64,000 nucleotides of DNA, taken from NCBI GenBank assembly GCA_021325635.1, contig JAJPGV010000033.1, positions 62,001-126,000 on the forward strand. The letters run 5' to 3'. Within the stretch, counting starts at the first letter, position 1. Every line of letters starts with the position of its first letter. The notes beneath the pieces are model-generated. The model was not told the origin of the DNA. It saw nothing but the letters and a program-made list of their open reading frames with translations, and made no database searches. Below, piece by piece: positions 1-64,000 of this stretch. This DNA is from Chloroflexota bacterium. Its GTDB lineage: Bacteria; Chloroflexota; JAJPGV01. Made by a program: the position numbers and the translations under genes.

Positions 1-2
1 CG

Positions 3-2261
3 ACTCCGCCCTACACGCCGGCTGAGATGGCGCATTTCTATGGAGTCGACCAGCTCAATTCGGCAGGCTTTGACGGCAGCGGGGAGAAGATTGGCATCAT
101 CTCCTTCGCCACGTTCCGGCTTTCGGATGTGCGCACTTTCGAATCGACCTTCAACCTGCCCGCCAGCGTGGTGAAGATGACGACGGCGCCGCCACTCGTT
201 CAGAAAGGGCCCGCCTCGGACGTCGCGGGGAGCACTGAGACCACGCTGGACGTGACCTGGTCCAGCGCGATCGCTCCAGGCGCTGAGATAGACGTTGTCC
301 TGGCCGCCAACAGCGATTGGATTGGCGCGCTGGACACCATGATCTCCGTCTATGACCCGGACGTGATCTCCATCAGCTGGGGCAGCGGGGATGCCTGTGC
401 GGGCAGTCCCGGCGCCGCCAGCCAGGACGCGCTCCACAACGCCATCGTGGCCATGAACGCCCGCAGGATACCCATCCTGGTGGCCAGCGGCGACACCGGT
501 TCGCGTGAGTGCTCGCCGGCGAATACCAGCGCGGTGTCGGCCTCCTGGCCATCCACCGATCCGGCCGTGACCGCCGTCGGGGGCACGGCTATCGATCCGG
601 ATGGGAACGGTCTGCCCAGCGTCCAGACGTCCTGGAACTGCGGTGGGGCCGGCTGCTCTCCGTCGGGCTCGGGAGGAGCCAGCGGAGGTGGATTCAGCAG
701 CCACTTCGCCATGCCGTCTTTTCAGACGGCGATCCAGGGGTCGAACCCCGGCCTGACCGGCCCGAATCGCGGCGTACCGGACGTTGCGCTTTTAGGCGGT
801 CCTCATGGTTACGTGCTGCGGGCTCGAGGAGCGTGGGAGTCGATTACCGGGACCAGCGCCGCCACCCCGGCCCTGGCGGGCATCATCGCCACGGCCAACC
901 AGGCGCACGGATCGAAGCTCACCGACGCTAACGCCTTCCTGTACTCGATGGTGGGAGGAGCTCATTCGCCGGTGACGGACATCAGCGACGGCAAGTCGAA
1001 CGGCGACTACACAGCCATAGCAGGCTGGGACGCAGTGACCGGCCTGGGCGCCGTAGACGCCGTACGCCTGCTGTATGCGCTGGGAGGCTGCGGCTGCACG
1101 CTCAGCGCGCCGGTGGCCGACTTCTCGGTGGCGCCGCCGAGCATCACCAAGATCTCGCCTCGCTTTGGGAGCCCGGGAGACACGGTAACCATCTTTGGCC
1201 GCGGCCTGGCAAATCTCACCGCCGGTCAGGTGACCTTCGGAGGCGTTCCGGCCACCGGCTTGGCAGGAGCGCCAACCAGCACTCGAGCTCAGGTGACTGC
1301 GCCATCCGGGGTCGGCGGGCTGGTTCCCGTGGTGGTCAGCACGAGCGGCGGACAGACCGTGCCGGACGATGCAGCGAGGTTCAGCTTCGCGCCCGTGGTG
1401 TCACGGGTCTCCCCACCCTGGGGATCGCCAGGAGGAGGCTTCCAGGTCACGATCACGGGAGGCAATTTTGGGACGGGCACGCCGGTAGTGAATTTCGGGC
1501 CGAATAATCCTGGGAGCCAGGTCAAGGTCCTATCCTCGAAACGGCTGACGGTGACGGCGCCGCCAGGTGCAGGTGTGGTCGACGTGAGGGTGGTGTCGAG
1601 CAGCGGCCAGACCAGCGACGTTTCAGGTGTGCTTGGTAGCGACAGCTTCAGCTACGCGCCCGTCGTTCGGCGCATCTCGCCTGGGTCCGGCCCGGCCAGC
1701 GGGCAGAACAACGTCACCATCACCGGCGCGAACTTCGGAACCAGCACCCCCAATGTGGCCTTCGGGACCTCGCCGGCGTCCGGAGTCAAGCTCCGATCGT
1801 CAACGGTGCTGACCGCCACGGCTCCGCCCGGCAGTGGCGTAGTTCAGGTGAGGGTGACCGCTGGCGGGCAGAGCAGTGACACCGGCGGGATCTTCGGCAG
1901 CAGCGCATACGCCTACCTGCCGGTCATCACGGGCATCAGTCCCTCCAGCGGGCCGGCTGGCGGCATCAATCACAAGACCAGCCAGCCGGTGACGGTGACG
2001 ATCCATGGGGCCGGCTTCGGAACCGCGGGCGCCCCGCTGCCGGTCGTGGCCTTCGGCACGGTGACGGCCGGCACAGCCACTCGCGCGAGCGATACCCAGC
2101 TCAGTGTGCAGCTGCCGGCCATCGATTCGTCGGCGTCCACGTCGAGCGTCCAGGCGATGCACAGCGGGCTGGTGAACGTCACGGTCACCACGCCGGCCGG
2201 GACCAGCCTTCCGACGGCGCGGTCCCGTTTCAAGTTCGTGGACGACGGCATGCGGCCCTGA
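3..2261 (+). CDS. Sedolisin-family (S53) secreted serine peptidase with four IPT/TIG domains, 5'-truncated by window edge
   Basis: The frame is open from the left edge, so the prodomain lies outside the window; the first internal ATG is at 27. Counting from that ATG, the sedolisin catalytic set is visible: Glu71 and Asp75 in ETTLD, Asp156 in ASGDTGS, and the nucleophile Ser277 in GTSAATP. The calcium-binding tail DISDG...GWDAVTGLG follows at about 319-341. From about residue 371 there are four Ig-like IPT/TIG repeats, each opening with a variant of ISPxxGxxxG, which suggests cell-surface or extracellular placement. S53 enzymes are typically secreted and active at acid pH. It precedes the flagellar genes on the same strand but a sigma-28-type promoter separates them. 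Function as a peptidase is well supported; the substrate is unknown. Confidence 0.9.
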   Translation, partial: TPPYTPAEMAHFYGVDQLNSAGFDGSGEKIGIISFATFRLSDVRTFESTFNLPASVVKMTTAPPLVQKGPASDVAGSTETTLDVTWSSAIAPGAEIDVVLAANSDWIGALDTMISVYDPDVISISWGSGDACAGSPGAASQDALHNAIVAMNARRIPILVASGDTGSRECSPANTSAVSASWPSTDPAVTAVGGTAIDPDGNGLPSVQTSWNCGGAGCSPSGSGGASGGGFSSHFAMPSFQTAIQGSNPGLTGPNRGVPDVALLGGPHGYVLRARGAWESITGTSAATPALAGIIATANQAHGSKLTDANAFLYSMVGGAHSPVTDISDGKSNGDYTAIAGWDAVTGLGAVDAVRLLYALGGCGCTLSAPVADFSVAPPSITKISPRFGSPGDTVTIFGRGLANLTAGQVTFGGVPATGLAGAPTSTRAQVTAPSGVGGLVPVVVSTSGGQTVPDDAARFSFAPVVSRVSPPWGSPGGGFQVTITGGNFGTGTPVVNFGPNNPGSQVKVLSSKRLTVTAPPGAGVVDVRVVSSSGQTSDVSGVLGSDSFSYAPVVRRISPGSGPASGQNNVTITGANFGTSTPNVAFGTSPASGVKLRSSTVLTATAPPGSGVVQVRVTAGGQSSDTGGIFGSSAYAYLPVITGISPSSGPAGGINHKTSQPVTVTIHGAGFGTAGAPLPVVAFGTVTAGTATRASDTQLSVQLPAIDSSASTSSVQAMHSGLVNVTVTTPAGTSLPTARSRFKFVDDGMRP

Positions 2262-2315
2262 AGGCCGGCGGCCTTCCGAATAGCTAGCCCGTTTGTCGCT
2301 GCCCGTCCGGGTGGC

Positions 2316-2343
2316 TAAAGCCCCCGCTTGCGAGGTCCGATTA
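2316..2343 (+). promoter_or_regulatory. Sigma-28 (FliA)-type promoter upstream of fliD
   Basis: TAAA at 2316-2319, a 16-nt spacer and TCCGATTA at 2336-2343 match the flagellar sigma factor pattern TAAA-N15-GCCGATAA with one extra spacer base. The flanks are shared with the flagellin promoter (GGCTAAAG ... GTCCGATWATCG). It sits about 50 nt upstream of the fliD start. Confidence 0.8.
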
Positions 2344-2392
2344 TCGTAGTGTCCGTGATGATCTCTGTGCGCGAAAGCAAGGCCCCTAAACG

Positions 2393-4255
2393 ATGAGCAC
2401 CCCGATCTCGTCGACTGGCTCGAGCACGACCCCAACTGTCGACAGCTCGCTGCAGACGGCGGCCAACGACCGTGCCGCTGTCCAGGCGCTGCTGCAGAAT
2501 CAGCAGCAGGGGCCCACGATCTCCTTCGGCGGGCTGGTGTCCGGCCTGAGCACGCAGGCGCTCATCCAGGCGCTCATGTCGGCCGAACAGGCACCGGTGC
2601 TGCAGATGGAGGCCCAGCAGGCGCAGGAGCAGGGACGCCTCACCGCGTTTCAGGATCTCAATAGCAAGCTGCAGACCCTGCAGGCGGCGGCCAGCGCGCT
2701 ATCGCTGGCGTCGAGCACGGTGGCCAAGAATGTGACGTTTGCCGGCCCGAGCGGAACATTCGCCACTGGGACTGCCTCGGCCGACGCCCTCGCCGGCAAT
2801 TTCAGTCTGCAAATCGATCAACTCGCAACCCCGACGAGCGTGAGCTCGGCATCAGGAGCGGGCAACCCCATCACGACCGCCGACGCCGTTGCCGCCGGCA
2901 ACAAAACGACCCCGGCGATTACGACCGGAACCTTCACCGTCAATGGGGTTCCAATCACCATCGTCAACTCGGACACCTACGGCACGCTGTTCGCCAAGAT
3001 TCACACCGCCACGGGCAACGCGGTTTCGGCCTCCATTGTCGGCAATGAGATCCAGCTTTCGAGCAACAGCCCTATCACCGTGGGGAGTGGCTCCGATACC
3101 AGTAACTTCCTCGCGGTTGCCAAGCTCGCCGCTCAGCCGGACGTCAACACGGGAGGCGTGCACACTATCACCAGCGGGGGTCCCGTCGGCGTGGTCGATC
3201 CCACCGCCGTGCTCAACTCGGCCAATATCGCCGGCTTGACCCCGAACGTCAGCGGGTCGCTGGTCATCAACGGGGTGACCATCAACTACAACACGTCCAA
3301 GGACGCGCTGACCGACGTCATCAACCGGATCAACGCATCCGCTGCCGGCGTCAACGCCAGCTACGATCCCAACTCCGACACCGTTACGCTAACGTCGAGC
3401 AAGACGGGCAACGTCGACATCTCCGTCAGCGACGGCTCGGGCAACCTGGTGAGCTCGCTGAGCCTGACCAACCACATGCTGGGCCTGAGCGCCAAGTACC
3501 ACGTGAACGGTGGCGCTGCCCAGTACAGCTTGAGCAACACCGTGCAGAACATGGTGCCGGGGGTCAACGTCACCCTTCAGGCTGTGACTTCCTCACCCAT
3601 TACCGCCAACGTGGCTATCGACTCCAGCGTGGGCACAACGGCGATTCAAAGCTTCGTGACGGCTTACAACTCGGTTGTCGATACCATCTCGCAGACGACG
3701 TCGTACGATTCGACGACGAGGACGGCGGGGATATTCCTGGGTGACGCGACTGTCGAAGAAGTGCAGTCTCAGCTCCAGAACGCGATCTTCATCGCCAACG
3801 GAGGCTCGCTGGGTCTCACGTCCGGTTTCACCGATCTTTCGGCCATCGGCCTGACCACAGGGGCTGTCGGCAGCGCCCCGGGCACGACCACGGACCTGCA
3901 GTTCGACGCCAGCAAGTTCCAAGCGGCGTTGACGCAAAATCCGAACGCCGTTCAAAATCTCGTCAGCACCGTGTTCAAAGGCGCGAGCAATACCCTGCTG
4001 AAGATGTCCGGTCCCTTCGGGCTGGTCGATAACGCTATTCAATCCGAGACTACCCGGATCAGCGACTTTCAGCTCCAGATCAACGAGCAGAATCTCCTGC
4101 TGCAGCAAAAGCAGCAGACGCTCAATACACAGTTCACCAATTTGGAAACGACCCTGGCTCAACTCCAGGCGTCTTCCGCCAGCGGTTCTTCTGCGCTAGC
4201 CGGCTTGTCCAGCACGGCGGCCGCCAGCACCGCGGTGACAAGCTCAGCAGGTTAG
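2393..4255 (+). CDS. fliD: Flagellar filament cap / hook-associated protein 2 FliD
   Basis: FliD caps the growing filament and catalyses flagellin insertion. The 620-residue product opens with a disordered leader and then the FliD N-terminal signature around residues 46-75 (GGLVSGLSTQALIQALM), followed by a coiled-coil segment. The middle contains two hook-IN-like motifs (SGTFTVNGVPI and SGSLVINGVTI). The C-terminal FliD domain includes FDASKFQAALTQNPNAVQ and ends in a Q-rich helix. The ATG at 2393 is the first start after a sigma-28-type promoter; its Shine-Dalgarno is weak. fliS follows after 23 nt, the usual fliD-fliS pairing. Confidence 0.96.
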   Translation: MSTPISSTGSSTTPTVDSSLQTAANDRAAVQALLQNQQQGPTISFGGLVSGLSTQALIQALMSAEQAPVLQMEAQQAQEQGRLTAFQDLNSKLQTLQAAASALSLASSTVAKNVTFAGPSGTFATGTASADALAGNFSLQIDQLATPTSVSSASGAGNPITTADAVAAGNKTTPAITTGTFTVNGVPITIVNSDTYGTLFAKIHTATGNAVSASIVGNEIQLSSNSPITVGSGSDTSNFLAVAKLAAQPDVNTGGVHTITSGGPVGVVDPTAVLNSANIAGLTPNVSGSLVINGVTINYNTSKDALTDVINRINASAAGVNASYDPNSDTVTLTSSKTGNVDISVSDGSGNLVSSLSLTNHMLGLSAKYHVNGGAAQYSLSNTVQNMVPGVNVTLQAVTSSPITANVAIDSSVGTTAIQSFVTAYNSVVDTISQTTSYDSTTRTAGIFLGDATVEEVQSQLQNAIFIANGGSLGLTSGFTDLSAIGLTTGAVGSAPGTTTDLQFDASKFQAALTQNPNAVQNLVSTVFKGASNTLLKMSGPFGLVDNAIQSETTRISDFQLQINEQNLLLQQKQQTLNTQFTNLETTLAQLQASSASGSSALAGLSSTAAASTAVTSSAG

Positions 4256-4278
4256 AAAATGCAGCGGGAGGTCCCTAG

Positions 4279-4698
4279 TTGCCGATAGCGAACCCGTTCC
4301 ACAGCTACCGTCAGGCGGCTGTGACCACCGCCGACCGAGGCGAGCTGCTCATCATGACGTATGAAGCAATACTGCGCTGGCTGGCGCGCAGCCGCCTGGC
4401 TATCGAGAGCGGAAATGTGGTCGACAGCCACGAGGGGCTGATCAACGCGCAGAAGCTCGTTGCCAACCTCTCCATCAGCCTCGATTTCGAGAAGGGTGGG
4501 GAGATCGCTCAGAACCTGCGCACGCTCTACGACTACGTCACCGATCGGTTGATGTGGGCCAACATCAACAAGGACACCGCCACTATCGACGCCGTGGTGG
4601 GGCTGCTGCGGCCGTTGCTGGAGGCCTGGCGCTCGGCCGTTGCGCAGACGCGTAAGGATCCCGGCATGTTGGCGGCGGTCTCGCAGCCAATCGCTTGA
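4279..4698 (+). CDS. fliS: Flagellin export chaperone FliS
   Basis: FliS binds the disordered C-terminus of flagellin and prevents premature polymerisation in the cytoplasm. The 139-residue helical protein carries family hallmarks: NPFHSYRQAAVTTADRGELLIMTYEAILRWL at the start of the first helices, an NAQKLVANLSISLDFEKGGEIAQNL segment, and LYDYVTDRLMWAN. Length and motif order are normal. Translation begins at TTG 4279, supported by the GGGAGGT Shine-Dalgarno just upstream. It lies in the fliD-fliS-fliT-like cluster and overlaps the next gene by four bases. Confidence 0.95.
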   Translation: MPIANPFHSYRQAAVTTADRGELLIMTYEAILRWLARSRLAIESGNVVDSHEGLINAQKLVANLSISLDFEKGGEIAQNLRTLYDYVTDRLMWANINKDTATIDAVVGLLRPLLEAWRSAVAQTRKDPGMLAAVSQPIA

Positions 4699-5093
4699 CC
4701 ATGCCCACCAGCAGAGCGAAACGGACGTCCGAGCAAGCTTCCGCGCTAAAGCTTGCGACCAAGCTCGTCGGCTTCGCCCACGCTCAGCTGGATGCCCTCC
4801 GCCGTGACGCGTCGGGTCAGTTCGATTGGCTGGTCCTGCGGCGGGACGGCGTAACGTCCGAGCTGCAGAGCTTGATGGCTGCCGGCGTGCGCCTGGAAGG
4901 CGACGACGCCCGGCGTGTAGATGCGTTACGGCAGGAGCTGCAGGAAGCCGATGTGGCCATGGTCGAGCACGTCCAGCAGCGCATGCGCGACGTGGCCGCG
5001 GCCCGCTCGGCGTTGGGAAAGCAACGCAAGGTGATGGGCCCGTACCTGATGGCAGGCAGCCGGGCTCCCAGTTTCGTCGACCGGCGAGGCTAG
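4695..5093 (+). CDS. Small helical protein in the FliT position, probable flagellar chaperone
   Basis: The 132-residue product is charged and predicted helical, with no signal peptide or membrane segment. It starts at TTG 4695, overlapping the fliS stop (TTGA), or at ATG 4701. The pattern of a central heptad-like stretch (residues 60-110) and the position directly after fliS match FliT/FlgN-type chaperones, which hold FliD or hook-junction proteins for export. Sequence similarity to classical FliT is not obvious by eye, so the functional call rests mainly on synteny, size and composition. Confidence 0.55.
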   Translation: MTMPTSRAKRTSEQASALKLATKLVGFAHAQLDALRRDASGQFDWLVLRRDGVTSELQSLMAAGVRLEGDDARRVDALRQELQEADVAMVEHVQQRMRDVAAARSALGKQRKVMGPYLMAGSRAPSFVDRRG

Positions 5094-5114
5094 CGGAAAG
5101 GGCGGAACAAAGGC

Positions 5115-5142
5115 TAAAGGAATGGGCCCGATCGTCCGATAA
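5115..5142 (+). promoter_or_regulatory. Sigma-28 (FliA)-type promoter upstream of flagellin
   Basis: TAAA at 5115-5118, a 16-nt spacer and TCCGATAA at 5135-5142 give an almost exact sigma-28 promoter. It is the closest relative of the fliD promoter at 2316-2343 and has the same spacer length. The flagellin start lies about 100 nt downstream, leaving a leader of roughly 90 nt. Confidence 0.85.
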
Positions 5143-5243
5143 TCGCTGTGAGCGGTAGCTCTTAACTCGCCAAGGACCGGTGGGTGAAGCAAGGCAGGAG
5201 GCCGAGTTCTTCTGCCTTATTTGCGTTTCCGGAGTGAAGGTTC

Positions 5244-7817
5244 TTGGCGCTAAGCATCAACTCGAACACAGGGTTCGAGCTCGTTCACCAGATGCAGCTG
5301 ACCACCGCCGACTTCGTTCAGGCGCTGCAGCGCCTCTCCTCCGGACTGCGCATAAATTCAGCCGCCGACGATCCGTCGGGCCTGGCAATCAGCGAAGGCC
5401 TCCTTTCACAGGCCAACGGCTTGGACCAGGTCCAAACGAACATGCAGAGCGGCGTTTCCATGCTGCAGGCTGCGCAGGCCGGTTTGAGCCAAATACAGAC
5501 GGCATTGAGCCGCCTGAGCCAGCTGGCGATCCAGGGAGCAACCGGATCGTTGTCGCTGAGCGATCGCCAGAACATCCAGTCCGAGGCCAACTCGCTGCTG
5601 TCTGAGATCGATCAAGTTTCTCGGCAGACGCAGTTTGGGTCTCGCAAGCTTCTCGACGGCTCAGCCGGCGGAGCCGTCGTCGGCGGGGGCGGGCCGGACA
5701 TTGCCGGAATCGTAGGCCAGGCGGGTGTCGCCTTTGCCGGGTCGTTCAGCGTCAGCGCGCCGGGAGCCCAGCAGGCCATCGAATCCATCAACGGGAATTT
5801 GCCCTCCACGTTCACCGCCAACAGCAGTATCACGATCCAGCTGGGAGCGACGTCCAAGACGTTCTCAGTATCGGCTGGCTCGAAGGTCACCGATTTCGTC
5901 AACGTGGTCAATGCCGATACGACCCTTCAGGGCAAGGTGCGCGCCGGAATGACCTCGGATGGCCACCTGGTGATCTATGCGGTCAACAACGGCGCGGATA
6001 CGACGTCAGGCCACACCAGCCTGCTGTCGGTGTTTGGAGCTACGGCCGACTTCGCAGGGTCCAACTATCGGTTCAGCACCTCCGGCAGCGCTGCAGCCGG
6101 CGCCACCACGACGCAGCTCGCCGCCTTCGCCCAGGGCTCGACCATCAACAACAACCCGGATTCGTTCGCCACCACGAGCGCCACGGGCGGGCCTGGCACA
6201 TTCTCGGCAATCGAAGCGCAAACGCAGGGTGGGCTGGCGTATAACACGGTCCTCACGGCCGGAAGCTCGCTCGAGGTGAAGGCCGGCAATGGCGTCACCT
6301 ATACGTTTGACGTCACGGCGACGCAGATCGACGTCACGTCCAGCGACGCGAGCTTCACCGGCACGATCACGTCCAACCTCAACGGCGGCGCTCCCACCGT
6401 CAACACGTTCATCGACGCCGTGAACGCCATCACCGTTGGGGGCCCGGGAGGGACCCATCCGCTCAATGGCGCCGCGCTGGACGGCGGTGGGGCGGTCATT
6501 GCCGGCGGCGCGATGACCGCCGTGCAGAACGTCATCATCAACAACACGACGGCGGGCGTGCAAGACAGCGCCCATCCCAGTGCCCCTGTCGCTGTCAGCG
6601 CCAGCTCGGCCTCGGGCTCCTTCAGCCAGGCCAGCGGCACGGCCGTCATCTTCGACCTCGCGCCGGACGCCAACAACTCCGCCCTCGCCGCCGCCGGCGA
6701 TCTGCTGAACGGGCGGGTGCTGTCGGCGACAAACCCCACCAACTTCCTGGCGGTCGATCCCGAAAACCAGCTTCAAAGCACTGCCAGCAAGTCGGCCCTC
6801 CTTTCCGGTAACGTGCCTGGCGGAGGAGGATCATTCGTGTCGCCGAGCTCATCGATCACCATCATCGGCGGCCTCGGGACGCAGACGTTCACGGTTGCCT
6901 CGGGCACGACGCTGTCGGACTTCTTCACCACGGTGAACAACTCTGGCATTGGCGTGACGATTGGAACGGATTCGGCCAGCGGCAAGGTGCTCATCCAGAA
7001 CACCAACTTCGGGGGCATCAATGAGCTTACCGGGCTGCAGGCGGCCGACGCGCCAGCGCAGGTCAACATCGCCGCGCCGACGGGCGATTTCGCGGTGTCG
7101 GGCCTGCCCGGAGCTCTCGACATGAACTTCACCGCCGGCAACAACTCGACGGCCGGGGTGGCGTTCACGCCGGCGGCCAACCAGGGCTCGGTCGACGCGA
7201 CCGGCACCTACACCCAGGGCGCTGCGGGGGTGGACTCGGCGCTGATGTTGAAGGGCCCGGGCGGCAGCGCCATCAATCTCACGGCCAGCGGCAATGACTC
7301 TCAGGTTGTGAACGGAGCGGGTGCTCTGGCAGGCCTGCAGATCACGCTCAGCAACCCCGGGAGCTTCAGCGGCGGCGACGTGTTCTTCGTGGAGCAGACG
7401 CCGCAGCTGAATTTCCAGACGGGGATCAATCAGTCCGATACGGCGCCTTTTGCCATCGACGCGCAGGGGACGCTGGCGCTGGGGCTGAGCGGCTTCAATC
7501 TGATGACGCAGGCCAGCTCACAATCGGCCATCACCGCGGTGCAGACGGCTATCGACCAGGTGTCCACCACGCAGGCAACGCTCGGTGCGCTGCAGAACTC
7601 GCTGACAGACACCCAGAATGCCGCCGCGGCGCAAGAGCAGAGCGTGCTGCAGGCTCGGTCGAACATCGTCGACGCGAACATTCCGCAGGAGGTGGTCCGC
7701 TTCATTCACGATCAGATCCTGCTCCAGGCCGACGCGGCTCTTCTGGTCCAGGCGAATCAGGGGCCGAGTGAGCTCGTGAACCTGCTGACAAATCTCGCGG
7801 CGACCCAGCATCCGTGA
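5244..7817 (+). CDS. fliC: Flagellin with very large variable region
   Basis: This is the filament subunit. Both conserved ends are intact. The N-terminal D0/D1 helices include LQRLSSGLRINSAADDPSGLAI at about residues 28-49, and the C-terminal D1/D0 ends with SNIVDANIPQEVVRFIHDQILLQADAALLVQANQ. Between them are about 600 residues of Gly/Ser/Ala/Thr-rich beta sequence, so the protein (857 residues) is much longer than a minimal flagellin of roughly 270-500. The insert has at least two hook-IN-like repeats with an SSITI..G..T.TF.V..G pattern (near residues 195 and 533). The start is TTG 5244 behind GGAGTGAAGG. A sigma-28-type promoter lies upstream. Confidence 0.95.
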   Translation: MALSINSNTGFELVHQMQLTTADFVQALQRLSSGLRINSAADDPSGLAISEGLLSQANGLDQVQTNMQSGVSMLQAAQAGLSQIQTALSRLSQLAIQGATGSLSLSDRQNIQSEANSLLSEIDQVSRQTQFGSRKLLDGSAGGAVVGGGGPDIAGIVGQAGVAFAGSFSVSAPGAQQAIESINGNLPSTFTANSSITIQLGATSKTFSVSAGSKVTDFVNVVNADTTLQGKVRAGMTSDGHLVIYAVNNGADTTSGHTSLLSVFGATADFAGSNYRFSTSGSAAAGATTTQLAAFAQGSTINNNPDSFATTSATGGPGTFSAIEAQTQGGLAYNTVLTAGSSLEVKAGNGVTYTFDVTATQIDVTSSDASFTGTITSNLNGGAPTVNTFIDAVNAITVGGPGGTHPLNGAALDGGGAVIAGGAMTAVQNVIINNTTAGVQDSAHPSAPVAVSASSASGSFSQASGTAVIFDLAPDANNSALAAAGDLLNGRVLSATNPTNFLAVDPENQLQSTASKSALLSGNVPGGGGSFVSPSSSITIIGGLGTQTFTVASGTTLSDFFTTVNNSGIGVTIGTDSASGKVLIQNTNFGGINELTGLQAADAPAQVNIAAPTGDFAVSGLPGALDMNFTAGNNSTAGVAFTPAANQGSVDATGTYTQGAAGVDSALMLKGPGGSAINLTASGNDSQVVNGAGALAGLQITLSNPGSFSGGDVFFVEQTPQLNFQTGINQSDTAPFAIDAQGTLALGLSGFNLMTQASSQSAITAVQTAIDQVSTTQATLGALQNSLTDTQNAAAAQEQSVLQARSNIVDANIPQEVVRFIHDQILLQADAALLVQANQGPSELVNLLTNLAATQHP

Positions 7818-7854
7818 TGCTGCACCGCGACCGGGGGGATTTCGGAGGATTCGC

Positions 7855-8586
7855 ATGAACGACTACATGGTGCAAACGATCGGCAATCTCAGCACACTGA
7901 GCCCGCTGTTTCGGGCGGCGCCGCCTCGGGCATCGAGCTCGGCATCGTCGCCGGCCGGGACCACTGACTCGGAGAACGGCCAGACGTCGCTGCGGGGGGA
8001 GCAGGCGGCAGGCCTGGCGGGTTTGTTGAGCCACGCCCTGGCTCTGCAGCACGCGGCGTCAGCTCTCACTATGCCCCGTCCTGCAGATGGTGGTGACAAC
8101 ATCAGGTCGATAGCTCCGATCAACGCCGCGCCAATCAATGGGACGGTGAGCTTGTCGGCCGAGGCCACCGGATTCGCCAAGGCGACCAACGCGTTTCTCG
8201 ATTTCCTCGGCGCAAACTCCGGCATCATGGCGCCTCAGCTTCTGACCAGGGCTCGGGACGTCATCAACACGTCCGCGCCTGCGCTGGCCCAGATTGGCGT
8301 GACGGTTGCCAGTGACGGCTCCCTATCAGTGGATCAGGAGAAGCTGAGCCGTGCCGCGGAGAGCAACCCCACGGCGGTGGAGAACGCACTGTCGGGTCCT
8401 ACCGGCGTCGCGGCCAGCCTGGGACGGTTCGCCCAGGAGACGGGTATCAGCGCCCAGAACCTGTTCGCGCTGGCAATTCCGGCGGGCATGGACGTGTCAG
8501 CGCTGCCCGGCCGGTTGGCTCAGGCGTTCAGTGGGCTGTTCGGCGATGGGTCGGCTTCCGGGCAGCTGGTGAACCTCTCTGGGTAG
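7855..8586 (+). CDS. Protein with FliD C-terminal-like segment, flagellar cluster, function unknown
   Basis: The 243-residue protein has a low-complexity N-terminus. Its C-terminal half (about 110-205) resembles the end of FliD: a run of the form IGVTVASDGSLSVDQEKL followed by NPTAVENALSGPTGVA matches the FliD pattern of DG.L..D..KL....NP..V...F. The N-terminal FliD signature is absent. The start ATG 7855 has a good GGAGG site. Lying directly behind flagellin, it may be a reduced cap-like or filament-associated protein. This is inference; I know of no named family for it. Confidence 0.55.
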   Translation: MNDYMVQTIGNLSTLSPLFRAAPPRASSSASSPAGTTDSENGQTSLRGEQAAGLAGLLSHALALQHAASALTMPRPADGGDNIRSIAPINAAPINGTVSLSAEATGFAKATNAFLDFLGANSGIMAPQLLTRARDVINTSAPALAQIGVTVASDGSLSVDQEKLSRAAESNPTAVENALSGPTGVAASLGRFAQETGISAQNLFALAIPAGMDVSALPGRLAQAFSGLFGDGSASGQLVNLSG

Positions 8587-8687
8587 CTTGTGCGGTGCCA
8601 GCTTGCGCAGGTCCACCTCCGCTGTCACACCCATAGGCACTAGGCGGCTGTACTAATCAGCTCGAACGCTTCACAATTGAAGCAGGC

Positions 8688-9233
8688 ATGATCGAAGATC
8701 CCACAGCGGTTGCGCCCAGCGAAGTGCAGCTGGTCATTTTTCGTCTGGGTGAAGACTTTTTCGCGATGTTGATCTCTAACGTCAACGAAATCATCAGGCT
8801 GCAGAAGATCACGCCGGTGCCGAAGGCGCCGCCGTTCGTCGAAGGCGTGACCAATCTGCGCGGCCGGGTCATCCCGGTTATTGATCTGCGCCAGCGCTTT
8901 GGCCTTCCCCCCCGTGAAGAGAGCACCTCGGCCAGGATCATCGTGGCGGACCACGAAGGCAAATTGATTGGCATGATGGTCGATCGCGTGGATGAGGTGC
9001 TGACCGTATCCGCGGATGCCATCGAGCCTCCGGACGAGATGGTGGTCTCGGTGGACTCGCAGTTCTTAGCGGGTATCGTGCGTCTGGAAGATCGCCTCAT
9101 CATCCTCCTCGACCAGGAGCAGGTGCTGACGCCAAGCGAAATCAAGCTGCTGCACGGCATGAAGGTTGGCGCGAAGGCCCTCAAGGAGGTGCAGGCGCAG
9201 GCGGAAGAGGACGGCGAGGATCTGCCGTCGTGA
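8688..9233 (+). CDS. cheW: Chemotaxis coupling protein CheW (first copy)
   Basis: CheW links chemoreceptors to the CheA kinase. The 181-residue product is one CheW domain with the expected landmarks: a first strand LVIFRLGEDFFAMLISNVNEIIR, then KAPPFVEGVTNLRGRVIPVIDLRQRF, and a closing LEDRLIILLDQEQVLT. A charged tail of about 20 residues follows. The ATG at 8688 is the first start in frame and has no strong Shine-Dalgarno. It is the first gene of the chemotaxis group cheW-cheW-cheA-cheY-cheR-cheX. Confidence 0.95.
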   Translation: MIEDPTAVAPSEVQLVIFRLGEDFFAMLISNVNEIIRLQKITPVPKAPPFVEGVTNLRGRVIPVIDLRQRFGLPPREESTSARIIVADHEGKLIGMMVDRVDEVLTVSADAIEPPDEMVVSVDSQFLAGIVRLEDRLIILLDQEQVLTPSEIKLLHGMKVGAKALKEVQAQAEEDGEDLPS

Positions 9234-9347
9234 AAGCCGGCGCTGCCGCATACGGCGGGCGACCTAGAGCCTGTTGTGCGGCCGTTCAGGTCCGCTCACC
9301 CATGTCTCATCGGTTCGAGCCGAGAGCGATGAGCACCGAGGCACGGT

Positions 9348-9818
9348 ATGGCGGGTGAGCTCCAGCAGGTCGTGGTGTTCGACCTGTCGGGGGAGATCTA
9401 TGCGCTGGACATCATCTACGTCAACGAGATCATTCGCATCCAGCCGGTTACGCCGGTTCCTGGCGCGGCCGACTACATCGAGGGACTCATCAACCTGCGC
9501 GGCCGAGTTGTGCCGGTGGTGGATCTGCGCAAGCGTTTCGGCCTGCCCCTGCGCGCCATCGGCGAACGGTCACGCATTATCGTCGTCCAGGTGTCCGACG
9601 ATATCGTGGGGGCGGTGGTGGACGCCGTGTCGGAAGTCGTCAACGTGGCGCCCGACATGGTTGAGCCCGCGGCCAAGGTCGTGAGCGGCGTGGACGCCGA
9701 GTACATCCGCACCATCGCCAAGATCGAGGGCCACCTGGTGGCCGTCCTGAACCCGGACAAGATTCTCGAGTACACGCCGACCGCTGAAGAGGAAGTGGTC
9801 CTGGGCACAGCTGAGTAG
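9348..9818 (+). CDS. cheW: Chemotaxis coupling protein CheW (second copy)
   Basis: This second CheW domain of 156 residues closely resembles the first: VVFDLSGEIYALDIIYVNEIIRIQPVTPVP, then YIEGLINLRGRVVPVVDLRKRFGLP, then IEGHLVAVLNPDKILE. Two paralogues directly ahead of cheA may form distinct coupling contacts in the receptor array, or serve different receptors encoded elsewhere. The ATG at 9348 is followed by the cheA start only 4 nt after its stop, which indicates translational coupling to the kinase. Confidence 0.95.
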   Translation: MAGELQQVVVFDLSGEIYALDIIYVNEIIRIQPVTPVPGAADYIEGLINLRGRVVPVVDLRKRFGLPLRAIGERSRIIVVQVSDDIVGAVVDAVSEVVNVAPDMVEPAAKVVSGVDAEYIRTIAKIEGHLVAVLNPDKILEYTPTAEEEVVLGTAE

Positions 9819-9822
9819 CGCC

Positions 9823-12126
9823 ATGCCAATGCAGTTCGACGCCAGCGAAGAGGACCTCAAGGTTTGGTTGGCCGAGGCCGACGAACAGATCGAGCTGCTT
9901 CAGAACGACGTCATCCGGCTCGAAAAGGACTATGACGATGCCCAGCTCGTAGCGGGCATCTTCCGCGCCGCGCATACGCTCAAGGGCTCATCGGCAATGA
10001 TCGGGCACGCGCGGATGGCGGAGCTGACCCATGCCATGGAAAGCGTCTTCGGCGCGGTTCGTGACGGCAAGCTGAAGCCCACGTCGGACATCGTCGACGT
10101 CATCCTGCAGGGCGTCGACGGCTTGAACGCGTTTCGGCAGGAGGTCGTCACCAAGGAGCAGAGCGACGTCGACCTGACCGACACGGTCAATGCGCTGCAT
10201 CACATCGTCGAGGAGGTTGGCGGCACTTTTGCCCGGATGCCGGGACAGCCGGCGCCAGCCGCAGCCGAGGGGCCGGCAGCGGCTCCGTCCGCCGCTCCTG
10301 CCGTAGCCGGCGATGGCGGCATCCTAGCCAGGCTGCCGCTGCTGGACGACGAACGAGAAGCGATCAAGGCCACGGTCGAGGCCGGCATTCCGGTATGGCT
10401 GGTAGAGGTGAACTTCAAGCCGGACTCGGAATGGCTGGCGGTGCGCAGCTTCCAGGTGCTCACCGACCTCAGCAACATCGCCGAGTTGCTCAAGTCCCAG
10501 CCGACCGCTGAAGAGGTCGAAGCGGAGAAGGTGAACGTCCAGCTCATGGCGGTTGTGGCCGGCTCGGACGCGGACAAGATTGCCCAAACCGTGAACTCCG
10601 TCGAGGACGTGGCGCTCAGCAGGGTGGACGCCTACCTGGCGGCGGCATTCGCCCAAGCTCCCGCAGCGGAGGCAGCCAAGGACTTGGTCCCGGCGGCCAG
10701 CCAGGCGCCGGTGCCCGAGTCGCCAAAGCAGCTCGAACCAAGCGCCACCAAGACGCCTGTCGAAGTTGCGGCCCGGCCGCCGGAGAAGATGGCCCAGAAC
10801 GTTCGGGTTGACGTCGAGCGTCTGGACAATCTCATGAACCTGGTCGGGGAGCTGGTGATCGACCGCAACCGGCTGCAGCAGATCGCCCTGCAGTTGGAGA
10901 CCGATCTTGGCGTGCACGACGCCATCGATGCGCTGAATGAGGCCGCCCAGCACGTTGGCCGCATTACGGACGAGCTGCAAGAAGAGGTCATGCGCATCCG
11001 CATGCAGCCCATCGAGAGCGTCTTCAACAAGTTCCCGAGGCTCGTGCGCGATCTTGCGCGCAAGCTCGGCAAGTCGGTTGACTTCGTGATCGAGGGCAAG
11101 GAGACCGAGCTCGATCGCTCGGTCATCGAGAAGATCGACGATCCGATCATCCATCTCCTGCGCAACGCGGTGGACCATGGGCTCGAGATGCCGGACGAGC
11201 GCCGTGCCGCTGGCAAGTCGGAAACCGGGCTGATCAAGCTCTCGGCCTGGCACGAGGAGAACCACATCGTCATCGCGGTGCAGGATGATGGCCACGGCAT
11301 CGATCCGGAGAAGCTGAAAGCCAGCGCGGTGCGCAAAGGCATCATTACCCAGGAAGTGGCGGACCGCATGGACGATCGCGCCGCGGTCGAGCTGATTTTC
11401 GCCGCCGGCTTTTCGACTGCCGCGAAAACGACCGACGTGTCCGGCAGAGGCGTGGGCATGGACATCGTGCGAGCCAACATCGAGAAACTCAGCGGCTTCG
11501 TGACGATCGAGACCGCCGTAGGGCGAGGCACACGCTTCCTGGTGAAGCTGCCGCTGACCCTGGCCATCATTCGGGCGCTGCTGGTGGGGCTGGGCGGCCA
11601 GAAGTTCGCCATACCGATGGCGACCGTCGTGGAAACCCTGCGTTTCGAGGCGCAGGACGTGCGCACGATCAAGATGCATGAAGCTATCCAGCTTCGTGGG
11701 CGCATCCTGCCGCTGGTCTCGCTGCGCGAGCTGCTGCGGCTGCCGCCGCTGCTCTACCCTGCGCCGGAGCTGCTGCTACCCGCGCCCTCTGATCATGCTT
11801 CCGGCTCCAACGGCAGCAATGGCGACGGGCAGGAGCCGGAAGGCGACCAGTCCAGCGGCATGGAAGACATGGCCTTCTACCTGGCAAGGCCCAGGCGATC
11901 GCACAAGATGTTCGTGGTGGCGGTGCGCCTGGGAGACCGACAGATGGGCCTGCAGGTCGATTCGCTCATCGGTGAGACCGAGATTGTGATCAAGCCCTTG
12001 AGCCGTTTTCTTGGCGACGTTCGTGGCATCGCCGGCGTCACCATCCTGGGCGACGGCCAGGTAGCGATCATCGTGGACATACCATCATTAGTCAATCGCG
12101 TCATGCAGGAACAGCTCCTGGCGTAG
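9823..12126 (+). CDS. cheA: Chemotaxis sensor histidine kinase CheA
   Basis: CheA autophosphorylates and passes phosphate to CheY. Domains in the 767-residue protein run in standard order. The P1/HPt domain has the phosphorylated His51 in AAHTLKGSSAM. A linker and second domain cover about 150-265 and are poorly similar to classical P2. The P3 dimerisation helix starts near 326 (NVRVDVERLDNLMNLVGELV). The ATPase has its N box near 444 (HLLRNAVDHGLE), G1 near 488 (DDGHGID) and G2 near 541 (GRGVGMDIV). A CheW-like P5 domain forms the C-terminus, with a Gly/Asn/Ser-rich insertion near 660-690. All kinase boxes are intact. Confidence 0.97.
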   Translation: MPMQFDASEEDLKVWLAEADEQIELLQNDVIRLEKDYDDAQLVAGIFRAAHTLKGSSAMIGHARMAELTHAMESVFGAVRDGKLKPTSDIVDVILQGVDGLNAFRQEVVTKEQSDVDLTDTVNALHHIVEEVGGTFARMPGQPAPAAAEGPAAAPSAAPAVAGDGGILARLPLLDDEREAIKATVEAGIPVWLVEVNFKPDSEWLAVRSFQVLTDLSNIAELLKSQPTAEEVEAEKVNVQLMAVVAGSDADKIAQTVNSVEDVALSRVDAYLAAAFAQAPAAEAAKDLVPAASQAPVPESPKQLEPSATKTPVEVAARPPEKMAQNVRVDVERLDNLMNLVGELVIDRNRLQQIALQLETDLGVHDAIDALNEAAQHVGRITDELQEEVMRIRMQPIESVFNKFPRLVRDLARKLGKSVDFVIEGKETELDRSVIEKIDDPIIHLLRNAVDHGLEMPDERRAAGKSETGLIKLSAWHEENHIVIAVQDDGHGIDPEKLKASAVRKGIITQEVADRMDDRAAVELIFAAGFSTAAKTTDVSGRGVGMDIVRANIEKLSGFVTIETAVGRGTRFLVKLPLTLAIIRALLVGLGGQKFAIPMATVVETLRFEAQDVRTIKMHEAIQLRGRILPLVSLRELLRLPPLLYPAPELLLPAPSDHASGSNGSNGDGQEPEGDQSSGMEDMAFYLARPRRSHKMFVVAVRLGDRQMGLQVDSLIGETEIVIKPLSRFLGDVRGIAGVTILGDGQVAIIVDIPSLVNRVMQEQLLA

Positions 12127-12183
12127 GAGGGGGTCAGGCTGCCGGTGGTGCGCGCCGGCAACTAAGAAGAAGGAGAAATATGA

Positions 12184-12540
12184 GTGCCTAAGATTCTCGT
12201 GGTCGATGACGCAGCTTTCATGCGTATGCGTTGCAGCAAGCTGCTTACCGAAAATGGGTACGATGTGGTCGAGGCCGAAAACGGGCTCGACGCCATCGCC
12301 AAGTACAAAGAGAGCAAGCCCGACGCAGTGCTGCTGGACATCACCATGCCGGAGATGGACGGCTTAACGGCCCTCAAAGAGATCCGCAAGGTTGATCCTG
12401 AGGCCAAGGTGGCGATGGTGACGGCCATGGGTCAGCAGTCGATGATCATGGACGCCATCAAGTCGGGCGCCAAGGATTTCGTCGTGAAGCCCTTTCAGCC
12501 GGATAGGGTCCTGGCGGCAGTAAAGAAGCTCGTCGGCTAG
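12184..12540 (+). CDS. cheY: Chemotaxis response regulator CheY
   Basis: This single receiver domain of 118 residues accepts phosphate from CheA and would bind the flagellar switch. The acidic pair Asp8/Asp9, phospho-acceptor Asp52 (LLDITMPEMDG), Thr80 and Lys102 (VKPF) are all present. Translation starts at GTG 12184, placed 8 nt after AAGGAG at 12170-12175. The ATG at 12180 is out of frame and meets a stop after three codons, so it is not the start. cheR follows after 3 nt. Confidence 0.95.
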   Translation: MPKILVVDDAAFMRMRCSKLLTENGYDVVEAENGLDAIAKYKESKPDAVLLDITMPEMDGLTALKEIRKVDPEAKVAMVTAMGQQSMIMDAIKSGAKDFVVKPFQPDRVLAAVKKLVG

Positions 12541-12543
12541 CGG

Positions 12544-13431
12544 GTGTCCAGCGTCCCGCCGAAGCGGACCGCCTGGCCGGCGGGTTCCACCTCGCTCCGC
12601 TGCACCTCTGCTGCCGGCAGCGGAGAATACCGCGCCTTTACACGCAAGCTGCGCCAGGCGACCGGCCTAGACCTGGGGGTTTACAAGTCCCAGCAGCTGG
12701 AACGCCGGCTGCGGCTGTTCATGGGCAGCCGCAAGGCGGAGGGCTTTGTGGACTATCTGCGGCTGCTCGAGAGTGACCCGGACCAGCTGGCAGCGCTGCA
12801 AGGATTCGTCAGCGTGTGCGTGTCCGAGTTCTTCCGCAGCCCGGAGCTGTTCGAATACCTGCGGGAGGAGGCGTTGCCGAGTCTCCTGCAGCGGCGAGCG
12901 ACGCTCCGCCTGTGGAGCGCAGGCTGCTCGTTCGGAGCGGAGGCTTTCAGCCTGGCGCTGCTGCTGGAAGAGCTGACTCCGGGACAGTTGCACTACATTC
13001 TGGGCAGCGACGTTCAGGAGGCGGCCATCGAGCGAGCGCACCGAGCTGCGGACTTCACCGCCGAGGAGCTGCGCCACGTGCCGGAACGCTTGTTGCAGCG
13101 ATTCTTCCTGCCCAATGACGTCTCCTCGCCCGGCGCCGGCCGGCAGGCCGTGCGGTTCGCGCTCGACCCGGATGTCCGAAGGCGAGTGACGTTCAGGCGC
13201 CACGATCTGTTGAGCGACCCGTTCGAGGGCGACTTCGATCTCATCATCTGCCGAAATGTGATGATCTATCTGACGGACGATGCCAAGGCGCGGCTGTGCC
13301 AGTCGCTGTACCATGCAATGAGGCCGGGAGGCTACCTGGTTACCGGCAGCGTCGAAGCGCTTGACGCGTTGTCCGTGGCGGGATTCAGCCGGCTGGCGGC
13401 CGGCGTATACCGGAAAGTCGTCGAGGGGTAA
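12544..13431 (+). CDS. cheR: Chemoreceptor methyltransferase CheR
   Basis: CheR methylates receptor glutamates using S-adenosylmethionine. The 295-residue protein has an N-terminal CheR domain (RAFTRKLRQATGLDLGVYKSQQLERRLR), the FVSVCVSEFFRSPELFEYL segment, and the catalytic domain with FDLIICRNVMIYLTDDAK and MRPGGYLVTGSVEAL. The SAM-binding motif reads LWSAGCSFGAEAFSLAL, where most CheR proteins have CSTGEEPYS, so one of the two glutamates is replaced by alanine. Translation starts at GTG 12544 right behind cheY. No cheB is seen in the window. Confidence 0.92.
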   Translation: MSSVPPKRTAWPAGSTSLRCTSAAGSGEYRAFTRKLRQATGLDLGVYKSQQLERRLRLFMGSRKAEGFVDYLRLLESDPDQLAALQGFVSVCVSEFFRSPELFEYLREEALPSLLQRRATLRLWSAGCSFGAEAFSLALLLEELTPGQLHYILGSDVQEAAIERAHRAADFTAEELRHVPERLLQRFFLPNDVSSPGAGRQAVRFALDPDVRRRVTFRRHDLLSDPFEGDFDLIICRNVMIYLTDDAKARLCQSLYHAMRPGGYLVTGSVEALDALSVAGFSRLAAGVYRKVVEG

Positions 13432-13434
13432 TGC

Positions 13435-13905
13435 ATGAGAGGGGTTGAGCTCGTCCAGCCATATCTGCAGGCCGCGAAGGACGTGATCGCGCGTGAGACG
13501 GGCAGCGACGTCGGCGTGGGTAAGGTGAGCTTGAAGAAGCCGCCTGCCAGTACGGACGAGGTCTCAATCCTGATTGGCGTTACCGGCCAGATCCAGGGCG
13601 TGGTCATGCTCATGATGGAGCTGCGGACGGCGCTGAACATCGTTGGCCGAATCACCGGCGAGACTTATCGTGAGCTCGACGACCTGGCGCAGAGCGCGGT
13701 CGCCGAAATGGCCAACGTCATCTCCGGTCGCGGCGGCATAGCGCTGGGGGCCGCTGGCCGGGAAACCACGATCAGCCCTCCGGCGGTGCTCGTAGGCTCA
13801 GCCGGCGGAGCCGTCTCGACGCTCGACATCCCGATCTACGCGATCCCGCTCGAAACGAGCTGCGGCACGATTGACCTGCAGGTGGCGCTCAAAGAAAACC
13901 TGTAG
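13435..13905 (+). CDS. cheX: CheX-type CheY-P phosphatase
   Basis: CheX-type proteins dephosphorylate CheY-P and terminate the signal, replacing CheZ in many non-enteric bacteria. The 156-residue protein shows the active-site pattern E-x2-N (Glu91 and Asn94 in AVAEMANVISG) that defines the CheC/CheX/FliY group, with only one copy of the motif as in CheX. The flanking ILIGVTGQIQGVVMLMM strand is typical. The ATG at 13435 lies 3 nt after the cheR stop, so the gene is part of the same operon. A hairpin follows about 45 nt downstream. Confidence 0.9.
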   Translation: MRGVELVQPYLQAAKDVIARETGSDVGVGKVSLKKPPASTDEVSILIGVTGQIQGVVMLMMELRTALNIVGRITGETYRELDDLAQSAVAEMANVISGRGGIALGAAGRETTISPPAVLVGSAGGAVSTLDIPIYAIPLETSCGTIDLQVALKENL

Positions 13906-13949
13906 GCGGTGGGCATTGCGTTTCCGCTCCCGGCTGCCCTCGCACAACG

Positions 13950-13972
13950 GTCCCTTGGGCCCAATAAGGGAC
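13950..13972 (+). terminator. Inverted repeat after the chemotaxis genes, weak terminator candidate
   Basis: GTCCCTT at 13950-13956 pairs perfectly with AAGGGAC at 13966-13972 around a 9-nt loop. It lies in the 188-nt gap between cheX and fliE. There is no clean T-run after it, so it may be an attenuating hairpin rather than a full terminator. Confidence 0.35.
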
Positions 13973-14093
13973 TTATCCTGAATCTTTAGGGGCTTGCCCG
14001 AATACTGGGACCGGCCCCGGACCGGCATACTGAACCCGCATTCCCGTGGGGAGTGGTGCTTGGCATTGCTCTCCGGCGGTGCAAGGAGTTGGC

Positions 14094-14855
14094 ATGCCGG
14101 CATTTCCCATCAGTCCCCTCTCGCCTGACCTGACGCTGGTCAAGCCCATCGGCTCGGCTGAGACCCGGCTGGGGCCCATCCCTAACGTGCCCGACGGTAT
14201 TCCGGGAATTGGCGGCATCGGAAGCGTGGAGATGCCAGGCGTCGGCGTGCTGAGCCCTGGCGTGGGAGGGCTTGCCTTCCCCTCTGCCCCGGCACTGGTC
14301 CAGCCAGCCCCCAGCTCGACCGCGGTCCCCACTGAACCGCCCGTCGGCGCACAGCCGGCCCCGGAGGTCACGCCCTTCCCGACCACCGGGCCGCAGCCTT
14401 CGGCTACGCCGACTCCCGGCCCTGCGGCGGTCCCGGCTCCCACCAGCAGCCCGGTCGCGACTGCGCACGCGGCATCTACCCCAACGCCTATGCCAAGCGG
14501 GGCGCCGGTGCAGCAGCCGCAGCAGGGCAGCCCCTACTCGACGCCACCCATCGTCTCGACCCAGGTTCCCAGCCTGGTCCAGACACCCTACTCTCCGGTC
14601 CAAACGGCTGGTTCGGCCACGCAGAATCCCCTGGCCGCGACGTTTGGCCAGTACCTCAAGGACGCGGTGGCCAACTTCAATCAGGTCCAGGGGCAGGCCG
14701 ACAACATGGTCCAGCGGCTGGCCACCGGCGACAAGGTCGACATTCACGACGTCACCTTGGCGCTGCAGAAGGCGTCGATCACCAGCCAGCTTGCCATCCA
14801 GGTGCGAAATCGACTGGTAGAGGCCTACCAGGAAGTCATGCGGATGCCTGTATGA
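14094..14855 (+). CDS. fliE: Flagellar rod/MS-ring junction protein FliE with long proline-rich N-terminal extension
   Basis: FliE joins the MS ring to the rod and is the first exported substrate. The last ~75 residues are typical FliE: FGQYLKDAVANFNQVQGQADNMVQ, a DIHDVTLALQKASI segment, and the ending VRNRLVEAYQEVMRMPV. Unlike ordinary FliE of about 100 residues, this product has about 253, with a Pro/Ala/Thr/Ser-rich region over roughly residues 60-180. ATG 14094 is chosen because AAGGAG lies at the right distance; an in-frame GTG at 14046 has no comparable site. fliF follows in operon order. Confidence 0.9.
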   Translation: MPAFPISPLSPDLTLVKPIGSAETRLGPIPNVPDGIPGIGGIGSVEMPGVGVLSPGVGGLAFPSAPALVQPAPSSTAVPTEPPVGAQPAPEVTPFPTTGPQPSATPTPGPAAVPAPTSSPVATAHAASTPTPMPSGAPVQQPQQGSPYSTPPIVSTQVPSLVQTPYSPVQTAGSATQNPLAATFGQYLKDAVANFNQVQGQADNMVQRLATGDKVDIHDVTLALQKASITSQLAIQVRNRLVEAYQEVMRMPV

Positions 14856-14919
14856 GGCCAAGCCGAGCGCGCGGAGCGCTCTGTTCGCCGGCTGAGCGCC
14901 GGCCGGTAGGAGGTTGCAG

Positions 14920-16620
14920 TTGAACAACACATTGACCGCCATACGCGACCAACTCCAGCGTATCTGGGGAGGCATGGGACGTGTCCAGAAGATCTCGGTC
15001 GGGGTGATCGCCCTGGTGGCGGTCGTCTCGCTCGGGATCTTCGTGCTCATGTCGGCTCGACCGACGTACGTGACCGTGTTCAACAACCTCAGCGACCAGG
15101 ACGCCTCGGCCATCGTTGCCAAGCTGAAGACCAGCAAGGTGCCGTACGAGACCGCCGACGGCGGGCGCACCATCAAGGTGCCGCGCGCTCAGGCGGACGA
15201 CGTGCGCCTCTCGGCCGCCGCCGCGGGCTTGCCGCAGTCCGGTGTGGTGGGCTACGAGGTGTTCGACAAGACCAGCTTCAGCACGACCGATTTCAACAAC
15301 AAGGTGAACCTGCAGCGGGCGCTCGAGGGCGAGCTGGACCGGACCGTCGCCCGGCTGGACGGGGTCCAGGGCGCCACGGTTCATCTGGTGATGCCCGAAC
15401 AGGCGCTGTTCCAGCAGCAGCAGCAGCCAGCCACGGCCGCTGTGGCGCTGCAGTTGAAGCCCGGTGTGACGCTCACGCCAGACCAGACCCGGGCCATCAC
15501 GAAGCTGGTGTCGAGCAGCGTGCAGGGGCTCAAGCCCGAGAACGTCACTGTCGTCGACCAGAACGGCAACGTCTTGACGGATGAGATTGGCCAGCCCAAT
15601 TCCACGCAGCAGGCGCTCAAGCAAACGCAGGATCAACTCAAGCTGCAGCGCGACTACGAGACCACGCTGCAGCGCGACCTGCAGAACACGCTCGATCGCG
15701 TCTTGGGACCGAGCCAGTCGGTGGTCAAGGTCACCGCGCTGCTGGACTGGGACCAGTTCCAATCCACCAGCGAGCTGTTCAGCCCCGGCAACCGGCCGGC
15801 GATTGTGCGCAGCCAGCGTCAGGTCACCGAGAATTTCCAGGGATCCGGCACGCCGCCCATAGGAGGCGTGCCCGGCACGGAATCGAACGTGCCAACCTAC
15901 CAGGGCGCTGTTGCCGGCCTGGGACCGTCGCAGTACAGTAAGACCGACAACACGCAGAACTTCGAAATTTCCAAATCCATCGAGCAGCTGGCGAAGTCGC
16001 CCGGGAGCATTAAGCGTCTGACCGTGGCAGCCCTGGTCAACACTCCGCTGGATCAGGCCGGTGTCGACAACCTGACCCGAAGTCTGCAGGCGGCGGCGGG
16101 CTACGATCCCAATCGGGGCGACGTGGTGACCGTGACCTCCCTGGCCTTCAGTAACCAAGCGGCGGACACGACCTCGGCGGCGCTCGCCGCGCGGCAGCGG
16201 CAGGAGCTGATCCAGCGCATCGTGGAGGGCGTGGGCGTGGCGCTGGTGGCGCTGGTCCTGCTGTTCTTCTTCCGCAGCCTGGTCATGAGCCTGCGTCCGG
16301 CCGAGGTAGAGCTGCTGCCTGTGCCGCTGACCGTGGGCGAGCTGTCTGGCGAAACCGCCCTCGCGGCGATGACGGATGAGGAGCTCCTGGCGGCCGCTCA
16401 GGCCGCTGCCGGGACGGGCCTGGCTACTGGTCAAGAGGCTGAAGAGGAGGCTGCTCCTGAACCCGAGCCGCAGGAGATGCTCATCGCCGAGGAGCCGCCG
16501 ATGGATCCCGAAGCAGAGCGCCGCCGCCGGGTTATCGAAGAGCGCATCAAAAACCTGGCCCGCAACAAGCCCGACGTCATAGCCCGGTTGCTGCAGACCT
16601 GGATCGACGAACGGAGATAG
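14920..16620 (+). CDS. fliF: Flagellar MS-ring protein FliF
   Basis: FliF forms the membrane-embedded MS ring on which the C ring and export gate assemble. The protein has an N-terminal membrane segment near residues 25-46 (VIALVAVVSLGIFVLM), ring-building motifs in the periplasmic-side region (VARLDGVQGATVHLVMPE and LVSSSVQGLKPENVTVVD), a second membrane segment near 430-448, and a cytoplasmic tail ending in VIARLLQTWI that binds FliG. TTG 14920 is preferred over TTG 14914 because it stands 6 nt behind GTAGGAGG. fliG begins 2 nt after the stop. Confidence 0.96.
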   Translation: MNNTLTAIRDQLQRIWGGMGRVQKISVGVIALVAVVSLGIFVLMSARPTYVTVFNNLSDQDASAIVAKLKTSKVPYETADGGRTIKVPRAQADDVRLSAAAAGLPQSGVVGYEVFDKTSFSTTDFNNKVNLQRALEGELDRTVARLDGVQGATVHLVMPEQALFQQQQQPATAAVALQLKPGVTLTPDQTRAITKLVSSSVQGLKPENVTVVDQNGNVLTDEIGQPNSTQQALKQTQDQLKLQRDYETTLQRDLQNTLDRVLGPSQSVVKVTALLDWDQFQSTSELFSPGNRPAIVRSQRQVTENFQGSGTPPIGGVPGTESNVPTYQGAVAGLGPSQYSKTDNTQNFEISKSIEQLAKSPGSIKRLTVAALVNTPLDQAGVDNLTRSLQAAAGYDPNRGDVVTVTSLAFSNQAADTTSAALAARQRQELIQRIVEGVGVALVALVLLFFFRSLVMSLRPAEVELLPVPLTVGELSGETALAAMTDEELLAAAQAAAGTGLATGQEAEEEAAPEPEPQEMLIAEEPPMDPEAERRRRVIEERIKNLARNKPDVIARLLQTWIDERR

Positions 16621-16622
16621 GG

Positions 16623-17651
16623 ATGGCGATTCAAACGGTTAGCGGCGAGACGCTCAACCTCACCGGCAAGGAAAAAGCTGCCGGTCTGCTGATCGGCCTG
16701 GGGCCCGAGATATCGGGCAACATCATCAAGCTTCTCCCTGATACAGAGCTCGACAAGATCACGACCGAGCTGCTCAACATGGAGCGGCTGGACCCATCGG
16801 TCCGAGACGCGATTTTCGAGGAGGCCTACCAGCTTTCCCTCGGCCACGAATACGTGAGCCAGGGTGGCATCGACTTTGCCCGAGACGCGCTGATTCGAGC
16901 CCTCGGCAAGGAGAAGGCCAACGAGATCCTCGACAAGATCACCTCGACTCTCCAGGAAACGCCGTTTGCCTTCATCAAGAAGGCCGATCCCGTTCAGCTC
17001 GTTAGCTACATCCAGAACGAGCACCCGCAGACGCTGGCGCTGATCCTCGCCAACCTGACCCCGATTCAGTCGGCGGCCATCCTGTCCAGCCTCGATCCAT
17101 CGATCCAGCCGGACGTCGCCCGCCGCATTGCGCTCATGGATCGCACCAGCCCAGAGGTCATCTCGCAGGTCGAAGGCGTGCTCAAGCGCAAGCTTGGCAG
17201 CGTCCTCACCCAGGAAGTCACGACCATGGGCGGACTGGAGTTCCTGGTGAAGGTGCTGAATCAGGTCGACCGCGTCACTGAGAAGACGGTGCTCGACGGT
17301 CTGGACCAGGATTCGCCTGACCTGGCCGAGGACATCAAGAAGCACATGTTCGTGTTCGAGAACATCACCATGCTGGACGACCGCTCGATCCAGCGGGTGC
17401 TCAAGGAAGTCGACAGCAAGGAGCTGGGCCTGGCCATGAAGGGCGCCAGCGAAACGGTGAAACAGCGCATCTTCAAGAACATGTCGATCCGTGCGGCCGA
17501 CATGCTGCGCGAGGACATGGCCATCTCCGGGCCGGTCCGGCTGCGCAACGTCGAGGAAGCTCAGCAGCGCATCGTCAAGATCATTCGCCGGCTCGAAGAG
17601 GCCGACGAGATCGTGATCCAGCGCGGCGGAGCGGCCGACCTTGTCGTCTAG
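16623..17651 (+). CDS. fliG: Flagellar motor switch protein FliG
   Basis: FliG is the C-ring component that contacts the stator and sets rotation direction. The 342-residue protein has its N-terminal FliF-binding domain (TGKEKAAGLLIGLGPEISGNIIKLL), the middle-domain EHPQ motif (QNEHPQTLALILANL, near residues 130-145), and the C-terminal torque helix with charged residues (KGASETVKQRIFKNMSIRAADML). Length is normal. The start ATG 16623 is preceded by GGAGATAGGG. The gene overlaps fliH by 11 bases. Confidence 0.97.
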   Translation: MAIQTVSGETLNLTGKEKAAGLLIGLGPEISGNIIKLLPDTELDKITTELLNMERLDPSVRDAIFEEAYQLSLGHEYVSQGGIDFARDALIRALGKEKANEILDKITSTLQETPFAFIKKADPVQLVSYIQNEHPQTLALILANLTPIQSAAILSSLDPSIQPDVARRIALMDRTSPEVISQVEGVLKRKLGSVLTQEVTTMGGLEFLVKVLNQVDRVTEKTVLDGLDQDSPDLAEDIKKHMFVFENITMLDDRSIQRVLKEVDSKELGLAMKGASETVKQRIFKNMSIRAADMLREDMAISGPVRLRNVEEAQQRIVKIIRRLEEADEIVIQRGGAADLVV

Positions 17652-18612
17652 CGTCCTCAGGCGAGCGATCTTCGAAGACTCGCCGCTGATCATCGACAAC
17701 GCCTTCGAGATCGAGCTGCCGCCTGCCCCCGAGCCCGAGGCAGCCCTGGCCAGCGACCTCGTCGAGGAGCTGCAGCAGGAGCACCCCGATGCGGAGCCTG
17801 AGCTGATCGAGGACGCCGTCAACGACGCCATCGATCAGATCCTGAACGACGATCAGTTCGACCTCGAGCTCGAAACGGCTCAGATCGTTGACTTAGGCGC
17901 GGACGCGGACCAGGAAGAGGAGGAGGATCTCCTTGCCGCGTCGCCGTCCCAGCCGGCCGTACCGGAAGCGATCGTCACGCCTCCGCCCCCACCCGCGGTC
18001 GATACGGAACGCGTGCTCGCGGAGGCGCGCCAGGCGGCTGAGGACATCGGCAGCCGAGCGAGGGCCGAAGCGCAGCAGGTGCTGGCTGAGGCGGACGGGC
18101 GCGCTGCCGAGATCGAGCGCGCGGCCTACGAGAAGGGCTACGGGGAGGGGCTGGCTGCCGGCAAGTCGGGCGGCGAGGACCAGTCCGTGCATATGGTGAA
18201 GCAGATTACGGCCATCGTGGACGAGGCGACCAAGCTGCACGACACCATGCTCCATGAGGCAGAGAGCGAGATGGTCGCGCTGTGCCTGGAGGTGGCTCGC
18301 AAGATCATCCAGGCCGAGCTGCGAACCAATCCCGACGTGGTCAAGAGCGTCGTTGCCGCGGCGGTCAAGAAGATCAACGGCAGCCCACGGGTGACCATCA
18401 AGGTCAACCCCAGCCAGCTCGATTCGGTGCGCCAGCACTGGCTGGCCGCCTACGGGCCAAACTATCGCGAAACCGAGTGGATCATCGAGGGTGATTCCTC
18501 GATAACCGCGGGCGGCTGTGTGCTGCAGTCCAAGTACGGCACCCTCGACGCTCAGATCGGCTCGCAGTTCGCCGAGATCCAGAAGACCTTCGCGCTGCTC
18601 CTGGGGAACTGA
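17641..18612 (+). CDS. fliH: Flagellar export regulator FliH
   Basis: FliH holds the export ATPase FliI in its inactive form and tethers it to the C ring. The 323-residue protein starts at TTG 17641, inside the end of fliG. It has a very acidic, low-complexity N-terminal half, then an Ala/Glu-rich coiled coil (about 120-180) with an AYEKGYGEGLAAGK stretch that echoes the GxxxG repeats of FliH. The C-terminal domain (CLEVARKIIQAELRTNP..., GGCVLQSKYGTLDAQIGSQ) resembles V-ATPase E/G stalk subunits. fliI begins at the base after its stop. Confidence 0.93.
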   Translation: MSSSVLRRAIFEDSPLIIDNAFEIELPPAPEPEAALASDLVEELQQEHPDAEPELIEDAVNDAIDQILNDDQFDLELETAQIVDLGADADQEEEEDLLAASPSQPAVPEAIVTPPPPPAVDTERVLAEARQAAEDIGSRARAEAQQVLAEADGRAAEIERAAYEKGYGEGLAAGKSGGEDQSVHMVKQITAIVDEATKLHDTMLHEAESEMVALCLEVARKIIQAELRTNPDVVKSVVAAAVKKINGSPRVTIKVNPSQLDSVRQHWLAAYGPNYRETEWIIEGDSSITAGGCVLQSKYGTLDAQIGSQFAEIQKTFALLLGN

Positions 18613-19950
18613 GTGTCGCAGTCGACGATCAGCAGGCAGCACACGGTCGACGTCGGGAAATACCGACGCCTGCTGGAGGATCTCGTCCCAATGCGAGCTT
18701 CAGGCAGCGTGGCCAAGGTCATCGGCCTGGCCATCGAGGTCGAAGGGCTGAACGCCAGTGTAGGCGAGCTGTGCCAGATCTTGCCGGCCAAGGGCCAGGC
18801 GCCGATGGCCGCGGAGGTCGTCGGCTTTCATGAAGATCGGGTGGTGGTCATGCCCTACGGCGAGCTGGCCGGCGTTCAGGCCGGCTGCGAGGTGATCGCC
18901 TCCGGCCGGCTGTTCGACACACCGGTCGGCGACGCCCTGCTGGGCCGCGTGATCGACGGCCTTGGCCGGCCCATCGACGGCCTTGGCCGGATCCAGGCCA
19001 GCGGCCGGGCGCTCATTCAGAACACACCGCCGCACCCGTTGAAGCGATCGCCCATCGACCAGGTCTTCGTCACCGGCGTGCGCGCCATTGACTCGGTGCT
19101 GACGTGTGGCACCGGGCAGCGCATGGGCATCTTCTCCGGCAGCGGCGTTGGCAAGAGCACGCTGCTGGGCATGATCGCCCGCTATTCGTCGGCCGACATC
19201 AGCGTCATCGCCCTCATCGGCGAGCGCGGCCGGGAGGTCCAGGAGTTCATCCAGCGCGACCTGGGGCCCGAGGGGCTCAAGCGCTCGGTGGTGGTGGTGT
19301 CGACCTCGGATCAGCCGGCGCTGGTGCGCATCAAGGGCGCGTGGGTGGCGACCGCGATCGCCGAGTACTTTCGGGACCAGGGCAAGAACGTGAACCTGCT
19401 CATGGACTCGGTCACCCGTTTTGCCATGGCTCAACGGGAGCTGGGCCTGGCTATTGGCGAGCCGCCGGCGCTGCGGGGCTATACGCCTTCGGTGTTCGCC
19501 CTGCTGCCCAAGATCATGGAGCGCTCGGGCACGTCGGATCGGGGGGCGATAACGGCGTTCTACACGGTGCTGGTCGAGTCGGACGACCTCAACGAGCCGA
19601 TCACCGATACGGCGCGTTCGGTGCTGGACGGCCACATCGTGCTGAGCCGCGACCTGGCGGCGGAGAACCACTACCCGGCCATCGACGTGCTGGCCAGCGT
19701 GAGCCGGGTCATGTCGAGCGTCGTGTCCGAGGATCAGCGGGTGCTGGCCGGGATGCTGCGCGAAACGCTGGCGGTGTATCGCGACGCCCGCGACCTGATC
19801 AACATCGGCGCCTATGTGGGGGGCTCGAACCCTCAGATCGATCGCGCGATTCGCCTGCTGCCGGGCATCACCGCCTTCCTTCGTCAGCGGCCGGAGGACG
19901 CGTCGTCATTCCAGGACACGGTCTCGGGTCTGCGCATGGTGGTCTCATGA
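18613..19950 (+). CDS. fliI: Flagellum-specific export ATPase FliI
   Basis: FliI is the F1-beta-like hexameric ATPase that energises flagellar type III export. The 445-residue protein shows Walker A (GIFSGSGVGKSTLLGM), the GERGREVQEF motif, Walker B (VNLLMDSVTRFAMAQRE), and ENHYPAIDVLASVSRVM near the C-terminus. Length is standard. Translation begins at GTG 18613 directly after fliH, implying coupling. Within residues 100-125 the short phrase DGLGRPIDGLGR is a local duplication. Confidence 0.97.
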   Translation: MSQSTISRQHTVDVGKYRRLLEDLVPMRASGSVAKVIGLAIEVEGLNASVGELCQILPAKGQAPMAAEVVGFHEDRVVVMPYGELAGVQAGCEVIASGRLFDTPVGDALLGRVIDGLGRPIDGLGRIQASGRALIQNTPPHPLKRSPIDQVFVTGVRAIDSVLTCGTGQRMGIFSGSGVGKSTLLGMIARYSSADISVIALIGERGREVQEFIQRDLGPEGLKRSVVVVSTSDQPALVRIKGAWVATAIAEYFRDQGKNVNLLMDSVTRFAMAQRELGLAIGEPPALRGYTPSVFALLPKIMERSGTSDRGAITAFYTVLVESDDLNEPITDTARSVLDGHIVLSRDLAAENHYPAIDVLASVSRVMSSVVSEDQRVLAGMLRETLAVYRDARDLINIGAYVGGSNPQIDRAIRLLPGITAFLRQRPEDASSFQDTVSGLRMVVS

Positions 19951-19989
19951 GTGCAGGCCAGGGTCGTGACGTTCCGGTCCTCGTGAGGC

Positions 19990-20454
19990 GTGGCCGTGCC
20001 GGTTGACCGTACCTTCCGGTTGGAGCGGGTGCTGCGCCTGAGGGAGCAGCGGGAGCGCGAGCTGCAGGGTCAGCTGGCACGCGTGTATCAGCGGCAGCGC
20101 GAGCAGGAAACGCTGTTGGACCGTATGCACGAGAACCGGCGAACGCAGATCGAGCTCATCACCAGTGAGCTGAACTCGAGCCGTGTAGAAATGACCTACG
20201 TTCAGTTCGGCTCGGCCTACCTCGAACGGCTGCAATCCCTGATCGACCGCCAGTCGAACGTTGTCAAGCAGGCGGTGAAGGCCACCGATCAGAAGCGGGT
20301 GGAAGTGCACCAGGCGATGAAGGCGCGCAAGGTTATGGAAAAGCTGCGGCAGCACTGGCACGAGGCGCTGGTCGAAGAGGATCGCCTGCGGGAGATCCGG
20401 CTCATCGACGAGATCTCAACAGTGCAGTACAACCGGCGGCGGGCGGAAGCATGA
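19990..20454 (+). CDS. fliJ: Flagellar export chaperone-escort protein FliJ
   Basis: FliJ is a coiled-coil protein that links FliI to the export gate, analogous to a rotary-ATPase gamma subunit. The 154-residue product is almost entirely charged helix, with N-terminal FRLERVLRLREQRERELQGQLARV matching the FliJ opening pattern and a second long helix to the end. GTG 19990 is the first suitable start after fliI. Position right after fliI is diagnostic of fliJ. Confidence 0.9.
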   Translation: MAVPVDRTFRLERVLRLREQRERELQGQLARVYQRQREQETLLDRMHENRRTQIELITSELNSSRVEMTYVQFGSAYLERLQSLIDRQSNVVKQAVKATDQKRVEVHQAMKARKVMEKLRQHWHEALVEEDRLREIRLIDEISTVQYNRRRAEA

Positions 20455-20463
20455 GTCTTTTCG

Positions 20464-21729
20464 GTGGCCCGGCGTCAGGCTGTCTTCGGCGAGCGAGCCA
20501 TGTTTGAGGGCATCGCGCAGGTTGCCGGCCGGGTGGCGCAGCTGCAGCAGGCGCTGGACTCGTACGCTCAGCCGTCCGCAGGGCCCGCCGCGCCGGATCC
20601 GGGCGCCAAGCAGTCGTTCTCAGGTGCGCTGCGGCAGGCCCAGGGACAGCCGGCCCCGGACCCGCGCGTATCACCGGGGACGGCCGGGGCGACCCAAATG
20701 CCGGGCGAGTCGCCAAACCTGGCCAGCCTGAGCGGGCTGGCCGGTATGGCCGGCCTTGGCGGCGGCAGCTTTGGTCTTCTGGCGGGCCTGGGATCGGACG
20801 GCCAGTCGGGTTCGAACAGCGACAACGGGCTGTCCAGCCTGCTCGATCAGACGGGACAGCCGGGAGCGAGCGGCTTGCCGGGATCGCTGGTGTCCGGCGA
20901 TCAGAGCGGCCTGCAGGGCCTGGTGGGCCAGATCGCCCGCAGCCAGGGTGTCAATCCGGCGCTGGCGCAGGCGGTAGCCAAGGCTGAGTCCGGTTTCAAT
21001 CCGCAGGCCGTGTCTCCGGCCGGCGCTCAGGGCCTGATGCAGCTCATGCCAGGTACCTTCGCCGCTTATTCGAGGCCGTCCGGGGTGCCGGCGGGCCTGC
21101 CGGTGCAGGGCAGCGTCAGCCAGCCCTTTGGCCCCACCCAGCTCGCTCGTGAGCCGTCGTACACCTGGAACGGCCAGCTCTACAGCCATTTCCACACCGG
21201 CGTCGACCTGGCGGCGTCACAGGGCACGCCGATCCATGCCACGCTTGGCGGCACCGTCGAAATCCGGTCGGATCCGGAAGGCTACGGCAACCTGGTGGTC
21301 GTGCATGACGGCCCCTGGGACGTGCTGTATGGCCACACCAGCGGGCAGCCGGTGGGGGTGCAAACCGGAGCGACAGTGCGCGCCGGGGACGTCGTGGGTT
21401 ACGTGGGGAGCACCGGGAATTCGAGCGGCCCGCACGTCCATTACGAGCTTCGTTACCAGGGCCAGGTGATCGATCCCACGCCCTTCATGCGGCCGTCATC
21501 GGGAGGCTCGGGAGGCGCTAACCCCTTCGATCCGGCTTCCAATGCCAGAGCGGGCGTCGGCTATCTCAAGGACATGCTGACGCGCTTCGGCAACAACGTG
21601 CCGGCGGCGCTTGCCGCATATAACGCCGGGCCGGGCGCGGTCGAAAAATACGGCGGCGTTCCGCCCTATCCCGAAACACAAGCCTACGTTCAGCGGGCGC
21701 TGCAATACGCGCGCAACCTGGGAGCCTGA
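20464..21729 (+). CDS. Flagellar-cluster peptidoglycan hydrolase: M23 endopeptidase inserted within an SLT transglycosylase domain
   Basis: The 421-residue protein combines two wall-cutting activities. The transglycosylase (SLT) domain starts near residue 153, with catalytic Glu175 in AKAESGFNP and AQGLMQLMPGTFAAYS at 188-202. It is then interrupted by a complete M23 zinc endopeptidase (about 210-342) with ligands His244 and Asp248 (HTGVD), His291 and HVH at 324-326. The SLT domain resumes with NPFDPASNARAGVGYLKDML, LAAYNAGPGAVEKYGG and PYPETQAYVQ at 353-410. The N-terminal 150 residues are Gly/Ser-rich with no clear signal peptide, so export may be through the flagellar apparatus. The start may instead be ATG 20500. 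It occupies the place where rod-cap hydrolase FlgJ would act. Confidence 0.9.
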   Translation: MARRQAVFGERAMFEGIAQVAGRVAQLQQALDSYAQPSAGPAAPDPGAKQSFSGALRQAQGQPAPDPRVSPGTAGATQMPGESPNLASLSGLAGMAGLGGGSFGLLAGLGSDGQSGSNSDNGLSSLLDQTGQPGASGLPGSLVSGDQSGLQGLVGQIARSQGVNPALAQAVAKAESGFNPQAVSPAGAQGLMQLMPGTFAAYSRPSGVPAGLPVQGSVSQPFGPTQLAREPSYTWNGQLYSHFHTGVDLAASQGTPIHATLGGTVEIRSDPEGYGNLVVVHDGPWDVLYGHTSGQPVGVQTGATVRAGDVVGYVGSTGNSSGPHVHYELRYQGQVIDPTPFMRPSSGGSGGANPFDPASNARAGVGYLKDMLTRFGNNVPAALAAYNAGPGAVEKYGGVPPYPETQAYVQRALQYARNLGA

Positions 21730-21733
21730 GCGG

Positions 21734-22492
21734 ATGGGCAGCATCGCCAGCTTGCGGACAGGCGCTCGCCATCACCTCGCCAGCGCTGCGTTGACGGTCG
21801 TGCTCCTGGCTGGCTGCGGTGCAGCTTCAGCGACGCCGATCGAGCTCGCGCCGGGCTCCGGAAACGCTACGCAAAACACACTTCGCCCGCCCTCGACGGC
21901 GGCTCAGCCCGCGGCGGCCGCGGCGCAGCCGACAGTGGCCGCTGCCCGGCCCTCGGCCGGCGCTTCGACTGCTGCGCGGCCGGCACCTGCGGCCGCCGGC
22001 GCAGCAGCGGCGAGCGCTCCGAGCAGGGCGCAGAGTCTGACTTCCGTGGCCGGCGCGCGTCTGCGCATTCCGTCCATCAGCATCGATGCCCCACTGGTGC
22101 CCCTGGGGGTGGACGGCAATGGCACCATGCAGGTGCCCGGCAATGGGACTGACGTGGGCTGGTACAGCTTCAGTGCGCTGCCAGGGCAGGCCGGCAACGC
22201 GGTGCTGTCGGGGCACCTGGACACGGCGACCAGTGACCGAGCGGTGTTCTCGCGCCTCAAGGAGCTGAAGCCGGGCGATGCCATCTCTGTCGTCCAAGGC
22301 GCCACGCAGGCCAGCTTCGAAGTGTTCTGGTCGAAGTCCTGGGCGGACGATCAGGCGCCGCTGGCGCTGATCTTGGGCAACGCTCCCAGCCCAACGTTGA
22401 CCCTGATTACGTGCGCAGGCACGTTTGACCGGATCAATCGCAACTACTCGAATCGCCTCGTGGTTCGCGCCAAGCTGCCGGGGGCCGTCTGA
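21734..22492 (+). CDS. Sortase (class F-like) with lipoprotein signal, in the flagellar operon
   Basis: ATG 21734 gives 252 residues beginning with a lipoprotein signal peptide whose lipobox LAGC ends at Cys28. An Ala/Pro-rich linker (about 40-100) leads to a sortase domain with IPSISIDAPLVPLGVD, the catalytic His161 in LSGHLD, catalytic Cys227 in LTLITCAG, and the arginine of NRLVVRA (Arg241 or Arg245). Sortases cleave sorting signals and join proteins to wall or to each other. It begins 4 nt after the hydrolase stop and precedes flgB, so it is embedded in the basal-body operon. Its substrate is unknown. A lipobox instead of a membrane helix is unusual for this family. Confidence 0.88.
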   Translation: MGSIASLRTGARHHLASAALTVVLLAGCGAASATPIELAPGSGNATQNTLRPPSTAAQPAAAAAQPTVAAARPSAGASTAARPAPAAAGAAAASAPSRAQSLTSVAGARLRIPSISIDAPLVPLGVDGNGTMQVPGNGTDVGWYSFSALPGQAGNAVLSGHLDTATSDRAVFSRLKELKPGDAISVVQGATQASFEVFWSKSWADDQAPLALILGNAPSPTLTLITCAGTFDRINRNYSNRLVVRAKLPGAV

Positions 22493-22517
22493 AGACATCG
22501 GAGATGAGGAAGGACTT

Positions 22518-22940
22518 ATGAGCTCATTTATTGACGCCGACCGTACCGTTCAGGCCTTGCAGTTCAGTCTGGACGGCCTGGCCAAGCGGGCGCAGGTGGC
22601 CAGTGACGACATTGCCAACGCCGATACGCCGCTGTTCAAGTCGTCGGAGGTGACCTTCGAGAACAGCCTGCGCCAGGCGCTGGTCGGCGCGGGTGGCAAT
22701 CCTGTGCCGTTGACCCTTACCGATGGAGCGCACATCAACCCTGACGAGCAGGGGGCGGCCGCGGTCATCAGCGAGACGCCGCTGCTGAACCTGGTCACCA
22801 AGAACGACGGCAACAACGTAGACATCGAGCGCGAGATGACCACGCTCACCGAGAGCAACATCATGTACGACGCCATGGTCCAGCTGGCGATGACCAAGCT
22901 GAACATCCTGAAGTCGGCTGTGACCGATACACGGCCATAG
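22518..22940 (+). CDS. flgB: Flagellar proximal rod protein FlgB
   Basis: FlgB is a proximal rod subunit. The 140-residue protein has the expected N-terminal rod motif (LDGLAKRAQVASDDIANADTPLFKSSEVTFE), where many homologues read NIANxxTPG, and the C-terminal DIEREMTTLTESNIMYDAMVQLAMTKL helix. ATG 22518 is chosen for its GAGGAAGGA site; upstream in-frame starts fall inside the sortase gene. It pairs with flgC 28 nt downstream. Confidence 0.95.
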   Translation: MSSFIDADRTVQALQFSLDGLAKRAQVASDDIANADTPLFKSSEVTFENSLRQALVGAGGNPVPLTLTDGAHINPDEQGAAAVISETPLLNLVTKNDGNNVDIEREMTTLTESNIMYDAMVQLAMTKLNILKSAVTDTRP

Positions 22941-22968
22941 ATAGCGTGAAGAGGCAAGGGAGGGACCT

Positions 22969-23412
22969 GTGAGCTTTCTCGACTCAATGCAGATCAGCGC
23001 ATCCGGGCTGACCGCGCAGCGACTGCGGCTGGACATCATTGCCAGCAACCTGGCCAATATCAATACGACGCGTACGGCGGAAGGCGGGCCCTACCGCCGC
23101 GAGCAGGCGGTGTTCTCGCCAATCGGCAATGAGTACAGCTTTCACGACGTCGTGCTGGGTCTGGTGGCCCAGCCATCACCTACGCTGGGCGTTCGCGTGA
23201 GCGAGATCCAGCAGGACAATTCCGAGGGAAGGCTGGTCTTCGACCCCGAGCATCCGGACGCTGACGCCAACGGTTACGTGCATTATCCCAACGTCAACCC
23301 GGTCACCGAGATGACCGACATGATTGCCGCCACCCATGGCTACGAGGCCAACATCACTGCCATGAACGCCACCAAGTCGATGGCATTGAAAGCTATCGAT
23401 CTGGCTCGTTAG
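22969..23412 (+). CDS. flgC: Flagellar proximal rod protein FlgC
   Basis: FlgC is the partner proximal rod protein. Its 147 residues include the rod signature MQISASGLTAQRLRLDIIASNLANINTTRT, then GGPYRREQAVF, YVHYPNVNPVTEMTDMIAATHGYEANITAMNATKSM and a short tail, all typical. GTG 22969 is supported by AAGGGAGGG. It is the last gene before a 221-nt non-coding leader upstream of fliK. Confidence 0.96.
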   Translation: MSFLDSMQISASGLTAQRLRLDIIASNLANINTTRTAEGGPYRREQAVFSPIGNEYSFHDVVLGLVAQPSPTLGVRVSEIQQDNSEGRLVFDPEHPDADANGYVHYPNVNPVTEMTDMIAATHGYEANITAMNATKSMALKAIDLAR

Positions 23413-23633
23413 AGGCTTATAACTTGGCTAAAGATGACACAAACATATAGGCAACGAGTAGCTCTCGATAAAGGGCGAATAAAGCACGATGTTTTAGATG
23501 CAGCAGGCATAAGGTCCATCGAGCGATTTGTGTAGGGCCTTGGCCTTTTAGTCCTACCGGCTTTATCCTTGCACCAAGCCGGTGTACGTTGATAAACCGG
23601 AAGAATATTCAAAAGGAAAGGAGGTGAACAGGG
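23413..23633 (+). promoter_or_regulatory. Structured leader region upstream of fliK
   Basis: No convincing gene lies in these 221 nt, which are visibly richer in A/T than their surroundings. ACCGGCTT at 23556-23563 pairs with AAGCCGGT at 23576-23583 (8 bp, 12-nt loop). The same upstream strand, CCGGCTTTATC at 23557-23567, can pair instead with GATAAACCGG at 23591-23600 with one bulge. The two pairings exclude each other, as in a conformational switch. A near-perfect Shine-Dalgarno, AAAGGAGGTGA (about 23618-23626), follows. I could not match it to a known riboswitch, including c-di-GMP classes. Confidence 0.45.
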
Positions 23634-25370
23634 ATGGGTATTCCAGTAACGAATCTCTTGCCCCAATTCGCTTCGGCCCCGGCGGCCAAAGACGGGGGAA
23701 GTGGGAAGCAGCACGGCGACGAAGGGTTTGGCGGACTGCTGGCTGTGGTGAGCTCGAAGAAGCCCGAAGCCAAAGGGAAGGCGGATGCTGCCGATGGGTC
23801 GCCGGCCGGCGCCGATGCGGCCACCATGCAGGCTGAGCTGCTGCAGGTCCTGCAGTCGCTGGCCGATGGACCAATCGATGTGCATGCGCCCGGACTGGGC
23901 TTGAACGAGAGTCAGCAGCAGCGGCTGCTCGCTAACCTCGAGAAGCTGCTGCAGGGCGGAGAAGCGGATCTCGCCTCGCTCTTGGGCGGACTCGCGGGGT
24001 TGCCGTCCTCCGGCCAGATCCCAACCGACCAGCTGCAGGGTGTAGCGCGCTTGTTGGGCACTGGTGCTGAGGGCTCGCTGTCACTGAACGCATTGCTGAG
24101 CAACCTTCAGCTGCTGGCCAATGCCGTCCAGCTCGTCTCGAGCTCGGGTGGCAAGCTGACGCTGCTGCAGGCCGTGCAGGAGCTCGCTCCCGCGGGTGAT
24201 GCATTCGTGCAAGAGCTGGAGAAGGTGCTGCGGAAAGCATCGGAGCAGGACAGCCCCACGGCGCTGCTCGGTGATGCTACCGGCCCGCCAGGCGCAGCGG
24301 AACCGGGCCAAGTGCCTCGGGACGGACCGCAGGAGAGCAGCCAAGCCTCCGCAACCGCAGGTTCGAACGGACGTGAAATGACCCCAGCCAGTGCGGCTGG
24401 CAGTCCGGCGGATGGAGCGGCAGAAGAGGCCAAAGCTTCGGACCAGATCTCGCAGCTGGCCGACTTGCTGCAAGCCCTCGTAGACCGGCAGAAAAGCCCG
24501 CAACAGACGGGAGCTTCGCCGCATTCGGCGGCAACGCCCGCCGGCGCAGGTCACGACGAAGCGCGAATCAGTGTCGCGTCCGATGCCAGCGGGCCACCGC
24601 AGACCGCCAAGCAGGCAGCCAAGGCTCAAGGGCCGTGGGCAGCTGCGCTGGCCGCACTGGCTGTCGAGGCCGAAGATCGCGCTCCCAGTACGGCTACCGG
24701 TGGCGAGGCATCGACCGGCGACAGCAGTCATGCTCACCAGCCGGCTGTATCCGACAGGCCAAACCTGGAAGCCACGGCCGAGGGCACCCTGGCCGCCGGA
24801 GTCGAAAGCGCACCGCTGCCGTCCTTCGCCGCCGCGGTCGCCCAGGGGGCCGGTAACGCCGCCGCGCCGGCGCGAGCGGCGATCGAGCAATCGATCGTCG
24901 ATCAGCTCGTCCAGAGCGCCAGTCTGGCGTTGAAGGATGGTCAGCAGGAATTCCGGGTGCAGCTGAAGCCGGAGTTCCTCGGCTCGCTCGAAGTTCGGGT
25001 GTCGATCGAGGGGGGCGTGGCCGTGGTGCGGATGGCGGCCGAGAATGCCGGCACCAGGCAGCTCATCGACGCCAACATCGCACAGCTGCGACAGGCCTTC
25101 GGCACAGGTGAGGTCCGCATCGAACACGTGCCTCACTTCGGCAGCTCGGATGCGGCCTGGTCCTTCAATCAGGCCGGTCACCAGGGGCTGTGGAGCGGGC
25201 ATAACCCGCAGCAGGGGTCCGGTGCCCTGCCCATGGCTATTCCGTTCTCGGGTCAGGCTGAGGCGGAGCCGGAAGCGGAGTCGAATCCCACGGATCAAGG
25301 CCAACCGGCACTGAGCGGCGTGCCTGACGCGCGGCCGCTGCAGCCGGGCGGCATCGATATTCAAGCGTAA
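23634..25370 (+). CDS. fliK: Flagellar hook-length control protein FliK
   Basis: FliK measures hook length and triggers the switch to filament export. The 578-residue protein has a long low-complexity N-terminal and middle region, with Leu-rich helical patches near 80-180, and the conserved C-terminal Flg_hook domain at about 420-500, seen as QEFRVQLKPEFLGSLEVRV, VVRMAAENAGTRQLIDANI and LRQAFGTGEVRIEHV. This core is the substrate-specificity switch. ATG 23634 has a textbook AAAGGAGGTGA site. flgD follows after 12 nt with another GGAGGTGA. Confidence 0.92.
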   Translation: MGIPVTNLLPQFASAPAAKDGGSGKQHGDEGFGGLLAVVSSKKPEAKGKADAADGSPAGADAATMQAELLQVLQSLADGPIDVHAPGLGLNESQQQRLLANLEKLLQGGEADLASLLGGLAGLPSSGQIPTDQLQGVARLLGTGAEGSLSLNALLSNLQLLANAVQLVSSSGGKLTLLQAVQELAPAGDAFVQELEKVLRKASEQDSPTALLGDATGPPGAAEPGQVPRDGPQESSQASATAGSNGREMTPASAAGSPADGAAEEAKASDQISQLADLLQALVDRQKSPQQTGASPHSAATPAGAGHDEARISVASDASGPPQTAKQAAKAQGPWAAALAALAVEAEDRAPSTATGGEASTGDSSHAHQPAVSDRPNLEATAEGTLAAGVESAPLPSFAAAVAQGAGNAAAPARAAIEQSIVDQLVQSASLALKDGQQEFRVQLKPEFLGSLEVRVSIEGGVAVVRMAAENAGTRQLIDANIAQLRQAFGTGEVRIEHVPHFGSSDAAWSFNQAGHQGLWSGHNPQQGSGALPMAIPFSGQAEAEPEAESNPTDQGQPALSGVPDARPLQPGGIDIQA

Positions 25371-25382
25371 GGAGGTGAATCA

Positions 25383-25949
25383 ATGGCGGTAAGCCCAGTT
25401 TCGGGCGGGGTGTTCATGGACCAGGCGATCCCGGGGATCACCGACATCAGCTCGTTGGCCGCGCCTGTGAACAACCCGCTCGGAACCAAGACCTTTCCGA
25501 ACCTAACTCCGGCCCAGTCGGCCGCGAATGCCAATGCGGCCGGAGCCACTCCGGGCAGCTCGTCGACGAGCTCGACCGCCCCAGGAGGCGCGCTGGACAA
25601 GACCGCCTTCCTGCAGCTGCTGGTCAAAGAGATGACCAACCAGGACCCCATGAATCCGGCCGACAGCACGCAGTTCGTGGCCCAGCTGGCACAGTTCAGC
25701 ACCCTGGAGCAGATGCAGAACGTGAACGACGGGATTGGCAAGCTGCAGTCGTCCTTCCAGGAAGCCGAAGCTAGAGGTATGTTGGGAATTCCCATCACCG
25801 CGGTAAACAGCACGACGGGCAAAAACGTCAGCGGGACGGTGGACAAGATCCTGCTGGGCTCGAGCGGCATCCAGGTGGACGTCTCCGGCACACCCGTGGA
25901 TCTGACCGACATCACCGCGGTTGGCGCGGGTCCGGCGACAGGGCCATAA
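25383..25949 (+). CDS. flgD: Hook-cap protein FlgD
   Basis: FlgD caps the growing hook and directs FlgE assembly. The 188-residue protein shows the conserved FlgD N-terminal core at about 73-120: KTAFLQLLVKEMTNQDPMNP, then STQFVAQLAQFSTLEQMQN. It then has a short C-terminal part (GMLGIPITAVNSTTGKNVSGTVDKI); the tandem Tudor/FnIII region of longer FlgD proteins is reduced. ATG 25383 stands behind AAGGAGGTGAATCA. Hook genes follow directly. Confidence 0.94.
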   Translation: MAVSPVSGGVFMDQAIPGITDISSLAAPVNNPLGTKTFPNLTPAQSAANANAAGATPGSSSTSSTAPGGALDKTAFLQLLVKEMTNQDPMNPADSTQFVAQLAQFSTLEQMQNVNDGIGKLQSSFQEAEARGMLGIPITAVNSTTGKNVSGTVDKILLGSSGIQVDVSGTPVDLTDITAVGAGPATGP

Positions 25950-25952
25950 CAT

Positions 25953-26381
25953 ATGGCTATGGACGATGTGCTGCCACTTCAACCGAATCCCGGGATCGCA
26001 CAGCCCGCGCCGCTTTCGGGCGACGGGCTCAAGGCGCCGGCTTCGGGGCCAGGGACTTCGTCCGGCGAGCCATTCGACGTCGTCCTGCGGGAGCAGCTGC
26101 TGCAGTCGGCTCCTCCTCAGGAGCAAGCGTCTGTCAGGTTTTCTACGCATGCGCAGCAACGGCTGCAGCAGCGCGACATCACGCTCGGTGACGAGGACGT
26201 GGCCAAGATCAACGACGCCGTCAACCGGGCTCACGAAAAGGGCGCCAAGGAGAGCCTGATCTTGCTGGACGATATGGCTTTCGTGGTCAGCGTCAAGAAC
26301 AGGGTGGTCATTACCGCGGTGGACCAGCCCAGCTTGAAGCAAAACGTATTCACCAACATTGACTCGGTGGTCATTGCGTAA
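25953..26381 (+). CDS. Flagellar operon protein of the TIGR02530 family
   Basis: This small protein is found between flgD and flgE in many Gram-positive and related flagellar operons; its biochemical role is not established. The 142-residue product has a disordered first half and the conserved domain from about residue 62: VRFSTHAQQRLQQRDITLG, KGAKESLILLDDMAFVVSVKN and ITAVDQPSLKQNVFTNIDSVVI. It starts at ATG 25953, 3 nt after flgD. Context and motifs make the family assignment secure even though the function is not. Confidence 0.9.
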   Translation: MAMDDVLPLQPNPGIAQPAPLSGDGLKAPASGPGTSSGEPFDVVLREQLLQSAPPQEQASVRFSTHAQQRLQQRDITLGDEDVAKINDAVNRAHEKGAKESLILLDDMAFVVSVKNRVVITAVDQPSLKQNVFTNIDSVVIA

Positions 26382-26697
26382 GAAGTGCCGGCGCCGCTGC
26401 TGAGCGCCGTGCCGCAAGGGAAGCGAAGGAGGATGCCTAGAGACTGATTAGGACCTGCTGGCGCACGAGTGGGCGAGCTGCGGTTCGCACCGCCCGCTGC
26501 TCGAGCCAGCATTCCATGTGGCACATGCCGTGCAGGGAGCCGGACCTCTTTGAGGAGGCTCACCGTCCGAAGTTCTGAAGGCCGCGGAACGCGGCAGGAC
26601 GGTCTTTCCACGACTTGTGCCTCCCGTTAGGGTGCCGGACACAGCCTGAGCTTGGCTCAGATGCGCCCAGCACATAGCACGTCACAAGGAGGTACAC
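26382..26697 (+). promoter_or_regulatory. 316-nt non-coding leader with stacked hairpins upstream of flgE
   Basis: No gene is visible here. The region holds several perfect short hairpins. ACCGTCC at 26562-26568 pairs with GGACGGT at 26597-26603, enclosing a 12-nt internal loop and GCCGCG-GAA-CGCGGC at 26581-26595. CCTC-TTT-GAGG lies at 26545-26555 and CTGAGC-TTG-GCTCAG at 26646-26660. A strong AAGGAGG Shine-Dalgarno precedes flgE. It could be a structured 5' leader or processing region controlling hook protein synthesis. No promoter could be fixed by eye. Confidence 0.45.
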
Positions 26698-28005
26698 ATG
26701 CCTAAAGCCATTTGGGCGGCCGTTTCCGGCCTGGACAACCATCAGTCCTACATGGACGTGATTGGTAACAACCTGGCCAACGTCAACACCACCGGCTACA
26801 AGGCCGCCCGGTACGAGTTCGAGGACATCCTGAGTCAGCAGTTTCGCGGGGCTGCTCCGCCGGCCGCGGGCGGGATCGGCGGCACCAATCCGGAGCAGGT
26901 CGGCCTTGGGACCACGACGGGATCCATCGACACGATTACCTTGCAGGGCTCGCTGCAGCAGACCAACTTGCCCACGGACGTCGCGGTCCAGGGCCAGGGC
27001 TACTTCGTGGTGGGAGACGGCCAGAACCTGCACTACACGCGAGACAGCGTCTTTCACGTGGACGCGGCGGGCAACATCGTCTCCTCGGCCAACGGGCTGC
27101 ACCTGCAGGGCTTTGCGCCGAACGCCAACCTGACCGGCGTGCAGACCGGGCAGCTGGTCAACCTCACCATCCCGCAGACAGTCAACCCCGCCGCCAACAC
27201 CACCGACATCGCCGTGTTCGGCAACCTGAACTCGCAGGCGACCACGGCGCAGACGCAGACCGTGTCGGTGTTCGACAGCCTCGGCCAGCAGCACACCGTC
27301 ACGCTGACGTTCAGCCCGAACAACGGTGGCGGGGTGGGCGATTGGACGCTGGCGGCCAGCGCCACGGACCTCGCCTCCGGCGCCAGCATCACCCCGGACG
27401 TCACCAACATCACCTTCGATTCAGCCGGGAAGCTGACCTCCGCGGGAACCATCAACCTCACCTTCAACGCCTCGAATGGCAGCGTGTGGAATCTGCCCGG
27501 CACCACCACCCTGTCCAACGCCACCCAGGCCAACGCGGCGTTGAACCTGGACGACGCGACCGTGGGCACACTGGCCTCGTTCGCCGCGCCGACCTCGATC
27601 TCCTCGCAGGTGAGGCCCAGCAATCCCGCCGGTGCCGGCAACCCGGCCGGGTTCCTGAAGTCGTTCACCATCAGCCCGGACGGCACCATCCGTGGGACCT
27701 ACAGCACCGGCTTCACCGGGGTGCTGGGCCAGGTGGTGCTGGCGACGTTCACCAACCCGGCCGGCCTGGTCCGCATCGGCCAGAACGACTGGAACGTCAC
27801 CGCGGATTCGGGCCAGGCGAACGTGAACGTGCCGGGCACGGGGCCGGCGGGCACGGTTGCCCAGGGCAACATCGAAACCTCCAACGTCATCATGGGGGAC
27901 GAGCTGGCCAACATGATCCTGGCCGAGCGCGGCTTCCAGGCGAACAGTCGAATGGTGAGCACGTCTGACGAGATGCTCCAAGACGTGATCTCCATGAAGC
28001 GCTAG
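26698..28005 (+). CDS. flgE: Flagellar hook protein FlgE (first copy)
   Basis: FlgE polymerises into the hook, the universal joint of the flagellum. The 435-residue protein begins with the rod/hook signature AVSGLDNHQSYMDVIGNNLANVNTTGYKAARYEF, contains SLQQTNLPTDVAVQGQGYFVV, the D1/D2 beta domains, and ends with the conserved C-terminus GNIETSNVIMGDELANMILAERGFQANSRMVST followed by a short helix. Size is normal. ATG 26698 has the strong site CAAGGAGGTACAC. A second, twice as long hook protein gene follows after 22 nt. Confidence 0.95.
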   Translation: MPKAIWAAVSGLDNHQSYMDVIGNNLANVNTTGYKAARYEFEDILSQQFRGAAPPAAGGIGGTNPEQVGLGTTTGSIDTITLQGSLQQTNLPTDVAVQGQGYFVVGDGQNLHYTRDSVFHVDAAGNIVSSANGLHLQGFAPNANLTGVQTGQLVNLTIPQTVNPAANTTDIAVFGNLNSQATTAQTQTVSVFDSLGQQHTVTLTFSPNNGGGVGDWTLAASATDLASGASITPDVTNITFDSAGKLTSAGTINLTFNASNGSVWNLPGTTTLSNATQANAALNLDDATVGTLASFAAPTSISSQVRPSNPAGAGNPAGFLKSFTISPDGTIRGTYSTGFTGVLGQVVLATFTNPAGLVRIGQNDWNVTADSGQANVNVPGTGPAGTVAQGNIETSNVIMGDELANMILAERGFQANSRMVSTSDEMLQDVISMKR

Positions 28006-28027
28006 TTACGGAAAGGAAGTGAATTAA

Positions 28028-30616
28028 ATGGGCGCATCAGAATCCCTGTTCGACGGCGTCTCCGGGCTGAACAACCATCAGACCTGGATGAACGTCATCG
28101 GCAACAACATCTCCAACGTCAACACGGCTGGCTTCAAGGCCCAGCAGTTCAACTTCGTCGATCAGCTCTACGAGACGCTGAAAGGGGCGTCTGCCTCGGT
28201 CAACGGCGGCATCGGCGGCACGGACTTCGATCAGCTGGGCATCGGCACCGAGACCGGCTCCATCCTGTCGAACCAGCAGCAGGGCTCGCTGCAGACGACC
28301 AATCTGCCGACGGATATCGCTATCGAGGGCGACGGCTTCTTCATCGTCAACGACGGGGCGGGAAACCACTACACCAGGGACGCCAACTTCCTGGTGGACG
28401 GCTTCGGCAACATCAATCAGGCTTCGACCGGCTTCCACCTGCAGGGCTACGGCATCAAGCAGGTCGGTAACACCGTCACCATCGACAACACCAAGGTCCA
28501 GAACCTGACGGTGCCTCAGCAGGTGGATCCGGCCGATCAGACCAACATCGTGGACCTGATTGGCAACCTGCAGTCGAGCACGACCCAGCCCCAGACGCAA
28601 TCGATCGGTGTGTACGACAGCTTGGGCCAGCTGCACAACGTGGTGCTGACGTTTACGCCAAGCGGGCTCGACGACGGCAACTGGAGCGTGGCTGCGACGG
28701 CGGCTGACCTCACGGCCGGCTCATCGATTATGGTCAACGGCGGCAATACCACCTCCAGCATCCCCGGTGAGGCCGGCCTGCATTTCAACTCGCTGGGCCA
28801 GCTCGACGGCACGATAACCCCGCTGTTCCTCACCTTCGTGGCGCAAAACACGCCGCCTGTCACCGTTCCCGGGACGGTGACGGTAGTTCAAGGGCCTCCC
28901 GCTCCAACGGCCGCGCCGGAACCGTGGGTGATCCCGGGCACGCTGCGGCATTCCAATGCGCAGCAGAGCGGCGTGGTGTTGAACCTCAATGACCCCAACG
29001 TCGGCAATCTGACGCAGTTTGCCTCGGCGACGGCGGTGCAAACCCAGGCTGCCCCGAACACGTCCATCATCCCGAACATCCAGAACCCGCAGGTTCTCGT
29101 TACCGGCAATCTCCTGAACCTCACGCCGCCCGCAAACACCGGCACGTCGGCCATGGGCACGGTGAACTTTGTGGCCCAGGATTCGACGGGGGAGACACAC
29201 AACTTCCAGGTGGGTCTCATCACCAACGATGGGCTGACGTTCACCCCGAACATCGTGTCCGTGGACGGTTTCAGCGGGGTGGCGAATGGCAACATGGACG
29301 TCACCACCGCGGCCCAGCAGACGGTTCAGCTCTCGGCCTACGATTCCAACGGTGTGCTGCACCAGTACCAGCTGGAGCTCGTCCCCAATGCGGGCGTTGC
29401 CGGCATCAACGACAACACCGTGTGGGCGGGCTTCATCGACAAGGTGGACGATGCGAACGGAATACCGGTCGCCGGCAACCTGACTAACACCGCCGCTGTC
29501 GGAGCGACTACCCCATTCACGTTCAAGAAGCTGGAGCCCGACGGCGTGAATCATCAGTTCGACGTGACGCTCACCTGGAATGGCGCTACCTGGGACGCCA
29601 CCAGCGTGACGGTTGACGGCCAGACTAATGCCAACGTGACGCTGGCTAGCACCTCTACCTCGCCGCTCGACGTCAATATCGCCGCCAACACGTTCAAGAA
29701 CGGCGTGGCAGAAGACGCTCTTTACGACTTTGCGAACGTGTCGCTTTCCGCTTCGCCGACCAGCCTTTCAGCGTCGGTCATCAATCCCAGCACGACAATC
29801 GATTTCGACCCCAACGATTCCGCCACGGCGGCGCCTGGGTCCGCCCTGTTCCGCGTCATCAGCGGCGGCGCACTGACGTTCGATGTCGTAAGCAACTCGC
29901 TGCCAATCAGTAACCAGATGGCCAACGGTTTGGGAGTCAATGCCGCGCAGAAGATCGCCTTCGACTTCTCCCAGGTGACCAACGATGCCACCACGGGGCA
30001 GACGATGTCGACTACGCTGGCCCCGACGGCAGATCTGCCGGCATCGATCTCGGGCGCGAACCTGGTCTTCCCTCAAACGACGACCTCGGCAAACGCGTCT
30101 TCCGGGCAGCACGACACCATCACCATCTCTGCCAACGCGTTCGGCAACAACAACTCGCTGCAGACGCTCGACGTCGATCTCTCACGGGTCACCAGCAGCG
30201 CCAACGCCAGCGGCCTGATCGGGCCCTTGGCGGGCACGAGCGGCCACTCTGCCGGTACCCTGAAGGACTTCAACGTGGACCAGACGGGCATCATCCACGG
30301 CGTCTACACCAATGGCTTCACGCAGGCCATCGGCCAGATTCTGCTGGCCACGTTCGAGAATCCCGGCGGCCTGCAGCGCGAGGGCCACAACAACCTGCAG
30401 ATCTCGGCCAACTCCGGCGTGGTGAACGTCGGCACGCCGGGCACCGGCAAGCTGGGGACTATCGCCGAGGGCAACATCGAGACCTCGAATGTCGACCTGG
30501 CCCAGGAGTTCAGCAACATGATCCTGGCCGAGCGCGGCTTCCAGGCCAACAGCCGGGTCATTACGACGTCCGACACCATGCTGCAGGACGTGGTCAGCAT
30601 GAAGCAGTCGGCGTAG
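28028..30616 (+). CDS. flgE: Flagellar hook protein FlgE paralogue with very large central region
   Basis: The conserved ends match FlgE closely: SGLNNHQTWMNVIGNNISNVNTAGFKAQQFNF near the start, TNLPTDIAIEGDGFFIV, and EGNIETSNVDLAQEFSNMILAERGFQANSRVI at the end. Between them are about 600 residues of Thr/Asn/Ser-rich beta sequence, giving 862 residues, about twice the first copy. FlgF/FlgG are shorter rod proteins, so this is better read as a second hook-type protein, perhaps a surface-decorated hook or an alternate hook segment. ATG 28028 stands behind GGAAAGGAAGTGAATTAA. A terminator follows about 50 nt downstream. Confidence 0.9.
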   Translation: MGASESLFDGVSGLNNHQTWMNVIGNNISNVNTAGFKAQQFNFVDQLYETLKGASASVNGGIGGTDFDQLGIGTETGSILSNQQQGSLQTTNLPTDIAIEGDGFFIVNDGAGNHYTRDANFLVDGFGNINQASTGFHLQGYGIKQVGNTVTIDNTKVQNLTVPQQVDPADQTNIVDLIGNLQSSTTQPQTQSIGVYDSLGQLHNVVLTFTPSGLDDGNWSVAATAADLTAGSSIMVNGGNTTSSIPGEAGLHFNSLGQLDGTITPLFLTFVAQNTPPVTVPGTVTVVQGPPAPTAAPEPWVIPGTLRHSNAQQSGVVLNLNDPNVGNLTQFASATAVQTQAAPNTSIIPNIQNPQVLVTGNLLNLTPPANTGTSAMGTVNFVAQDSTGETHNFQVGLITNDGLTFTPNIVSVDGFSGVANGNMDVTTAAQQTVQLSAYDSNGVLHQYQLELVPNAGVAGINDNTVWAGFIDKVDDANGIPVAGNLTNTAAVGATTPFTFKKLEPDGVNHQFDVTLTWNGATWDATSVTVDGQTNANVTLASTSTSPLDVNIAANTFKNGVAEDALYDFANVSLSASPTSLSASVINPSTTIDFDPNDSATAAPGSALFRVISGGALTFDVVSNSLPISNQMANGLGVNAAQKIAFDFSQVTNDATTGQTMSTTLAPTADLPASISGANLVFPQTTTSANASSGQHDTITISANAFGNNNSLQTLDVDLSRVTSSANASGLIGPLAGTSGHSAGTLKDFNVDQTGIIHGVYTNGFTQAIGQILLATFENPGGLQREGHNNLQISANSGVVNVGTPGTGKLGTIAEGNIETSNVDLAQEFSNMILAERGFQANSRVITTSDTMLQDVVSMKQSA

Positions 30617-30669
30617 GCATAACCACAGGCTCACCGACTCAGCAGAGCAGGAGGCTCTCGATTCGCGTG

Positions 30670-30713
30670 GAGGGCGGCTGGAGAAGGGATGCTCCGGCCG
30701 CCCTCGCCTTTTC
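30670..30713 (+). terminator. Rho-independent terminator ending the flagellar hook operon
   Basis: GAGGGCGGC at 30670-30678 pairs perfectly with GCCGCCCTC at 30697-30705. An inner GGAG/CTCC pair extends the stem, and a short T-run (CCTTTTC) follows at 30707-30713. It lies just after the second flgE and before a convergent minus-strand gene, whose side shows no T-run. Confidence 0.85.
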
Positions 30714-30737
30714 AGTGGCGCCGGCAAGGGGCAGCGG

Positions 30738-32351
30738 TCAGCGTGGACTGTCCACGGCCAGCATGCCCTGCTTGAGCAGCCAGTAGACGGTGTACACGAG
30801 GCGCTCGGAGTCGCGCTCGGGATCACTGAACTGAGCGAGGACGTCCGACAGCGAGGACCCGTTCGCGCAGAAGCCGCAGATGGCTTTCGGCAGGTCAGGG
30901 CAGAGGTATGGGGAGACTGGGGCGAAGATCTCGAGCGAGCGCCGGCCTGTCAACACGAGCTCGCTCAGCTCGGTCGAAATGAGCCGATCGGAGGCTCCAA
31001 GAGCGCCGGTTGGGAACGATTCGAATAGGTTCCAGGGCGTCAATAGACGGTCCGTCTGCGGAACCTCGGCCGGCAGCCAGCTCTGTCCACCGCCGCTGAG
31101 CGCCTGGCGCAGGCAGGCCGCCACGGCTTGCCGGTCGTAGCGCTCGACCGCGTGCCGGCGGGCGTGCGCGCCCAGCGATGCCCGCAGGTCCGGGTCGTTG
31201 CCCAGCCGTACGATGGCGCCGGCCATGCCGGCCACGTCCACAGCCACACTCTGCGCTCCCGCCAGGAGCAGCGTGCTGTGCACCACGCCGGCGCGATTCT
31301 GCAGCATTCGTTCGAGCTGCGGCATATAGGTGGGTATGCGCAGGCCGGTGATGCCATGCTGAACGGTGTCCTTGTAGCCGTCCCAATCGGACACGATGAC
31401 CGGCAGTCCGCAGGCCATCGCCTCCACCGGGCTGATCCCGAACGTCTCCTGGAAGTTGTCGCTGGGGCTGACGAACAGGTCAGCGGCGTTGTAGACCGAG
31501 GGCCGAAGCTCGTCGCTGACGTCTGGCAGGAACACCACGCTGCCCGCAAGCCCGCTTTCCTGCGCCAGCCGCTGCAGCTCCTGGTAGTAGGCAGCGTCGG
31601 TGATGCCTCCGGCCAGCACCAGCTTCCAGACGCCTTCGAGCCGCGGCAGGGCGAGCCTGAACGCTTCGAGCAGCGGAGCGTAATCGAACTTGTCGATGAC
31701 CGAGAAGCGCGCGAAGCTCAACACATAGCTCGTGTCCGGATCGAGGCCAACCTGCACGCGAGCCTTTCGCCTGTCCATGGTATGCAGGCTGGTCGTATCA
31801 ACAGGCAGCGGAACGTGCAGCAGCCGTGGCTGGAGCGCACGCCGGGTACCGAGGCGGAATTGCACCTGGCCGGTGAGGCGGAGCAGTGCCTGGGCGCCCG
31901 CCGTAGAGCTGCAGCCAATCACGTCGAATGGCCGGAAGGGGCCGAGCAGCAGCTGGATGAGGTCCTGCTCCATGGCGGCATAGCTCAGGGTGTGGATGAT
32001 GCCCAGGAGCGGATATCGTGCGCCGGTTTGGGCGCGTATGAGGCTGGCCACGCTGAAGTCCGCGCCGACGTCCGGAACGAAGAACAGACCGTAGTCCGTG
32101 CTTCGGGCCTGCTCCGCCATGGCCGCGGCCGGCAGGCTCCTCAGCTCGATTGGCGGGGCGCCGGGGGCCGGCTCCAGCGCCAGCCGGCTGCGCTCGAGGT
32201 CGACCGGTCGATCGCTGAAGAAGTGGCACTGCTCGAACAGGCCCGTGGCCAGCAGAGCCTTCAGGAAGTCGACGCTGCCGAAATACCGTCCGAAGCGCTG
32301 CGTGGGAGGGTCGGTGAGCAGATAGTCCGGCGGGATGGCGGCTAGGAGCAA
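30738..32351 (-). CDS. GT4-family glycosyltransferase (GT-B fold) with C-terminal extension
   Basis: The product is a 537-residue nucleotide-sugar glycosyltransferase. The second Rossmann domain carries the E-x7-E catalytic pattern (Glu302 and Glu310 in SDNFQETFGISPVEAMACGLPVI), preceded by FLPDVSDELRPSVYNAADLFVSPS. The N-terminal acceptor domain is atypical. About 130 residues after the GT core form a helical extension with a CPDLPKAICGFCANG stretch. It starts at TTG 32351 behind GGGGAGG. No membrane segments are seen. It stands alone, convergent with the flagellar operon, so it could modify flagellin or a cell-surface glycan; neither is shown. Confidence 0.85.
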   Translation of the reverse strand: MLLAAIPPDYLLTDPPTQRFGRYFGSVDFLKALLATGLFEQCHFFSDRPVDLERSRLALEPAPGAPPIELRSLPAAAMAEQARSTDYGLFFVPDVGADFSVASLIRAQTGARYPLLGIIHTLSYAAMEQDLIQLLLGPFRPFDVIGCSSTAGAQALLRLTGQVQFRLGTRRALQPRLLHVPLPVDTTSLHTMDRRKARVQVGLDPDTSYVLSFARFSVIDKFDYAPLLEAFRLALPRLEGVWKLVLAGGITDAAYYQELQRLAQESGLAGSVVFLPDVSDELRPSVYNAADLFVSPSDNFQETFGISPVEAMACGLPVIVSDWDGYKDTVQHGITGLRIPTYMPQLERMLQNRAGVVHSTLLLAGAQSVAVDVAGMAGAIVRLGNDPDLRASLGAHARRHAVERYDRQAVAACLRQALSGGGQSWLPAEVPQTDRLLTPWNLFESFPTGALGASDRLISTELSELVLTGRRSLEIFAPVSPYLCPDLPKAICGFCANGSSLSDVLAQFSDPERDSERLVYTVYWLLKQGMLAVDSPR

Positions 32352-32420
32352 CGACGCTGCCTCCCCTGCCTGGTCACCGCCGGATTGCCGTTGACGCGAG
32401 GCTGCTCCGCACGCGGGAGC

Positions 32421-33023
32421 TTATCCCCCGCTGGCTGCAGGGGCGGCTTCGGCTGTTGGAGCAGGGGCGAGGGTAGCGGTCGGAACGGGTGTGGGCGTGG
32501 CTCGCGGCGGGTTTGTGGCCAGGGCGGTGATGCTGGTCACCAAGCTGCTGGGGATGAGCGCCACGTCGGACCCGCCCTGGGTCATGGCGTAGGCGTTGTT
32601 GCCGTCGACGGTCTTGTCGCCTACGAGCAGCACGGCCGATTTGCCACTGGCGGTCTTGAGCGTGACGGTCAGCTGAGGAGACCTGAGCCCGTAGGGCTGC
32701 AGGTCGGCGCTCGTGCTGGCCACGGAGCGACTCCCCTTGAGCTGCGCCAGCTGGGCGACGCTGCCGCTGACCTTGGCCTGGTCGACGTTCGGATCCTGAT
32801 CGGGCTTGGACAGCGCCCAGCTGCTGCCGCCCTTGACCAGCTCCGTCTCGCTGCCGCTGGTCTTGACGTCCAGGTCGTTGACGTCGGTGGCGTCCAGCGA
32901 GATCAGCGCCGGCGTGGGGGTTACGCTGGGCGCGGGCGCCGGCATCTCCTTCTGAGCGATGCCAAAGCCGGCGATGGCCACTATCGCCAGCACCAGCAGC
33001 GCCAGGGTGAAGCGGAAGCTCAT
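32421..33023 (-). CDS. Membrane-anchored DUF4340-type protein of the Gld-like ABC module
   Basis: From ATG 33023 the protein has about 200 residues: one N-terminal membrane segment (FTLALLVLAIVAIAGFGIAQ), then an extracytoplasmic beta domain with the DUF4340 look (WALSKPDQDPNVDQAKVSG and DLQPYGLRSPQLTVTLKTASG), ending in a Pro/Thr/Ala tail. An upstream in-frame start at 33089 would overlap the preceding gene. DUF4340 proteins habitually close GldA/F/G-like ABC operons, as here; their role is unknown. Confidence 0.8.
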   Translation of the reverse strand: MSFRFTLALLVLAIVAIAGFGIAQKEMPAPAPSVTPTPALISLDATDVNDLDVKTSGSETELVKGGSSWALSKPDQDPNVDQAKVSGSVAQLAQLKGSRSVASTSADLQPYGLRSPQLTVTLKTASGKSAVLLVGDKTVDGNNAYAMTQGGSDVALIPSSLVTSITALATNPPRATPTPVPTATLAPAPTAEAAPAASGG

Positions 33024-33066
33024 GCGGGCCGCTGCCCCTGCGGCCGAACGGGCACCATGAGCGCGA

Positions 33067-34779
33067 CTAGCGCCGCTGCCACCAGACAAAGCCCCCCAGC
33101 ACGAGTACCGCCAGAGGGATGAACAGCGCCGTGGTGAACAAGATCAAGTTGGCGTCGCTGCCCAGCAGCAGGACCTGCCCCGGAGAGGTGCTCTTGGCGG
33201 GGACGGACACCAGCGCCTGGTTGCCGGCCAGATAGTTGATGGTGTTGACCAAGAGGTCGCGATTGCCTGTTTGCGGAAAGTCGAGGAACTGGTTGCTCAG
33301 CCAGTCCGTGTCGGCTACGGCAACAACCCTGGTGCCGCCCGCCAGGTTCACGTCCGCACCGGTCACAGCCGGAATCGGCGTCGGAGTCGCGGCCGGCGCG
33401 GCCGACTGGGCAGCGCCGCTGCTCGACGCCTGCGGCGTGGCCGAGGCCGGAGGCAGCGTAGGCACCGCGGTGGGGTTCTGGATGAGCGTGCCGGGAGCAG
33501 AGCCGCTGGGAGAAGCGCTGGGCGAGCTGCTGGCGGGAGCAGGCAGCTTCCCGGACGCGCTGACCACGAGGTTGATCGGGCCGCGGGTATCGCCATCGCG
33601 GAACTGGATCTGATCGCGGTGCGTCTGCAGCCAGCTCTGATCCGAAGTCGAGGCCACGGCATTGATGGTGATGCCCTGGGGCGCCGGCGTCGCCGTCTGG
33701 ATGCCGCCGGCCAGCGGATACAGCGTGATGGTCAGGCCTTTGGTGATGTCGCTGCCGGCGCCGGCCGAGCTGTAGCGCGAAACCGCCGGGGCCTGTGGGT
33801 TATTGGCCAGCGAATTTGCCGCGTCGATGGTGATGCCCTGCATGAACGTCAGGCCCAGCGGCTTGAGCAGGTCGTTGAGGTCACCCACGTCGCTGAAGGC
33901 CGAGCTCATGACGAGCATCTTGCCGCCCTTGGCCAGGTAGTCGGCGTAGGCCGACTTCTGGTTGTCGAGCAAGGGCTTGGTGCCGGAGGCTAGGATGACG
34001 GCCGCGGCGTCGTCCGGCACTGAGCTCGTGGCCGGCAGGGCGTCGACGACGTAATTGTTGTTCTGGAGGGCGATCTTGGCCTCGTTGTAGCCCTGCTGCT
34101 GCTGGGCGTCGTCCGGGTCCGGCTGGCCGTTGCCGGTCACGAAGTAGACCTTGCGCCGCTCGGCGCTGGTGACTGCCAGGATGGCCGAGGTGAAGTCCTG
34201 CTCAGTGACCGACTGCACGTCCTTGCGGTTGCTGCCCGACTGGAAGACCAAGGTGCCCAGATTGATGATGCCGAGCTGCCGGGGCGTGGCCGGATCCTTC
34301 TCGGGATCGACGATGCGGTACTGGATCTGACTGTTCTGCGCGGCGTAGAGCTGCAGGAGGTCCTTGGCCTGCTGCTCCTCACCCGCGCGGAAGAAGCCGG
34401 TCACGGTGACCGTCTGCTTGAGGTCCTTGAGGATGGAGATGGTCTGTGGAGACAGCGTATGGATCTTGTTGGCGGTGAGGTCGAAGCTGGGGCTGTGCTG
34501 GTTGACGAACCAATTGCCCGCGCCGATGATGGCCACGAACAGCACGCTCATGAGGACGGTGTTGCTGCCGTACTTGAGCCCGCGCGTCTTGAACAGGCCC
34601 AGGACGGTGTCCGGATCGGCCACGACGTAGGCCGCCAGCAGCGCCAGGCCGACGATCAGCAGGATCTTGGGCAGGTTGCCGAAGAGGCCCGAGACCAGGT
34701 AGGTCGCCAGCGCCGCGAAGAGCGCCACGACGGCGGCGTACAGAATGCCGGTAGTGAGGGTCTTGAACGCTCGGTTCAT
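33067..34779 (-). CDS. GldG-like extracytoplasmic component of ABC-type export system
   Basis: The 570-residue protein has three N-terminal membrane segments (about 12-32, 37-54, 74-92), a large extracytoplasmic domain starting with LTANKIHTLSPQTISILKDLKQTVTVTGFF (the GldG/DUF GxNxxxxLSxxT-type opening), a Rossmann-like middle (VILASGTKPLLDNQKSAYADYLAKGGKMLV) and a C-terminal membrane helix before a short basic tail. A Ser/Pro/Ala-rich linker interrupts residues about 400-455. It sits between permease and DUF4340 genes in one minus-strand operon. The family is named after gliding motility in Bacteroidota but occurs widely in non-gliding bacteria. Confidence 0.88.
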   Translation of the reverse strand: MNRAFKTLTTGILYAAVVALFAALATYLVSGLFGNLPKILLIVGLALLAAYVVADPDTVLGLFKTRGLKYGSNTVLMSVLFVAIIGAGNWFVNQHSPSFDLTANKIHTLSPQTISILKDLKQTVTVTGFFRAGEEQQAKDLLQLYAAQNSQIQYRIVDPEKDPATPRQLGIINLGTLVFQSGSNRKDVQSVTEQDFTSAILAVTSAERRKVYFVTGNGQPDPDDAQQQQGYNEAKIALQNNNYVVDALPATSSVPDDAAAVILASGTKPLLDNQKSAYADYLAKGGKMLVMSSAFSDVGDLNDLLKPLGLTFMQGITIDAANSLANNPQAPAVSRYSSAGAGSDITKGLTITLYPLAGGIQTATPAPQGITINAVASTSDQSWLQTHRDQIQFRDGDTRGPINLVVSASGKLPAPASSSPSASPSGSAPGTLIQNPTAVPTLPPASATPQASSSGAAQSAAPAATPTPIPAVTGADVNLAGGTRVVAVADTDWLSNQFLDFPQTGNRDLLVNTINYLAGNQALVSVPAKSTSPGQVLLLGSDANLILFTTALFIPLAVLVLGGFVWWQRR

Positions 34780-34785
34780 GAGGCG

Positions 34786-35661
34786 CTACCTCCACCTTCT
34801 CGTTTCGACCGACCGAACGGCCAGAAACAGGGCGATCACGATCAGGCTCAGGTAGTAGACCAGGTCATTCAAACGGATATTCCCGGACGTGAAGCTGTCG
34901 AAATGCGGTGCCAGGGCGAGGTACTGTGCCAGGCTGGCTCCGCCGCCGCTGCCGAAGCTCTGGCCCGCTCCCTGGAACAGCCACAGCACCAGTAAAACGC
35001 CTATCGACGCGGCCAGGGCGATGATCTGGTTCTGGGTCAGCGAGGAGATGAACAGGCCGATGGCCAGGAACACCCCGCCTACCAGGATGATGCCGACGTA
35101 TCCGCCGGCGACCTGGCCCAGGTCCGGGGAGCCGTACTTGAGGAGGAACAGGGGATATGGCAGGGTGAGGGCTAGCATCACCAGGTAGAAGCCCATCGCG
35201 CCCAGCCATTTGCCCAGCACGAGCTCGGATTCTCGCAGCGGCGACGTCAGCAGCAGCTCGATGGTCCCGCTGCGCTGCTCTTCGGAAAGCAGGCGCATGG
35301 TGATGGAGGGAGCCAGGAAGAGCAGGATGATGGCCATGTCGGCGAAGGACGTGCTCATGCTCGCCTGCTGGCTGTTGAACAGGATGATCGAGAACAGGTA
35401 CCCGTTCATGACCAGGAAGAAGGCGATCACCAGGTAGGCAATGGGCGAGGCGAACAGGGAGTACAGCTCGCGGCCGGCGATGGTCCCGATGTTGCGCAGG
35501 GGGTAGCTGGCCAGGGTGCGCGTTCGGGACGAGGCGCCCCTGGTGCGTGCAGCCGTTCTCCTGGCTCTCCGCCTTTCCGCGGCGGTCGTCTCTGCTTCGT
35601 CCGCCTCGGCGGGCGCTTGTGTGGGATCGGGCTCGACGGCCAAGCCGGGTGCGTCCTTCAT
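34786..35661 (-). CDS. ABC-2 type permease (GldF-like)
   Basis: The protein has 291 residues with an Arg-rich cytoplasmic N-terminus (about 60 residues) and six membrane segments. The conserved stretch ITMRLLSEEQRSGTIELLLTSPLRESELVLGKWLGA is typical of ABC-2 exporters. The ATPase gene ends in a 4-bp ATGA overlap with its start, and the GldG-like gene begins 6 nt after its stop, so the three are translationally coupled. Substrate unknown. Confidence 0.92.
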   Translation of the reverse strand: MKDAPGLAVEPDPTQAPAEADEAETTAAERRRARRTAARTRGASSRTRTLASYPLRNIGTIAGRELYSLFASPIAYLVIAFFLVMNGYLFSIILFNSQQASMSTSFADMAIILLFLAPSITMRLLSEEQRSGTIELLLTSPLRESELVLGKWLGAMGFYLVMLALTLPYPLFLLKYGSPDLGQVAGGYVGIILVGGVFLAIGLFISSLTQNQIIALAASIGVLLVLWLFQGAGQSFGSGGGASLAQYLALAPHFDSFTSGNIRLNDLVYYLSLIVIALFLAVRSVETRRWR

Positions 35662-36602
35662 GCCGCTTCCTCCTCGCGGGTCGTCAGCTTGAGGAAGATC
35701 TCCTCCAGGCTCATGCTGGCAGCCCGCAGCTCGAGCAGGCTCCAGCCTTTGCCCACGACTGTCGCCGCGAGCTCGGACCTCACGTCGCGTTTGCCGGTGC
35801 CCTCGATCTCGCAGCGCACGCGGCCGCCGTCCACGTCCTCGGCGCTGACGTGCGTCACGCCCGGAACGACCTTCAGCGCGTCGACCAGCTCTCGCCGCGG
35901 CGCCTTGGCTTCGAGCTGGACGCGATCGCGGCCCTGCAGACGCTTGGTGAGGTTCTCGGGAGTATCCTCGGCCGCGACCTGCCCGTTGCTGATGATCACC
36001 ACCCGCCCGCAGGTCATGCTGACCTCGGGCAGGATGTGCGTGGACAGGACGATGGTGTGCTGGCCGCCCAGGCCTTTGATGAGCTGTCGGGTCTCATTGA
36101 TCTGCTTGGGGTCGAGACCGACGGTTGGCTCGTCCAGGATGATGACGTCGGGATCGTGGATCAGCGCCTGGGCGATGCCCACCCGCTGCTTGTAGCCCTT
36201 CGAGAGCTTGCTTACGAGCTTGCCGCGCACGTCTTTGATCTGACAGGCGTCCAGAGCGTACTCGAGCCGCTCGCCGATGCGGCTCGAAGGCAGCCCCTTG
36301 AGCCGGGCGACGAACTTGAGGTACGCCTCGACCGTCATCTCGGGGTAGAGCGGCACCGTTTCGGGCAGATAGCCGATGCGCTTCCTGGCCTCCAGCGACT
36401 GGCTGAACACGTCGTAGCCGGCCACAGTCACGGTCCCCGAGGTCGCCGGCATGAAGCCGGTGATGATGCGCATGGTGGTCGTCTTTCCGGCCCCATTGGG
36501 ACCCAGAAAGCCGAGGATCTCGCCCTTCTCCACGGAGAAGCTGACGTCGCGCACCGCCAGCTTGTCGGCGTAGCTCTTGCTCAGGTTCTGCACTTCGATC
36601 AT
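35658..36602 (-). CDS. ABC transporter ATP-binding protein (GldA-like)
   Basis: This 314-residue ATPase drives the ABC-2 permease. It shows Walker A (GPNGAGKTT, about 35-43), Q-loop region IGYLPETVPLYPEMTVEAYL, signature LSKGYKQRVGIAQAL, Walker B VIILDEPTVGLDP and the switch His in STHILPE. A C-terminal accessory domain (about 215-314) is typical of this subclass. ATG 36602 is preceded by GGAGAG and heads the operon ATPase-permease-GldG-DUF4340. Confidence 0.94.
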   Translation of the reverse strand: MIEVQNLSKSYADKLAVRDVSFSVEKGEILGFLGPNGAGKTTTMRIITGFMPATSGTVTVAGYDVFSQSLEARKRIGYLPETVPLYPEMTVEAYLKFVARLKGLPSSRIGERLEYALDACQIKDVRGKLVSKLSKGYKQRVGIAQALIHDPDVIILDEPTVGLDPKQINETRQLIKGLGGQHTIVLSTHILPEVSMTCGRVVIISNGQVAAEDTPENLTKRLQGRDRVQLEAKAPRRELVDALKVVPGVTHVSAEDVDGGRVRCEIEGTGKRDVRSELAATVVGKGWSLLELRAASMSLEEIFLKLTTREEEAA

Positions 36603-36681
36603 GGCGCTACTCTCCGCCGGGCGACCGTCTGGACACGGCCAGCCCTACGACCCCCAAATTCTGAATTTCAAACAGTCCCGG

Positions 36682-37194
36682 TCAAGCGGGCGCGTCGAGA
36701 GATACGGTCTCGGATGGCGGTTTGGATGGCCGCCGCCGGGCCGCGGGCTTCGCTGCCGGCGGCTCGGCATTTTCGCTGAACGTAGGTCCATCGGCCGCGC
36801 CGGCTGCCGGCGCCGCCTTACCACTGGCTGAGACCGGCCGCGTCCGCCGCCGGCTCACCGCCGGCGTCTCTGTCCCGGCCGCTACCGCCGCCCGCTTGCG
36901 CGCCGGTTTCGGCTTGACCTTGAGGCTGGCCGGAGGAGCGATCGTGGCCTCAGCCGGCGCAACGCTTACGGCCGGAGGCGGGGCAACCGAAGCCGCCGGC
37001 GTTTCCGGAGCCGCGGGCTGGTTCACCAGCTGGTTTACGTCGAAGGTCTGCTGCAGGTCGGCGCTGGCCTTGCGCAGCTCCCGCACGGCCTTGCCCAGCA
37101 TCTGGGCGACTTCGGGAATCTTGCCCGGGCCCAGCACGATGAGCGCGATCACCAAGATGATGATCAGTTCGGGGCCGTGGCCGAAGCCAAACAT
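36682..37194 (-). CDS. Sec-independent (Tat) translocase TatA/TatB family protein
   Basis: Tat systems move folded proteins across the membrane. The start is taken at ATG 37194, giving MFGFGHGPELIIILVIALIVLGPGKIPEVAQMLGKAVRELRKAS: a short N-terminal membrane helix, the hinge GPGKIPE, and an amphipathic helix. The remaining about 120 residues are a Pro/Ala/Lys-rich tail, longer than in most TatA proteins and closer to TatB. The hinge has LGP where TatA usually has FGP. A TATAAT lies 7 nt before the ATG with no Shine-Dalgarno, so the message is probably leaderless. Confidence 0.88.
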   Translation of the reverse strand: MFGFGHGPELIIILVIALIVLGPGKIPEVAQMLGKAVRELRKASADLQQTFDVNQLVNQPAAPETPAASVAPPPAVSVAPAEATIAPPASLKVKPKPARKRAAVAAGTETPAVSRRRTRPVSASGKAAPAAGAADGPTFSENAEPPAAKPAARRRPSKPPSETVSLDAPA

Positions 37195-37201
37195 CGGCTG
37201 G

Positions 37202-37207
37202 ATTATA
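37202..37207 (-). promoter_or_regulatory. -10 box (TATAAT) of the tat gene, leaderless arrangement
   Basis: TATAAT on the minus strand ends 7 nt before the ATG at 37194, so transcription would start at or within a base or two of the start codon. No clear -35 box is seen. Confidence 0.65.
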
Positions 37208-37264
37208 GCCAGGGGCTGCCGCTCCACCGGAGGCTACCGGCTGCAGCTCGCACGCTCGCGGGGA

Positions 37265-37270
37265 TAGAAT
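37265..37270 (+). promoter_or_regulatory. -10 box (TAGAAT) before the monooxygenase-like gene
   Basis: TAGAAT ends 8 nt before TTG 37279 and 17 nt before ATG 37288. The gene is divergent from tat, so both -10 boxes face outward from a gap of about 85 nt. Confidence 0.5.
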
Positions 37271-37278
37271 GAAGCGTC

Positions 37279-37581
37279 TTGTACAGCATGGTCGTGGTGT
37301 TCCGGGTGAAGCCGGACAAGATCGACGACTTCTTGAGCGTCTCCCGCGCGGTGCGGCAGTACAACGCCAAACAGGGCTACAAGGTCCCGGTAACGTACCG
37401 CCCCTTGGATTCGCGCACTGGCAAGTTCATGGTCGAGGTCAAGTACGACAGCCGTACCGAGCTTCAGGAAGAGCAGCAGAAGCAGAGCTCCGATGAGATG
37501 TGGCAGCGGCTCATCGCCAAGGCCGAATCGACGTTCGTGCCTGGCAGCCAGCAGATAGATATCCTGCACCGCGAAGTCTGA
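37279..37581 (+). CDS. Small antibiotic-monooxygenase-like (dimeric alpha/beta barrel) protein
   Basis: The 100-residue product (97 if ATG 37288 is used) has the beta-alpha-beta pattern of ABM/NIPSNAP-type dimeric barrels: strand MVVVFRVKPDKIDDFLSVSRAV, strand KVPVTYRPLDSRTGKFMVEVKYDS, then an amphipathic helix and a final QIDILHREV strand. No catalytic residues are diagnostic in this fold, so substrate is unknown. The gene is monocistronic, divergent from tat and convergent with the HD-GYP gene. Confidence 0.6.
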   Translation: MYSMVVVFRVKPDKIDDFLSVSRAVRQYNAKQGYKVPVTYRPLDSRTGKFMVEVKYDSRTELQEEQQKQSSDEMWQRLIAKAESTFVPGSQQIDILHREV

Positions 37582-37598
37582 GGCCCGGCAGCCGGGCT

Positions 37599-39671
37599 TC
37601 AGGAGCTGCTTCCGCGCTCCGTTAGGCGGTAGATCTCGCGCTCGATGAACACCTCCAGCAGGGTGCTGTCGATGTGGCCATCGTTCGCCTCCCAGCTCAG
37701 GATCTGCAGGGCTTTGTCGAGCGGCACCGCTTTTTTGTAGGGCCGGTCCCAGGCCGTCAGGGCGTCGAAGATATCCGCCACCGTCATCATCTTGGATTGC
37801 AGCGGGATCTGCTCGGCTGTCAGGCCGTTGGGGTAGCCGCTGCCATCGAGCTTCTCGTGGTGCGCCCAGGCGATCTCGGGCACGCGTCGCAGGTCGTGCG
37901 TCCAGGGGATCTTGGTGAGGAACTTGTAGGTGTGGGTGACGTGCGATTCGATCTCCAGTCGCTCGTTGTCGTCCAGGCTGCCCTTGGCGATGGACAGCTT
38001 GCGCAGCTCGCCGGGCTCGATCAGGACTTCGTCGCCGTCGAAGCTGGGGTAGGTCAACGAGGCCAGATTCCGCAGCTGATCGAGGCTGCCGCTGTCGACC
38101 ACGCTCGGCTCGTTCACCTTCCTCACCAGGTGGAACGACGCTTCGAGCTGCGCTAGCTCGCGCACGAACTCGGCGTCGAGCTGCGCCAATGCCTCGGCGC
38201 TGTCTTGCGGTCCGTGGCGCAGCAGGTGCTCGAGCTTGCGCCGCAGGAACCTGCTCTCGAGCGCGGCCCGGGCAACGCCGAAGCGGCCGCGGATGCCCTG
38301 CACCTGCCAGTCGTACAGCTTCTTCGCCTTGACCAATACGTGCTCGCGCACGCCAACCTTGCCGAAGTCGTGCAGCACCGAGGCGTAGCGGATCTCGCGC
38401 AGATCCTCCGGCCCGAAATGCGCCTCAGCCAGGTCGCCGCGGCCGATCTCGTTGATCGCCTCCGCCAGTCCCACGGTGAGGGTGGCTACCCGGCCGGAGT
38501 GCCCGGACGTCGTGGGGTCGCGCGATTCGATCGCCTGCACCGCGGCCGTGACGAAGCCCTCGAACAGCGTGCGGATGTTCTCGATCAGGCGGTTGTTGTC
38601 CAGGGCCACGGCCGCCTGGCTGGCGAAGGACAGGGTGAGGTCGCGGTCCTCGTGCGAGAAGGCGATGACCTCGGTGTCGACGTTATCCGCCGTGAGCGTC
38701 ACGTCTTCCCGATATTTGCGGTTGATGAGCTGGATGACGCCGATGATCTGGCCGTCGGAGTTGATCATGGGAACCGCCAGCATGGACTTGCTGCGGTAGC
38801 CGGTCTGCTCGTCGAAGGCCCGGTTGAAGATATACGGGACGTCGGGCGGCAGCTGATAGATGTCGTCGTGCTGCACCACGTTGCCGGTGGTGGCGACGTG
38901 GCCCGCCACGCCGGCGCTCAGAGGCATACGGAAGGCCTTGAAATCGCTCGGGTTGGAGAAGTTCTGGGACTGGTTGAAGGACAGGACCTTGACGTGCGTC
39001 AGCACCGGCTTGCCTTCGCTGTCGCGCAATGGCTCACCCTCGCTGTCGAGCGCCACCTGCTCCTCATCCACGATCAGGTAGAGGCTCCCAGCGTCCGCCG
39101 AGGTGATGCCGCGAGCCTTGGTCAGGATGAGGTTCTGGAGCGCGTCGATGTCGTGCACGGCCGACAGGGCCACGCCCACGTGGTGCAGATCAGCGATCTG
39201 GGAAGCGCGGCGATCGAGGTCCATCTGCGCCCGGCGATCTCGCTCGTGCAGCAGGATCTGCCGCAGCGAGGTGCGCAGCGCATAGCGCAGCGCACGGATT
39301 GTCACCGGAGCGTCGAGACAGGTGAACACCCCGCCGGCGTCTCGCTCCAGCTGGTCGCACAGGGCGGTCTGGCCGGTTGCGTTCACCAGGACGATGGCGG
39401 AAGCATCGCCGTGCAGGTCGAGGATTGCCTGGGCCGTTCGGGTATCGGTCAACGAGGCGTCGCCGACGATGAAGATGTGCCTCGCTTTGACGTCGACCAG
39501 CGCGGGTCGTTCGAACGGAAGCGCGTGGAGGCGCAGCTCGGCCAACAGCTGTTGAAAGCGCGATAGGTCCAGGTCCGGCGTGTAGTACACCAGGGCCGTC
39601 AGCTCGCTCGATTGTGCGGACAAGGCACCGCCGGTCTGTGTCGGCGTGCCCTCGCGCAGCAGGACCTCCAT
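37599..39671 (-). CDS. GAF-domain HD-GYP protein, probable c-di-GMP phosphodiesterase
   Basis: The 690-residue protein starts at ATG 39671. Residues 1-135 resemble a degenerate receiver-like domain. A GAF sensor domain spans about 150-345 (GSLYLIVDEE, SMLAVPMINSDGQIIGVIQLINRKY). The HD-GYP catalytic domain has the metal dyad His434-Asp435 in VLHDFGKVG, then HHEKLDGSGYPNGLTAEQI (GYP at 612-614) and ADIFDALTAWDRPYKKA. HD and GYP are about 178 residues apart, roughly 110 more than in compact HD-GYP domains. It probably hydrolyses c-di-GMP, linking an unknown GAF signal to motility or surface state. A TACACT box lies 10 nt before the start. Confidence 0.9.
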   Translation of the reverse strand: MEVLLREGTPTQTGGALSAQSSELTALVYYTPDLDLSRFQQLLAELRLHALPFERPALVDVKARHIFIVGDASLTDTRTAQAILDLHGDASAIVLVNATGQTALCDQLERDAGGVFTCLDAPVTIRALRYALRTSLRQILLHERDRRAQMDLDRRASQIADLHHVGVALSAVHDIDALQNLILTKARGITSADAGSLYLIVDEEQVALDSEGEPLRDSEGKPVLTHVKVLSFNQSQNFSNPSDFKAFRMPLSAGVAGHVATTGNVVQHDDIYQLPPDVPYIFNRAFDEQTGYRSKSMLAVPMINSDGQIIGVIQLINRKYREDVTLTADNVDTEVIAFSHEDRDLTLSFASQAAVALDNNRLIENIRTLFEGFVTAAVQAIESRDPTTSGHSGRVATLTVGLAEAINEIGRGDLAEAHFGPEDLREIRYASVLHDFGKVGVREHVLVKAKKLYDWQVQGIRGRFGVARAALESRFLRRKLEHLLRHGPQDSAEALAQLDAEFVRELAQLEASFHLVRKVNEPSVVDSGSLDQLRNLASLTYPSFDGDEVLIEPGELRKLSIAKGSLDDNERLEIESHVTHTYKFLTKIPWTHDLRRVPEIAWAHHEKLDGSGYPNGLTAEQIPLQSKMMTVADIFDALTAWDRPYKKAVPLDKALQILSWEANDGHIDSTLLEVFIEREIYRLTERGSSS

Positions 39672-39681
39672 GCTTTTGCCG

Positions 39682-39687
39682 AGTGTA
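39682..39687 (-). promoter_or_regulatory. -10 box (TACACT) of the HD-GYP gene
   Basis: TACACT on the minus strand ends 10 nt before ATG 39671. The predicted 5' leader is only a few bases and contains no Shine-Dalgarno. Confidence 0.5.
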
Positions 39688-39726
39688 GCGGAGGGTCGAA
39701 AGCGAATAGCCAGTGTGGGGAGTTTG

Positions 39727-41031
39727 CTAGCTCCCGGATGCCATTCCCTGGCCGCTGCTTCGCCCAAGGGGGCACAGAGCGCAGATCTTCTCGCGGCACC
39801 AGCCGTTCCACACGCGCAGCAGCGCCTGCTCCCCCGCGGCCCCGTGGAGCAGCGTAACGGCGGGGCCAAGGATTTCCCGGCGCATGTACGTCGTTGCCTG
39901 ATTGGCGCCCTGCGCGGGGAAGCTGAGGAAGGCATCCCGCGCTTTCTCGAACAGGCCAAACTGGCAGGTGGCCTGACCGTAGGCCGCGGCGAAGGGCAGC
40001 AGGACGTTGATCGCCATGGCGTCGGCTCGCTGCGGACCAACCGCGTGCAGGGCCGCTCTCCATTCGTCCCGCAGCGCCGCGGCGGCGGCAGCTCCCTGGC
40101 CGGCGCTGTCTGCGAGCGGGCTCAGCAGCTCGTCCAGCAGCCCGGCGGGCAGCAGGCGCGCCAGGCTGGCGGAGAACTGCCGGATGCGGGCTGCCGGGAG
40201 GTTGTCGGGACGAACGCCGGCGGTCTGCCAGCCCTGCGGGGCCTGCGAGGGAGGCATCAACCCTGCCCGATCGAGGGCCGAGCCTTGCGTGGAGTGCGGG
40301 GTTGTCAGACCGGCGGCCTCGCGCAGCAGCGCCTCGATGCCGGCAGCGGCCGAAGGCGAGCTGGCCGCCGATTGGAGGGCAGCCAGCGGCACCGACCGCG
40401 CCAGCTGCCGGAAGGGCGGGCAGTTGCGGCTGTAACCGAGAGCTTCGAGCAGCCCGGCATACAGCGCTTGCTCGGGAGCTGCTACTGCCAGCTCGCCTTC
40501 GAAGTGGGCCTGCTTGGCCTCGAAGCGATCGAGCGCCATGCGCCGCAAGGTAGCGGCCAGCGCCTGGGGCCGGGCATGAGCGAGCGCCCGTTTGCAGGGC
40601 GCCAGCACATATGACAGCTGGCTGGCGCACGGGCCTTCGACCGGCGACCGAGGAGCGTGAGGCTCGGCAAGGTGAGGCCTGAGGGCCACAGTCAGCACCG
40701 GCTGGCCGCGCGAATTGCGGGTGCCCCCGCCGGCATCGAGGACGGCGTGCAGAACAACCTCGTCATAGGTGGGGTCGGCGTGGTGCCCGTGCTCGTACCA
40801 CCCTCGCTCGTGCAGATGCAGCTCCACGTCGCCTCGCAGCAGGCTGCCGTTGGCCAATGCCAGGATGGCTTGCCGGAAGTCCGGTCCCGGACCACCTGGC
40901 TGGCGCCCCGGATACACCACCTGCACCGTGCGCCCATCGGTGCAGCGCAGCCGCCGGCCCTTGAAGCCCTGGCGCTGCCACAGCTCCGCCAGCCACGCCT
41001 CCCCCCGCTGGACGTCAGCAGGCGGCCGCAT
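39727..41031 (-). CDS. DUF2851 family protein
   Basis: From ATG 41031 the protein has about 434 residues. The N-terminal third shows the DUF2851 pattern: GRTVQVVYPGRQPGGPGPDFRQAIL, GDVELHLHERGWYEHGHHADPTYDEVVLHAV, with Asp, Glu and His residues spaced as in the PD-(D/E)XK-like part of the family. The C-terminal third ends with YMRREILGPAVTLLHG and a Cys-containing segment CREKICALCPLG. DUF2851 has no assigned function. The upstream ORF extension to 41187 runs through the heptamer repeat and is not considered coding. Confidence 0.8.
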   Translation of the reverse strand: MRPPADVQRGEAWLAELWQRQGFKGRRLRCTDGRTVQVVYPGRQPGGPGPDFRQAILALANGSLLRGDVELHLHERGWYEHGHHADPTYDEVVLHAVLDAGGGTRNSRGQPVLTVALRPHLAEPHAPRSPVEGPCASQLSYVLAPCKRALAHARPQALAATLRRMALDRFEAKQAHFEGELAVAAPEQALYAGLLEALGYSRNCPPFRQLARSVPLAALQSAASSPSAAAGIEALLREAAGLTTPHSTQGSALDRAGLMPPSQAPQGWQTAGVRPDNLPAARIRQFSASLARLLPAGLLDELLSPLADSAGQGAAAAAALRDEWRAALHAVGPQRADAMAINVLLPFAAAYGQATCQFGLFEKARDAFLSFPAQGANQATTYMRREILGPAVTLLHGAAGEQALLRVWNGWCREKICALCPLGRSSGQGMASGS

Positions 41032-41037
41032 CTTCAC

Positions 41038-41043
41038 AGAGTA
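41038..41043 (-). promoter_or_regulatory. -10 box (TACTCT) of the DUF2851 gene
   Basis: TACTCT on the minus strand ends 6 nt before ATG 41031. It lies just inside the left edge of the heptamer-repeat element, which therefore may supply or displace upstream promoter sequence. Confidence 0.4.
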
Positions 41044-41056
41044 GCACAGGCGTTCT

Positions 41057-41321
41057 AGCGGCCCCTCGGGCCGCTGGAACGAGTGAAGAGTGAAGAGTGA
41101 AGAGTGGGGTGCGATGCAATCGCGCCCTCTGTCCTGGACCCTCGACCCCGAACCCTTGATCCCGAACCCTCGACCCTCGACCCTCAACCCTCGACCCTCA
41201 ACCCTCGACCCTCGACCCTCGACCCTCGACCCTCAACCCTCTGTCCTGAACCCTCGACCCCGTCACTCTTCACTCTTCACTCTTCACTCTTCACTCCTTC
41301 CAGCGGCCCGAGGGCCGCTGG
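41057..41321. repeat. Composite 7-nt tandem-repeat element with opposed arms and terminal hairpins
   Basis: In order: a hairpin AGCGGCC/GGCCGCT at 41057-41075; a left arm of GAGTGAA units (three plus a partial) at 41081-41106; a unique stretch to about 41135; about 18 units of CCCTCGA/CCCTCAA type at about 41136-41261; a right arm of CACTCTT units (four plus a partial) at 41264-41296, complementary to the left arm; and a perfect 9-bp hairpin CCAGCGGCC/GGCCGCTGG at 41300-41321. All arrays have a 7-nt period. The element fills the 320-nt gap between DUF2851 and the LysM gene. It resembles in style the heptameric STRR repeats of cyanobacteria. No transposase is present. Confidence 0.9.
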
Positions 41322-41335
41322 AAGGCCATTCCTGC

Positions 41336-41341
41336 TACTAT
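41336..41341 (+). promoter_or_regulatory. -10 box (TACTAT) of the LysM gene
   Basis: TACTAT ends 10 nt before ATG 41352. It begins 15 nt after the right terminal hairpin of the heptamer element, so the -35 region would fall in that hairpin. Confidence 0.5.
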
Positions 41342-41351
41342 TCGCGCTCGA

Positions 41352-41933
41352 ATGGACGAACGCCCCGAGGGGGTTTACGCGCACGTCGATCAGCCGGCTT
41401 TCGAGCAGATGCAGATCGACCAGAGCATCTCGCGGGTGGCCATCTTCTTCGTCTGCTTCCTGACGCTGGGCGTCTTCTACTTCACCCTGGTCAACTTTCC
41501 CCTGGCCAAGCTGCTGCCTATCCAGCAGATGCAGCAGGTGGGCCAGGTGGTCAGCGCGTTGAACCCCACTTCGTCGCGATCGCCGGTGGCCACCAGCAAG
41601 CCGTCCGGGGCGCTGGGCGGGTCGCAGGCGTCGACTGCCGCGTCACCCGCCGGCTCTCCCGCGGCAAGCGTGGCGTCCGCGGCGGCGGCCGGCTCCTCTT
41701 CGGCCGCCACGTCCGCCCCAGTTTCGGTGGCCCCATTGGCCTCTGCATCCGCGCTTGCCTCGGCGGGCGCCAGTGCCGGCGCTACTGGCGGCAGCTACCA
41801 GGTGCAGGCCGGCGATACGCTGTCAAGCATCGCCCGCCGTTTCAACACCACCGTGCAGGCCTTGGCGGACGCGAACAAGATCCCTGCCAGCGGCTCGCTG
41901 CAGGTTGGGCAGCGCCTGGTTATTCCCCGCTGA
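41352..41933 (+). CDS. Membrane-anchored LysM-domain protein
   Basis: The 193-residue protein has one membrane segment (about 28-50, VAIFFVCFLTLGVFYFTLVNF), an Ala/Ser-rich linker (about 70-145) and a C-terminal LysM domain (YQVQAGDTLSSIARRFNTTVQALADANKI...LQVGQRLVIP) that binds N-acetylglucosamine-containing glycans such as peptidoglycan. It likely spans from membrane to wall. ATG 41352 has a -10 box 10 nt upstream and no Shine-Dalgarno. Its end overlaps the convergent IMPase-family gene by 14 bases. Confidence 0.88.
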   Translation: MDERPEGVYAHVDQPAFEQMQIDQSISRVAIFFVCFLTLGVFYFTLVNFPLAKLLPIQQMQQVGQVVSALNPTSSRSPVATSKPSGALGGSQASTAASPAGSPAASVASAAAAGSSSAATSAPVSVAPLASASALASAGASAGATGGSYQVQAGDTLSSIARRFNTTVQALADANKIPASGSLQVGQRLVIPR

Positions 41934-42756
41934 CGGGGCGCGGCTGGTAACGCACACCTGACCTGTTCTCGCCCGGTCGCTTGCCGGGCGGCCTAGGCTC
42001 GCCGGAGACCAGCGCCAGGAGCTGTGCGTGGATCTTGGTAGTGGACCCGCACACCAGCTGGCGTGAGTCCCAGCGCCATGGCCGGCCGGCAAAGTCGGAG
42101 ATCGTCGCTCCCGCTTCTTCGGCAATGAGGGCCCCGGCGTTGCTGTCCCAGGGCTCGATATCGTCGACCAGGTGTCCCGCCAGGTGGCCCGAGGCGAGAT
42201 AGCCGAACGTCAGGCTGGACGCCAGCACCCGCGCCTGCCACAGCCGCCTGGTCATCACCTGTTCCATCGCCCGGATGATGGTGCCCACCTGGCCGCTGGC
42301 CGGTCGGTGGCCGAAGTCGAAGTTGATGATGCCCCCGCGGTCGGTGACGGCGATTGGCTCGCCGTTCAGGCTGGCGCCCTGGCCGCGCTCCGCCACGTAC
42401 ACGTCGCCGCTGGTCCCGTCGAGCAGCACGCCGAGCACCACCTGGTCGTCCTGGACGAGGGCCACGTTGACGTTGAACAGCGGCAGTCCGGCGGCGAAGT
42501 TCCCTGTCCCGCAGATCGGATCGATCACCCAGAAGCTCTGCCGGCTGCCACTGACCCCGGACTCCTCCGCCAGGAACCCGTACTCGGGGAAGCGGCGTCT
42601 GAGGCTCTCGATGACCACCGCTTCCACCGCCAGGTCGGTGCCGGTGACGAAGTCCAGCCGCGCTTTGGGTTGGGAGTCCGAGGCCCCTGGCCGGGCCTTC
42701 AGCACAGGCAGCGCTGCGCTCACCGCCTGAATAGCGGCCTCGGTTTCTGGTCGCAT
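41920..42756 (-). CDS. Inositol monophosphatase-family protein with altered metal-binding motif
   Basis: The 278-residue product has the IMPase/FBPase/CysQ fold signatures: DFVTGTDLAVE, AEESG (Glu64-Glu65), WVIDPICGTGNFAAGLP and, near the C-terminus, EPWDSNAGALIAEEAGA. Normal family members read DPLDGTxNF, where both aspartates bind Mg2+. Here the second is Cys82 (codon TGC), while Asp79 is kept. Activity may therefore be reduced, changed or lost. ATG 42756 is chosen over TTG 42762. The substrate cannot be set from sequence. Confidence 0.85.
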   Translation of the reverse strand: MRPETEAAIQAVSAALPVLKARPGASDSQPKARLDFVTGTDLAVEAVVIESLRRRFPEYGFLAEESGVSGSRQSFWVIDPICGTGNFAAGLPLFNVNVALVQDDQVVLGVLLDGTSGDVYVAERGQGASLNGEPIAVTDRGGIINFDFGHRPASGQVGTIIRAMEQVMTRRLWQARVLASSLTFGYLASGHLAGHLVDDIEPWDSNAGALIAEEAGATISDFAGRPWRWDSRQLVCGSTTKIHAQLLALVSGEPRPPGKRPGENRSGVRYQPRPVSGE

Positions 42757-42849
42757 GAGCAAGGAGGACGAGCTACAGGTGAAGGGTCCGCAAGATGCGC
42801 CGCGCGTTCGGTCGCGCCCAGCGCCGGCAGGCTGTCAAGAGAGCGTCCA

Positions 42850-43932
42850 TCATGAGCCGACGTAGCCCTGCTTGGTGAGCAGCTCGCCCACCAGCACGGC
42901 ACCCTTCGCGGCCCCGTTCTTGGTGTTATGCGAGACCAGCACCCACTTGAGGCCATTGCTCAACGCGGCGTCCTCGCGAACACGGCCCACGCTGGTGGCC
43001 ATGCCCCCTTCGGCGTCGCGGTCCAGCCGCGGCTGCGGGCGGTACGGATCCTCCAGCACGATGATGAGCTGCCGCGGAGCTGACGGCAGGCCCAGCTCTT
43101 CCAGGCCGGAGCGGTATTCGCGAAAGGCCGCCTTGGCCTCCTCCACACTGGCCTTGTGGCGGGTGGAGACGAACACTGCTTCCGTATGGCCGTCCATCAC
43201 GTTGACGCGCGTGCAGGTGCAGCTGACCGGGAAGGCGGCCGGGGTGATGCTGCCACCGTTGAGCTCGCCCAGGATTTTCTGCGTCTCCTGCTCGACCTTT
43301 TCCTCTTCCTTCGGGATGTAAGGCAGCACATTGTCCAGGATGTCCAGGCCCAGCACTCCTCCGGCGCGGCCCGCGCCCGACATCGCCTGCATGGAGGTCA
43401 TGATGACCATGTTCAGGCCCCAGCGGTCGTAGATCGGCTTGAGGGTGGTTGCCAGCCCAATCGTGGTGCAGTTTGGCTGGGGGGTGATGAAGCCTTTCCA
43501 GCCGCGGGCCTTGCGCTGCTGGTCGATCAGCTTGGCGTGCCCGGCATTGACGGTGGACACGAAGATGGGCGCATCGGGCTGCATGCGGAAGGCCGATGCA
43601 GTCGAAATGACCGGCAGGCGCTCCGCCAGCTTGGGCTCCAGCTCGAGGGCCTCATCGGACTCGATAGCGGTGAACACCAGGTCGAGCGAATTCAGGTCGA
43701 GCCGCTCGGCCGTGCGCACCTCCAGGTCCAGGACCGGAGCGGCCGGGGCCTCGGGACAGTACCAGCGAAAAGCGCCCGAGCCGGGATCGGTGAGCGCTTG
43801 ACGGTATGACTTGCCGGCCGATCGCTGGGAGGCCGCCAGCTGGGTCAGCTGAAACCAGGGATGCTGCTGCAGAGCTACGACAAACTGCTGGCCGACGATT
43901 CCCGTGGCCCCTACCAAACCAACTCGAAGCAT
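42850..43932 (-). CDS. asd: Aspartate-semialdehyde dehydrogenase
   Basis: This enzyme reduces aspartyl phosphate to aspartate semialdehyde with NADPH, the branch point to lysine/diaminopimelate, methionine and threonine. The 360-residue protein begins MLRVGLVGATGIVGQQF (NADP-binding loop). It carries the catalytic Cys155 in PQPNCTTIGL, the VSCTCTRVNVMDGHTEAVFV segment with the active-site His, and a C-terminal NGLKWVLVSHNTKNGAAKGAVL helix. Sequence style is that of the archaeal-type Asd branch also found in Chloroflexota. ATG 43932 has TAAAAT 10 nt upstream; the reading frame remains open upstream, but that part lies in the divergent gene. Confidence 0.95.
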   Translation of the reverse strand: MLRVGLVGATGIVGQQFVVALQQHPWFQLTQLAASQRSAGKSYRQALTDPGSGAFRWYCPEAPAAPVLDLEVRTAERLDLNSLDLVFTAIESDEALELEPKLAERLPVISTASAFRMQPDAPIFVSTVNAGHAKLIDQQRKARGWKGFITPQPNCTTIGLATTLKPIYDRWGLNMVIMTSMQAMSGAGRAGGVLGLDILDNVLPYIPKEEEKVEQETQKILGELNGGSITPAAFPVSCTCTRVNVMDGHTEAVFVSTRHKASVEEAKAAFREYRSGLEELGLPSAPRQLIIVLEDPYRPQPRLDRDAEGGMATSVGRVREDAALSNGLKWVLVSHNTKNGAAKGAVLVGELLTKQGYVGS

Positions 43933-43942
43933 GCGGAGCTGA

Positions 43943-43948
43943 ATTTTA
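43943..43948 (-). promoter_or_regulatory. -10 box (TAAAAT) of asd
   Basis: TAAAAT on the minus strand ends 10 nt before ATG 43932, giving a leader of only a few bases and no room for a Shine-Dalgarno. Confidence 0.5.
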
Positions 43949-43983
43949 CCGTCGCTCGGGGAGCGCTGCGGGAAATATCGTTC

Positions 43984-43989
43984 TACGAT
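43984..43989 (+). promoter_or_regulatory. -10 box (TACGAT) of the CLC channel gene, leaderless arrangement
   Basis: TACGAT ends 7 nt before ATG 43997, the same spacing as for the tat gene. It faces away from the asd promoter in a 64-nt divergent gap. Confidence 0.5.
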
Positions 43990-43996
43990 TGAATTG

Positions 43997-45814
43997 ATGA
44001 ACGATCGTTCGCATGAGCTCGGAGACTTCACAACCACCACCCGTGTCATTCCCATTGCCGCCCTGGCCGTGGGCATCGGCGTGCTGGCGGCATTCGTCTC
44101 CCTGGCGCTGCTGCGGCTGATCGGACTGTTCACCAACCTCTTCTTCTTCCAGCGCCTGAGCACAAACCTGGTTACGCCGGCGGGTAACCATCTGGGCTGG
44201 CTGGAGCTGCTGGTGCCGGTCGGCGGCGGGCTCATCATCGGCTTCATGGCGCGTTACGGCTCCGAGCGCATCCGCGGGCATGGCATTCCGGAAGCCATCG
44301 AAGCGATCCTCATCAACGGCAGCCGCGTGGAGCCCAAGGTGGCACTGCTCAAGCCGCTGTCCGCGGCAATCTCGATAGGCTCGGGCGGGCCCTTCGGCGC
44401 CGAAGGGCCAATCATCATGACCGGCGGCGCCTTCGGATCGCTCATCGCCCAGTTCCTGCGTCTCACCAGCGCCGAACGCAAGACGCTGCTCGTGGCTGGG
44501 GCAGCGGCCGGCATGTCGGCCACGTTTGCCTCACCTGTGGCCGCCGTGCTGCTGGCCGTGGAGCTGCTGCTGTTCGAGTGGAAGCCTCGCAGCCTCATCC
44601 CGGTGGCGCTGGCCAGCGCCACCGCCACGATGGTGCGGCGCTACATCATCGGCCTGGGGCCGCTGTTCCCGGTGCCTCCGCACCCGGAGTTCATCGGCCC
44701 GGTGGGGCTGCTCTCCTGCGCCCTGGTCGGTCTGCTGGCAGGTGGGCTGTCGGCGCTGCTGACGTACGGCGTGTATGCCGCCGAGGACGCCTTTAGCAAG
44801 ATTCCGATCCACTGGATGTGGTGGCCGGCCATCGGCGGTCTGGCCATTGGCGTGGGCGGCCTGCTCTTCCCGCAGGCCCTGGGGGTTGGCTACGACATCA
44901 TCGGCCAGCTGCTGCAGGGCACCCTGCCGCTGCAGATCATCTGGGGAGTGCTGCTGATCAAGTCCCTGATCTGGGCGCTGTCGCTCGGCTCCGGCACGTC
45001 GGGCGGCGTCCTCGCGCCGCTGCTCATCATGGGCGGCGCGCTAGGCGGGCTGGAGACACTGTTCCTGCCGAACGAGGGCGCGGGCTTCTGGCCGCTGGTG
45101 AGCATGGGCGCCATCCTCGGGGGTACCATGCGCTCGCCGTTCACCGGCATCATCTTCGCCCTGGAGCTGACGCACGACGTCAACGTGATGCTGCCGCTGC
45201 TGGTAGCGGCGATCGTCGCCCATGGGTTTACCGTGCTCGTCTTGCGCCGCTCGATTCTGACCGAGAAGGTTGCCCGGCGGGGCTATCACCTCAGCCGCGA
45301 ATATGCCACCGACCCGCTGGAGATCCTGTTCGTGCGCGAGGTCATGCGCACCAACGTGGTGGCGCTGCCGGCCGCCCTCAGCCTGAGCGATCTGGGCGCC
45401 TCCATCCGCGGCGACGGGCAGGGCAGGGGCCAGCGGCTGTATCCGGTGCTCGACGAGGGCCGCTCGGTGGTTGGGGTGCTCACTCGCCGCGACGCCCGGC
45501 AGATCCTGGGGCAGCCGCCGGACTGCAACGGGAACCGGGGCGGGCAGCTGGCCGAAGCGGTGAAACCGGACGTCGTCGTCGCCTATCCGGATGAGCTTCT
45601 GCGCAGCGTGATGTACCGCATGGCGGAAACCGGCCTCACTCGCTTCCCGGTGGTGGAGCGTGGCGGCCGGCAGCTGCTGGGCATGATCTCGCTGGCCGAC
45701 ATGCTCAAAGCCACGCAGCGTCACCTAGAGGAGGAGCGCCGCCGCGAGCGTATCCTCAGAACCCGCATGCTGCTGCCATTCGGCCGCCGCGGCGATCTCG
45801 CCGGCGCCGACTGA
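43997..45814 (+). CDS. CLC-type chloride channel/antiporter with two CBS domains
   Basis: The 605-residue membrane protein has the CLC filter motifs: GSGGPFGAEGPIIM (the gating glutamate of the G(K/R)EGP motif is kept) near residues 127-140, and GSGTSGGVLAPLLIMGGALGG near 330-350. About ten hydrophobic segments precede a cytoplasmic pair of CBS domains (about 440-500, REVMRTNVVALPAALSLSDL, and about 520-585, GLTRFPVVERGGRQLLGMISLADML). It probably exchanges Cl- for H+. The C-terminus ends in a basic helix. Its stop is 8 nt from the convergent YceI gene. Confidence 0.94.
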   Translation: MNDRSHELGDFTTTTRVIPIAALAVGIGVLAAFVSLALLRLIGLFTNLFFFQRLSTNLVTPAGNHLGWLELLVPVGGGLIIGFMARYGSERIRGHGIPEAIEAILINGSRVEPKVALLKPLSAAISIGSGGPFGAEGPIIMTGGAFGSLIAQFLRLTSAERKTLLVAGAAAGMSATFASPVAAVLLAVELLLFEWKPRSLIPVALASATATMVRRYIIGLGPLFPVPPHPEFIGPVGLLSCALVGLLAGGLSALLTYGVYAAEDAFSKIPIHWMWWPAIGGLAIGVGGLLFPQALGVGYDIIGQLLQGTLPLQIIWGVLLIKSLIWALSLGSGTSGGVLAPLLIMGGALGGLETLFLPNEGAGFWPLVSMGAILGGTMRSPFTGIIFALELTHDVNVMLPLLVAAIVAHGFTVLVLRRSILTEKVARRGYHLSREYATDPLEILFVREVMRTNVVALPAALSLSDLGASIRGDGQGRGQRLYPVLDEGRSVVGVLTRRDARQILGQPPDCNGNRGGQLAEAVKPDVVVAYPDELLRSVMYRMAETGLTRFPVVERGGRQLLGMISLADMLKATQRHLEEERRRERILRTRMLLPFGRRGDLAGAD

Positions 45815-45822
45815 GTCGGCCG

Positions 45823-46671
45823 TCAGGCCGCGCGCTGCGCCTGGAAGGTGAAGTCGATTTTCCCGCCGTCGGCCACCTGGATGACCGGGCCGGCCTTGGG
45901 CGGTGTGAGCCCGAAGTCCGTCATCTTGAAGGCGGTGCTGGCCTGGCCGGTCAAGCCTTGTGGGCCGAACTGCGCCGTTACGTCCCAGCTGACGGGCTTG
46001 GTGACTCCATGCACAGTCAAGTCGCCGCTGAGAGTGAAGGTGTGCTGCCCACTGGTTGGGAGACCGCTGAGCCCGTCGATGCGGGTAGGTGCGAAGTCGG
46101 CGGTGGGGAACTGGCTGGTCTGCAGCGGATTGCGCTGGATGAAGTTGTCGCGGATGCGCTGGTCGCTTTTCAAGGTCCGCAGGTCGATCTGAACCTTGGA
46201 CTGGCTCGGCAGCAGCGCCCCGCTGGCGTCCAGCACGATGGCGCCGCTGGCCGCCTTGGTGCTCTCGACGGCTTCGGTTTGCCCCAGGTTGCCGGCCAGC
46301 AGCTCCTGGACCCGAATGTTCACCTGACTGGCGTCCGGCACGACCGCCAGCTTGACCGTCCCTGCAGCTGCAGCGGACTGCGCTGCCGGCGCGCTGCTGC
46401 TCGACGCGGCAGAAGCCGCGCTCGGCGAGGCCGATCCGGCCGCGGCCGAGGCGGCGAGAGAGACGGTGGCCGCCGGGGCGCCCGGGCTGGGCGCAGCCGA
46501 GGGCGGCGAGGCGCCCGCGTTGGACTGCACCGCGTCGCCGGGAACCGTCGAGGATGCTCCGGCCGACCCGCCGCAGGCGGTCGTGGCTAGAAGAAGTCCG
46601 GCCACGAGTGTTATGGCCGTCAGCGGTCGCCCGTATTTGGTCCGGAAATCCCAGACGTGTGAGTGCAGCAT
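45823..46671 (-). CDS. YceI-domain lipoprotein
   Basis: The 282-residue protein has an N-terminal basic stretch, a hydrophobic signal (LTAITLVAGLLLATTACGG) with lipobox Cys33, an Ala/Ser/Pro-rich linker (about 36-100) and a C-terminal YceI beta-barrel: SGAIVLDASGALLPSQSKVQIDLRTLKSDQRIRDNFI, FTLSGDLTVHGVTKPVSWDV and TAFKMTDFGL. YceI proteins bind isoprenoid-type lipids in a lipocalin-like cavity; here it would sit on the outer face of the membrane. A weak -10 box (AATACT) stands 7 nt before ATG 46671. Confidence 0.92.
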   Translation of the reverse strand: MLHSHVWDFRTKYGRPLTAITLVAGLLLATTACGGSAGASSTVPGDAVQSNAGASPPSAAPSPGAPAATVSLAASAAAGSASPSAASAASSSSAPAAQSAAAAGTVKLAVVPDASQVNIRVQELLAGNLGQTEAVESTKAASGAIVLDASGALLPSQSKVQIDLRTLKSDQRIRDNFIQRNPLQTSQFPTADFAPTRIDGLSGLPTSGQHTFTLSGDLTVHGVTKPVSWDVTAQFGPQGLTGQASTAFKMTDFGLTPPKAGPVIQVADGGKIDFTFQAQRAA

Positions 46672-46678
46672 GACACCG

Positions 46679-46684
46679 AGTATT
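46679..46684 (-). promoter_or_regulatory. -10-like box (AATACT) of the YceI gene
   Basis: AATACT on the minus strand ends 7 nt before ATG 46671. It keeps the key A2 and T6 positions and the 7-nt spacing seen for tat, CLC and the ABC importer ATPase, but is a poor -10 match by itself. Confidence 0.35.
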
Positions 46685-46754
46685 TGCCGCCAGACCCGCT
46701 GGCCGAGTGAGCGGAGGCTAAGAAAACGCTAAGAAATGCCCGCCTTCTACGCGC

Positions 46755-47912
46755 TTACGTGACGTCTTTCGAGATGAAGCGGTTGGTCATGACCTGGTCC
46801 GGCGCCGGCGCGGACCTGATGATGCCCGCTTTGACCATCGTGTCTGACATGGCCTTCAGCGCGTCGGGGTCGGCCCAGCCCAGCCCGTTCGCGTCCGTGC
46901 CGCTGCTCCTCCACAGCGGCAGCGTGGCTGCCAATACGTCCTGGTTCAGCTTGGCGTTCTGGCCGCCCGCCTCAGGGACTGCTTTCGTCGTGATCTGAAA
47001 CGCCTCATCGGGATGGGCCATGGTGTACTGCATGCCGCGCAGCATCGCTCGGACCATGCCCTGCACCAGCTGTGGGCTGCCCTTCAGGGTGTCATCGTTG
47101 GTCACCAACCCGGACCCAACCATGGGCACCAGCTCGCCCAGCATCATGACGTTCGGCTTCGTGCCTGCCGCCGCCACCTGCAGCGCGTCGTTGTTGGCAA
47201 AGCCAATGACGGCATCGACTTTGCCGGCCAGCAGCTGTGGGGGCTGATTGAAGCCGATGGCCTGCAGGTCGATGTCCTTCTCGGTCAGGCCCAGCTTGCC
47301 CAGCAGCTCCAGCAGCGCGACGTAGCTCGATCCGAACTGGCCGGGGATGCCGACCTTCTTGCCCTTGATGCTCGCCGGCTGGCTGATGCCGGCCTTGGGC
47401 AGCGAGATGATCGCCGCCGGGAACTGCTCGAAGAACGAGGCCACGTAGGTGACCGGAATGCCTTCGGCCCGGGCGGAGATAACGGTGTCGGCGTCGGCGA
47501 TGGCGAACTTGAACTTGCCCGCCCCGACCGCTTTGATGAGGTCGGGGCTGATGCCGTTGTCGAATGAGATGTTGATGCCCTCGTCGCGATAGAAGCCCTT
47601 GGCCTCGGCCAGGTAAAAGGGCGCGAACTGGACGTTGGGGATGTAGCCCAGGGCCAGCTGGACGTCGGTCGCGGTGGCCGGCTTGGCCGCGGCGGATGCG
47701 CTGAGCGATGCCGAAGCGGCCGCCGACGCCAAGGGCGCGGGCGAGGCCGAAGCCGCGGGCTTGGCGGAGGCCGAGCTGGTCGCGCCTGGCGCGGCCAGGC
47801 TTGCCGCGGCTTGGGAAGGTGCGGTGCTGCTTGCCGGCGCCGCCGCGCCGCCGCAGGCGGCGAGGACTCCGGCGAGCGCCACTGCCAGCAGAGCAAAGGG
47901 CTGTCTGTTCAT
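46755..47912 (-). CDS. NMT1/SsuA-type ABC transporter substrate-binding lipoprotein
   Basis: The 385-residue lipoprotein (lipobox LAAC at residue 20) has an Ala/Ser/Pro-rich linker, then an NMT1/THI5-like binding domain: VQLALGYIPNVQFAPFYLAEAKGFYRDEGINISF, then GAGKFKFAIADADTVISAR, GIPVTYVASFF and IKGKKVGIPGQFGSSYVALLELL. The family binds thiamine pyrimidine precursors, nitrate, or sulfonates. The YIPN...FYLAEAKGFY form is closest to pyrimidine-precursor (ThiY) proteins, but no TPP riboswitch is seen. ATG 47912 follows ACAGGAG. Permease and ATPase genes lie upstream in the same operon. Confidence 0.9.
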   Translation of the reverse strand: MNRQPFALLAVALAGVLAACGGAAAPASSTAPSQAAASLAAPGATSSASAKPAASASPAPLASAAASASLSASAAAKPATATDVQLALGYIPNVQFAPFYLAEAKGFYRDEGINISFDNGISPDLIKAVGAGKFKFAIADADTVISARAEGIPVTYVASFFEQFPAAIISLPKAGISQPASIKGKKVGIPGQFGSSYVALLELLGKLGLTEKDIDLQAIGFNQPPQLLAGKVDAVIGFANNDALQVAAAGTKPNVMMLGELVPMVGSGLVTNDDTLKGSPQLVQGMVRAMLRGMQYTMAHPDEAFQITTKAVPEAGGQNAKLNQDVLAATLPLWRSSGTDANGLGWADPDALKAMSDTMVKAGIIRSAPAPDQVMTNRFISKDVT

Positions 47913-47983
47913 CGAACTCCTGTCCTGAGCCGGGCTGAACCCGGCTGCCAATCGATCACGATCATAGAGAACCGCGAGTGGTG

Positions 47984-48829
47984 CTAGTGGCGACCGCGGG
48001 CCATCCAGCGCAGCGTGCGCTGCTCCACGAGGCTGATCAGGGTGAACACGCCTACGCCCAGGACCACCAGGGCCAACAGGCCGACGAACATCAGCGGCGT
48101 GTCCAGCTGGAAGGCGGCGTAGTTGACCAGATAGCCGAGGCCTGCCTTGGCACCCACGAATTCGCCGACTACCGCTCCCAGGACGCTGAGCGTGCCGCTG
48201 ACCTTGAGGCCGCCGAACACCATGGGCAGGGCCGAGGGAATTTCGACCATGCGCAGGATCTGCCACCTGCTCGCGCGATAGGTGCGCATCAGCTCCAGCA
48301 GCCCGGCGTCGACAGATCGCAGGCCGACCATGGTGTTGATGGTCATGGGGAAGAACACGATGATGGCGCAGATGAGCACCTTCGACACGGTGCCGGGCCC
48401 GAACCACAAGATCAGCATCGGCGTGAAGGCGATGATTGGCACCGATTGCGAGGCCACCAGGTAGGGCGCGACCAGCCGCTCAGCCACGTCCCACTTCGCC
48501 AGCAGGTAGCCGCTGGCGAGACCTACCGCCAGGCCCAGCGCACCTCCCAGCAGGGCCTCGACCAGCGTGGTGCGGATGTGCGTCTGCAGCTGACCGGTCG
48601 GCAGGTAGTCGACCAACCTCAGGACGACCTCGGCAGGAGTGGGCAGCACGAAACGGGGCAGCCCCGTAACCGCCACGACCAGCCACCACAGCCCGATGCC
48701 GACGGCGAGCGAAATCGCCAGCGAATAGCGCTCCCAGCTGTGATGCGACCGGCCCTGGGGGCCGAACGGCGTCTCCGGCTCGGCGTCCTCGAATGCTCCG
48801 GCCGCGGGACCGGCGCCGGCGGTATTCAT
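47984..48829 (-). CDS. ABC importer permease, SsuC/ThiX-like
   Basis: The 281-residue inner-membrane permease has six predicted membrane segments and the EAA-type cytoplasmic loop (RSVDAGLLELMRTYRASRWQILRMVEIPSALPMVFGGLK) that docks on the ATPase. The sequence ALLGGALGLAVGLASGYLLAKW and LPTPAEVVLRLVDYL are typical of nitrate/sulfonate/taurine/pyrimidine importers. ATG 48829 overlaps the end of the ATPase gene by 4 bp and is preceded by GGAGGA inside it. Confidence 0.92.
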   Translation of the reverse strand: MNTAGAGPAAGAFEDAEPETPFGPQGRSHHSWERYSLAISLAVGIGLWWLVVAVTGLPRFVLPTPAEVVLRLVDYLPTGQLQTHIRTTLVEALLGGALGLAVGLASGYLLAKWDVAERLVAPYLVASQSVPIIAFTPMLILWFGPGTVSKVLICAIIVFFPMTINTMVGLRSVDAGLLELMRTYRASRWQILRMVEIPSALPMVFGGLKVSGTLSVLGAVVGEFVGAKAGLGYLVNYAAFQLDTPLMFVGLLALVVLGVGVFTLISLVEQRTLRWMARGRH

Positions 48830-49641
48830 GCGCCGTCTTCCTCCGGCTCGCCGTCCAGGCGGCGGCGCTCCTCGTCTTCGCCGTAGTCCAGCTCTTCCCG
48901 CAGGGCCGCCGTGAGCCGCGTGAACTCCGTTGAGTCCTGCACGCGCAGGTCTCGCTGCGGGCCCAGGTCAACGCGCACCTCGCGGCGTACGGCCGCTGGA
49001 CGGTGCGACAGGACCAGCACCCGGTCGGACATGAGCACCGACTCGCGGATAGAGTGGGTGACGAACAGCACCGTCTTGCCGGTGGCCTCTCGCAGCCGCA
49101 GCATCTCCAGGTTGAGCTTCTCGCGGGAGATGGCGTCCAGCGAAGCGAACGGCTCGTCCATCAGCAGCACAGCGGGATCGGAGGTGAGCGCCCGCGCGAT
49201 GGCCACCCTGCGCCGCATGCCGCCTGACAGCTCGGCTGGATAGCGCTGGCCGGTGCCCTTCAGTCCCACGAGGGCCAGCGCCCGCTCCGCCGTCATCCGC
49301 GCCTGCGGCCGGCTCACGCGCTCGACCTCCAGCGGCAGCATGACGTTGCTCAGCACCGTGCGCCAGGGAAGCAAGCGTGGGGTCTGGAAGATGCAGCCGA
49401 TGCCGGCGTGCACGCCGCGGCTGGTCAGTCCGTTCACGCGGACTTCGCCTCGATCCGGCTGCAGCAGCCCGGACACGATCTTGAGCAGGGTCGTCTTGCC
49501 GCAGCCGCTGGGCCCGACCAGGCTCACAATCTCGCCGCCATTCACGGTCAGCGAAACGTTGCGCAGGGCGGGCGTGGCCAGCGGTCCGCTGCCGTACGCA
49601 TAGCTGACTCCGCTCAGCTCGAGCACAGCGCTTCGGCCCAT
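48826..49641 (-). CDS. ABC importer ATP-binding protein, SsuB/ThiZ-like
   Basis: This 271-residue ATPase heads the importer operon. It has Walker A VGPSGCGKTTLLKI, signature LSGGMRRRVAIARAL, Walker B VLLMDEPFASLD and switch His in VTHSIRES, all standard. A charged C-terminal tail (EDEERRRLDGEPEEDG) carries the Shine-Dalgarno for the permease gene. GATAAT lies 7 nt before ATG 49641, so the operon transcript probably starts at the start codon. Confidence 0.94.
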   Translation of the reverse strand: MGRSAVLELSGVSYAYGSGPLATPALRNVSLTVNGGEIVSLVGPSGCGKTTLLKIVSGLLQPDRGEVRVNGLTSRGVHAGIGCIFQTPRLLPWRTVLSNVMLPLEVERVSRPQARMTAERALALVGLKGTGQRYPAELSGGMRRRVAIARALTSDPAVLLMDEPFASLDAISREKLNLEMLRLREATGKTVLFVTHSIRESVLMSDRVLVLSHRPAAVRREVRVDLGPQRDLRVQDSTEFTRLTAALREELDYGEDEERRRLDGEPEEDGA

Positions 49642-49648
49642 CGCCAGA

Positions 49649-49654
49649 ATTATC
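49649..49654 (-). promoter_or_regulatory. -10 box (GATAAT) of the ABC importer operon, leaderless arrangement
   Basis: GATAAT on the minus strand ends 7 nt before ATG 49641. Internal genes of the same operon use Shine-Dalgarno sites instead, as expected when only the first gene is leaderless. Confidence 0.6.
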
Positions 49655-49770
49655 GGCTCGGCCGCGTGTCACAACCGAAGGGCCGGCGGTGCGATAGCCT
49701 ACGGAGGTCTGAAAACGATGGTCTTGCAGACGTGGCGCTAGCCGTTGGCGCTGACCACACCAAGCCGCTG

Positions 49771-50298
49771 ATGGCCAGCGCGGATCTATTCGAGGACTTT
49801 TTCCGCACGCACTACGGCCGAGTCTTCGGGCTGCTGTACCGGGTTACCGGAGACGAGCGGGAAGCTGAAGATCTCAGCCAGGAACTGTTCCTGCAGCTGG
49901 CGCGGCGCGGGCCAGCTGACTGGAGCAGCCCGACAGTGGACGGCTGGCTGTGGAAAGCCGCCACTCACGCCGCGCTCAACGCCCTGCGGGGCGCTCGTCG
50001 CCGGTCCGCTCGAGAGGAGCGCGCCTTCCGGCAGGATCTGCCGCTGCGGCTGCTGTCGGAGCGGGACGACGACCCGGCCGGCACGCTCGAACGCCAGGAA
50101 AGGCGGGAGACGGTGTGGCGGGCGCTGCGCCAGCTCAAGCCGCGTGAAAGCCTGCTGCTGCTCGCTCGGCACAGCGGCCTCAGCTATGCCGAAGTGGCGC
50201 AAGCTCTGAGCATCAACCCGGCCTCGGTGGGCACGCTGCTGGCCCGGGCCGAGCGCCGCTTCAAGGACGTGTACCAGGACCAGGAGGATCAGCCATGA
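49771..50298 (+). CDS. ECF-type RNA polymerase sigma factor
   Basis: The 175-residue protein contains region 2 (LFEDFFRTHYGRVFGLLYRVTGDEREAEDLSQELFLQL) and region 4 with a helix-turn-helix (ALRQLKPRESLLLLARHSGLSYAEVAQALSINPASVGTLLARAERRF), the two parts of ECF sigma factors. ATG 49771 gives a natural length; an in-frame GTG at 49732 would add 13 residues. It overlaps the next gene by 4 bp. It probably activates its own operon, which encodes an anti-sigma candidate and an ABC-2 exporter, in response to an envelope signal. Confidence 0.9.
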   Translation: MASADLFEDFFRTHYGRVFGLLYRVTGDEREAEDLSQELFLQLARRGPADWSSPTVDGWLWKAATHAALNALRGARRRSAREERAFRQDLPLRLLSERDDDPAGTLERQERRETVWRALRQLKPRESLLLLARHSGLSYAEVAQALSINPASVGTLLARAERRFKDVYQDQEDQP

Positions 50299-51425
50299 AC
50301 GTCACCCCTTCGCCAGTTGAAGACGCCCGGGTCAAGCATGCCCTCGACCTGCTGGCGCCTGAATCCCCGCCCGACGTCGACGGCGCCTGGCTGCGCCAGC
50401 AGCGGATTGCTTCGATGCGCTCACGCAGCGTTCGACTGCTTCGCCTGCCGCGCATCCTGGACGGCTCGGCGCGGATGCCGCTGGCGGCCGCGGCCGCCAG
50501 CGTGCTGCTCGGTCTCAGCCTGTTCCTGACGCCGGTGCGCAGCTTTGCCGCGCAGTTCCTGAGCTTTTTCCGCGTCCAGGACTTCACGCCCATCACCATC
50601 AACAGCCTGTCCGAGCCTCTGCCCGACCTGTCCAAGTTCGGCGATCCGCCGCAGCAGGGCCGCTCCCTGAACCTGCGGCCCACGCAGATGGCCAGCCTGA
50701 GCGAGGCGTCGTCGGCGGTTGGCTTCACCGTTCAGACGCCGAACCAGCTTCCTGCCGGTCTGGGAGCGCAGCCCAGCGTCATCGCCACCACCACCGGGCA
50801 GACCGTGGCCTTCACCTTCCGCGCCGACAAGACGCGTGCGTACCTTGACTCCGTGGGTCGTAGGGACATTCAGCTGCCGCCGCAATACGACGGCGCCACG
50901 CTGCAGCTGCACCTGGAGCCGGCCGTCGAGCTGGCCTACCTGCCGCCCGGAACGAGCCTGCAGGATCTCCAGGCGGCGGCGGCCCAGGCACGCCGCTCCG
51001 GCGCCCCGGCGCAGGCCCTGTCGGATCTGGCCAAAGGCGCGCCGTCCGCGCCGGCCACCGACAGCCGAGCGGTCAATGCCCTGCTCAACAGCGCCAGCGT
51101 GCTGGTGGTGGAAACGCACAGCCCCAGCGTCGATGCCACGGGGGTCTCGCCCGACGACCTGCGCGGGTTCCTGCTGTCGCTGCCTATCCCGGCCGATCTC
51201 AAGGCGCAGCTCCAGGCTATCGGCGATTGGCGGCACACGCTGCCCATCCCGGCAGGTCCGGATTCGCAGCTGCACAAGGTGTCGGTCAATGGCGCGCCCG
51301 GGCTTGCCGGCAAGAACGGTCCGGCCGTGATGGTGGTTTGGGTCAACAACGGCATCGTCTATGGTGTTACCGGTACGAAGCTGGATGAGAAGTCGCTGCT
51401 GGCTTTGGCCAGCTCGGTGAGGTGA
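50295..51425 (+). CDS. Single-pass membrane protein, probable anti-sigma factor
   Basis: The 376-residue protein has a cytoplasmic N-terminus of about 57 residues, one membrane helix (MPLAAAAASVLLGLSLFLTPV, about 59-79) and a large outside domain with DUF4367-like features (SEASSAVGFTVQTPNQLP, VVWVNNGIVYGVTGTKLDEKSLLALASSV). The cytoplasmic part lacks a clear HxxxCxxC zinc motif. Start ATG 50295 overlaps the sigma gene (ATGA), a strong sign that the pair forms a sigma/anti-sigma unit. Its outer domain would be the sensor. Confidence 0.75.
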   Translation: MNVTPSPVEDARVKHALDLLAPESPPDVDGAWLRQQRIASMRSRSVRLLRLPRILDGSARMPLAAAAASVLLGLSLFLTPVRSFAAQFLSFFRVQDFTPITINSLSEPLPDLSKFGDPPQQGRSLNLRPTQMASLSEASSAVGFTVQTPNQLPAGLGAQPSVIATTTGQTVAFTFRADKTRAYLDSVGRRDIQLPPQYDGATLQLHLEPAVELAYLPPGTSLQDLQAAAAQARRSGAPAQALSDLAKGAPSAPATDSRAVNALLNSASVLVVETHSPSVDATGVSPDDLRGFLLSLPIPADLKAQLQAIGDWRHTLPIPAGPDSQLHKVSVNGAPGLAGKNGPAVMVVWVNNGIVYGVTGTKLDEKSLLALASSVR

Positions 51426-52405
51426 GCCAGCCCGATTCGGCCCTCGACGTGCACGGCCTGGGCAAAGCTTATGGCCGGCACGTCGCGCTGCATGAGCTCA
51501 CGTTGCGCGTCCCGCGCGGGGAGGTATTCGGCTTCCTCGGCCCCAACGGCGCGGGCAAGACGACCGCGGTCAAGCTGCTGACCGGCCTGGCCCGCCCCAC
51601 GGCCGGCGGCGGCCAGCTCTTGGGCAGGCCGCTGGGGGATCGGGAGGCCCGCCGTAAGCTGGGCTTCCTGCCCGAGCTGTTTCGTTTCCATGACTGGCTG
51701 TCGGCGACCGAGCTGCTCGACCTGCATGGCGGGCTGCTGGATATGCCGCTGGCGGCGCGCAGACAGCGCATTCCGGAGGTGCTGGCGCTGGTCGGCTTGG
51801 CCGATCGGGTGGGAGACCGAATCGGAACCTTCAGCAAGGGCATGCAGCAGCGGCTCGGTCTCGCCCAAGCGCTGCTGAACGAGCCCGACCTGGTGATCCT
51901 GGACGAGCCTACGTCGGCACTCGACCCGATCGGCCGCCGCGACGTTCGGGCCATCATCCAACACCTCAAGCAGCGCGGCGTCACGGTGTTCCTCAACTCG
52001 CACCTGCTCAGTGAGATCGAGCTGGTGTGCGATCGCGTAGCCATCGTCGACCATGGCCGCGTGGTGCAGCAGGGGCGGTTGGACGACCTGCTGGGCCGCG
52101 GCCACGAGCTGGAGCTGCGGCTCACCGGCCTCAACCATGACGTGCTTGCCGCTTTGCCGCCCGCCTGGAACGTCCAGACGTGCGAGCTTGGCGAGCAGGA
52201 GCAGCGGCTCGTCCTAGCTGTCGGGCACGCGTCGGACGCGGTTGAGGTGACCCGCTTCCTGGTCGCTCAGTCCGTCGGCCTGCTCGAGCTCAGGCCGCGA
52301 CGCACGAGCCTGGAGGATCTCTTCCTGCAATGGGTCGACGGCGCCAGGCCGGAAGAAGCTGCGCCGGCCACCAGCGCAGAACGAGCCGAATTGGCGGCGA
52401 GCTGA
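51422..52405 (+). CDS. ABC-2 exporter ATP-binding protein
   Basis: The 327-residue ATPase has Walker A GPNGAGKTTAVKLL, signature FSKGMQQRLGLAQAL, Walker B LVILDEPTSALDP and switch His in NSHLLSE, plus a C-terminal regulatory domain of about 100 residues. GTG 51422 overlaps the preceding stop (GTGA). It pairs with the permease 9 nt downstream. The operon structure sigma/anti-sigma/ABC suggests a stress-induced exporter for lipids, peptides or antibiotics, but the substrate is unknown. Confidence 0.93.
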   Translation: MSQPDSALDVHGLGKAYGRHVALHELTLRVPRGEVFGFLGPNGAGKTTAVKLLTGLARPTAGGGQLLGRPLGDREARRKLGFLPELFRFHDWLSATELLDLHGGLLDMPLAARRQRIPEVLALVGLADRVGDRIGTFSKGMQQRLGLAQALLNEPDLVILDEPTSALDPIGRRDVRAIIQHLKQRGVTVFLNSHLLSEIELVCDRVAIVDHGRVVQQGRLDDLLGRGHELELRLTGLNHDVLAALPPAWNVQTCELGEQEQRLVLAVGHASDAVEVTRFLVAQSVGLLELRPRRTSLEDLFLQWVDGARPEEAAPATSAERAELAAS

Positions 52406-52414
52406 GGCCCCTGT

Positions 52415-53248
52415 ATGCCCATCTGGATCTTCACCCGACTCACGCTGAACGAAGCACTGCGTAACCGTCTGATCCCGCTGGCCTTCGGCTTGACCATGGT
52501 GTACATCGGCCTGCTGGCCTGGGGATCGAGCAAGATCGCCGAAAACCTGCGGGACCCGCTGCAGTCGGTGATCAGCGGCGCCGGTCTGGAGCAGGCGGCC
52601 TTCTTCCTGGGCAGCCTGATGCTGCCCCTGCTGGCGGTGTTCGTACCCGGCCACAGCGTTCAGCAGGAGAGTGAGAATGGTCTGCTGCAGGCCATTCTCA
52701 CCAAGCCCGTGCGGCGTTTGGACGTTGTTGCCGGCCGCTGGATGGGATCGGCCGCTCTGTTGGCGCTATGGGTGGCGCTGTTCAGCGCCGGCGTCATCCT
52801 GCCCATCGGCTGGGAGATTGGCTATTACCCACCGCACCCAATCCGAGCGGGCGAGCTGCTGCTCCTGCAGGGCTTGGTCGTGCTCAGCTTGCGCCTGCTG
52901 TTCGGATCATTCCTGGGGACCCTGGCCAGCGGCATCGTGCCGCTGCTCATCTACGGGCTCGGCCGGATCGGTGGTCTGGTGGAGGCCATCGGCAAGGCGC
53001 TCAACATCTCCAGCATGGTGAACGGCGGCATCGCCACCAGCCTGCTCATCCCCACCGACGTGCTGTGGCGCGGCGCATCCTATTACCTCTTGCCGGAGCT
53101 GACCGGCCTGGCCTCCCAGGCAGCCGGGCCGAACAACCCGTTCGTCTCCCTGGCTCCGCTGGCCACGCCGATGCTGGTGTGGTCGGTGCTGTACGTCGTC
53201 GTGATCTTCTTCGTTGGAGCCCGCGTCTTCTCGCTGCGGGACATCTGA
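52415..53248 (+). CDS. ABC-2 type permease
   Basis: The 277-residue protein has about six membrane segments and the ABC-2 hallmark phrase QQESENGLLQAILTKPVRRLDVVAGRWMGSA. It opens with IFTRLTLNEALRNRLIPLAFGLTMVY, typical of this exporter class. ATG 52415 follows the ATPase stop by 9 nt. It completes the transporter encoded with the ECF sigma factor. Confidence 0.9.
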   Translation: MPIWIFTRLTLNEALRNRLIPLAFGLTMVYIGLLAWGSSKIAENLRDPLQSVISGAGLEQAAFFLGSLMLPLLAVFVPGHSVQQESENGLLQAILTKPVRRLDVVAGRWMGSAALLALWVALFSAGVILPIGWEIGYYPPHPIRAGELLLLQGLVVLSLRLLFGSFLGTLASGIVPLLIYGLGRIGGLVEAIGKALNISSMVNGGIATSLLIPTDVLWRGASYYLLPELTGLASQAAGPNNPFVSLAPLATPMLVWSVLYVVVIFFVGARVFSLRDI

Positions 53249-53329
53249 CGGCGCGCTGAAATGGAACGGATTGTGCGGGCACAGCGCGGAGTGCAAGTCC
53301 TGCAACCCCGCACCACAAGGAGGTCTTCG

Positions 53330-53566
53330 ATGACGGTGAACGTAAAGGAGCGCGCTGACCTGATCGCCCAGAACATGGAGAAGGTGCCCGATGAGGCTTA
53401 TGTGAGCCTGGCCGCCGGGTCGGTCTTCGCTTCCATGGGCCTGTACCTTACCGGCCACCGTGAAGAGGCGCTCTTCGTCGGCCTCCTGGGCACGGCCTTC
53501 GCCACGATGGCCGGCATCATGAAGGTCCTCGGCGCCCAGCGCGGCAGCGTTTTGGGCGCCGCCTAG
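53330..53566 (+). CDS. Small membrane protein, function unknown
   Basis: The 78-residue product has a charged N-terminus (VNVKERADLIAQNMEKVPDE) and two close hydrophobic segments (YVSLAAGSVFASMGLYLTG and EALFVGLLGTAFATMAGIM). ATG 53330 has the site AAGGAGG. It follows the ABC-2 permease by 81 nt on the same strand and may be transcribed with it or separately. A 12-nt palindrome GCTCGGCCGAGC at 53571-53582 lies just behind its stop. Confidence 0.7.
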   Translation: MTVNVKERADLIAQNMEKVPDEAYVSLAAGSVFASMGLYLTGHREEALFVGLLGTAFATMAGIMKVLGAQRGSVLGAA

Positions 53567-53661
53567 GAGTGCTCGGCCGAGCTTCGCTGCTCAGGAGTTG
53601 GTTCTCTTAGTACGCTGTGGGTGGTGATTCCACCCATTCGGCCGCCCAACGGCGGCCCCGC

Positions 53662-54891
53662 GTGAAGCGCCTGCTGCTGCTGGTCTCGGCCCTCAGCTAC
53701 CGATCCGCGGCGTTCTGCGCCGCTGGCCGGCGGTTGGAGGCCGAGGTCGTGCAGGCAGTGGATCTGCCGCCCGACCTGGCCGAGCACTGGAAGGTGGAGC
53801 TGGGCGTCCCCTTCGCCGATCCAGATCGCGCCGTCGAGGATCTCGTGGCGTTCGCCGTGGCGCACCCGGTTGACGCCATCCTGCCGGTGGACGATGGCGC
53901 CACGTTGATCGCGGCCAGGACGGCGCAACGGCTCGGCCTGCCCTACAACTCGCCGGAAGCCAGCCTGGCGGCGCGGGACAAGCACGAGATGCGGCGGCGG
54001 TTCGCCACTGCCGGCGTGCCCTCCCCGCATTTCCAGCTGGCTTCGCTGCAGGCCGACCCGAGCGCGCTCGCGGCCGGCGTGACCTTTCCCTGTGTACTCA
54101 AGCCGCTGCGGCTGTCCGGCAGCCGCGGCGTGATCCGAGCGGACGACGTCGCGGGCTTCGTGGCGGCCTTCAATCGCATCAAACGGCTGCTGTCCGAGGC
54201 GCCGGACGGCCACCTGCTGGTAGAAAGCTTCATTCCCGGCGTTGAGGTCGCGCTGGAAGGACTGCTCACCGACGGGCGCCTCGACGTACTGGCGCTGTTC
54301 GACAAGCCTGACCCGCTCGATGGGCCCTTCTTCGAGGAGACGATCTACGTTACTCCGTCGCGCCTGCCGCCCGACGTCCAAGCAGCGATCTCGGCCTGCG
54401 CCGCGAGCGCGGCCCGGGCCATTGGTCTGCACAGCGGCCCGCTCCACGCCGAGCTGCGCATCAACGAGGACGGCCCCTGGATGGTAGAGCTCGCCGGCCG
54501 CTCGATAGGGGGGCTGTGCTCCAGCGTGCTCGAGTTCGGCGCCGGCATGGGCCTGGAGGAGCTGATCATTCGCCACGCGCTCGGCCTGGATCTGCCGCGG
54601 GAGCTGAGGCAGCGGGAGGCAGCCGGGGCAATGATGATTCCGATCCCGGCCGGAGGCTGGTTGAGGGCCGTCGAAGGTGTCGAGCGGGCACGGTCGGTGC
54701 CGCTGGTGCAGGACGTGAGCCTCACGGTGCGCCTCAACCAGCGTGTGGTGCCGCTGCCGGAGGGCGCCAGCTACCTGGGCTTCATTTTCGCCCGCGGAGG
54801 GGAGCCAGCCGCGGTGGAGCAGGCCCTGCGCGACGCCCACGGCCAGCTGCGCTTCCGCATCGAGCCGGAGCTGCCGGTGCTGCGAGCCTGA
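53662..54891 (+). CDS. ATP-grasp carboxylate-amine ligase-like protein
   Basis: The protein of about 409 residues from GTG 53662 (an in-frame GTG at 53617 would add 15) has an N-terminal Rossmann-like domain (RLLLLVSALSYR...VDAILPVDDGATLIAAR), then the ATP-grasp core: SLAARDKHEMRRRFATAGVP, FPCVLKPLRLSGSRGVIRA, LLVESFIPGVEVALEGLL and GPLHAELRINEDGPWMVELAGRSIGG. Such enzymes form amide or peptide bonds through acyl phosphates. It is convergent with the radical SAM gene, with a hairpin between them, and belongs to the cassette with YggX, formyltransferase and PhnD-like genes. Confidence 0.88.
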   Translation: MKRLLLLVSALSYRSAAFCAAGRRLEAEVVQAVDLPPDLAEHWKVELGVPFADPDRAVEDLVAFAVAHPVDAILPVDDGATLIAARTAQRLGLPYNSPEASLAARDKHEMRRRFATAGVPSPHFQLASLQADPSALAAGVTFPCVLKPLRLSGSRGVIRADDVAGFVAAFNRIKRLLSEAPDGHLLVESFIPGVEVALEGLLTDGRLDVLALFDKPDPLDGPFFEETIYVTPSRLPPDVQAAISACAASAARAIGLHSGPLHAELRINEDGPWMVELAGRSIGGLCSSVLEFGAGMGLEELIIRHALGLDLPRELRQREAAGAMMIPIPAGGWLRAVEGVERARSVPLVQDVSLTVRLNQRVVPLPEGASYLGFIFARGGEPAAVEQALRDAHGQLRFRIEPELPVLRA

Positions 54892-54892
54892 C

Positions 54893-54916
54893 AGCCGAGC
54901 AGCCAACAGCTCGGCT
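54893..54916. terminator. Hairpin between convergent ATP-grasp and radical SAM genes
   Basis: AGCCGAGC at 54893-54900 pairs perfectly with GCTCGGCT at 54909-54916 around an 8-nt loop. It stands between the two convergent stop codons. There is no T-run on either side, so termination would have to be assisted. Confidence 0.45.
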
Positions 54917-54942
54917 GCTCGCTGGACAAGCTCGCGAACCCG

Positions 54943-56595
54943 TTACACCGAGCCGGCGAGCCGGGTCCGGACTGGCTCGGCGCAGCAGAACCACGACTCC
55001 GTGAGCCGCGGCGGCTCCGGCCGGTGTGAGGCCGGGCGGCGCATGGCCGCGGGAGCAGGCAACCCAGCCGTTCGATAGGCAGCGGTCTTGACCGCCAGAA
55101 ACGTGGCCCACACGTCCCGTTGCTCGCACTCGGCCTCTTCGACGATGGCCTGGACCTGTAGGGACAGGCTATCCATGCGGTCATCGGGGTGCCGCCAGCG
55201 GTATGAGAACGCCGCGCGATCGAGCTCGCCCAGCCATTCGCGGGCGCTCTCGAGCAGGGCGGAGCCCGGCGGCACCAGCAGGCGGATAGAGTACTGCACG
55301 GGGTCGATCATCTCGACCAGGTCTCTGCCCTCGACGAACGCCAGCAGGGCGAGGTAATCGTCCAGGGTCGTCCAGGGGGTGAACGCCACCAGGGATGGTC
55401 GCAGGGGGATGTCGGCGGCGGCCATGACGTCCAGGGCTCGGGCGACGTCCTCGGCGGTGTGGCCCTTGTCGAGCCGCCGCAGCACTTCGTCGCTCAACGA
55501 TTCCACCGCCGATACGACGAAGGCACAGCCGAGCTGCTTGAGCTCCGGCATCAGCCCCGCATGGGCCAGGATGTGCTCGATCTTGATCGTCGCGTCGAAG
55601 CTCACGTCCGGAAACTCTTTGTGCATGGCCCTCGCGATTCGCAGGCTGTGCCCTGGGCCGTTCAGGAAGTCCGGGTCGCCAAAGGTGATGTGGCGGGCGC
55701 CGGAGGCCACCTGGCGGCGAATGTCGCGCAGCACCAGATCGGGCGGCAGCACGAAGAACCGGCCGTTGTAGACCGGGGTGATCGGACAGTGCAGGCAGCG
55801 ATGCTTGCAGCCTCGGCTGGCTTCGACGTAGCCGGCCGTCAGCCGCTCACCCGCTCGCATGAGCCCGGCGTAACGCTCGAGTACAGGCAGCGCCGAGCGC
55901 ACCGGCTCGGCAAAGCGCAGGCGTCGTATGTGCGGGGCGGCGTAGCGCTCCGGGTAGCGCACGCCCTCGCCGGCCAGGCGGCCCTCCTCCAGCGCCTGAG
56001 CCAGCCCCAGCAGCGGCTCCTCGAACTCCCCGCCGATGACCGAATCGGCGAGCGGTTCGGAGTCCCTGGCGGCAGAGGCCGGGGGCCGAGGGCCAGGGGC
56101 CAGAACAGAACCCATACGATGCGCGTCCGCGGTGCTCGACACCTGCCCGGCCCGCGGCCCACGGCACTCCGGACCGCTCGTTTCCCCTGCCCCCTGGCCC
56201 CTGGCCCCTGACCCCTCGAACAGATATTCCGCATTCAGCCAGGCATACAGTCCGTACACGCAGATATGAGCGTCGGCGTTCAGCTCGCGGACCCGACGGG
56301 CGATCTGCTCAGCCAGGCGGAGAGCGGTGTGCATGGGCACGGAGATGGCGACCAGCTCGGCGCCGGTGATGATCTCGTCGGCCAGCTGCTCGACGTGGGT
56401 ATCGACCGCGAGTGGCTGGTAACCGGCCTGGATCAAGCTGCCCAGCGGCGAGGCCAGGTTGAGCGGCTGATGACCCAGCTCGTAGCAGGAGATCAGCAGG
56501 ATGGCTCCGCGCCGCCGCAGGCTCGATGTAGGGATCTCCAGCGAGAGGGCCTGGTTCAGATCGTCCGGGCCGCAGCAGGCCGCCCCGGAGGTCAC
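54943..56595 (-). CDS. B12-binding radical SAM protein with C-terminal CCAEP tail, carrying a repeat-derived insertion
   Basis: From GTG 56595 the protein has about 550 residues. The N-terminal part (about 30-130) resembles a cobalamin-binding domain (ILLISCYELGHQPLNLASPLGSLIQAGY, ELVAISVPMHTALRLAEQIA). The radical SAM core has Cys-x3-Cys-x2-Cys in GCKHRCLHCPITP, then ITFGDPDFLNGP and VESLSDEVLRRLDKGHT. It ends with LTESWFCCAEP, the tail of the CUAEP/CCAEP radical SAM group, whose sister members have selenocysteine in place of the first Cys. About 55 residues between NAEYLF and ADSVIGGEFEE are encoded by a heptamer-repeat insertion. GTGA overlap with the yggX-like gene shows coupling. The reaction is unknown. 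Confidence 0.88.
   Translation of the reverse strand: MTSGAACCGPDDLNQALSLEIPTSSLRRRGAILLISCYELGHQPLNLASPLGSLIQAGYQPLAVDTHVEQLADEIITGAELVAISVPMHTALRLAEQIARRVRELNADAHICVYGLYAWLNAEYLFEGSGARGQGAGETSGPECRGPRAGQVSSTADAHRMGSVLAPGPRPPASAARDSEPLADSVIGGEFEEPLLGLAQALEEGRLAGEGVRYPERYAAPHIRRLRFAEPVRSALPVLERYAGLMRAGERLTAGYVEASRGCKHRCLHCPITPVYNGRFFVLPPDLVLRDIRRQVASGARHITFGDPDFLNGPGHSLRIARAMHKEFPDVSFDATIKIEHILAHAGLMPELKQLGCAFVVSAVESLSDEVLRRLDKGHTAEDVARALDVMAAADIPLRPSLVAFTPWTTLDDYLALLAFVEGRDLVEMIDPVQYSIRLLVPPGSALLESAREWLGELDRAAFSYRWRHPDDRMDSLSLQVQAIVEEAECEQRDVWATFLAVKTAAYRTAGLPAPAAMRRPASHRPEPPRLTESWFCCAEPVRTRLAGSV
56077..56218. repeat. 7-nt tandem-repeat element with opposed arms inside the radical SAM gene
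   Basis: Left arm: four 7-nt units of GGCCRRG type (GGCCGGG, GGCCGAG, GGCCAGG, GGCCAGA) at 56077-56104. Right arm: five 7-nt units of CCCCTGG type at 56184-56218. The arms are largely complementary and enclose a 79-nt centre. The architecture repeats that of the element at 41057-41321 with different unit sequences. It is in frame in the gene and adds a Gly/Pro/Ala/Ser-rich loop. Confidence 0.85.
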
Positions 56596-56900
56596 TTCTT
56601 GGCGGCGCCGCCCTTGACCGCGCCGCCGGCCGCGGTCGTGGGATCGTACTCCTGCGGCATCTGGGCGTCGGGCGCGAAGAAGAACTCCTCCATCTGCTCG
56701 CGTAGGAACCTGCGCGCCTCGGGATCGCCCATGCTCAAGCCGTAGTGGTTCATGAGCAGCGTAGCCTGGCGCTCCCACAGCTCCCAGGCCTGTTGAGAGA
56801 CGTGCTCGAAGATTCGCTGGCCGAGCTCGCCCCCGATTGGCGGCGCTTCGAGGCCAGGCAGGTCTCGGTCAAACTTCACGCAATGAATCATGCGAGCCAT
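56592..56900 (-). CDS. YggX-like Fe(2+)-trafficking / oxidative damage protection protein
   Basis: The 102-residue protein matches YggX in its core: IHCVKFDRDLPGLE with the conserved Cys7, GELGQRIFEHVSQQAWELWERQATLLMNHYGLSMGDPEARRFLREQMEEFFF. An Ala/Gly/Lys-rich tail of about 20 residues is added. YggX proteins, best known in gamma- and betaproteobacteria, protect or supply iron-sulfur enzymes. Coupling (GTGA) to a [4Fe-4S] radical SAM gene suggests it serves that enzyme. ATG 56900 stands behind AAGGAG. Confidence 0.85.
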   Translation of the reverse strand: MARMIHCVKFDRDLPGLEAPPIGGELGQRIFEHVSQQAWELWERQATLLMNHYGLSMGDPEARRFLREQMEEFFFAPDAQMPQEYDPTTAAGGAVKGGAAKK

Positions 56901-56969
56901 CGGCGCTCTCCTTGCGGCTGCTGTCCGGAATCTCCGCCAGGCGGCCGTTCCGGCTTCGAGACCTGAAGT

Positions 56970-57947
56970 ATGGCAGGCCCAACCAGCGTGCTTTTCCTGG
57001 GTATGCAGGCGTCGTTTTCAACGCCGGTGCTGGCGGCGTTGATCGCCGCCCGAATGGAGATTTGTGGGGTGCTGATCCCGGCAAGCGACGAGCCGCTGCC
57101 GAAGCCCCTGGCCCACTCGGACGCAGAGCCGGTCGCTGAGTCGGGACTGCGGCGCCTCCTGCCGCTTCCGTCCCCGTCCGTCGGAGGTGGCTTGCAGATC
57201 CTCACGCCCTTCGTTCGGCCCGGTGTCGTCCAGCTCGCTTGGGAGGCGGGTATCCCGGTATACGAAGCGCGCAGCCTGGCCGCCGGCGATGTCCTGGCGA
57301 GGGTGCGGGAGCTGAGGCCGGACGTGATGGCGGTGGCCTGCTGGCCCGGGCTGATCCCGCGCGCCTTCTCGGCGCTGGCCGGCTTGGCCGCGCTCAACGT
57401 CCATCCCTCCCTCCTGCCTGATAATCGCGGTCCGGCTCCGCTGTTCTGGACGTTCCGCCTTGGCCGGCGGACGACCGGTGTCAGCGTGCACGAGCTGTCC
57501 AGCCAGGCCGACGCCGGGCCCCTGCTCGGGCAGCACCGGCTGCGGGTGGCGGAAGGCATCGAGGGGGAGACGCTGGAGCGGCGCTGCGCCGAAACAGGCG
57601 GGGCGCTGCTGGTCCGGGCGATCCGTGAGCTGGCGACAGGCCGCGCCCACCCCCGTGCCCAGGACGGACGGAGGGCGACTTCCCACCCGCTGCCGGCGGC
57701 GGACGACTTCCTGATCCCGTCGAGCTGGCCGGCCCGCCGCGCGTTCAACTTCATCCGCGGAGTGGCGCACATGCAGGGGCCACTTCGGGTGGATGCCGTC
57801 GAGCGCACGTTCTACGTTCGTCAGGCGATCTCTTATGACGAAGCCGTGGCTCCCGATTGCCCCTACGAGCTGGACGGCGTGCTGCTGCGCGTGCGCTTGA
57901 ATCCGGGAACGCTTACCGTGGAGGTCACCGCGGACAGCAGTGATTAA
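56970..57947 (+). CDS. Formyltransferase-family protein (Fmt-like)
   Basis: The 325-residue protein has the 10-formyltetrahydrofolate-dependent formyltransferase pattern: opening VLFLGMQASFSTPVLAALI, then LAALNVHPSLLPDNRGPAPLFWTFRLG with the catalytic Asn and His, and TGVSVHELSSQADAGPLL with the catalytic Asp. A C-terminal domain (about 245-325) resembles the FMT C-terminal OB-like region but is divergent. It is unlikely to be the housekeeping methionyl-tRNA formyltransferase given the altered linker and the cassette context, though that is not excluded. It is divergent from the yggX-like gene. Confidence 0.85.
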   Translation: MAGPTSVLFLGMQASFSTPVLAALIAARMEICGVLIPASDEPLPKPLAHSDAEPVAESGLRRLLPLPSPSVGGGLQILTPFVRPGVVQLAWEAGIPVYEARSLAAGDVLARVRELRPDVMAVACWPGLIPRAFSALAGLAALNVHPSLLPDNRGPAPLFWTFRLGRRTTGVSVHELSSQADAGPLLGQHRLRVAEGIEGETLERRCAETGGALLVRAIRELATGRAHPRAQDGRRATSHPLPAADDFLIPSSWPARRAFNFIRGVAHMQGPLRVDAVERTFYVRQAISYDEAVAPDCPYELDGVLLRVRLNPGTLTVEVTADSSD

Positions 57948-57959
57948 GGGCGGGCTGAG

Positions 57960-58889
57960 CTATCCCGGGAGCTGTCCAAAGACGCGCCGGCAGCGCTCGA
58001 TCGACTGCCGCTGCGTGGCGTAGAAGGCTTCGTCGACCTCGGCAAAGCCCTGCAGTCCGAATGGCTCGAGCCGCCGTCGCGTTTCGGGAGAGGAGGCCAG
58101 CTGACTCAGCGCCTCAGCCACAGCCAGCTTGGTTAGGCCGGGCAGCATCGTTCGCACGACCACCGGCTGGACCGGGAACGGCCCCCACGAGGCGATGACC
58201 CTCAGACTGGTCCGCAGCTCGGGGCGGCGGCGGCGCTGCAGCGACAGCACGTTGGAATCGATAGCCGCGGCATCGGCCTGCCCGCTCATGACCAGCTCGA
58301 TCGAGCCGAGGTGCGAGCCCGAATGTCGCATGCCGCCCAGGAAGGAGAGGTCGAGGTCTCGCCGGTCGAGAAATTCCAGCAGCGAGAAGTAGCCGCTGAG
58401 CGAGCAGCTGTCGTTGTAGGCCCACACCCCGCCGGCCAGATCCTCGGGAGCGAAGACCTGGCTATCGCCGCGGACGGTCACCTCCGAGAAGTACACCGGC
58501 CGCCCTTCGGCTCGGGTATCGTCGAAAACGGGTGCGTAGGGCACCAGCTCGAAGCCCGCCGGATGCTCGGCGGCGAGGGCCAGGGCCGTCGAGCAGACAA
58601 ATCCGAGGTCGTAGCGGTTCAGGGCGAATCCATTGGACGGCTGTGACTCCGGTGCCGAGAATCTCGTCTCGTACTCGATCGAGGCGGTCGTGCCCAGCGC
58701 CGCTGCGAGGTACTCCGCCAGGACCCGGAATAGCTCGTCGGGCAGGCTGGGGGCCAGATACGAGATGCAGCGGAGCGGCGCGGACGGTGCGAGCGAGTCC
58801 GCGCCACCGGACGCTTCTAGCGTCGATCCGGCCGGTCCTTGAGCCGGTAAACGAACCGCAGGCCGGACCAGACTTGGTCGATCGCGCAC
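57960..58889 (-). CDS. PhnD/SsuA-type substrate-binding-like protein, start uncertain
   Basis: The core reads LRCISYLAPSLPDELFRVLAEYLAAALG, then VYFSEVTVRGDSQVFAPEDLAGGVWAYNDSCSLSGYFSLLEFL and SIELVMSGQADAAAIDSNVLSLQ, the pattern of phosphonate/phosphite-binding PhnD-like folds. No signal peptide or lipobox is visible, so it may be cytoplasmic. The conserved part starts near 58765, but the nearest standard start in frame is GTG 58889, which overlaps DUF3052 by about 70 nt; a non-standard start is possible. No permease or ATPase gene accompanies it. It is the last gene of the lexA-DUF3052 direction and convergent with the formyltransferase gene. Confidence 0.75.
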   Translation of the reverse strand: MRDRPSLVRPAVRLPAQGPAGSTLEASGGADSLAPSAPLRCISYLAPSLPDELFRVLAEYLAAALGTTASIEYETRFSAPESQPSNGFALNRYDLGFVCSTALALAAEHPAGFELVPYAPVFDDTRAEGRPVYFSEVTVRGDSQVFAPEDLAGGVWAYNDSCSLSGYFSLLEFLDRRDLDLSFLGGMRHSGSHLGSIELVMSGQADAAAIDSNVLSLQRRRRPELRTSLRVIASWGPFPVQPVVVRTMLPGLTKLAVAEALSQLASSPETRRRLEPFGLQGFAEVDEAFYATQRQSIERCRRVFGQLPG

Positions 58890-59254
58890 ACTTTGTTGTC
58901 TACCAAACCGGCATGCAGGCCCGCTTCGCGGACGGCGTTCTCGTTGAGATCGGTAGCTAGCCCGGAGGCCTTCTTGGGCCACGCGATCCACAATCCGCCG
59001 GCTGTTTCGAGCGCCGCCGTGAGCTCGCTCAAAGAACGCGAGAGCTCCTTCCGCAGGGTGAAAAAGGCGACGATGACGTCTGCCCGCCCTTGGGACGGGG
59101 CCGCGGGCCGAACGCCTTCCGGCAGCGGCTGCAGCTCAGCTTCGAAGCCGTCGGGAGCGTTGACCAGCCACAGCGTGGAGGCCGGCTTGACGCCAAGCTT
59201 CTGGGGGAGGGGGGTGCCGGAGTAGCCAGCCAGGTGAGCCGCGCCTCGGAGCAG
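58817..59254 (-). CDS. DUF3052 family protein, apparently initiated at CTG
   Basis: The full frame reads GYSGTPLPQKLGVKPASTLW at its start, then NAPDGFEAELQPLPEGV, and ends with GGLWIAWPKKASGLATDL, VDNKVCAIDQVWSGLRFVYRL. This is a complete DUF3052 protein of about 145 residues; the fold's role is unknown. There is no ATG, GTG or TTG ahead of the conserved N-terminus. The first usable codon is CTG at 59254, about 8 nt behind the site AAGGGA that overlaps the lexA stop. The only standard start, TTG 59032, would remove half the domain. Coupling to lexA is likely. Confidence 0.75.
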   Translation of the reverse strand: MLRGAAHLAGYSGTPLPQKLGVKPASTLWLVNAPDGFEAELQPLPEGVRPAAPSQGRADVIVAFFTLRKELSRSLSELTAALETAGGLWIAWPKKASGLATDLNENAVREAGLHAGLVDNKVCAIDQVWSGLRFVYRLKDRPDRR

Positions 59255-59265
59255 TCCCGCTTCCC

Positions 59266-59934
59266 TTACAGCTTGCGCAGCACGGCCATGACTCGGCCCT
59301 GGATCTGGAGGTGCTCCGGATCGACATAGATGGGCTCCATCTGGCTGTTGGCAGGCTGCAGGCGGATGCGGTCGTCCTCACGGTAGAAGCGCTTGAGCGT
59401 GGCCTCCGGGTTGGCGCCGCGCGAGTCGGTCAGCGTGGCGACAACCATGTCGCCGTTGCGAACGTCCTCGGCTGGCTTGACGATGACGATGTCGCCATCG
59501 TCGATGAGCGCGTCGATCATGGATTGGCCGCGTACCTGCAGGGCGTATGTGCCTTCCGGAGCGAACTCAGCCGACACGGGCACGACCTCGTCGTTGCTCG
59601 TCACGGCTTCGATCGGCTGGCCCGCGGCGATGCGCCCGAGCAGCGGCACAGCGCGGATCTCGTTCTCGACGTGGAGGGGTGACTTGAGGCGCAGGCCGCG
59701 CGAGGTGTTGCGGATGCGCTCGATGAAGCCCTTCTCTTCCAGGATGCGCAGGTGGTAATTCACGTGGCTGGTCGAGCGGATGCCTACGCCGCGCCCGATC
59801 TCGCGGTTGGTCGGCGGGCGCTGGTTCTTGGCGTGGAACGTCTGGATGAAGTCGAGCATCCGCGCCTGCTTGTCGCTCAGCTCTTCGTCCTGCGGTGCCA
59901 CGCCGTTCAGCGCGTAGGGTGGTTGTGTCTCCAA
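59266..59934 (-). CDS. lexA: SOS repressor LexA
   Basis: LexA represses DNA-damage genes and self-cleaves when RecA is activated. The 222-residue protein has an N-terminal winged helix (RPPTNREIGRGVGIRSTSHVNYHLRIL), cleavage site Ala104-Gly105 in GRIAAGQPIEA, catalytic Ser138 in RGQSMIDALIDDGD and Lys181 in ATLKRF. Translation begins at TTG 59934. An imperfect palindrome directly upstream matches a Gram-positive type LexA box, indicating autoregulation. DUF3052 follows after 11 nt. Confidence 0.96.
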   Translation of the reverse strand: METQPPYALNGVAPQDEELSDKQARMLDFIQTFHAKNQRPPTNREIGRGVGIRSTSHVNYHLRILEEKGFIERIRNTSRGLRLKSPLHVENEIRAVPLLGRIAAGQPIEAVTSNDEVVPVSAEFAPEGTYALQVRGQSMIDALIDDGDIVIVKPAEDVRNGDMVVATLTDSRGANPEATLKRFYREDDRIRLQPANSQMEPIYVDPEHLQIQGRVMAVLRKL

Positions 59935-59936
59935 GT

Positions 59937-59952
59937 TAGAACATCCGTCCTA
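59937..59952 (-). promoter_or_regulatory. LexA operator (SOS box) of lexA
   Basis: On the minus strand the 16 nt read TAGGACGGATGTTCTA, an imperfect palindrome one base from GAAC-N4-GTTC, the Gram-positive SOS-box core. It ends 2 nt before the TTG start of lexA, where bound LexA would block transcription or initiation. Confidence 0.6.
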
Positions 59953-59969
59953 TTCCTGCCACTCTAGCA

Positions 59970-60359
59970 CTAGGTGGCAATCTTGTCCATCTTGCGGATG
60001 ATGCGCCGGTACCGCTCGATGTCTTGCTGGTATTGCTCTTCGATCTCGCGCAGGCGCTGCTCGAATTCACGCTGCTGCCGCTCGATCCTGTCGTTCATGT
60101 TCATGATGACTTCCACGCCGGCCAGATTGACGCCCAACTCGTCGATGAGCCGCTGAATCTGCTGCAGCCGTTGGATGTCCTCGTCGGAATACAGCCGGAT
60201 GTTGCCTACCGTGCGCGCGGGGTTTACCAGCCCGATCCGTTCGTAATGCCGCAGCGTTTGAGGGTGCACGCTGACCATCCGCGCGGCTACGCTGATCACG
60301 TAGTGGTGTCCCGCCGCCGGCTCGCTGGCCGGCGTCCGGCTGGCCCGCCTACGCTCCAT
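59970..60359 (-). CDS. hspR: MerR-family heat-shock repressor HspR
   Basis: HspR represses the dnaK operon by binding HAIR repeats, using DnaK as co-repressor. The 129-residue protein has the MerR helix-turn-helix (YVISVAARMVSVHPQTLRHYERIGLVNPART), the wing NIRLYSDEDIQRLQQIQRLIDELGVNLAGVEVIM, and a coiled-coil tail. It lies about 90 nt behind dnaJ in the arrangement dnaK-grpE-dnaJ-hspR seen in Actinomycetota and some Chloroflexota. The HAIR site itself would lie upstream of dnaK, beyond the window end. Confidence 0.94.
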   Translation of the reverse strand: MERRRASRTPASEPAAGHHYVISVAARMVSVHPQTLRHYERIGLVNPARTVGNIRLYSDEDIQRLQQIQRLIDELGVNLAGVEVIMNMNDRIERQQREFEQRLREIEEQYQQDIERYRRIIRKMDKIAT

Positions 60360-60449
60360 CGTTCGATAGCGAGCGCGACGAGCAGTGCGGGAAGCGGCCC
60401 TGGCGCGTGGACTTCAACTTCACCATCTCACTCTTCATTGCGGCTGCTC

Positions 60450-61517
60450 TCATCCTTCCCGCTGCCGCTTGAGCTCCTGGAACAGGTCACGCTCGCGGGC
60501 AGAAAGGTTGGTAGGCAAGATCACCCTTACCTTCGCATACAGGTCGCCGGTGGTATCGCCCCTCAGCGCCGGCAGGCCCTGTCCGGCGAGGCGGAAGGTG
60601 CGGGCGTTTTGGGTTTCGGTGGGGACCTTCATGCTGAGCTGCGTGCCCTTGAGGGTGGGCACGTTGATCTCTCCACCCAGCATGGCCTTCGTTAATGGAA
60701 CGGGAACCTCCACATACAGGTCGTTTCCTTTCCGGTCAAACGTAGGGTGCGGCTGCACCGTTACGACCAGAAAGAGGTCGCCCTTCTGGCCGCCGCTGTG
60801 GCTGGGGTTGCCTTCGCCCCTGATGCGGATGCGCGAGCCGTCCCGTACTCCGGGCGGGATCTTGACCTCGATCCGCCGCTGCTTGCTGACCGTTCCGGAG
60901 CCCTGGCAGGTCATACACAGGCGGCCGTTGACCAGCGCCGTGCCCTTGCAGGTTGGACACAGCTCCGGCACCTGCATCGTGAATACGCGATTGCCGCCGC
61001 TGGCGACTTCTTCCAGCGTGACCTCCATGGGGTGCTCGATGTCGCTGCCCTTGCTGGTATCGTGCGCCGCTGCTCCGGCCGCCCGCGCCGCTCCACCGTT
61101 GGAGGATGTTCCGGCCGGCTGCTCGGCTCCCCGACCGAAGCCCTGGCCGAACAGCGCCTCGAAGAACTCGGAGAAACCGCTGCCCATGCCTCGCAGCGTG
61201 CTTTCGGCATCGAAGTCCTTGGCGAAATCACGGGTCGTGGTGTAGACGCGGCTGGACGGTCGAGGACTCGGGCCATGTCTCCAGAAGCTGCCGTCGCGCA
61301 GGCTGGGGCCGAACTGGTCGTACTTCTTGCGCTTATCGGGATCGCCCAGCACGGCGTAGGCTTCACCGATCTCCTTGAAGCGCTCTTCCGACTTCTGGTC
61401 GCCGGGATTGACGTCGGGGTGAAAGCGCCTCGCCAGCCGGCGGTACGCTTGCTTGATCTCTTTGTCCGGAGCGTCCTTGGCAACGCCCAGGATCTTGTAG
61501 TAGTCCTTATATTCCAT
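60450..61517 (-). CDS. dnaJ: DnaJ-type co-chaperone with a single zinc site
   Basis: The 355-residue Hsp40 stimulates DnaK. The J domain (1-70) has HPD at 33-35 in RRFHPDVNPGD. A Gly/Phe/Ser-rich stretch follows, then CxxC at 187-190 and CxxC at 201-204 (CPTCKG, CMTCQGSG), and C-terminal substrate-binding domains (IEVKIPPGVRDGSRIRIRGEG, VPVPLTKAMLGGEINVPTLKG). Classical DnaJ has four CxxCxGxG motifs and two zinc ions; only half of that is kept. Its ATG overlaps the grpE stop (ATGA). Confidence 0.93.
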   Translation of the reverse strand: MEYKDYYKILGVAKDAPDKEIKQAYRRLARRFHPDVNPGDQKSEERFKEIGEAYAVLGDPDKRKKYDQFGPSLRDGSFWRHGPSPRPSSRVYTTTRDFAKDFDAESTLRGMGSGFSEFFEALFGQGFGRGAEQPAGTSSNGGAARAAGAAAHDTSKGSDIEHPMEVTLEEVASGGNRVFTMQVPELCPTCKGTALVNGRLCMTCQGSGTVSKQRRIEVKIPPGVRDGSRIRIRGEGNPSHSGGQKGDLFLVVTVQPHPTFDRKGNDLYVEVPVPLTKAMLGGEINVPTLKGTQLSMKVPTETQNARTFRLAGQGLPALRGDTTGDLYAKVRVILPTNLSARERDLFQELKRQREG

Positions 61518-62035
61518 CAGCGGTTGCGAACCGTGGCCGCGACCTTGACCTTGACCGGGCGCAGCACTTCGTCCTGGTAGTAGTACCCCTTCTGAAGCTC
61601 AGCGGTCACGGTCCCGGGCGCGTTCGCGCCGCTGACGTCGATGTCCACGGCTTCGTGCAGCCGCGGATCGAATGGCTGGCCCAGGGCCTCGATAGCCTTG
61701 ACGCCTTCGCCCGCGAGGAGCTCGCCAAGCTGCCAGTAGGTGAGCCGCAGGCCCGCGATCAGGCTGCTGGGATCATCCTTGGCGGTGTGCTCGAATTGGA
61801 TGGCCCGATCGAGGTTGTCCAGCACCGCCAGGGTCTTGGCAAATAGCGCTTTCTTGTTACTCCGCGCCAGATCGCTGTGCGAGCGCTCCAGACGCTTCTT
61901 GAAGTTGTCCATCTCGGCCAGGCAGCGGAGGTACTTCTGCTCGTACTCTGCTGCCTGCGCTCGAGCCTGCTCGAGATCCTGCTCCAGGTCCCGGATGCGG
62001 GCAGCAGGTTCGAACGGGGTCATGCCCGCGGCCAT
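61517..62035 (-). CDS. grpE: Nucleotide exchange factor GrpE
   Basis: GrpE releases ADP from DnaK. The 172-residue protein has a long N-terminal coiled coil (RIRDLEQDLEQARAQAAEYEQKYLRCLAEMDNFKKRLER), the central helices, and the beta domain with GQPFDPRLHEAVDIDV and AELQKGYYYQDEVLRPVKVKVA, all typical. ATG 62035 lacks a good Shine-Dalgarno. A second ATG, just behind dnaK at about 62079, reads MTDTTDPPSP in another frame and stops after about 20 codons, so either the message has a short upstream ORF or the N-terminus is longer through a frame difference. Confidence 0.94.
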   Translation of the reverse strand: MAAGMTPFEPAARIRDLEQDLEQARAQAAEYEQKYLRCLAEMDNFKKRLERSHSDLARSNKKALFAKTLAVLDNLDRAIQFEHTAKDDPSSLIAGLRLTYWQLGELLAGEGVKAIEALGQPFDPRLHEAVDIDVSGANAPGTVTAELQKGYYYQDEVLRPVKVKVAATVRNR

Positions 62036-62085
62036 CCACAGGCCTGGATGGGGGAGGGTGGGTCGGTCGTGTCCGTCATGACCGC

Positions 62086-63990
62086 CTATTTCTGGTCGCT
62101 GGAGTTGAATTCAGCGTCAATCACGTCCTCCGACCCGGAACCCCCGCCACTGCTCCCACTCCCGCCGCCCGAGGCTGCCCCAGCACCGGCCGGTTGGTAG
62201 ATGGCCTCGGAGAAGCGCTGCAGCGTATCCTGCAGCTCTTCGGCCGCCCCACGGATGCGGGCCGTGTCTTCGCTCTTCAGCGCTTCCTTGACCCTATCCA
62301 AGGAGCGCTCCACGGCCGCCCTGGTCTCCGGCGTCGCTCGGTCGCCAGCTTCCTTCAGCGTGCGCTCGGTGTTGTACACCAGGCTGTCGGCCTGGTTGCG
62401 AGCTTCGGCCAGCTCCCGCCGGCGCTTGTCTTCGGCCGCGTTGGCCGAGGCCTCGCGCACCATGCGATCGACCTCATCCTTGGCCAGGTTGGTCGTAGCG
62501 GTGATGGTCACCTTCTGCTCGCGGCCGGTGGCCATGTCCTTGGCCGATACGTTGACGATGCCATTGACGTCGATGTCGAACGTCACCTCGACCTGAGGCA
62601 CGCCGCGCGGGGCCGGAGCGATGCCGTCCAGGCGGAACTTGCCCAGGGTGCGGTTGTCCGCGGCCATCTCGCGCTCGCCCTGCAGGACGTGGATGTCGAC
62701 GGCCTGCTGATTGTCTTCGGCGGTGCTGAAGATCTCCGACTTGCGGGCCGGGATGGTGGTGTTGCGCTCGATGAGCTTGGTCATGACCCCGCCCAGCGTC
62801 TCCACGCCGAGCGACAGTGGCGTGATGTCGAGCAGCACCACGTCCTTGACCTCGCCGCTCAGCACGCCGGCCTGGATGGCCGCGCCGACGGCGACAACCT
62901 CATCGGGGTTCACGCCCTGGTGCGGATCGCGTCCCGTCAGCTTCTTGACCAGCTGCTGGATGACCGGCATGCGGGTGGCTCCGCCGACCAGGACCACCTC
63001 GTCGATGTCCTTCTCGGTCAGCCCGGCGTCGGCCAGCGCCTGCTTGAAGGGCCCCACGGTGCGATCGGTGAGATCGGCCGTGAGCTCCTCGAACTTGGCC
63101 CGTGTGAGCGGGATCTGGAGGTGCTTGGGCCCGTTCTGATCGGCGGTGATGAACGGCAGGTTGACCTCCGTTTGGACGACGGATGAAAGCTCGATCTTGG
63201 CCTTCTCGGCCGCCTCCAGGAGGCGCTGCAGCGCCTGCCGATCCTTGCGCAGGTCAATGCCCTCGTTGCGCTGGAACTCGGTGGCGAGGTAGTCGACGAT
63301 GCGCTGGTCGTAGTCATCGCCGCCCAGGTGCGTATCGCCGTTGGTGGCGCGGACCTCGAAAACGCCGTCACCGACCTCCAGCACGGAGACGTCGAAGGTG
63401 CCGCCGCCGAGGTCCCACACCAGGATGGTCTCGGCCTTCTCTTTGTCCAAGCCGTAGGCCAGCGAAGCCGCCGTGGGCTCGTTGATGATGCGCAGCACTT
63501 CCAGGCCGGCGATCTTGCCCGCATCCTTGGTCGCCTGGCGCTGCGAGTCGTTGAAATAGGCCGGGACGGTGATAACGGCCTGGTTGATGCGCTCGCCCAG
63601 GTACTTCTCCGCGTCGGCCTTCAGCTTCTGCAGGATCATGGCGGAGATCTCTTCCGGCGTAAGCTCGCGGCCGGCGCTGCTCAGCTTGACCCGCACGCCG
63701 CCGTTCTTGTCCTCGGCTACCTCGTAGGGGACGCGAGCGCGCTCACCTTCCACCTCTCCGAACTTGCGGCCCATGAAGCGCTTGATGGAGAAGACGGTGT
63801 TCTCGGGGTTGACCACGGCCTGGCGTCTGGCCAGCTGGCCCACGAGCCGCTCCCCGGACTTGGTGAAGGCGACGACCGACGGTGTGGTGCGGCTGCCTTC
63901 CGCGTTGGTGATGACGGTCGGCTCTCCGCCTTCCATGACGGCAATGACTGAGTTCGTTGTCCCCAGATCGATGCCGACTACTTTTGCCAT
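62086..63990 (-). CDS. dnaK: Hsp70 chaperone DnaK
   Basis: This complete DnaK has 634 residues: ATPase phosphate loops [17 protein letters not shown] and [18 protein letters not shown], the [16 protein letters not shown] segment, the inter-domain linker [18 protein letters not shown], the peptide-binding domain and a Gly/Ser-rich tail ending [13 protein letters not shown]. The insert typical of two-membrane-type DnaK is present ([23 protein letters not shown]). It begins 10 nt from the window edge, so its promoter and HAIR/CIRCE sites are out of view. It leads the operon dnaK-grpE-dnaJ-hspR. Confidence 0.98.
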
Positions 63991-64000
63991 TGACGGTGCT

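Follow-up and report, generated by a model that had tools for sequence, protein, structure and literature searches.

The intergenic element at positions 41053-41325 of the window (the whole 64,000-nt stretch of Chloroflexota DNA that was analysed) is non-coding, fast-changing repeat DNA; it is neither a gene nor a fixed-body transposon. Intergenic 7-nt arrays of this kind form a phylum-wide class with a common layout, in which a purine arm is followed by a core and a pyrimidine arm. The order of the arms is strict. In four genomes, neighbouring opposite arrays were purine-first in 25 cases and pyrimidine-first in none, and no gap with the reverse order was present in the genomes counted. Replication slippage, fold-back template switching, and recombination between arrays are together the favoured origin of the element, with a probability of roughly 40%. 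The purine-first polarity must be taken as a constraint on any mechanism proposed.

The element fills the gap between two divergent genes. On its left, a DUF2851 protein (PF11013, Pfam E 9.9e-45) is encoded on the minus strand at 39727-41031, and on its right, a LysM protein (Pfam LysM E 2.9e-17) on the plus strand at 41352-41933; genes were called throughout with a simple model made for this analysis. All parts reported in the initial annotation, i.e., three 7-nt arrays with GC hairpins at both ends, were found in place, and the extent was corrected to 41053-41325. The element starts with a hairpin cap at 41053-41079 (TTCTAGCGGCCC-CTC-GGGCCGCTGGAA, one G-T pair in the stem), recognized from the sequence as an inverted repeat. 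The purine array (GAGTGAA)3.7 follows on the plus strand at 41081-41106 (TRF, 100% match), and just inside it lies a palindrome of 21 nt at 41107-41127 (GGGTGCGAT-GCA-ATCGCGCCC), visible in the sequence and in the fold and absent from the initial annotation. The central array on the plus strand (41133-41260) has a period of 7 and consists of CCCTCGA/CCCTCAA and variants. TRF counted 18.3 copies at 78% match, which agrees with the earlier estimate of about 18 units; only 12 of them are exact, however (CCCTCGA nine times, CCCTCAA three times), and the remainder is degenerate. The pyrimidine array (TCACTCT)4.9 at 41263-41296 (plus strand; TRF, 100% match) is an inverted copy of the left array, and the right cap at 41296-41325 (CCTTCCAGCGGCCC-GA-GGGCCGCTGGAAGG) is an inverted repeat with a perfect 14-bp stem. 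The complementarity noticed earlier between the left GAGTGAA and right CACTCTT units holds for longer outer arms, with half of the hairpin included: 41063-41106 and 41271-41314 are inverted copies at 43/44 positions (98%). Compared with the inverse of the right hairpin, the left one has one substitution and one additional base.

Putative extended -10 boxes directly flank both caps. AGTAGCA at 41040-41046 (TGCTACT on the minus strand, where the candidate -10 is TACTCT; TGCTACTCT on that strand) would serve the DUF2851 gene, and TGCTACTAT at 41333-41341 on the plus strand, just outside the right cap, would serve the LysM gene; the promoter roles are deduced from sequence. The element therefore seems to occupy the space between two promoters. 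Neither hairpin cap is followed by a run of T, which an intrinsic bidirectional terminator (a GC-rich hairpin, then a U tract, on both strands) would have. Long open reading frames traverse the arrays in some frames (window 41090-41950 and 39727-41187), since tandem 7-nt units are translated into a peptide that recurs every seven codons, and automatic gene callers may wrongly stretch genes into the element.

Folded as single-stranded DNA, the element reaches -77.6 kcal/mol, compared to -34.9 ± 3.5 kcal/mol for dinucleotide shuffles (z -12), which bears out the cruciform potential proposed earlier. At 18/21 lag matches, the window holds four period-7 segments and 50 dinucleotide shuffles hold none. 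At the stricter threshold of 19/21, only period 7 and its multiple 14 gave segments among periods 3-15 in the window. On its minus strand, the central array carries GGG every 7 nt; the GAGTGAA/TCACTCT arms have no GGG runs. A further period-7 array, CCCCTGG, lies at 56181-56218 of the window inside a called gene (gene model), and its C-rich word type also occurs in intergenic arrays of the same genome.

That genome (G000, 96% complete) holds far more than two such cases: dozens of period-7 arrays were found, in several unit families. With tandem units of exactly 7 nt, in the 2-4 or more copies that define the class, and a spread over many intergenic sites, they fall among the intergenic heptameric tandem repeats known from Xanthomonas, Nostoc, and Chloroflexus. 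The word CACTCTTCACTCTTCACTC (up to two mismatches) occurs at 115 places and the CCCT family at 196, overlapping registers being counted apart, against 0 for the reversed control and 0 for the CCCT control, respectively. In the window and 20 regions of G000, 55 segments have period 7, while other periods have 0-3 except for 14, a multiple of 7. The unit types include CACTCTT, CCCTCGA/CAA/GAA/GGA/AAA, GGCACTC, CCCCTGG, and GCGACTA, and 50 of 60 arrays are intergenic. One complete 400-kb stretch contains only about five arrays, so the arrays are clustered (contigs C51, C44, and C30). A hot spot on C51 (L062 8000-19000) accommodates several capped inverted heptamer elements in 11 kb, and the contig ends inside an array. 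In another, on C44 (L063 4000-6100), a cap and array are repeated as a 34-nt unit.

Eleven complete GAGTGAA elements were recovered in G000. Their cores measure 58-191 nt and are unrelated apart from short pieces of caps or arrays. In 34 of its 35 copies, a 15-nt outer cap, GGTCGCTKCGCTCCC, borders an AGTG-type array (or a variant of one) on the side facing the gene. Other elements, including the one in the window, have perfect hairpins of locus-specific sequence instead. Beyond its own two caps, the window hairpin was not found elsewhere in G000, looser matches being at the level of the reversed control. At two loci (L071 9560-9750, corresponding to G000:C50 ~93600, and G033:C1 354117), arrays begin directly after an apparent terminator hairpin of the upstream gene, suggesting that they occupy signal-free space.

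The polarity was counted in G000 and in G033, a 6.2-Mb genome of another family. The G-rich strand points away from the nearest gene in 44 of 50 intergenic arrays of the former and in 33 of 36 of the latter. Single arrays lacking a partner also obey the rule (15:5 and 14:2). It holds in convergent (36:6) and divergent gaps (36:6), at both gene ends, and in most co-directional gaps; the exception is the 3' end in ++ gaps (21:16). Pooled counts mix related genomes and treat the two arrays of a pair as separate data, which makes the p-values too small; counts from single genomes are safer. Arrays without GGG runs show the polarity at 29:4 and 29:3, compared to 15:2 and 4:0 for G4-capable arrays. 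The polarity depends neither on GGG runs nor on how the neighbouring genes are oriented.

Simple causes of the polarity were considered and rejected. Avoidance of false Shine-Dalgarno sequences as the sole cause does not fit its presence in convergent gaps, which have no start codon nearby. A general G/C skew of the gaps fails because array-free gaps show none in that direction. A conserved RNA stem on the sense strand is contradicted by folding energies that are alike for sense and antisense (26/50).

In the phylum, a pattern fixed beforehand, (AGTGNNN)3-N10-40-(CACTNNN)3, was compared with the reverse order in 400 genomes. For the purine-first order there were 216 forward matches, spread over 12 genomes from nine families. 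This figure includes overlapping registers (the loci are fewer), and 102 of the matches come from G371, the richest genome found and the first choice as a model genome. The reverse order gave 0. For GTGA/TCAC words, taken from the backward-read controls of the same searches in the 400 genomes, 62 matches were purine-first and one was pyrimidine-first. The scope of this test is one tetramer word and inter-arm gaps of 10-40 nt, and the window element, with its longer gap, is not among the matches.

The units themselves vary. The exact unit CACTCTT occurs in only 3/400 phylum genomes and was thus rejected as a phylum marker, unit sequences being lineage-specific. The generic pattern CMCTNNN has matches in 12 of the 41 genomes searched, G000 included; the relatives carry other units, often as inverted pairs. 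In 360 kb of G033, 36 intergenic period-7 segments and one genic segment were detected, with the units TATGYTC, TCATCCY, GACTTYT, CATAGCC, and CCCTNRH; the other intergenic tandem repeats number 13 at period 14, five at period 9, and one at period 20. The earlier remark that unrelated unit families share the period and the opposed-arm layout thus applies genome-wide and phylum-wide, and a common generating mechanism, as it had proposed, is plausible.

Among the phylum genomes searched, the best relatives of G000 are Sphaerobacter MAGs, which marks it as Chloroflexota-like, and none close enough for an empty-site comparison was found. Turnover was followed in G033 and G101, sister genomes of ~95% nucleotide identity. 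Length changes above 5 nt affected 92% of 39 array-bearing gaps compared to 18% of 142 array-free gaps. Both arms of one gap can adopt new words together (gap 4019). Across all gaps of the pair, k-mer sharing within a gap exceeded orthologue-swapped sharing 14:4 (p 0.012). It did not surpass the match to loci elsewhere in the same genome (p 0.87), so that support for concerted change of the arms is modest. A profile of unit variability per position was discarded, as the phasing step biases it. Some gaps of the pair (e.g., G033:C1 337303-337535) contain 9-nt modules of the type GAAGAACGC ... CTTCGTGTT beside the 7-nt arrays. Fixed phrases (CACGAATTG, ACGCAGAGGCGCAGAG) also recur there; together with the 9-nt modules, they too appear purine-first, and the gaps resemble shuffled phrases. 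At G033:C1 324615-327031, one gene is present in three tandem copies, and two of the gaps between the copies have heptamer arrays that are nearly identical; these natural duplicates could serve to date changes in arrays.

In the favoured explanation, slippage of replication in 7-nt steps would create and edit each array. The nascent purine-rich arm would be displaced, fold back and be copied into the opposite arm, which would make the arms and hairpin caps near-perfect inverted copies. Template switching at quasi-palindromes is known from general bacterial genetics. Recombination among dispersed arrays would then carry shared words to many loci with the orientation kept. Slippage at a 7-nt step was already proposed in the literature, as cited in two earlier studies (PMC4692102, PMC4679880). 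Several observations count for this explanation. Period 7 dominates the intergenic tandem repeats, and the frequent length changes in array-bearing gaps, together with the modest arm concert, point in the same direction. As the arms match at 43/44 positions and the hairpin is confined to one locus, local inverted copying of the two ends is a simpler account than their import, and the unrelated cores favour it as well. An enzyme dedicated to the process, of the reverse transcriptase or Y1 transposase kind, is unlikely, since G000 has no RVT_1 domain and a Y1 transposase is not consistently present. Nevertheless, other observations count against slippage with fold-back copying. Slippage leaves the presence of one unit at dozens of loci unexplained, and the spread of words would need recombination. 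The purine-first order (25:0, 216:0, 62:1) is predicted neither by slippage nor by textbook quasi-palindrome correction, and an extra assumption is needed: displacement would preferentially affect the nascent purine arm, or, alternatively, selection would remove the other order. Finally, the polarity of partnerless single arrays is not given by fold-back copying alone.

A selected function is a less likely alternative. The arrays would act as a bidirectional transcription guard, in which RNA from either side passes the purine arm before the pyrimidine arm, and read-through into the next gene is stopped. Transcription would be ended at the 3' arm by a hairpin with a weak pyrimidine-RNA:purine-DNA hybrid or by a C-rich Rho site, and the reverse order would favour R-loops. 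Hybrids between pyrimidine RNA and purine DNA are expected to be weak. Such a guard fits the direction-neutral polarity, shared by 5' and 3' gene ends and by convergent, divergent, and most co-directional gaps, and its independence of GGG runs. It also agrees with the position of the window element upstream of both putative -10 boxes and with the relatively high frequency of arrays in convergent gaps of G000 and G101. However, this convergent enrichment is absent in G033, folding energies show no preference for the sense strand (26/50), and the turnover of any one array is very rapid. The purine arm of a perfect element would mask a Rho site by pairing with it. A pure Rho version is further weakened by cyanobacteria, which according to one source have no Rho (PMC13289151), and yet the Nostoc heptamers share the orientation preference (PMC4692102). 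The literature on the spacing of Rho binding sites yielded nothing usable. A G-quadruplex or i-motif element, as proposed for the heptamers of Xanthomonas and Nostoc, is a very improbable explanation here. The minus strand of the central array has the four GGG tracts expected of a G4, and the G-rich heptamers of Xanthomonas do form G4 in vitro (PMC4692102). In contrast, the GAGTGAA arms have no GGG, arrays incapable of G4 keep the layout of the capable ones, and the phylum-wide polarity counts rest on AGTG/CACT pairs. G4 as a general cause is thus largely refuted, and it may act locally.

Mobility would fix the polarity trivially, if the arrays were the terminal inverted repeats of a mobile element, either MITE-like or mobilized by a RAYT/IS200-type Y1 transposase. 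The recurrence of the arms and of the conserved 15-nt outer cap at many loci, on the gene side in nearly all copies, and the hairpin nature of the caps in the window are compatible with this idea. It is nonetheless improbable. The cores of the 11 elements are unrelated, the window hairpin is unique in G000, and target duplications were not seen by eye. The polarity is common to six or more unrelated unit families across many genomes, for which a single founder element cannot account. A fixed-body transposon or MITE was rejected as no related internal sequence is found between copies. The RAYT-like nuclease suggested in the initial annotation did not materialize: a single weak Y1_Tnp match (31.9 bits) was found in G000 and none in the array-rich G033. 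With the transposase weak or absent and the hairpin not shared between loci, a RAYT/REP origin was rejected. Templated addition of heptamers to 3' break ends by a telomerase-like activity, followed by end joining, would reproduce the layout of head-to-head telomere fusions. The purine strand does enter the gap 5'→3' from both sides, and units such as TTGAGGG look telomere-like. This origin is hardly credible, as no RVT_1 domain was detected in G000 (96% complete) or G017, and a unique core of 58-191 nt is not expected between joined ends. The chance of an assembly or sequencing artefact is practically negligible. Some contigs (C51 and C19) terminate in arrays, and assemblers therefore struggle with them, but many independent genomes show the layout, and several genomes show it at orthologous gaps.

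Few long simple repeats in bacteria are as abundant as the heptameric ones. Here, non-G4 heptamers form nested, capped, inverted composites with a near-single orientation in the genomes tested. As non-G4 arrays obey the polarity, G-quadruplex formation is removed as its general reason, and the polarity becomes a sharp quantity that mutational or functional models have to reproduce. A broader reading would be that inverted heptamer arrays in bacteria have a near-absolute, strand-symmetric purine-5' polarity independent of unit, G4 capacity, gene orientation, and lineage. A single unrecognized process would then shape intergenic DNA throughout the phylum and probably also that of Xanthomonas and Nostoc; the candidates are polar synthesis of DNA by fold-back and selection for barriers that stop transcription from either direction. 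We place this reading just short of an even chance.

Among known systems, REP/BIME elements with RAYT share intergenic, dispersed palindromes and inverted pairs with the arrays described here, which have no consistent RAYT. REP elements are not 7-nt arrays. The STRR sequences of heterocystous cyanobacteria (Calothrix and Nostoc), named earlier as the nearest analogue, also have tandem 7-nt units and several unit families per genome. Their unit type, CCCCA(A/G)T (the complement of GGGGA(C/T)T), and their cyanobacterial host differ from the units and phylum found here, and inverted capped composites are not reported in what is accessible on them (via PMC4692102). STRR alone is too narrow a comparison; the nearest described analogues also include the Xanthomonas and Nostoc heptamers rich in G (PMC4692102) and, from Chloroflexus aurantiacus, the (GATAGRA)n satellites (PMC6749651). 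The latter, described in 2019, come from the same phylum and form a heptamer family at many sites of a single genome; the unit differs, and the accessible part of that report mentions no inverted composite or polarity. The TAACTGA repeats of marine Beggiatoaceae share the period of 7, the intergenic location, and the occurrence at many loci. They have one conserved unit, repeated in direct orientation apart from one inverted case, and often lie immediately ahead of start codons (PMC4679880). Together with the Chloroflexus satellites, they show that heptamers occur widely.

The G-rich heptamers GGGAATC/GGGANTN of Xanthomonas and GGGGA(C/T)T of Nostoc were described by Rehm et al. (2015; PMC4692102). 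Like the arrays of this study, they are intergenic and dispersed, with a period of 7, degenerate units, and a length that varies between species. Convergent G-rich pairs were counted in two Xanthomonas (70 and 75 cases), and the G-rich array lies nearer its 5' neighbour gene, which is the polarity seen here (PMC4692102). In that work, every unit has GGG, the repeats are treated as G4 DNA, and the orientation is left without explanation (PMC4692102). The heptamers and convergent G-rich pairs of Xanthomonas and Nostoc are thus already known, with a polarity for G4 units only. In contrast, the element of the window has arms without GGG, nested unit families, hairpin-capped ends, and a polarity that does without G4. 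The new features are these non-G4 arms, the nesting of unit families within hairpin or 15-nt caps, and a near-exceptionless order over many lineages.

Follow-up and report, generated by a model that had tools for sequence, protein, structure and literature searches.

The in-frame insert that interrupts a radical SAM gene in this Chloroflexota genome is best read not as a lone oddity but as one example of a type of repeat already described but not explained, the G-rich heptamer inverted repeats. The insert lies in a stretch of 64,000 nucleotides (here, the window) on contig 23 of the source genome (4.64 Mb, 63 contigs), and its parts are listed in Table 1 together with a second heptamer element from the same window. 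The product of the host gene matched Pfam Radical_SAM (1.1e-14) and the CUAEP/CCAEP-tail family NF040546 of NCBIfam (3.9e-206; 685 bits, with a cutoff of 500), and its open reading frame was uninterrupted from end to end despite the insert. The sequence-only reading had held that the repeat entered the gene without destroying it; this stands for the reading frame, and the claim extends to the frame only, not to the function of the putative enzyme.

Table 1. Coordinates of the host gene and of the heptamer features in the window
Feature	Coordinates	Strand	Description
Radical SAM gene	54943..56607	minus	B12-binding-like N-terminal part; CUAEP/CCAEP-tail family; tail WFCCAEP; start codon not fixed
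In-frame insert	56060..56218		159 nt, net +53 codons; TCG direct repeat at borders 56057-56059 and 56216-56218
Arm 1	56077..56104		Read on the + strand, GGCCGGG GGCCGAG GGCCAGG GGCCAGA; four G-rich GGCC-type heptamers
Loop	56105..56183		79 nt; degenerate heptamers (minus strand GAGTGCC GTGGGCC GCGGGCC)
Arm 2	56184..56218		Read on the + strand, CCCCTGC CCCCTGG CCCCTGG CCCCTGA CCCCTCG; five C-rich CCCCTGN-type heptamers
Second opposed-arm heptamer element	41058..41326		Intergenic, flanked by divergent genes; arms of GAGTGAA at 41081-41106 and 41263-41296
Inner array of second element	41133-41260		CCCTCGA, 18 copies
Outer palindrome of second element	41296-41325		14-nt palindrome CCTTCCAGCGGCCC..GGGCCGCTGGAAGG

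The opposed heptamer arms around 79 nt had been described, with exact coordinates, from the sequence alone. Read along the coding strand, the G-rich heptamers come first (arm 2, which forms the 5' arm), followed by the loop and the C-rich heptamers; the first letters of the insert are CGAGGGG, and G-runs are present in the arms of the window. The inverted arms (56074-56103 and 56187-56216) showed 80% complementarity over 30 nt, and the folding of the coding strand (z = -3.4) beat 200 of 200 shuffles. Five period-7 arrays with a score of at least 11 were detected in the window, three of them with a score of at least 20, while 60 order-3 Markov simulations of the window gave means of 0.18 and 0, respectively. 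The second element, overlooked in the sequence-only reading, had a stronger fold than the insert (z = -11.4).

The gap between the motifs NAEYLF and ADSVIGG spans 56 residues here versus 3 in most homologues, a net gain of 53 amino acids (159 nt), which agrees with the earlier claim of extra residues added in frame at this point. When the 159 nt were omitted, CTGTTCG was joined to AACCGCTCG and the translation read LFEPLADS, with TCG at each border (the exact ends of the insert, 56060-56218, are ambiguous within this TCG); the restored junction, CTGTTCGAACCGCTCGCC (LFEPLA), has the spacing of the homologues. Across 52 homologous loci aligned over the insertion point (35 + 17, of which at least L035 and L053 share one contig), the insert was absent from 50, the YLL and AD motifs being three residues apart in most of them. 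The remaining two, L058 and L062, which are distant and belong to another family, carried shorter, different and nonheptameric inserts at the identical point, that of L058 being made of a 15-nt repeat. Because of these different inserts in two other genomes, the site is a permissive loop and not a special target. An ordinary variable loop, with homologues of the same length and composition, had been named as the reading that would overturn the original one; no such insert was found at any of the 52 loci, and the objection falls. In the AlphaFold model, which rests on a shallow alignment and has a mean pLDDT of 61, the insert (residues 134 to 182 of the protein) had pLDDT values of <50 and fell between a helix (126-131) and a strand (189-191). 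The predicted structure would thus place the insert in a surface loop of the radical SAM protein, a setting that the sequence-only reading had already raised.

Heptamers of this kind proved to be common in the genome. A pattern search of the genome returned 253 heptamer matches versus 22 with the reversed control. For clusters and arrays, counts refer to a sample of 1.84 Mb (40% of the genome), of which 87% was called coding by a simple gene caller, the source also of the coding and intergenic assignments below. Tandem arrays with a score of at least 14 numbered 86 at period 7 versus 0 to 3 at periods 4, 5, 8 to 11, and 13 (periods 14, 21, and 28 in the same table are multiples of 7). We identified 54 heptamer clusters, 51 of them intergenic, with 18 opposed pairs; further 7-nt opposed-arm elements, which the sequence-only reading had proposed to look for, do exist. 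The unit classes were few and related by single changes (GAGTGAA, GAGTGCA, GAGTGCC, GAGGGCC, and GAGGGTC; AAGGCGC and GAGGCGC). Neighboring opposed arms ran from G-rich to C-rich in 18/18 cases here and in 20/21 in genome G060, which belongs to another class, and the match between the arms of one element was above that of permuted arms in both (13/2000 here and 0/2000 in G060); genome G109 (f22), in which 200 kb yielded too few strong arrays, is not part of these arm statistics. Some GAGTGAA elements have a common outer GGTCGCTGCGCTCCC repeat, the closest approach to fixed ends that we saw. Nine contigs of the source genome (6, 9, 19, 24, 30, 33, 34, 49, and 59) start no more than 300 nt from a heptamer array, which indicates that long arrays break the assembly and that their number is underestimated.

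The position of the arrays relative to genes was also regular. Of 46 stop codons, 35 had a G-rich array as the first one outward from the gene and 11 a C-rich one; for 31 starts, the numbers were 26 and 5. The start of many arrays coincides with the stop codon, whose last bases they share; elements were likewise found ahead of start codons and in the gaps of divergent gene pairs. All three intragenic clusters belonged to a class without stops in most frames. Of the 51 intergenic clusters, 20 lacked an open frame among the six, a distribution that fits the survival of harmless copies. Elsewhere in the genome, an in-frame heptamer insert occurs in an Lhr-like helicase gene (L070:18557-18826; PRAEGRGPRADGRGPSAEGRG...), which we did not retain as a clean empty-site case, as there was one usable homologue at the threshold and it has a low-complexity stretch of its own nearby. 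An in-frame array was also seen between hydrophobic segments of a predicted multispanning membrane protein (L092:5788-5832).

How such elements change could be followed in G060 and G245, two genomes of one genus within the Chloroflexota (in another class than the source genome) in which most flanking segments are 80 to 95% identical. At L217:6047-6109, both carry an in-frame hairpin of equal length, in open reading frames of 916 and 887 amino acids. Six of the eight differences between the two copies are GCAGATG versus GCAGATT, spaced 7 nt apart, three on each arm (as complements on the right one), with one or two changes in the loop and none in the outer units. The change within this single element was concerted, which suggests that the repeat units on both putative hairpin arms change together. 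Two other orthologous sites had different units in the two genomes (GGCTGAA versus TGTTGAA at L209:2832 and AGTGTTG versus AATGTTG at L209:19629), and at four more (L209:7673, L209:8753, L209:13662, and L217:16766) the corresponding gap in G245 held an unrelated hairpin. In the same genus, a hairpin of AGATTGC units recurs at dozens of loci with 80 to 92% identity, and one copy (L214:5497) is absent from G245; given that two open reading frames run together there, loss is as likely as gain. A 255-nt difference at L209:9377 was set aside, since part of a conserved domain is lost in G245 and an assembly or deletion effect is likely. The GACTCCC heptamers at L209:9377-9418 lie in the alanine/proline linker of a dihydrolipoamide acyltransferase-like gene of G060. 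L209:4073-4205 is a separate dispersed repeat of ca. 130 nt, 85 to 90% identical at many G245 loci and absent from the orthologous gap of that genome.

We consider it probable, on balance, that the insert is a member of a genome-wide set of inverted-arm heptamer elements that was grown by slippage, homogenized across its arms and tolerated within a gene. The fixed period, the fixed polarity of the arms, the match between them and the in-frame tolerance of stop-free classes are all observed. Each strand of an element carries G-rich heptamers at the 5' side, a loop and complementary C-rich heptamers at the 3' side, and could fold into a hairpin. Arrays would gain or lose length in 7-nt steps by replication slippage, and a change in one unit would pass to the other units of its own arm and then, through pairing of the arms, to the opposite one, perhaps by template switching within the hairpin; the spread over two arms was itself observed at one orthologous site. 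Since a few heptamer classes are common to many loci, some copying between loci would be needed beyond slippage alone. Most elements lie between genes, often beginning at a stop codon, and the radical SAM copy would have arisen or landed in a surface loop of the N-terminal domain, between helix and strand. It may have survived because its class is stop-free in the frame used, its net length is divisible by three and added residues are tolerated in the loop. Neutral tolerance is our default for the insert in the protein, and we claim no function for it. Against this explanation, the concerted change comes from other genomes of the phylum, mainly from one clear site, and the arms of the window element are only 80% complementary. 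A bolder version, which we put forward tentatively and hold less likely than its opposite, is an unrecognized Chloroflexota class of hairpins that is independent of sequence, in which period 7, polarity and docking at stop codons stay constant and the unit would be rewritten in every copy of both arms by a templated process rather than by simple point mutation.

The sequence-only reading had described the insert as a mobile or expanding repeat. What survives of this is a lineage-specific, frame-keeping copy of a common and dynamic genomic repeat; mobility in the sense of transposition does not, as the loop is unique, the flanking duplication amounts to a 3-nt TCG and relatives rewrite or swap units at fixed places. 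A nonautonomous hairpin resembling REPs or MITEs and moved in trans by a transposase, for example, a single Y1/RAYT-like protein, therefore appears unlikely to us. Such a gene does exist, as the only Y1_Tnp match (C46:17504-17722) falls in a Y1/RAYT-like gene (L125:17381-17899, on the same contig) whose 3' frame is possibly damaged and which is flanked by inverted GTAG-type GTAGCGCGGGGCCTTGCGCCCCGC palindromes; two heptamer elements (L070:14435-14832 and L098:5248-5768) contain this palindrome as well. GTAG-tagged REPs with RAYT transposases are palindromic and adjoin the 3' ends of genes, their ends often provide a TAG stop and some lie within open reading frames (PMC3733652; PMC2817692). The many copies of the AGATTGC hairpin, with one orthologous site lacking it, could also be read as movement. 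However, the palindromes beside the Y1 gene are not heptameric, and the gene is present but not tied to the heptamers. Unlike GTAG REPs, which are constant sequences of 20 to 40 bp with a GTAG or CGTC tag and lack 7-nt tandem arms, the units here vary between elements, constant ends are missing and the loop (56105-56183) had no second copy in the genome, only partial matches at chance level. Similarly, a MITE would have fixed inverted repeats at its ends, a duplicated target site and many copies of near identity, whereas the insert has a unique interior and the TCG alone, and the absent AGATTGC copy may be a deletion, as two reading frames lie in one frame at that site in G245.

Somewhat less likely still, in our judgment, are functional RNA or DNA hairpins (for transcription end, protection of mRNA 3' ends or control of ribosomes) selected at gene ends, with the copy in the radical SAM gene as a stray. 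The strong preference for gene ends speaks for them, as do the unrelated hairpins of G245 at the four compared sites (as if one were wanted there), the like placement of heptamers in other bacteria (PMC4692102) and the reported influence on translation of REPs near stop codons (PMC12306157). On the other side, elements also occur upstream of starts and between divergent genes, no general pattern of poly-U tracts was noted, an Rfam search of the window gave no match and neutral accumulation outside genes predicts a nearly identical distribution. Very improbable are an assembly error or an ordinary low-complexity coding loop in which chance or codon bias produced the heptamers: two homologues do have longer loops at the point and arrays do break contigs (the nine starts above), but such array scores never arose in the 60 simulations, a period of 7 is unlike codon structure, the class recurs genome-wide and a short-read assembly should resolve this insert, given that its units differ among themselves and its arms are short.

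Returning to the slippage-grown heptamer set that we favor, its nearest counterpart is the set of dispersed G-rich heptamers described from Xanthomonas and Nostoc (GGGNATC and GGGGA(C/T)T; Rehm et al. 2015; PMC4692102). Those repeats pair up in inverted orientation across the two strands (70 pairs in Xcc and 75 in Xac), are in some cases intragenic and had their function left open. As in those, the unit of 7 nt is dispersed, mostly intergenic, overlaps stop codons and forms inverted pairs, and its G-rich strand points away from the nearby gene; here, 7 nt is also the dominant tandem period, and the G-rich strands of opposed pairs near gene boundaries converged in all cases (18:0). The exception is the unit itself, since GGGNATC or GGGGAYT heptamers with four quadruplex-forming G-tracts are not general here, where the units include GAGTGAA, AAGGCGC, and GAGTGCC. 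Unlike the Rehm repeats, there are several classes per genome, many not quadruplex capable (GAGTGAA, AAGGCGC, and AGATTGC), a conserved enzyme interrupted in frame by a large insert and, in relatives, a concerted change of two arms between species. The TAACTGA heptamers of Beggiatoaceae (MacGregor 2015; PMC4679880) are likewise dispersed 7-nt direct repeats, mostly intergenic and in some cases over stop codons, but they have one fixed unit, and only one inverted repeat was reported in that genome. Rickettsia palindromic elements are in-frame palindromes in protein genes that add tens of residues (PMC3733652); the insert resembles them in being palindromic, in frame within a conserved reading frame and absent from homologues, a likeness of behavior; they form families of common sequence, whereas the insert has a unique loop and tandem-heptamer arms. 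We found no report of heptamers in the literature on Chloroflexi or Roseiflexus.

Several bacterial groups are known to carry heptamer repeats, for which no origin or function is accepted, the main idea offered being quadruplex formation. The many classes in this genome and its relatives, of equal period and polarity and without G-tracts, weaken this idea as a general cause. The sites shared by G060 and G245 make the change of the arrays testable through comparison of strains, and the radical SAM insert is an example of how a heptamer element can lengthen a member of a conserved enzyme family by 53 residues with the frame unbroken.
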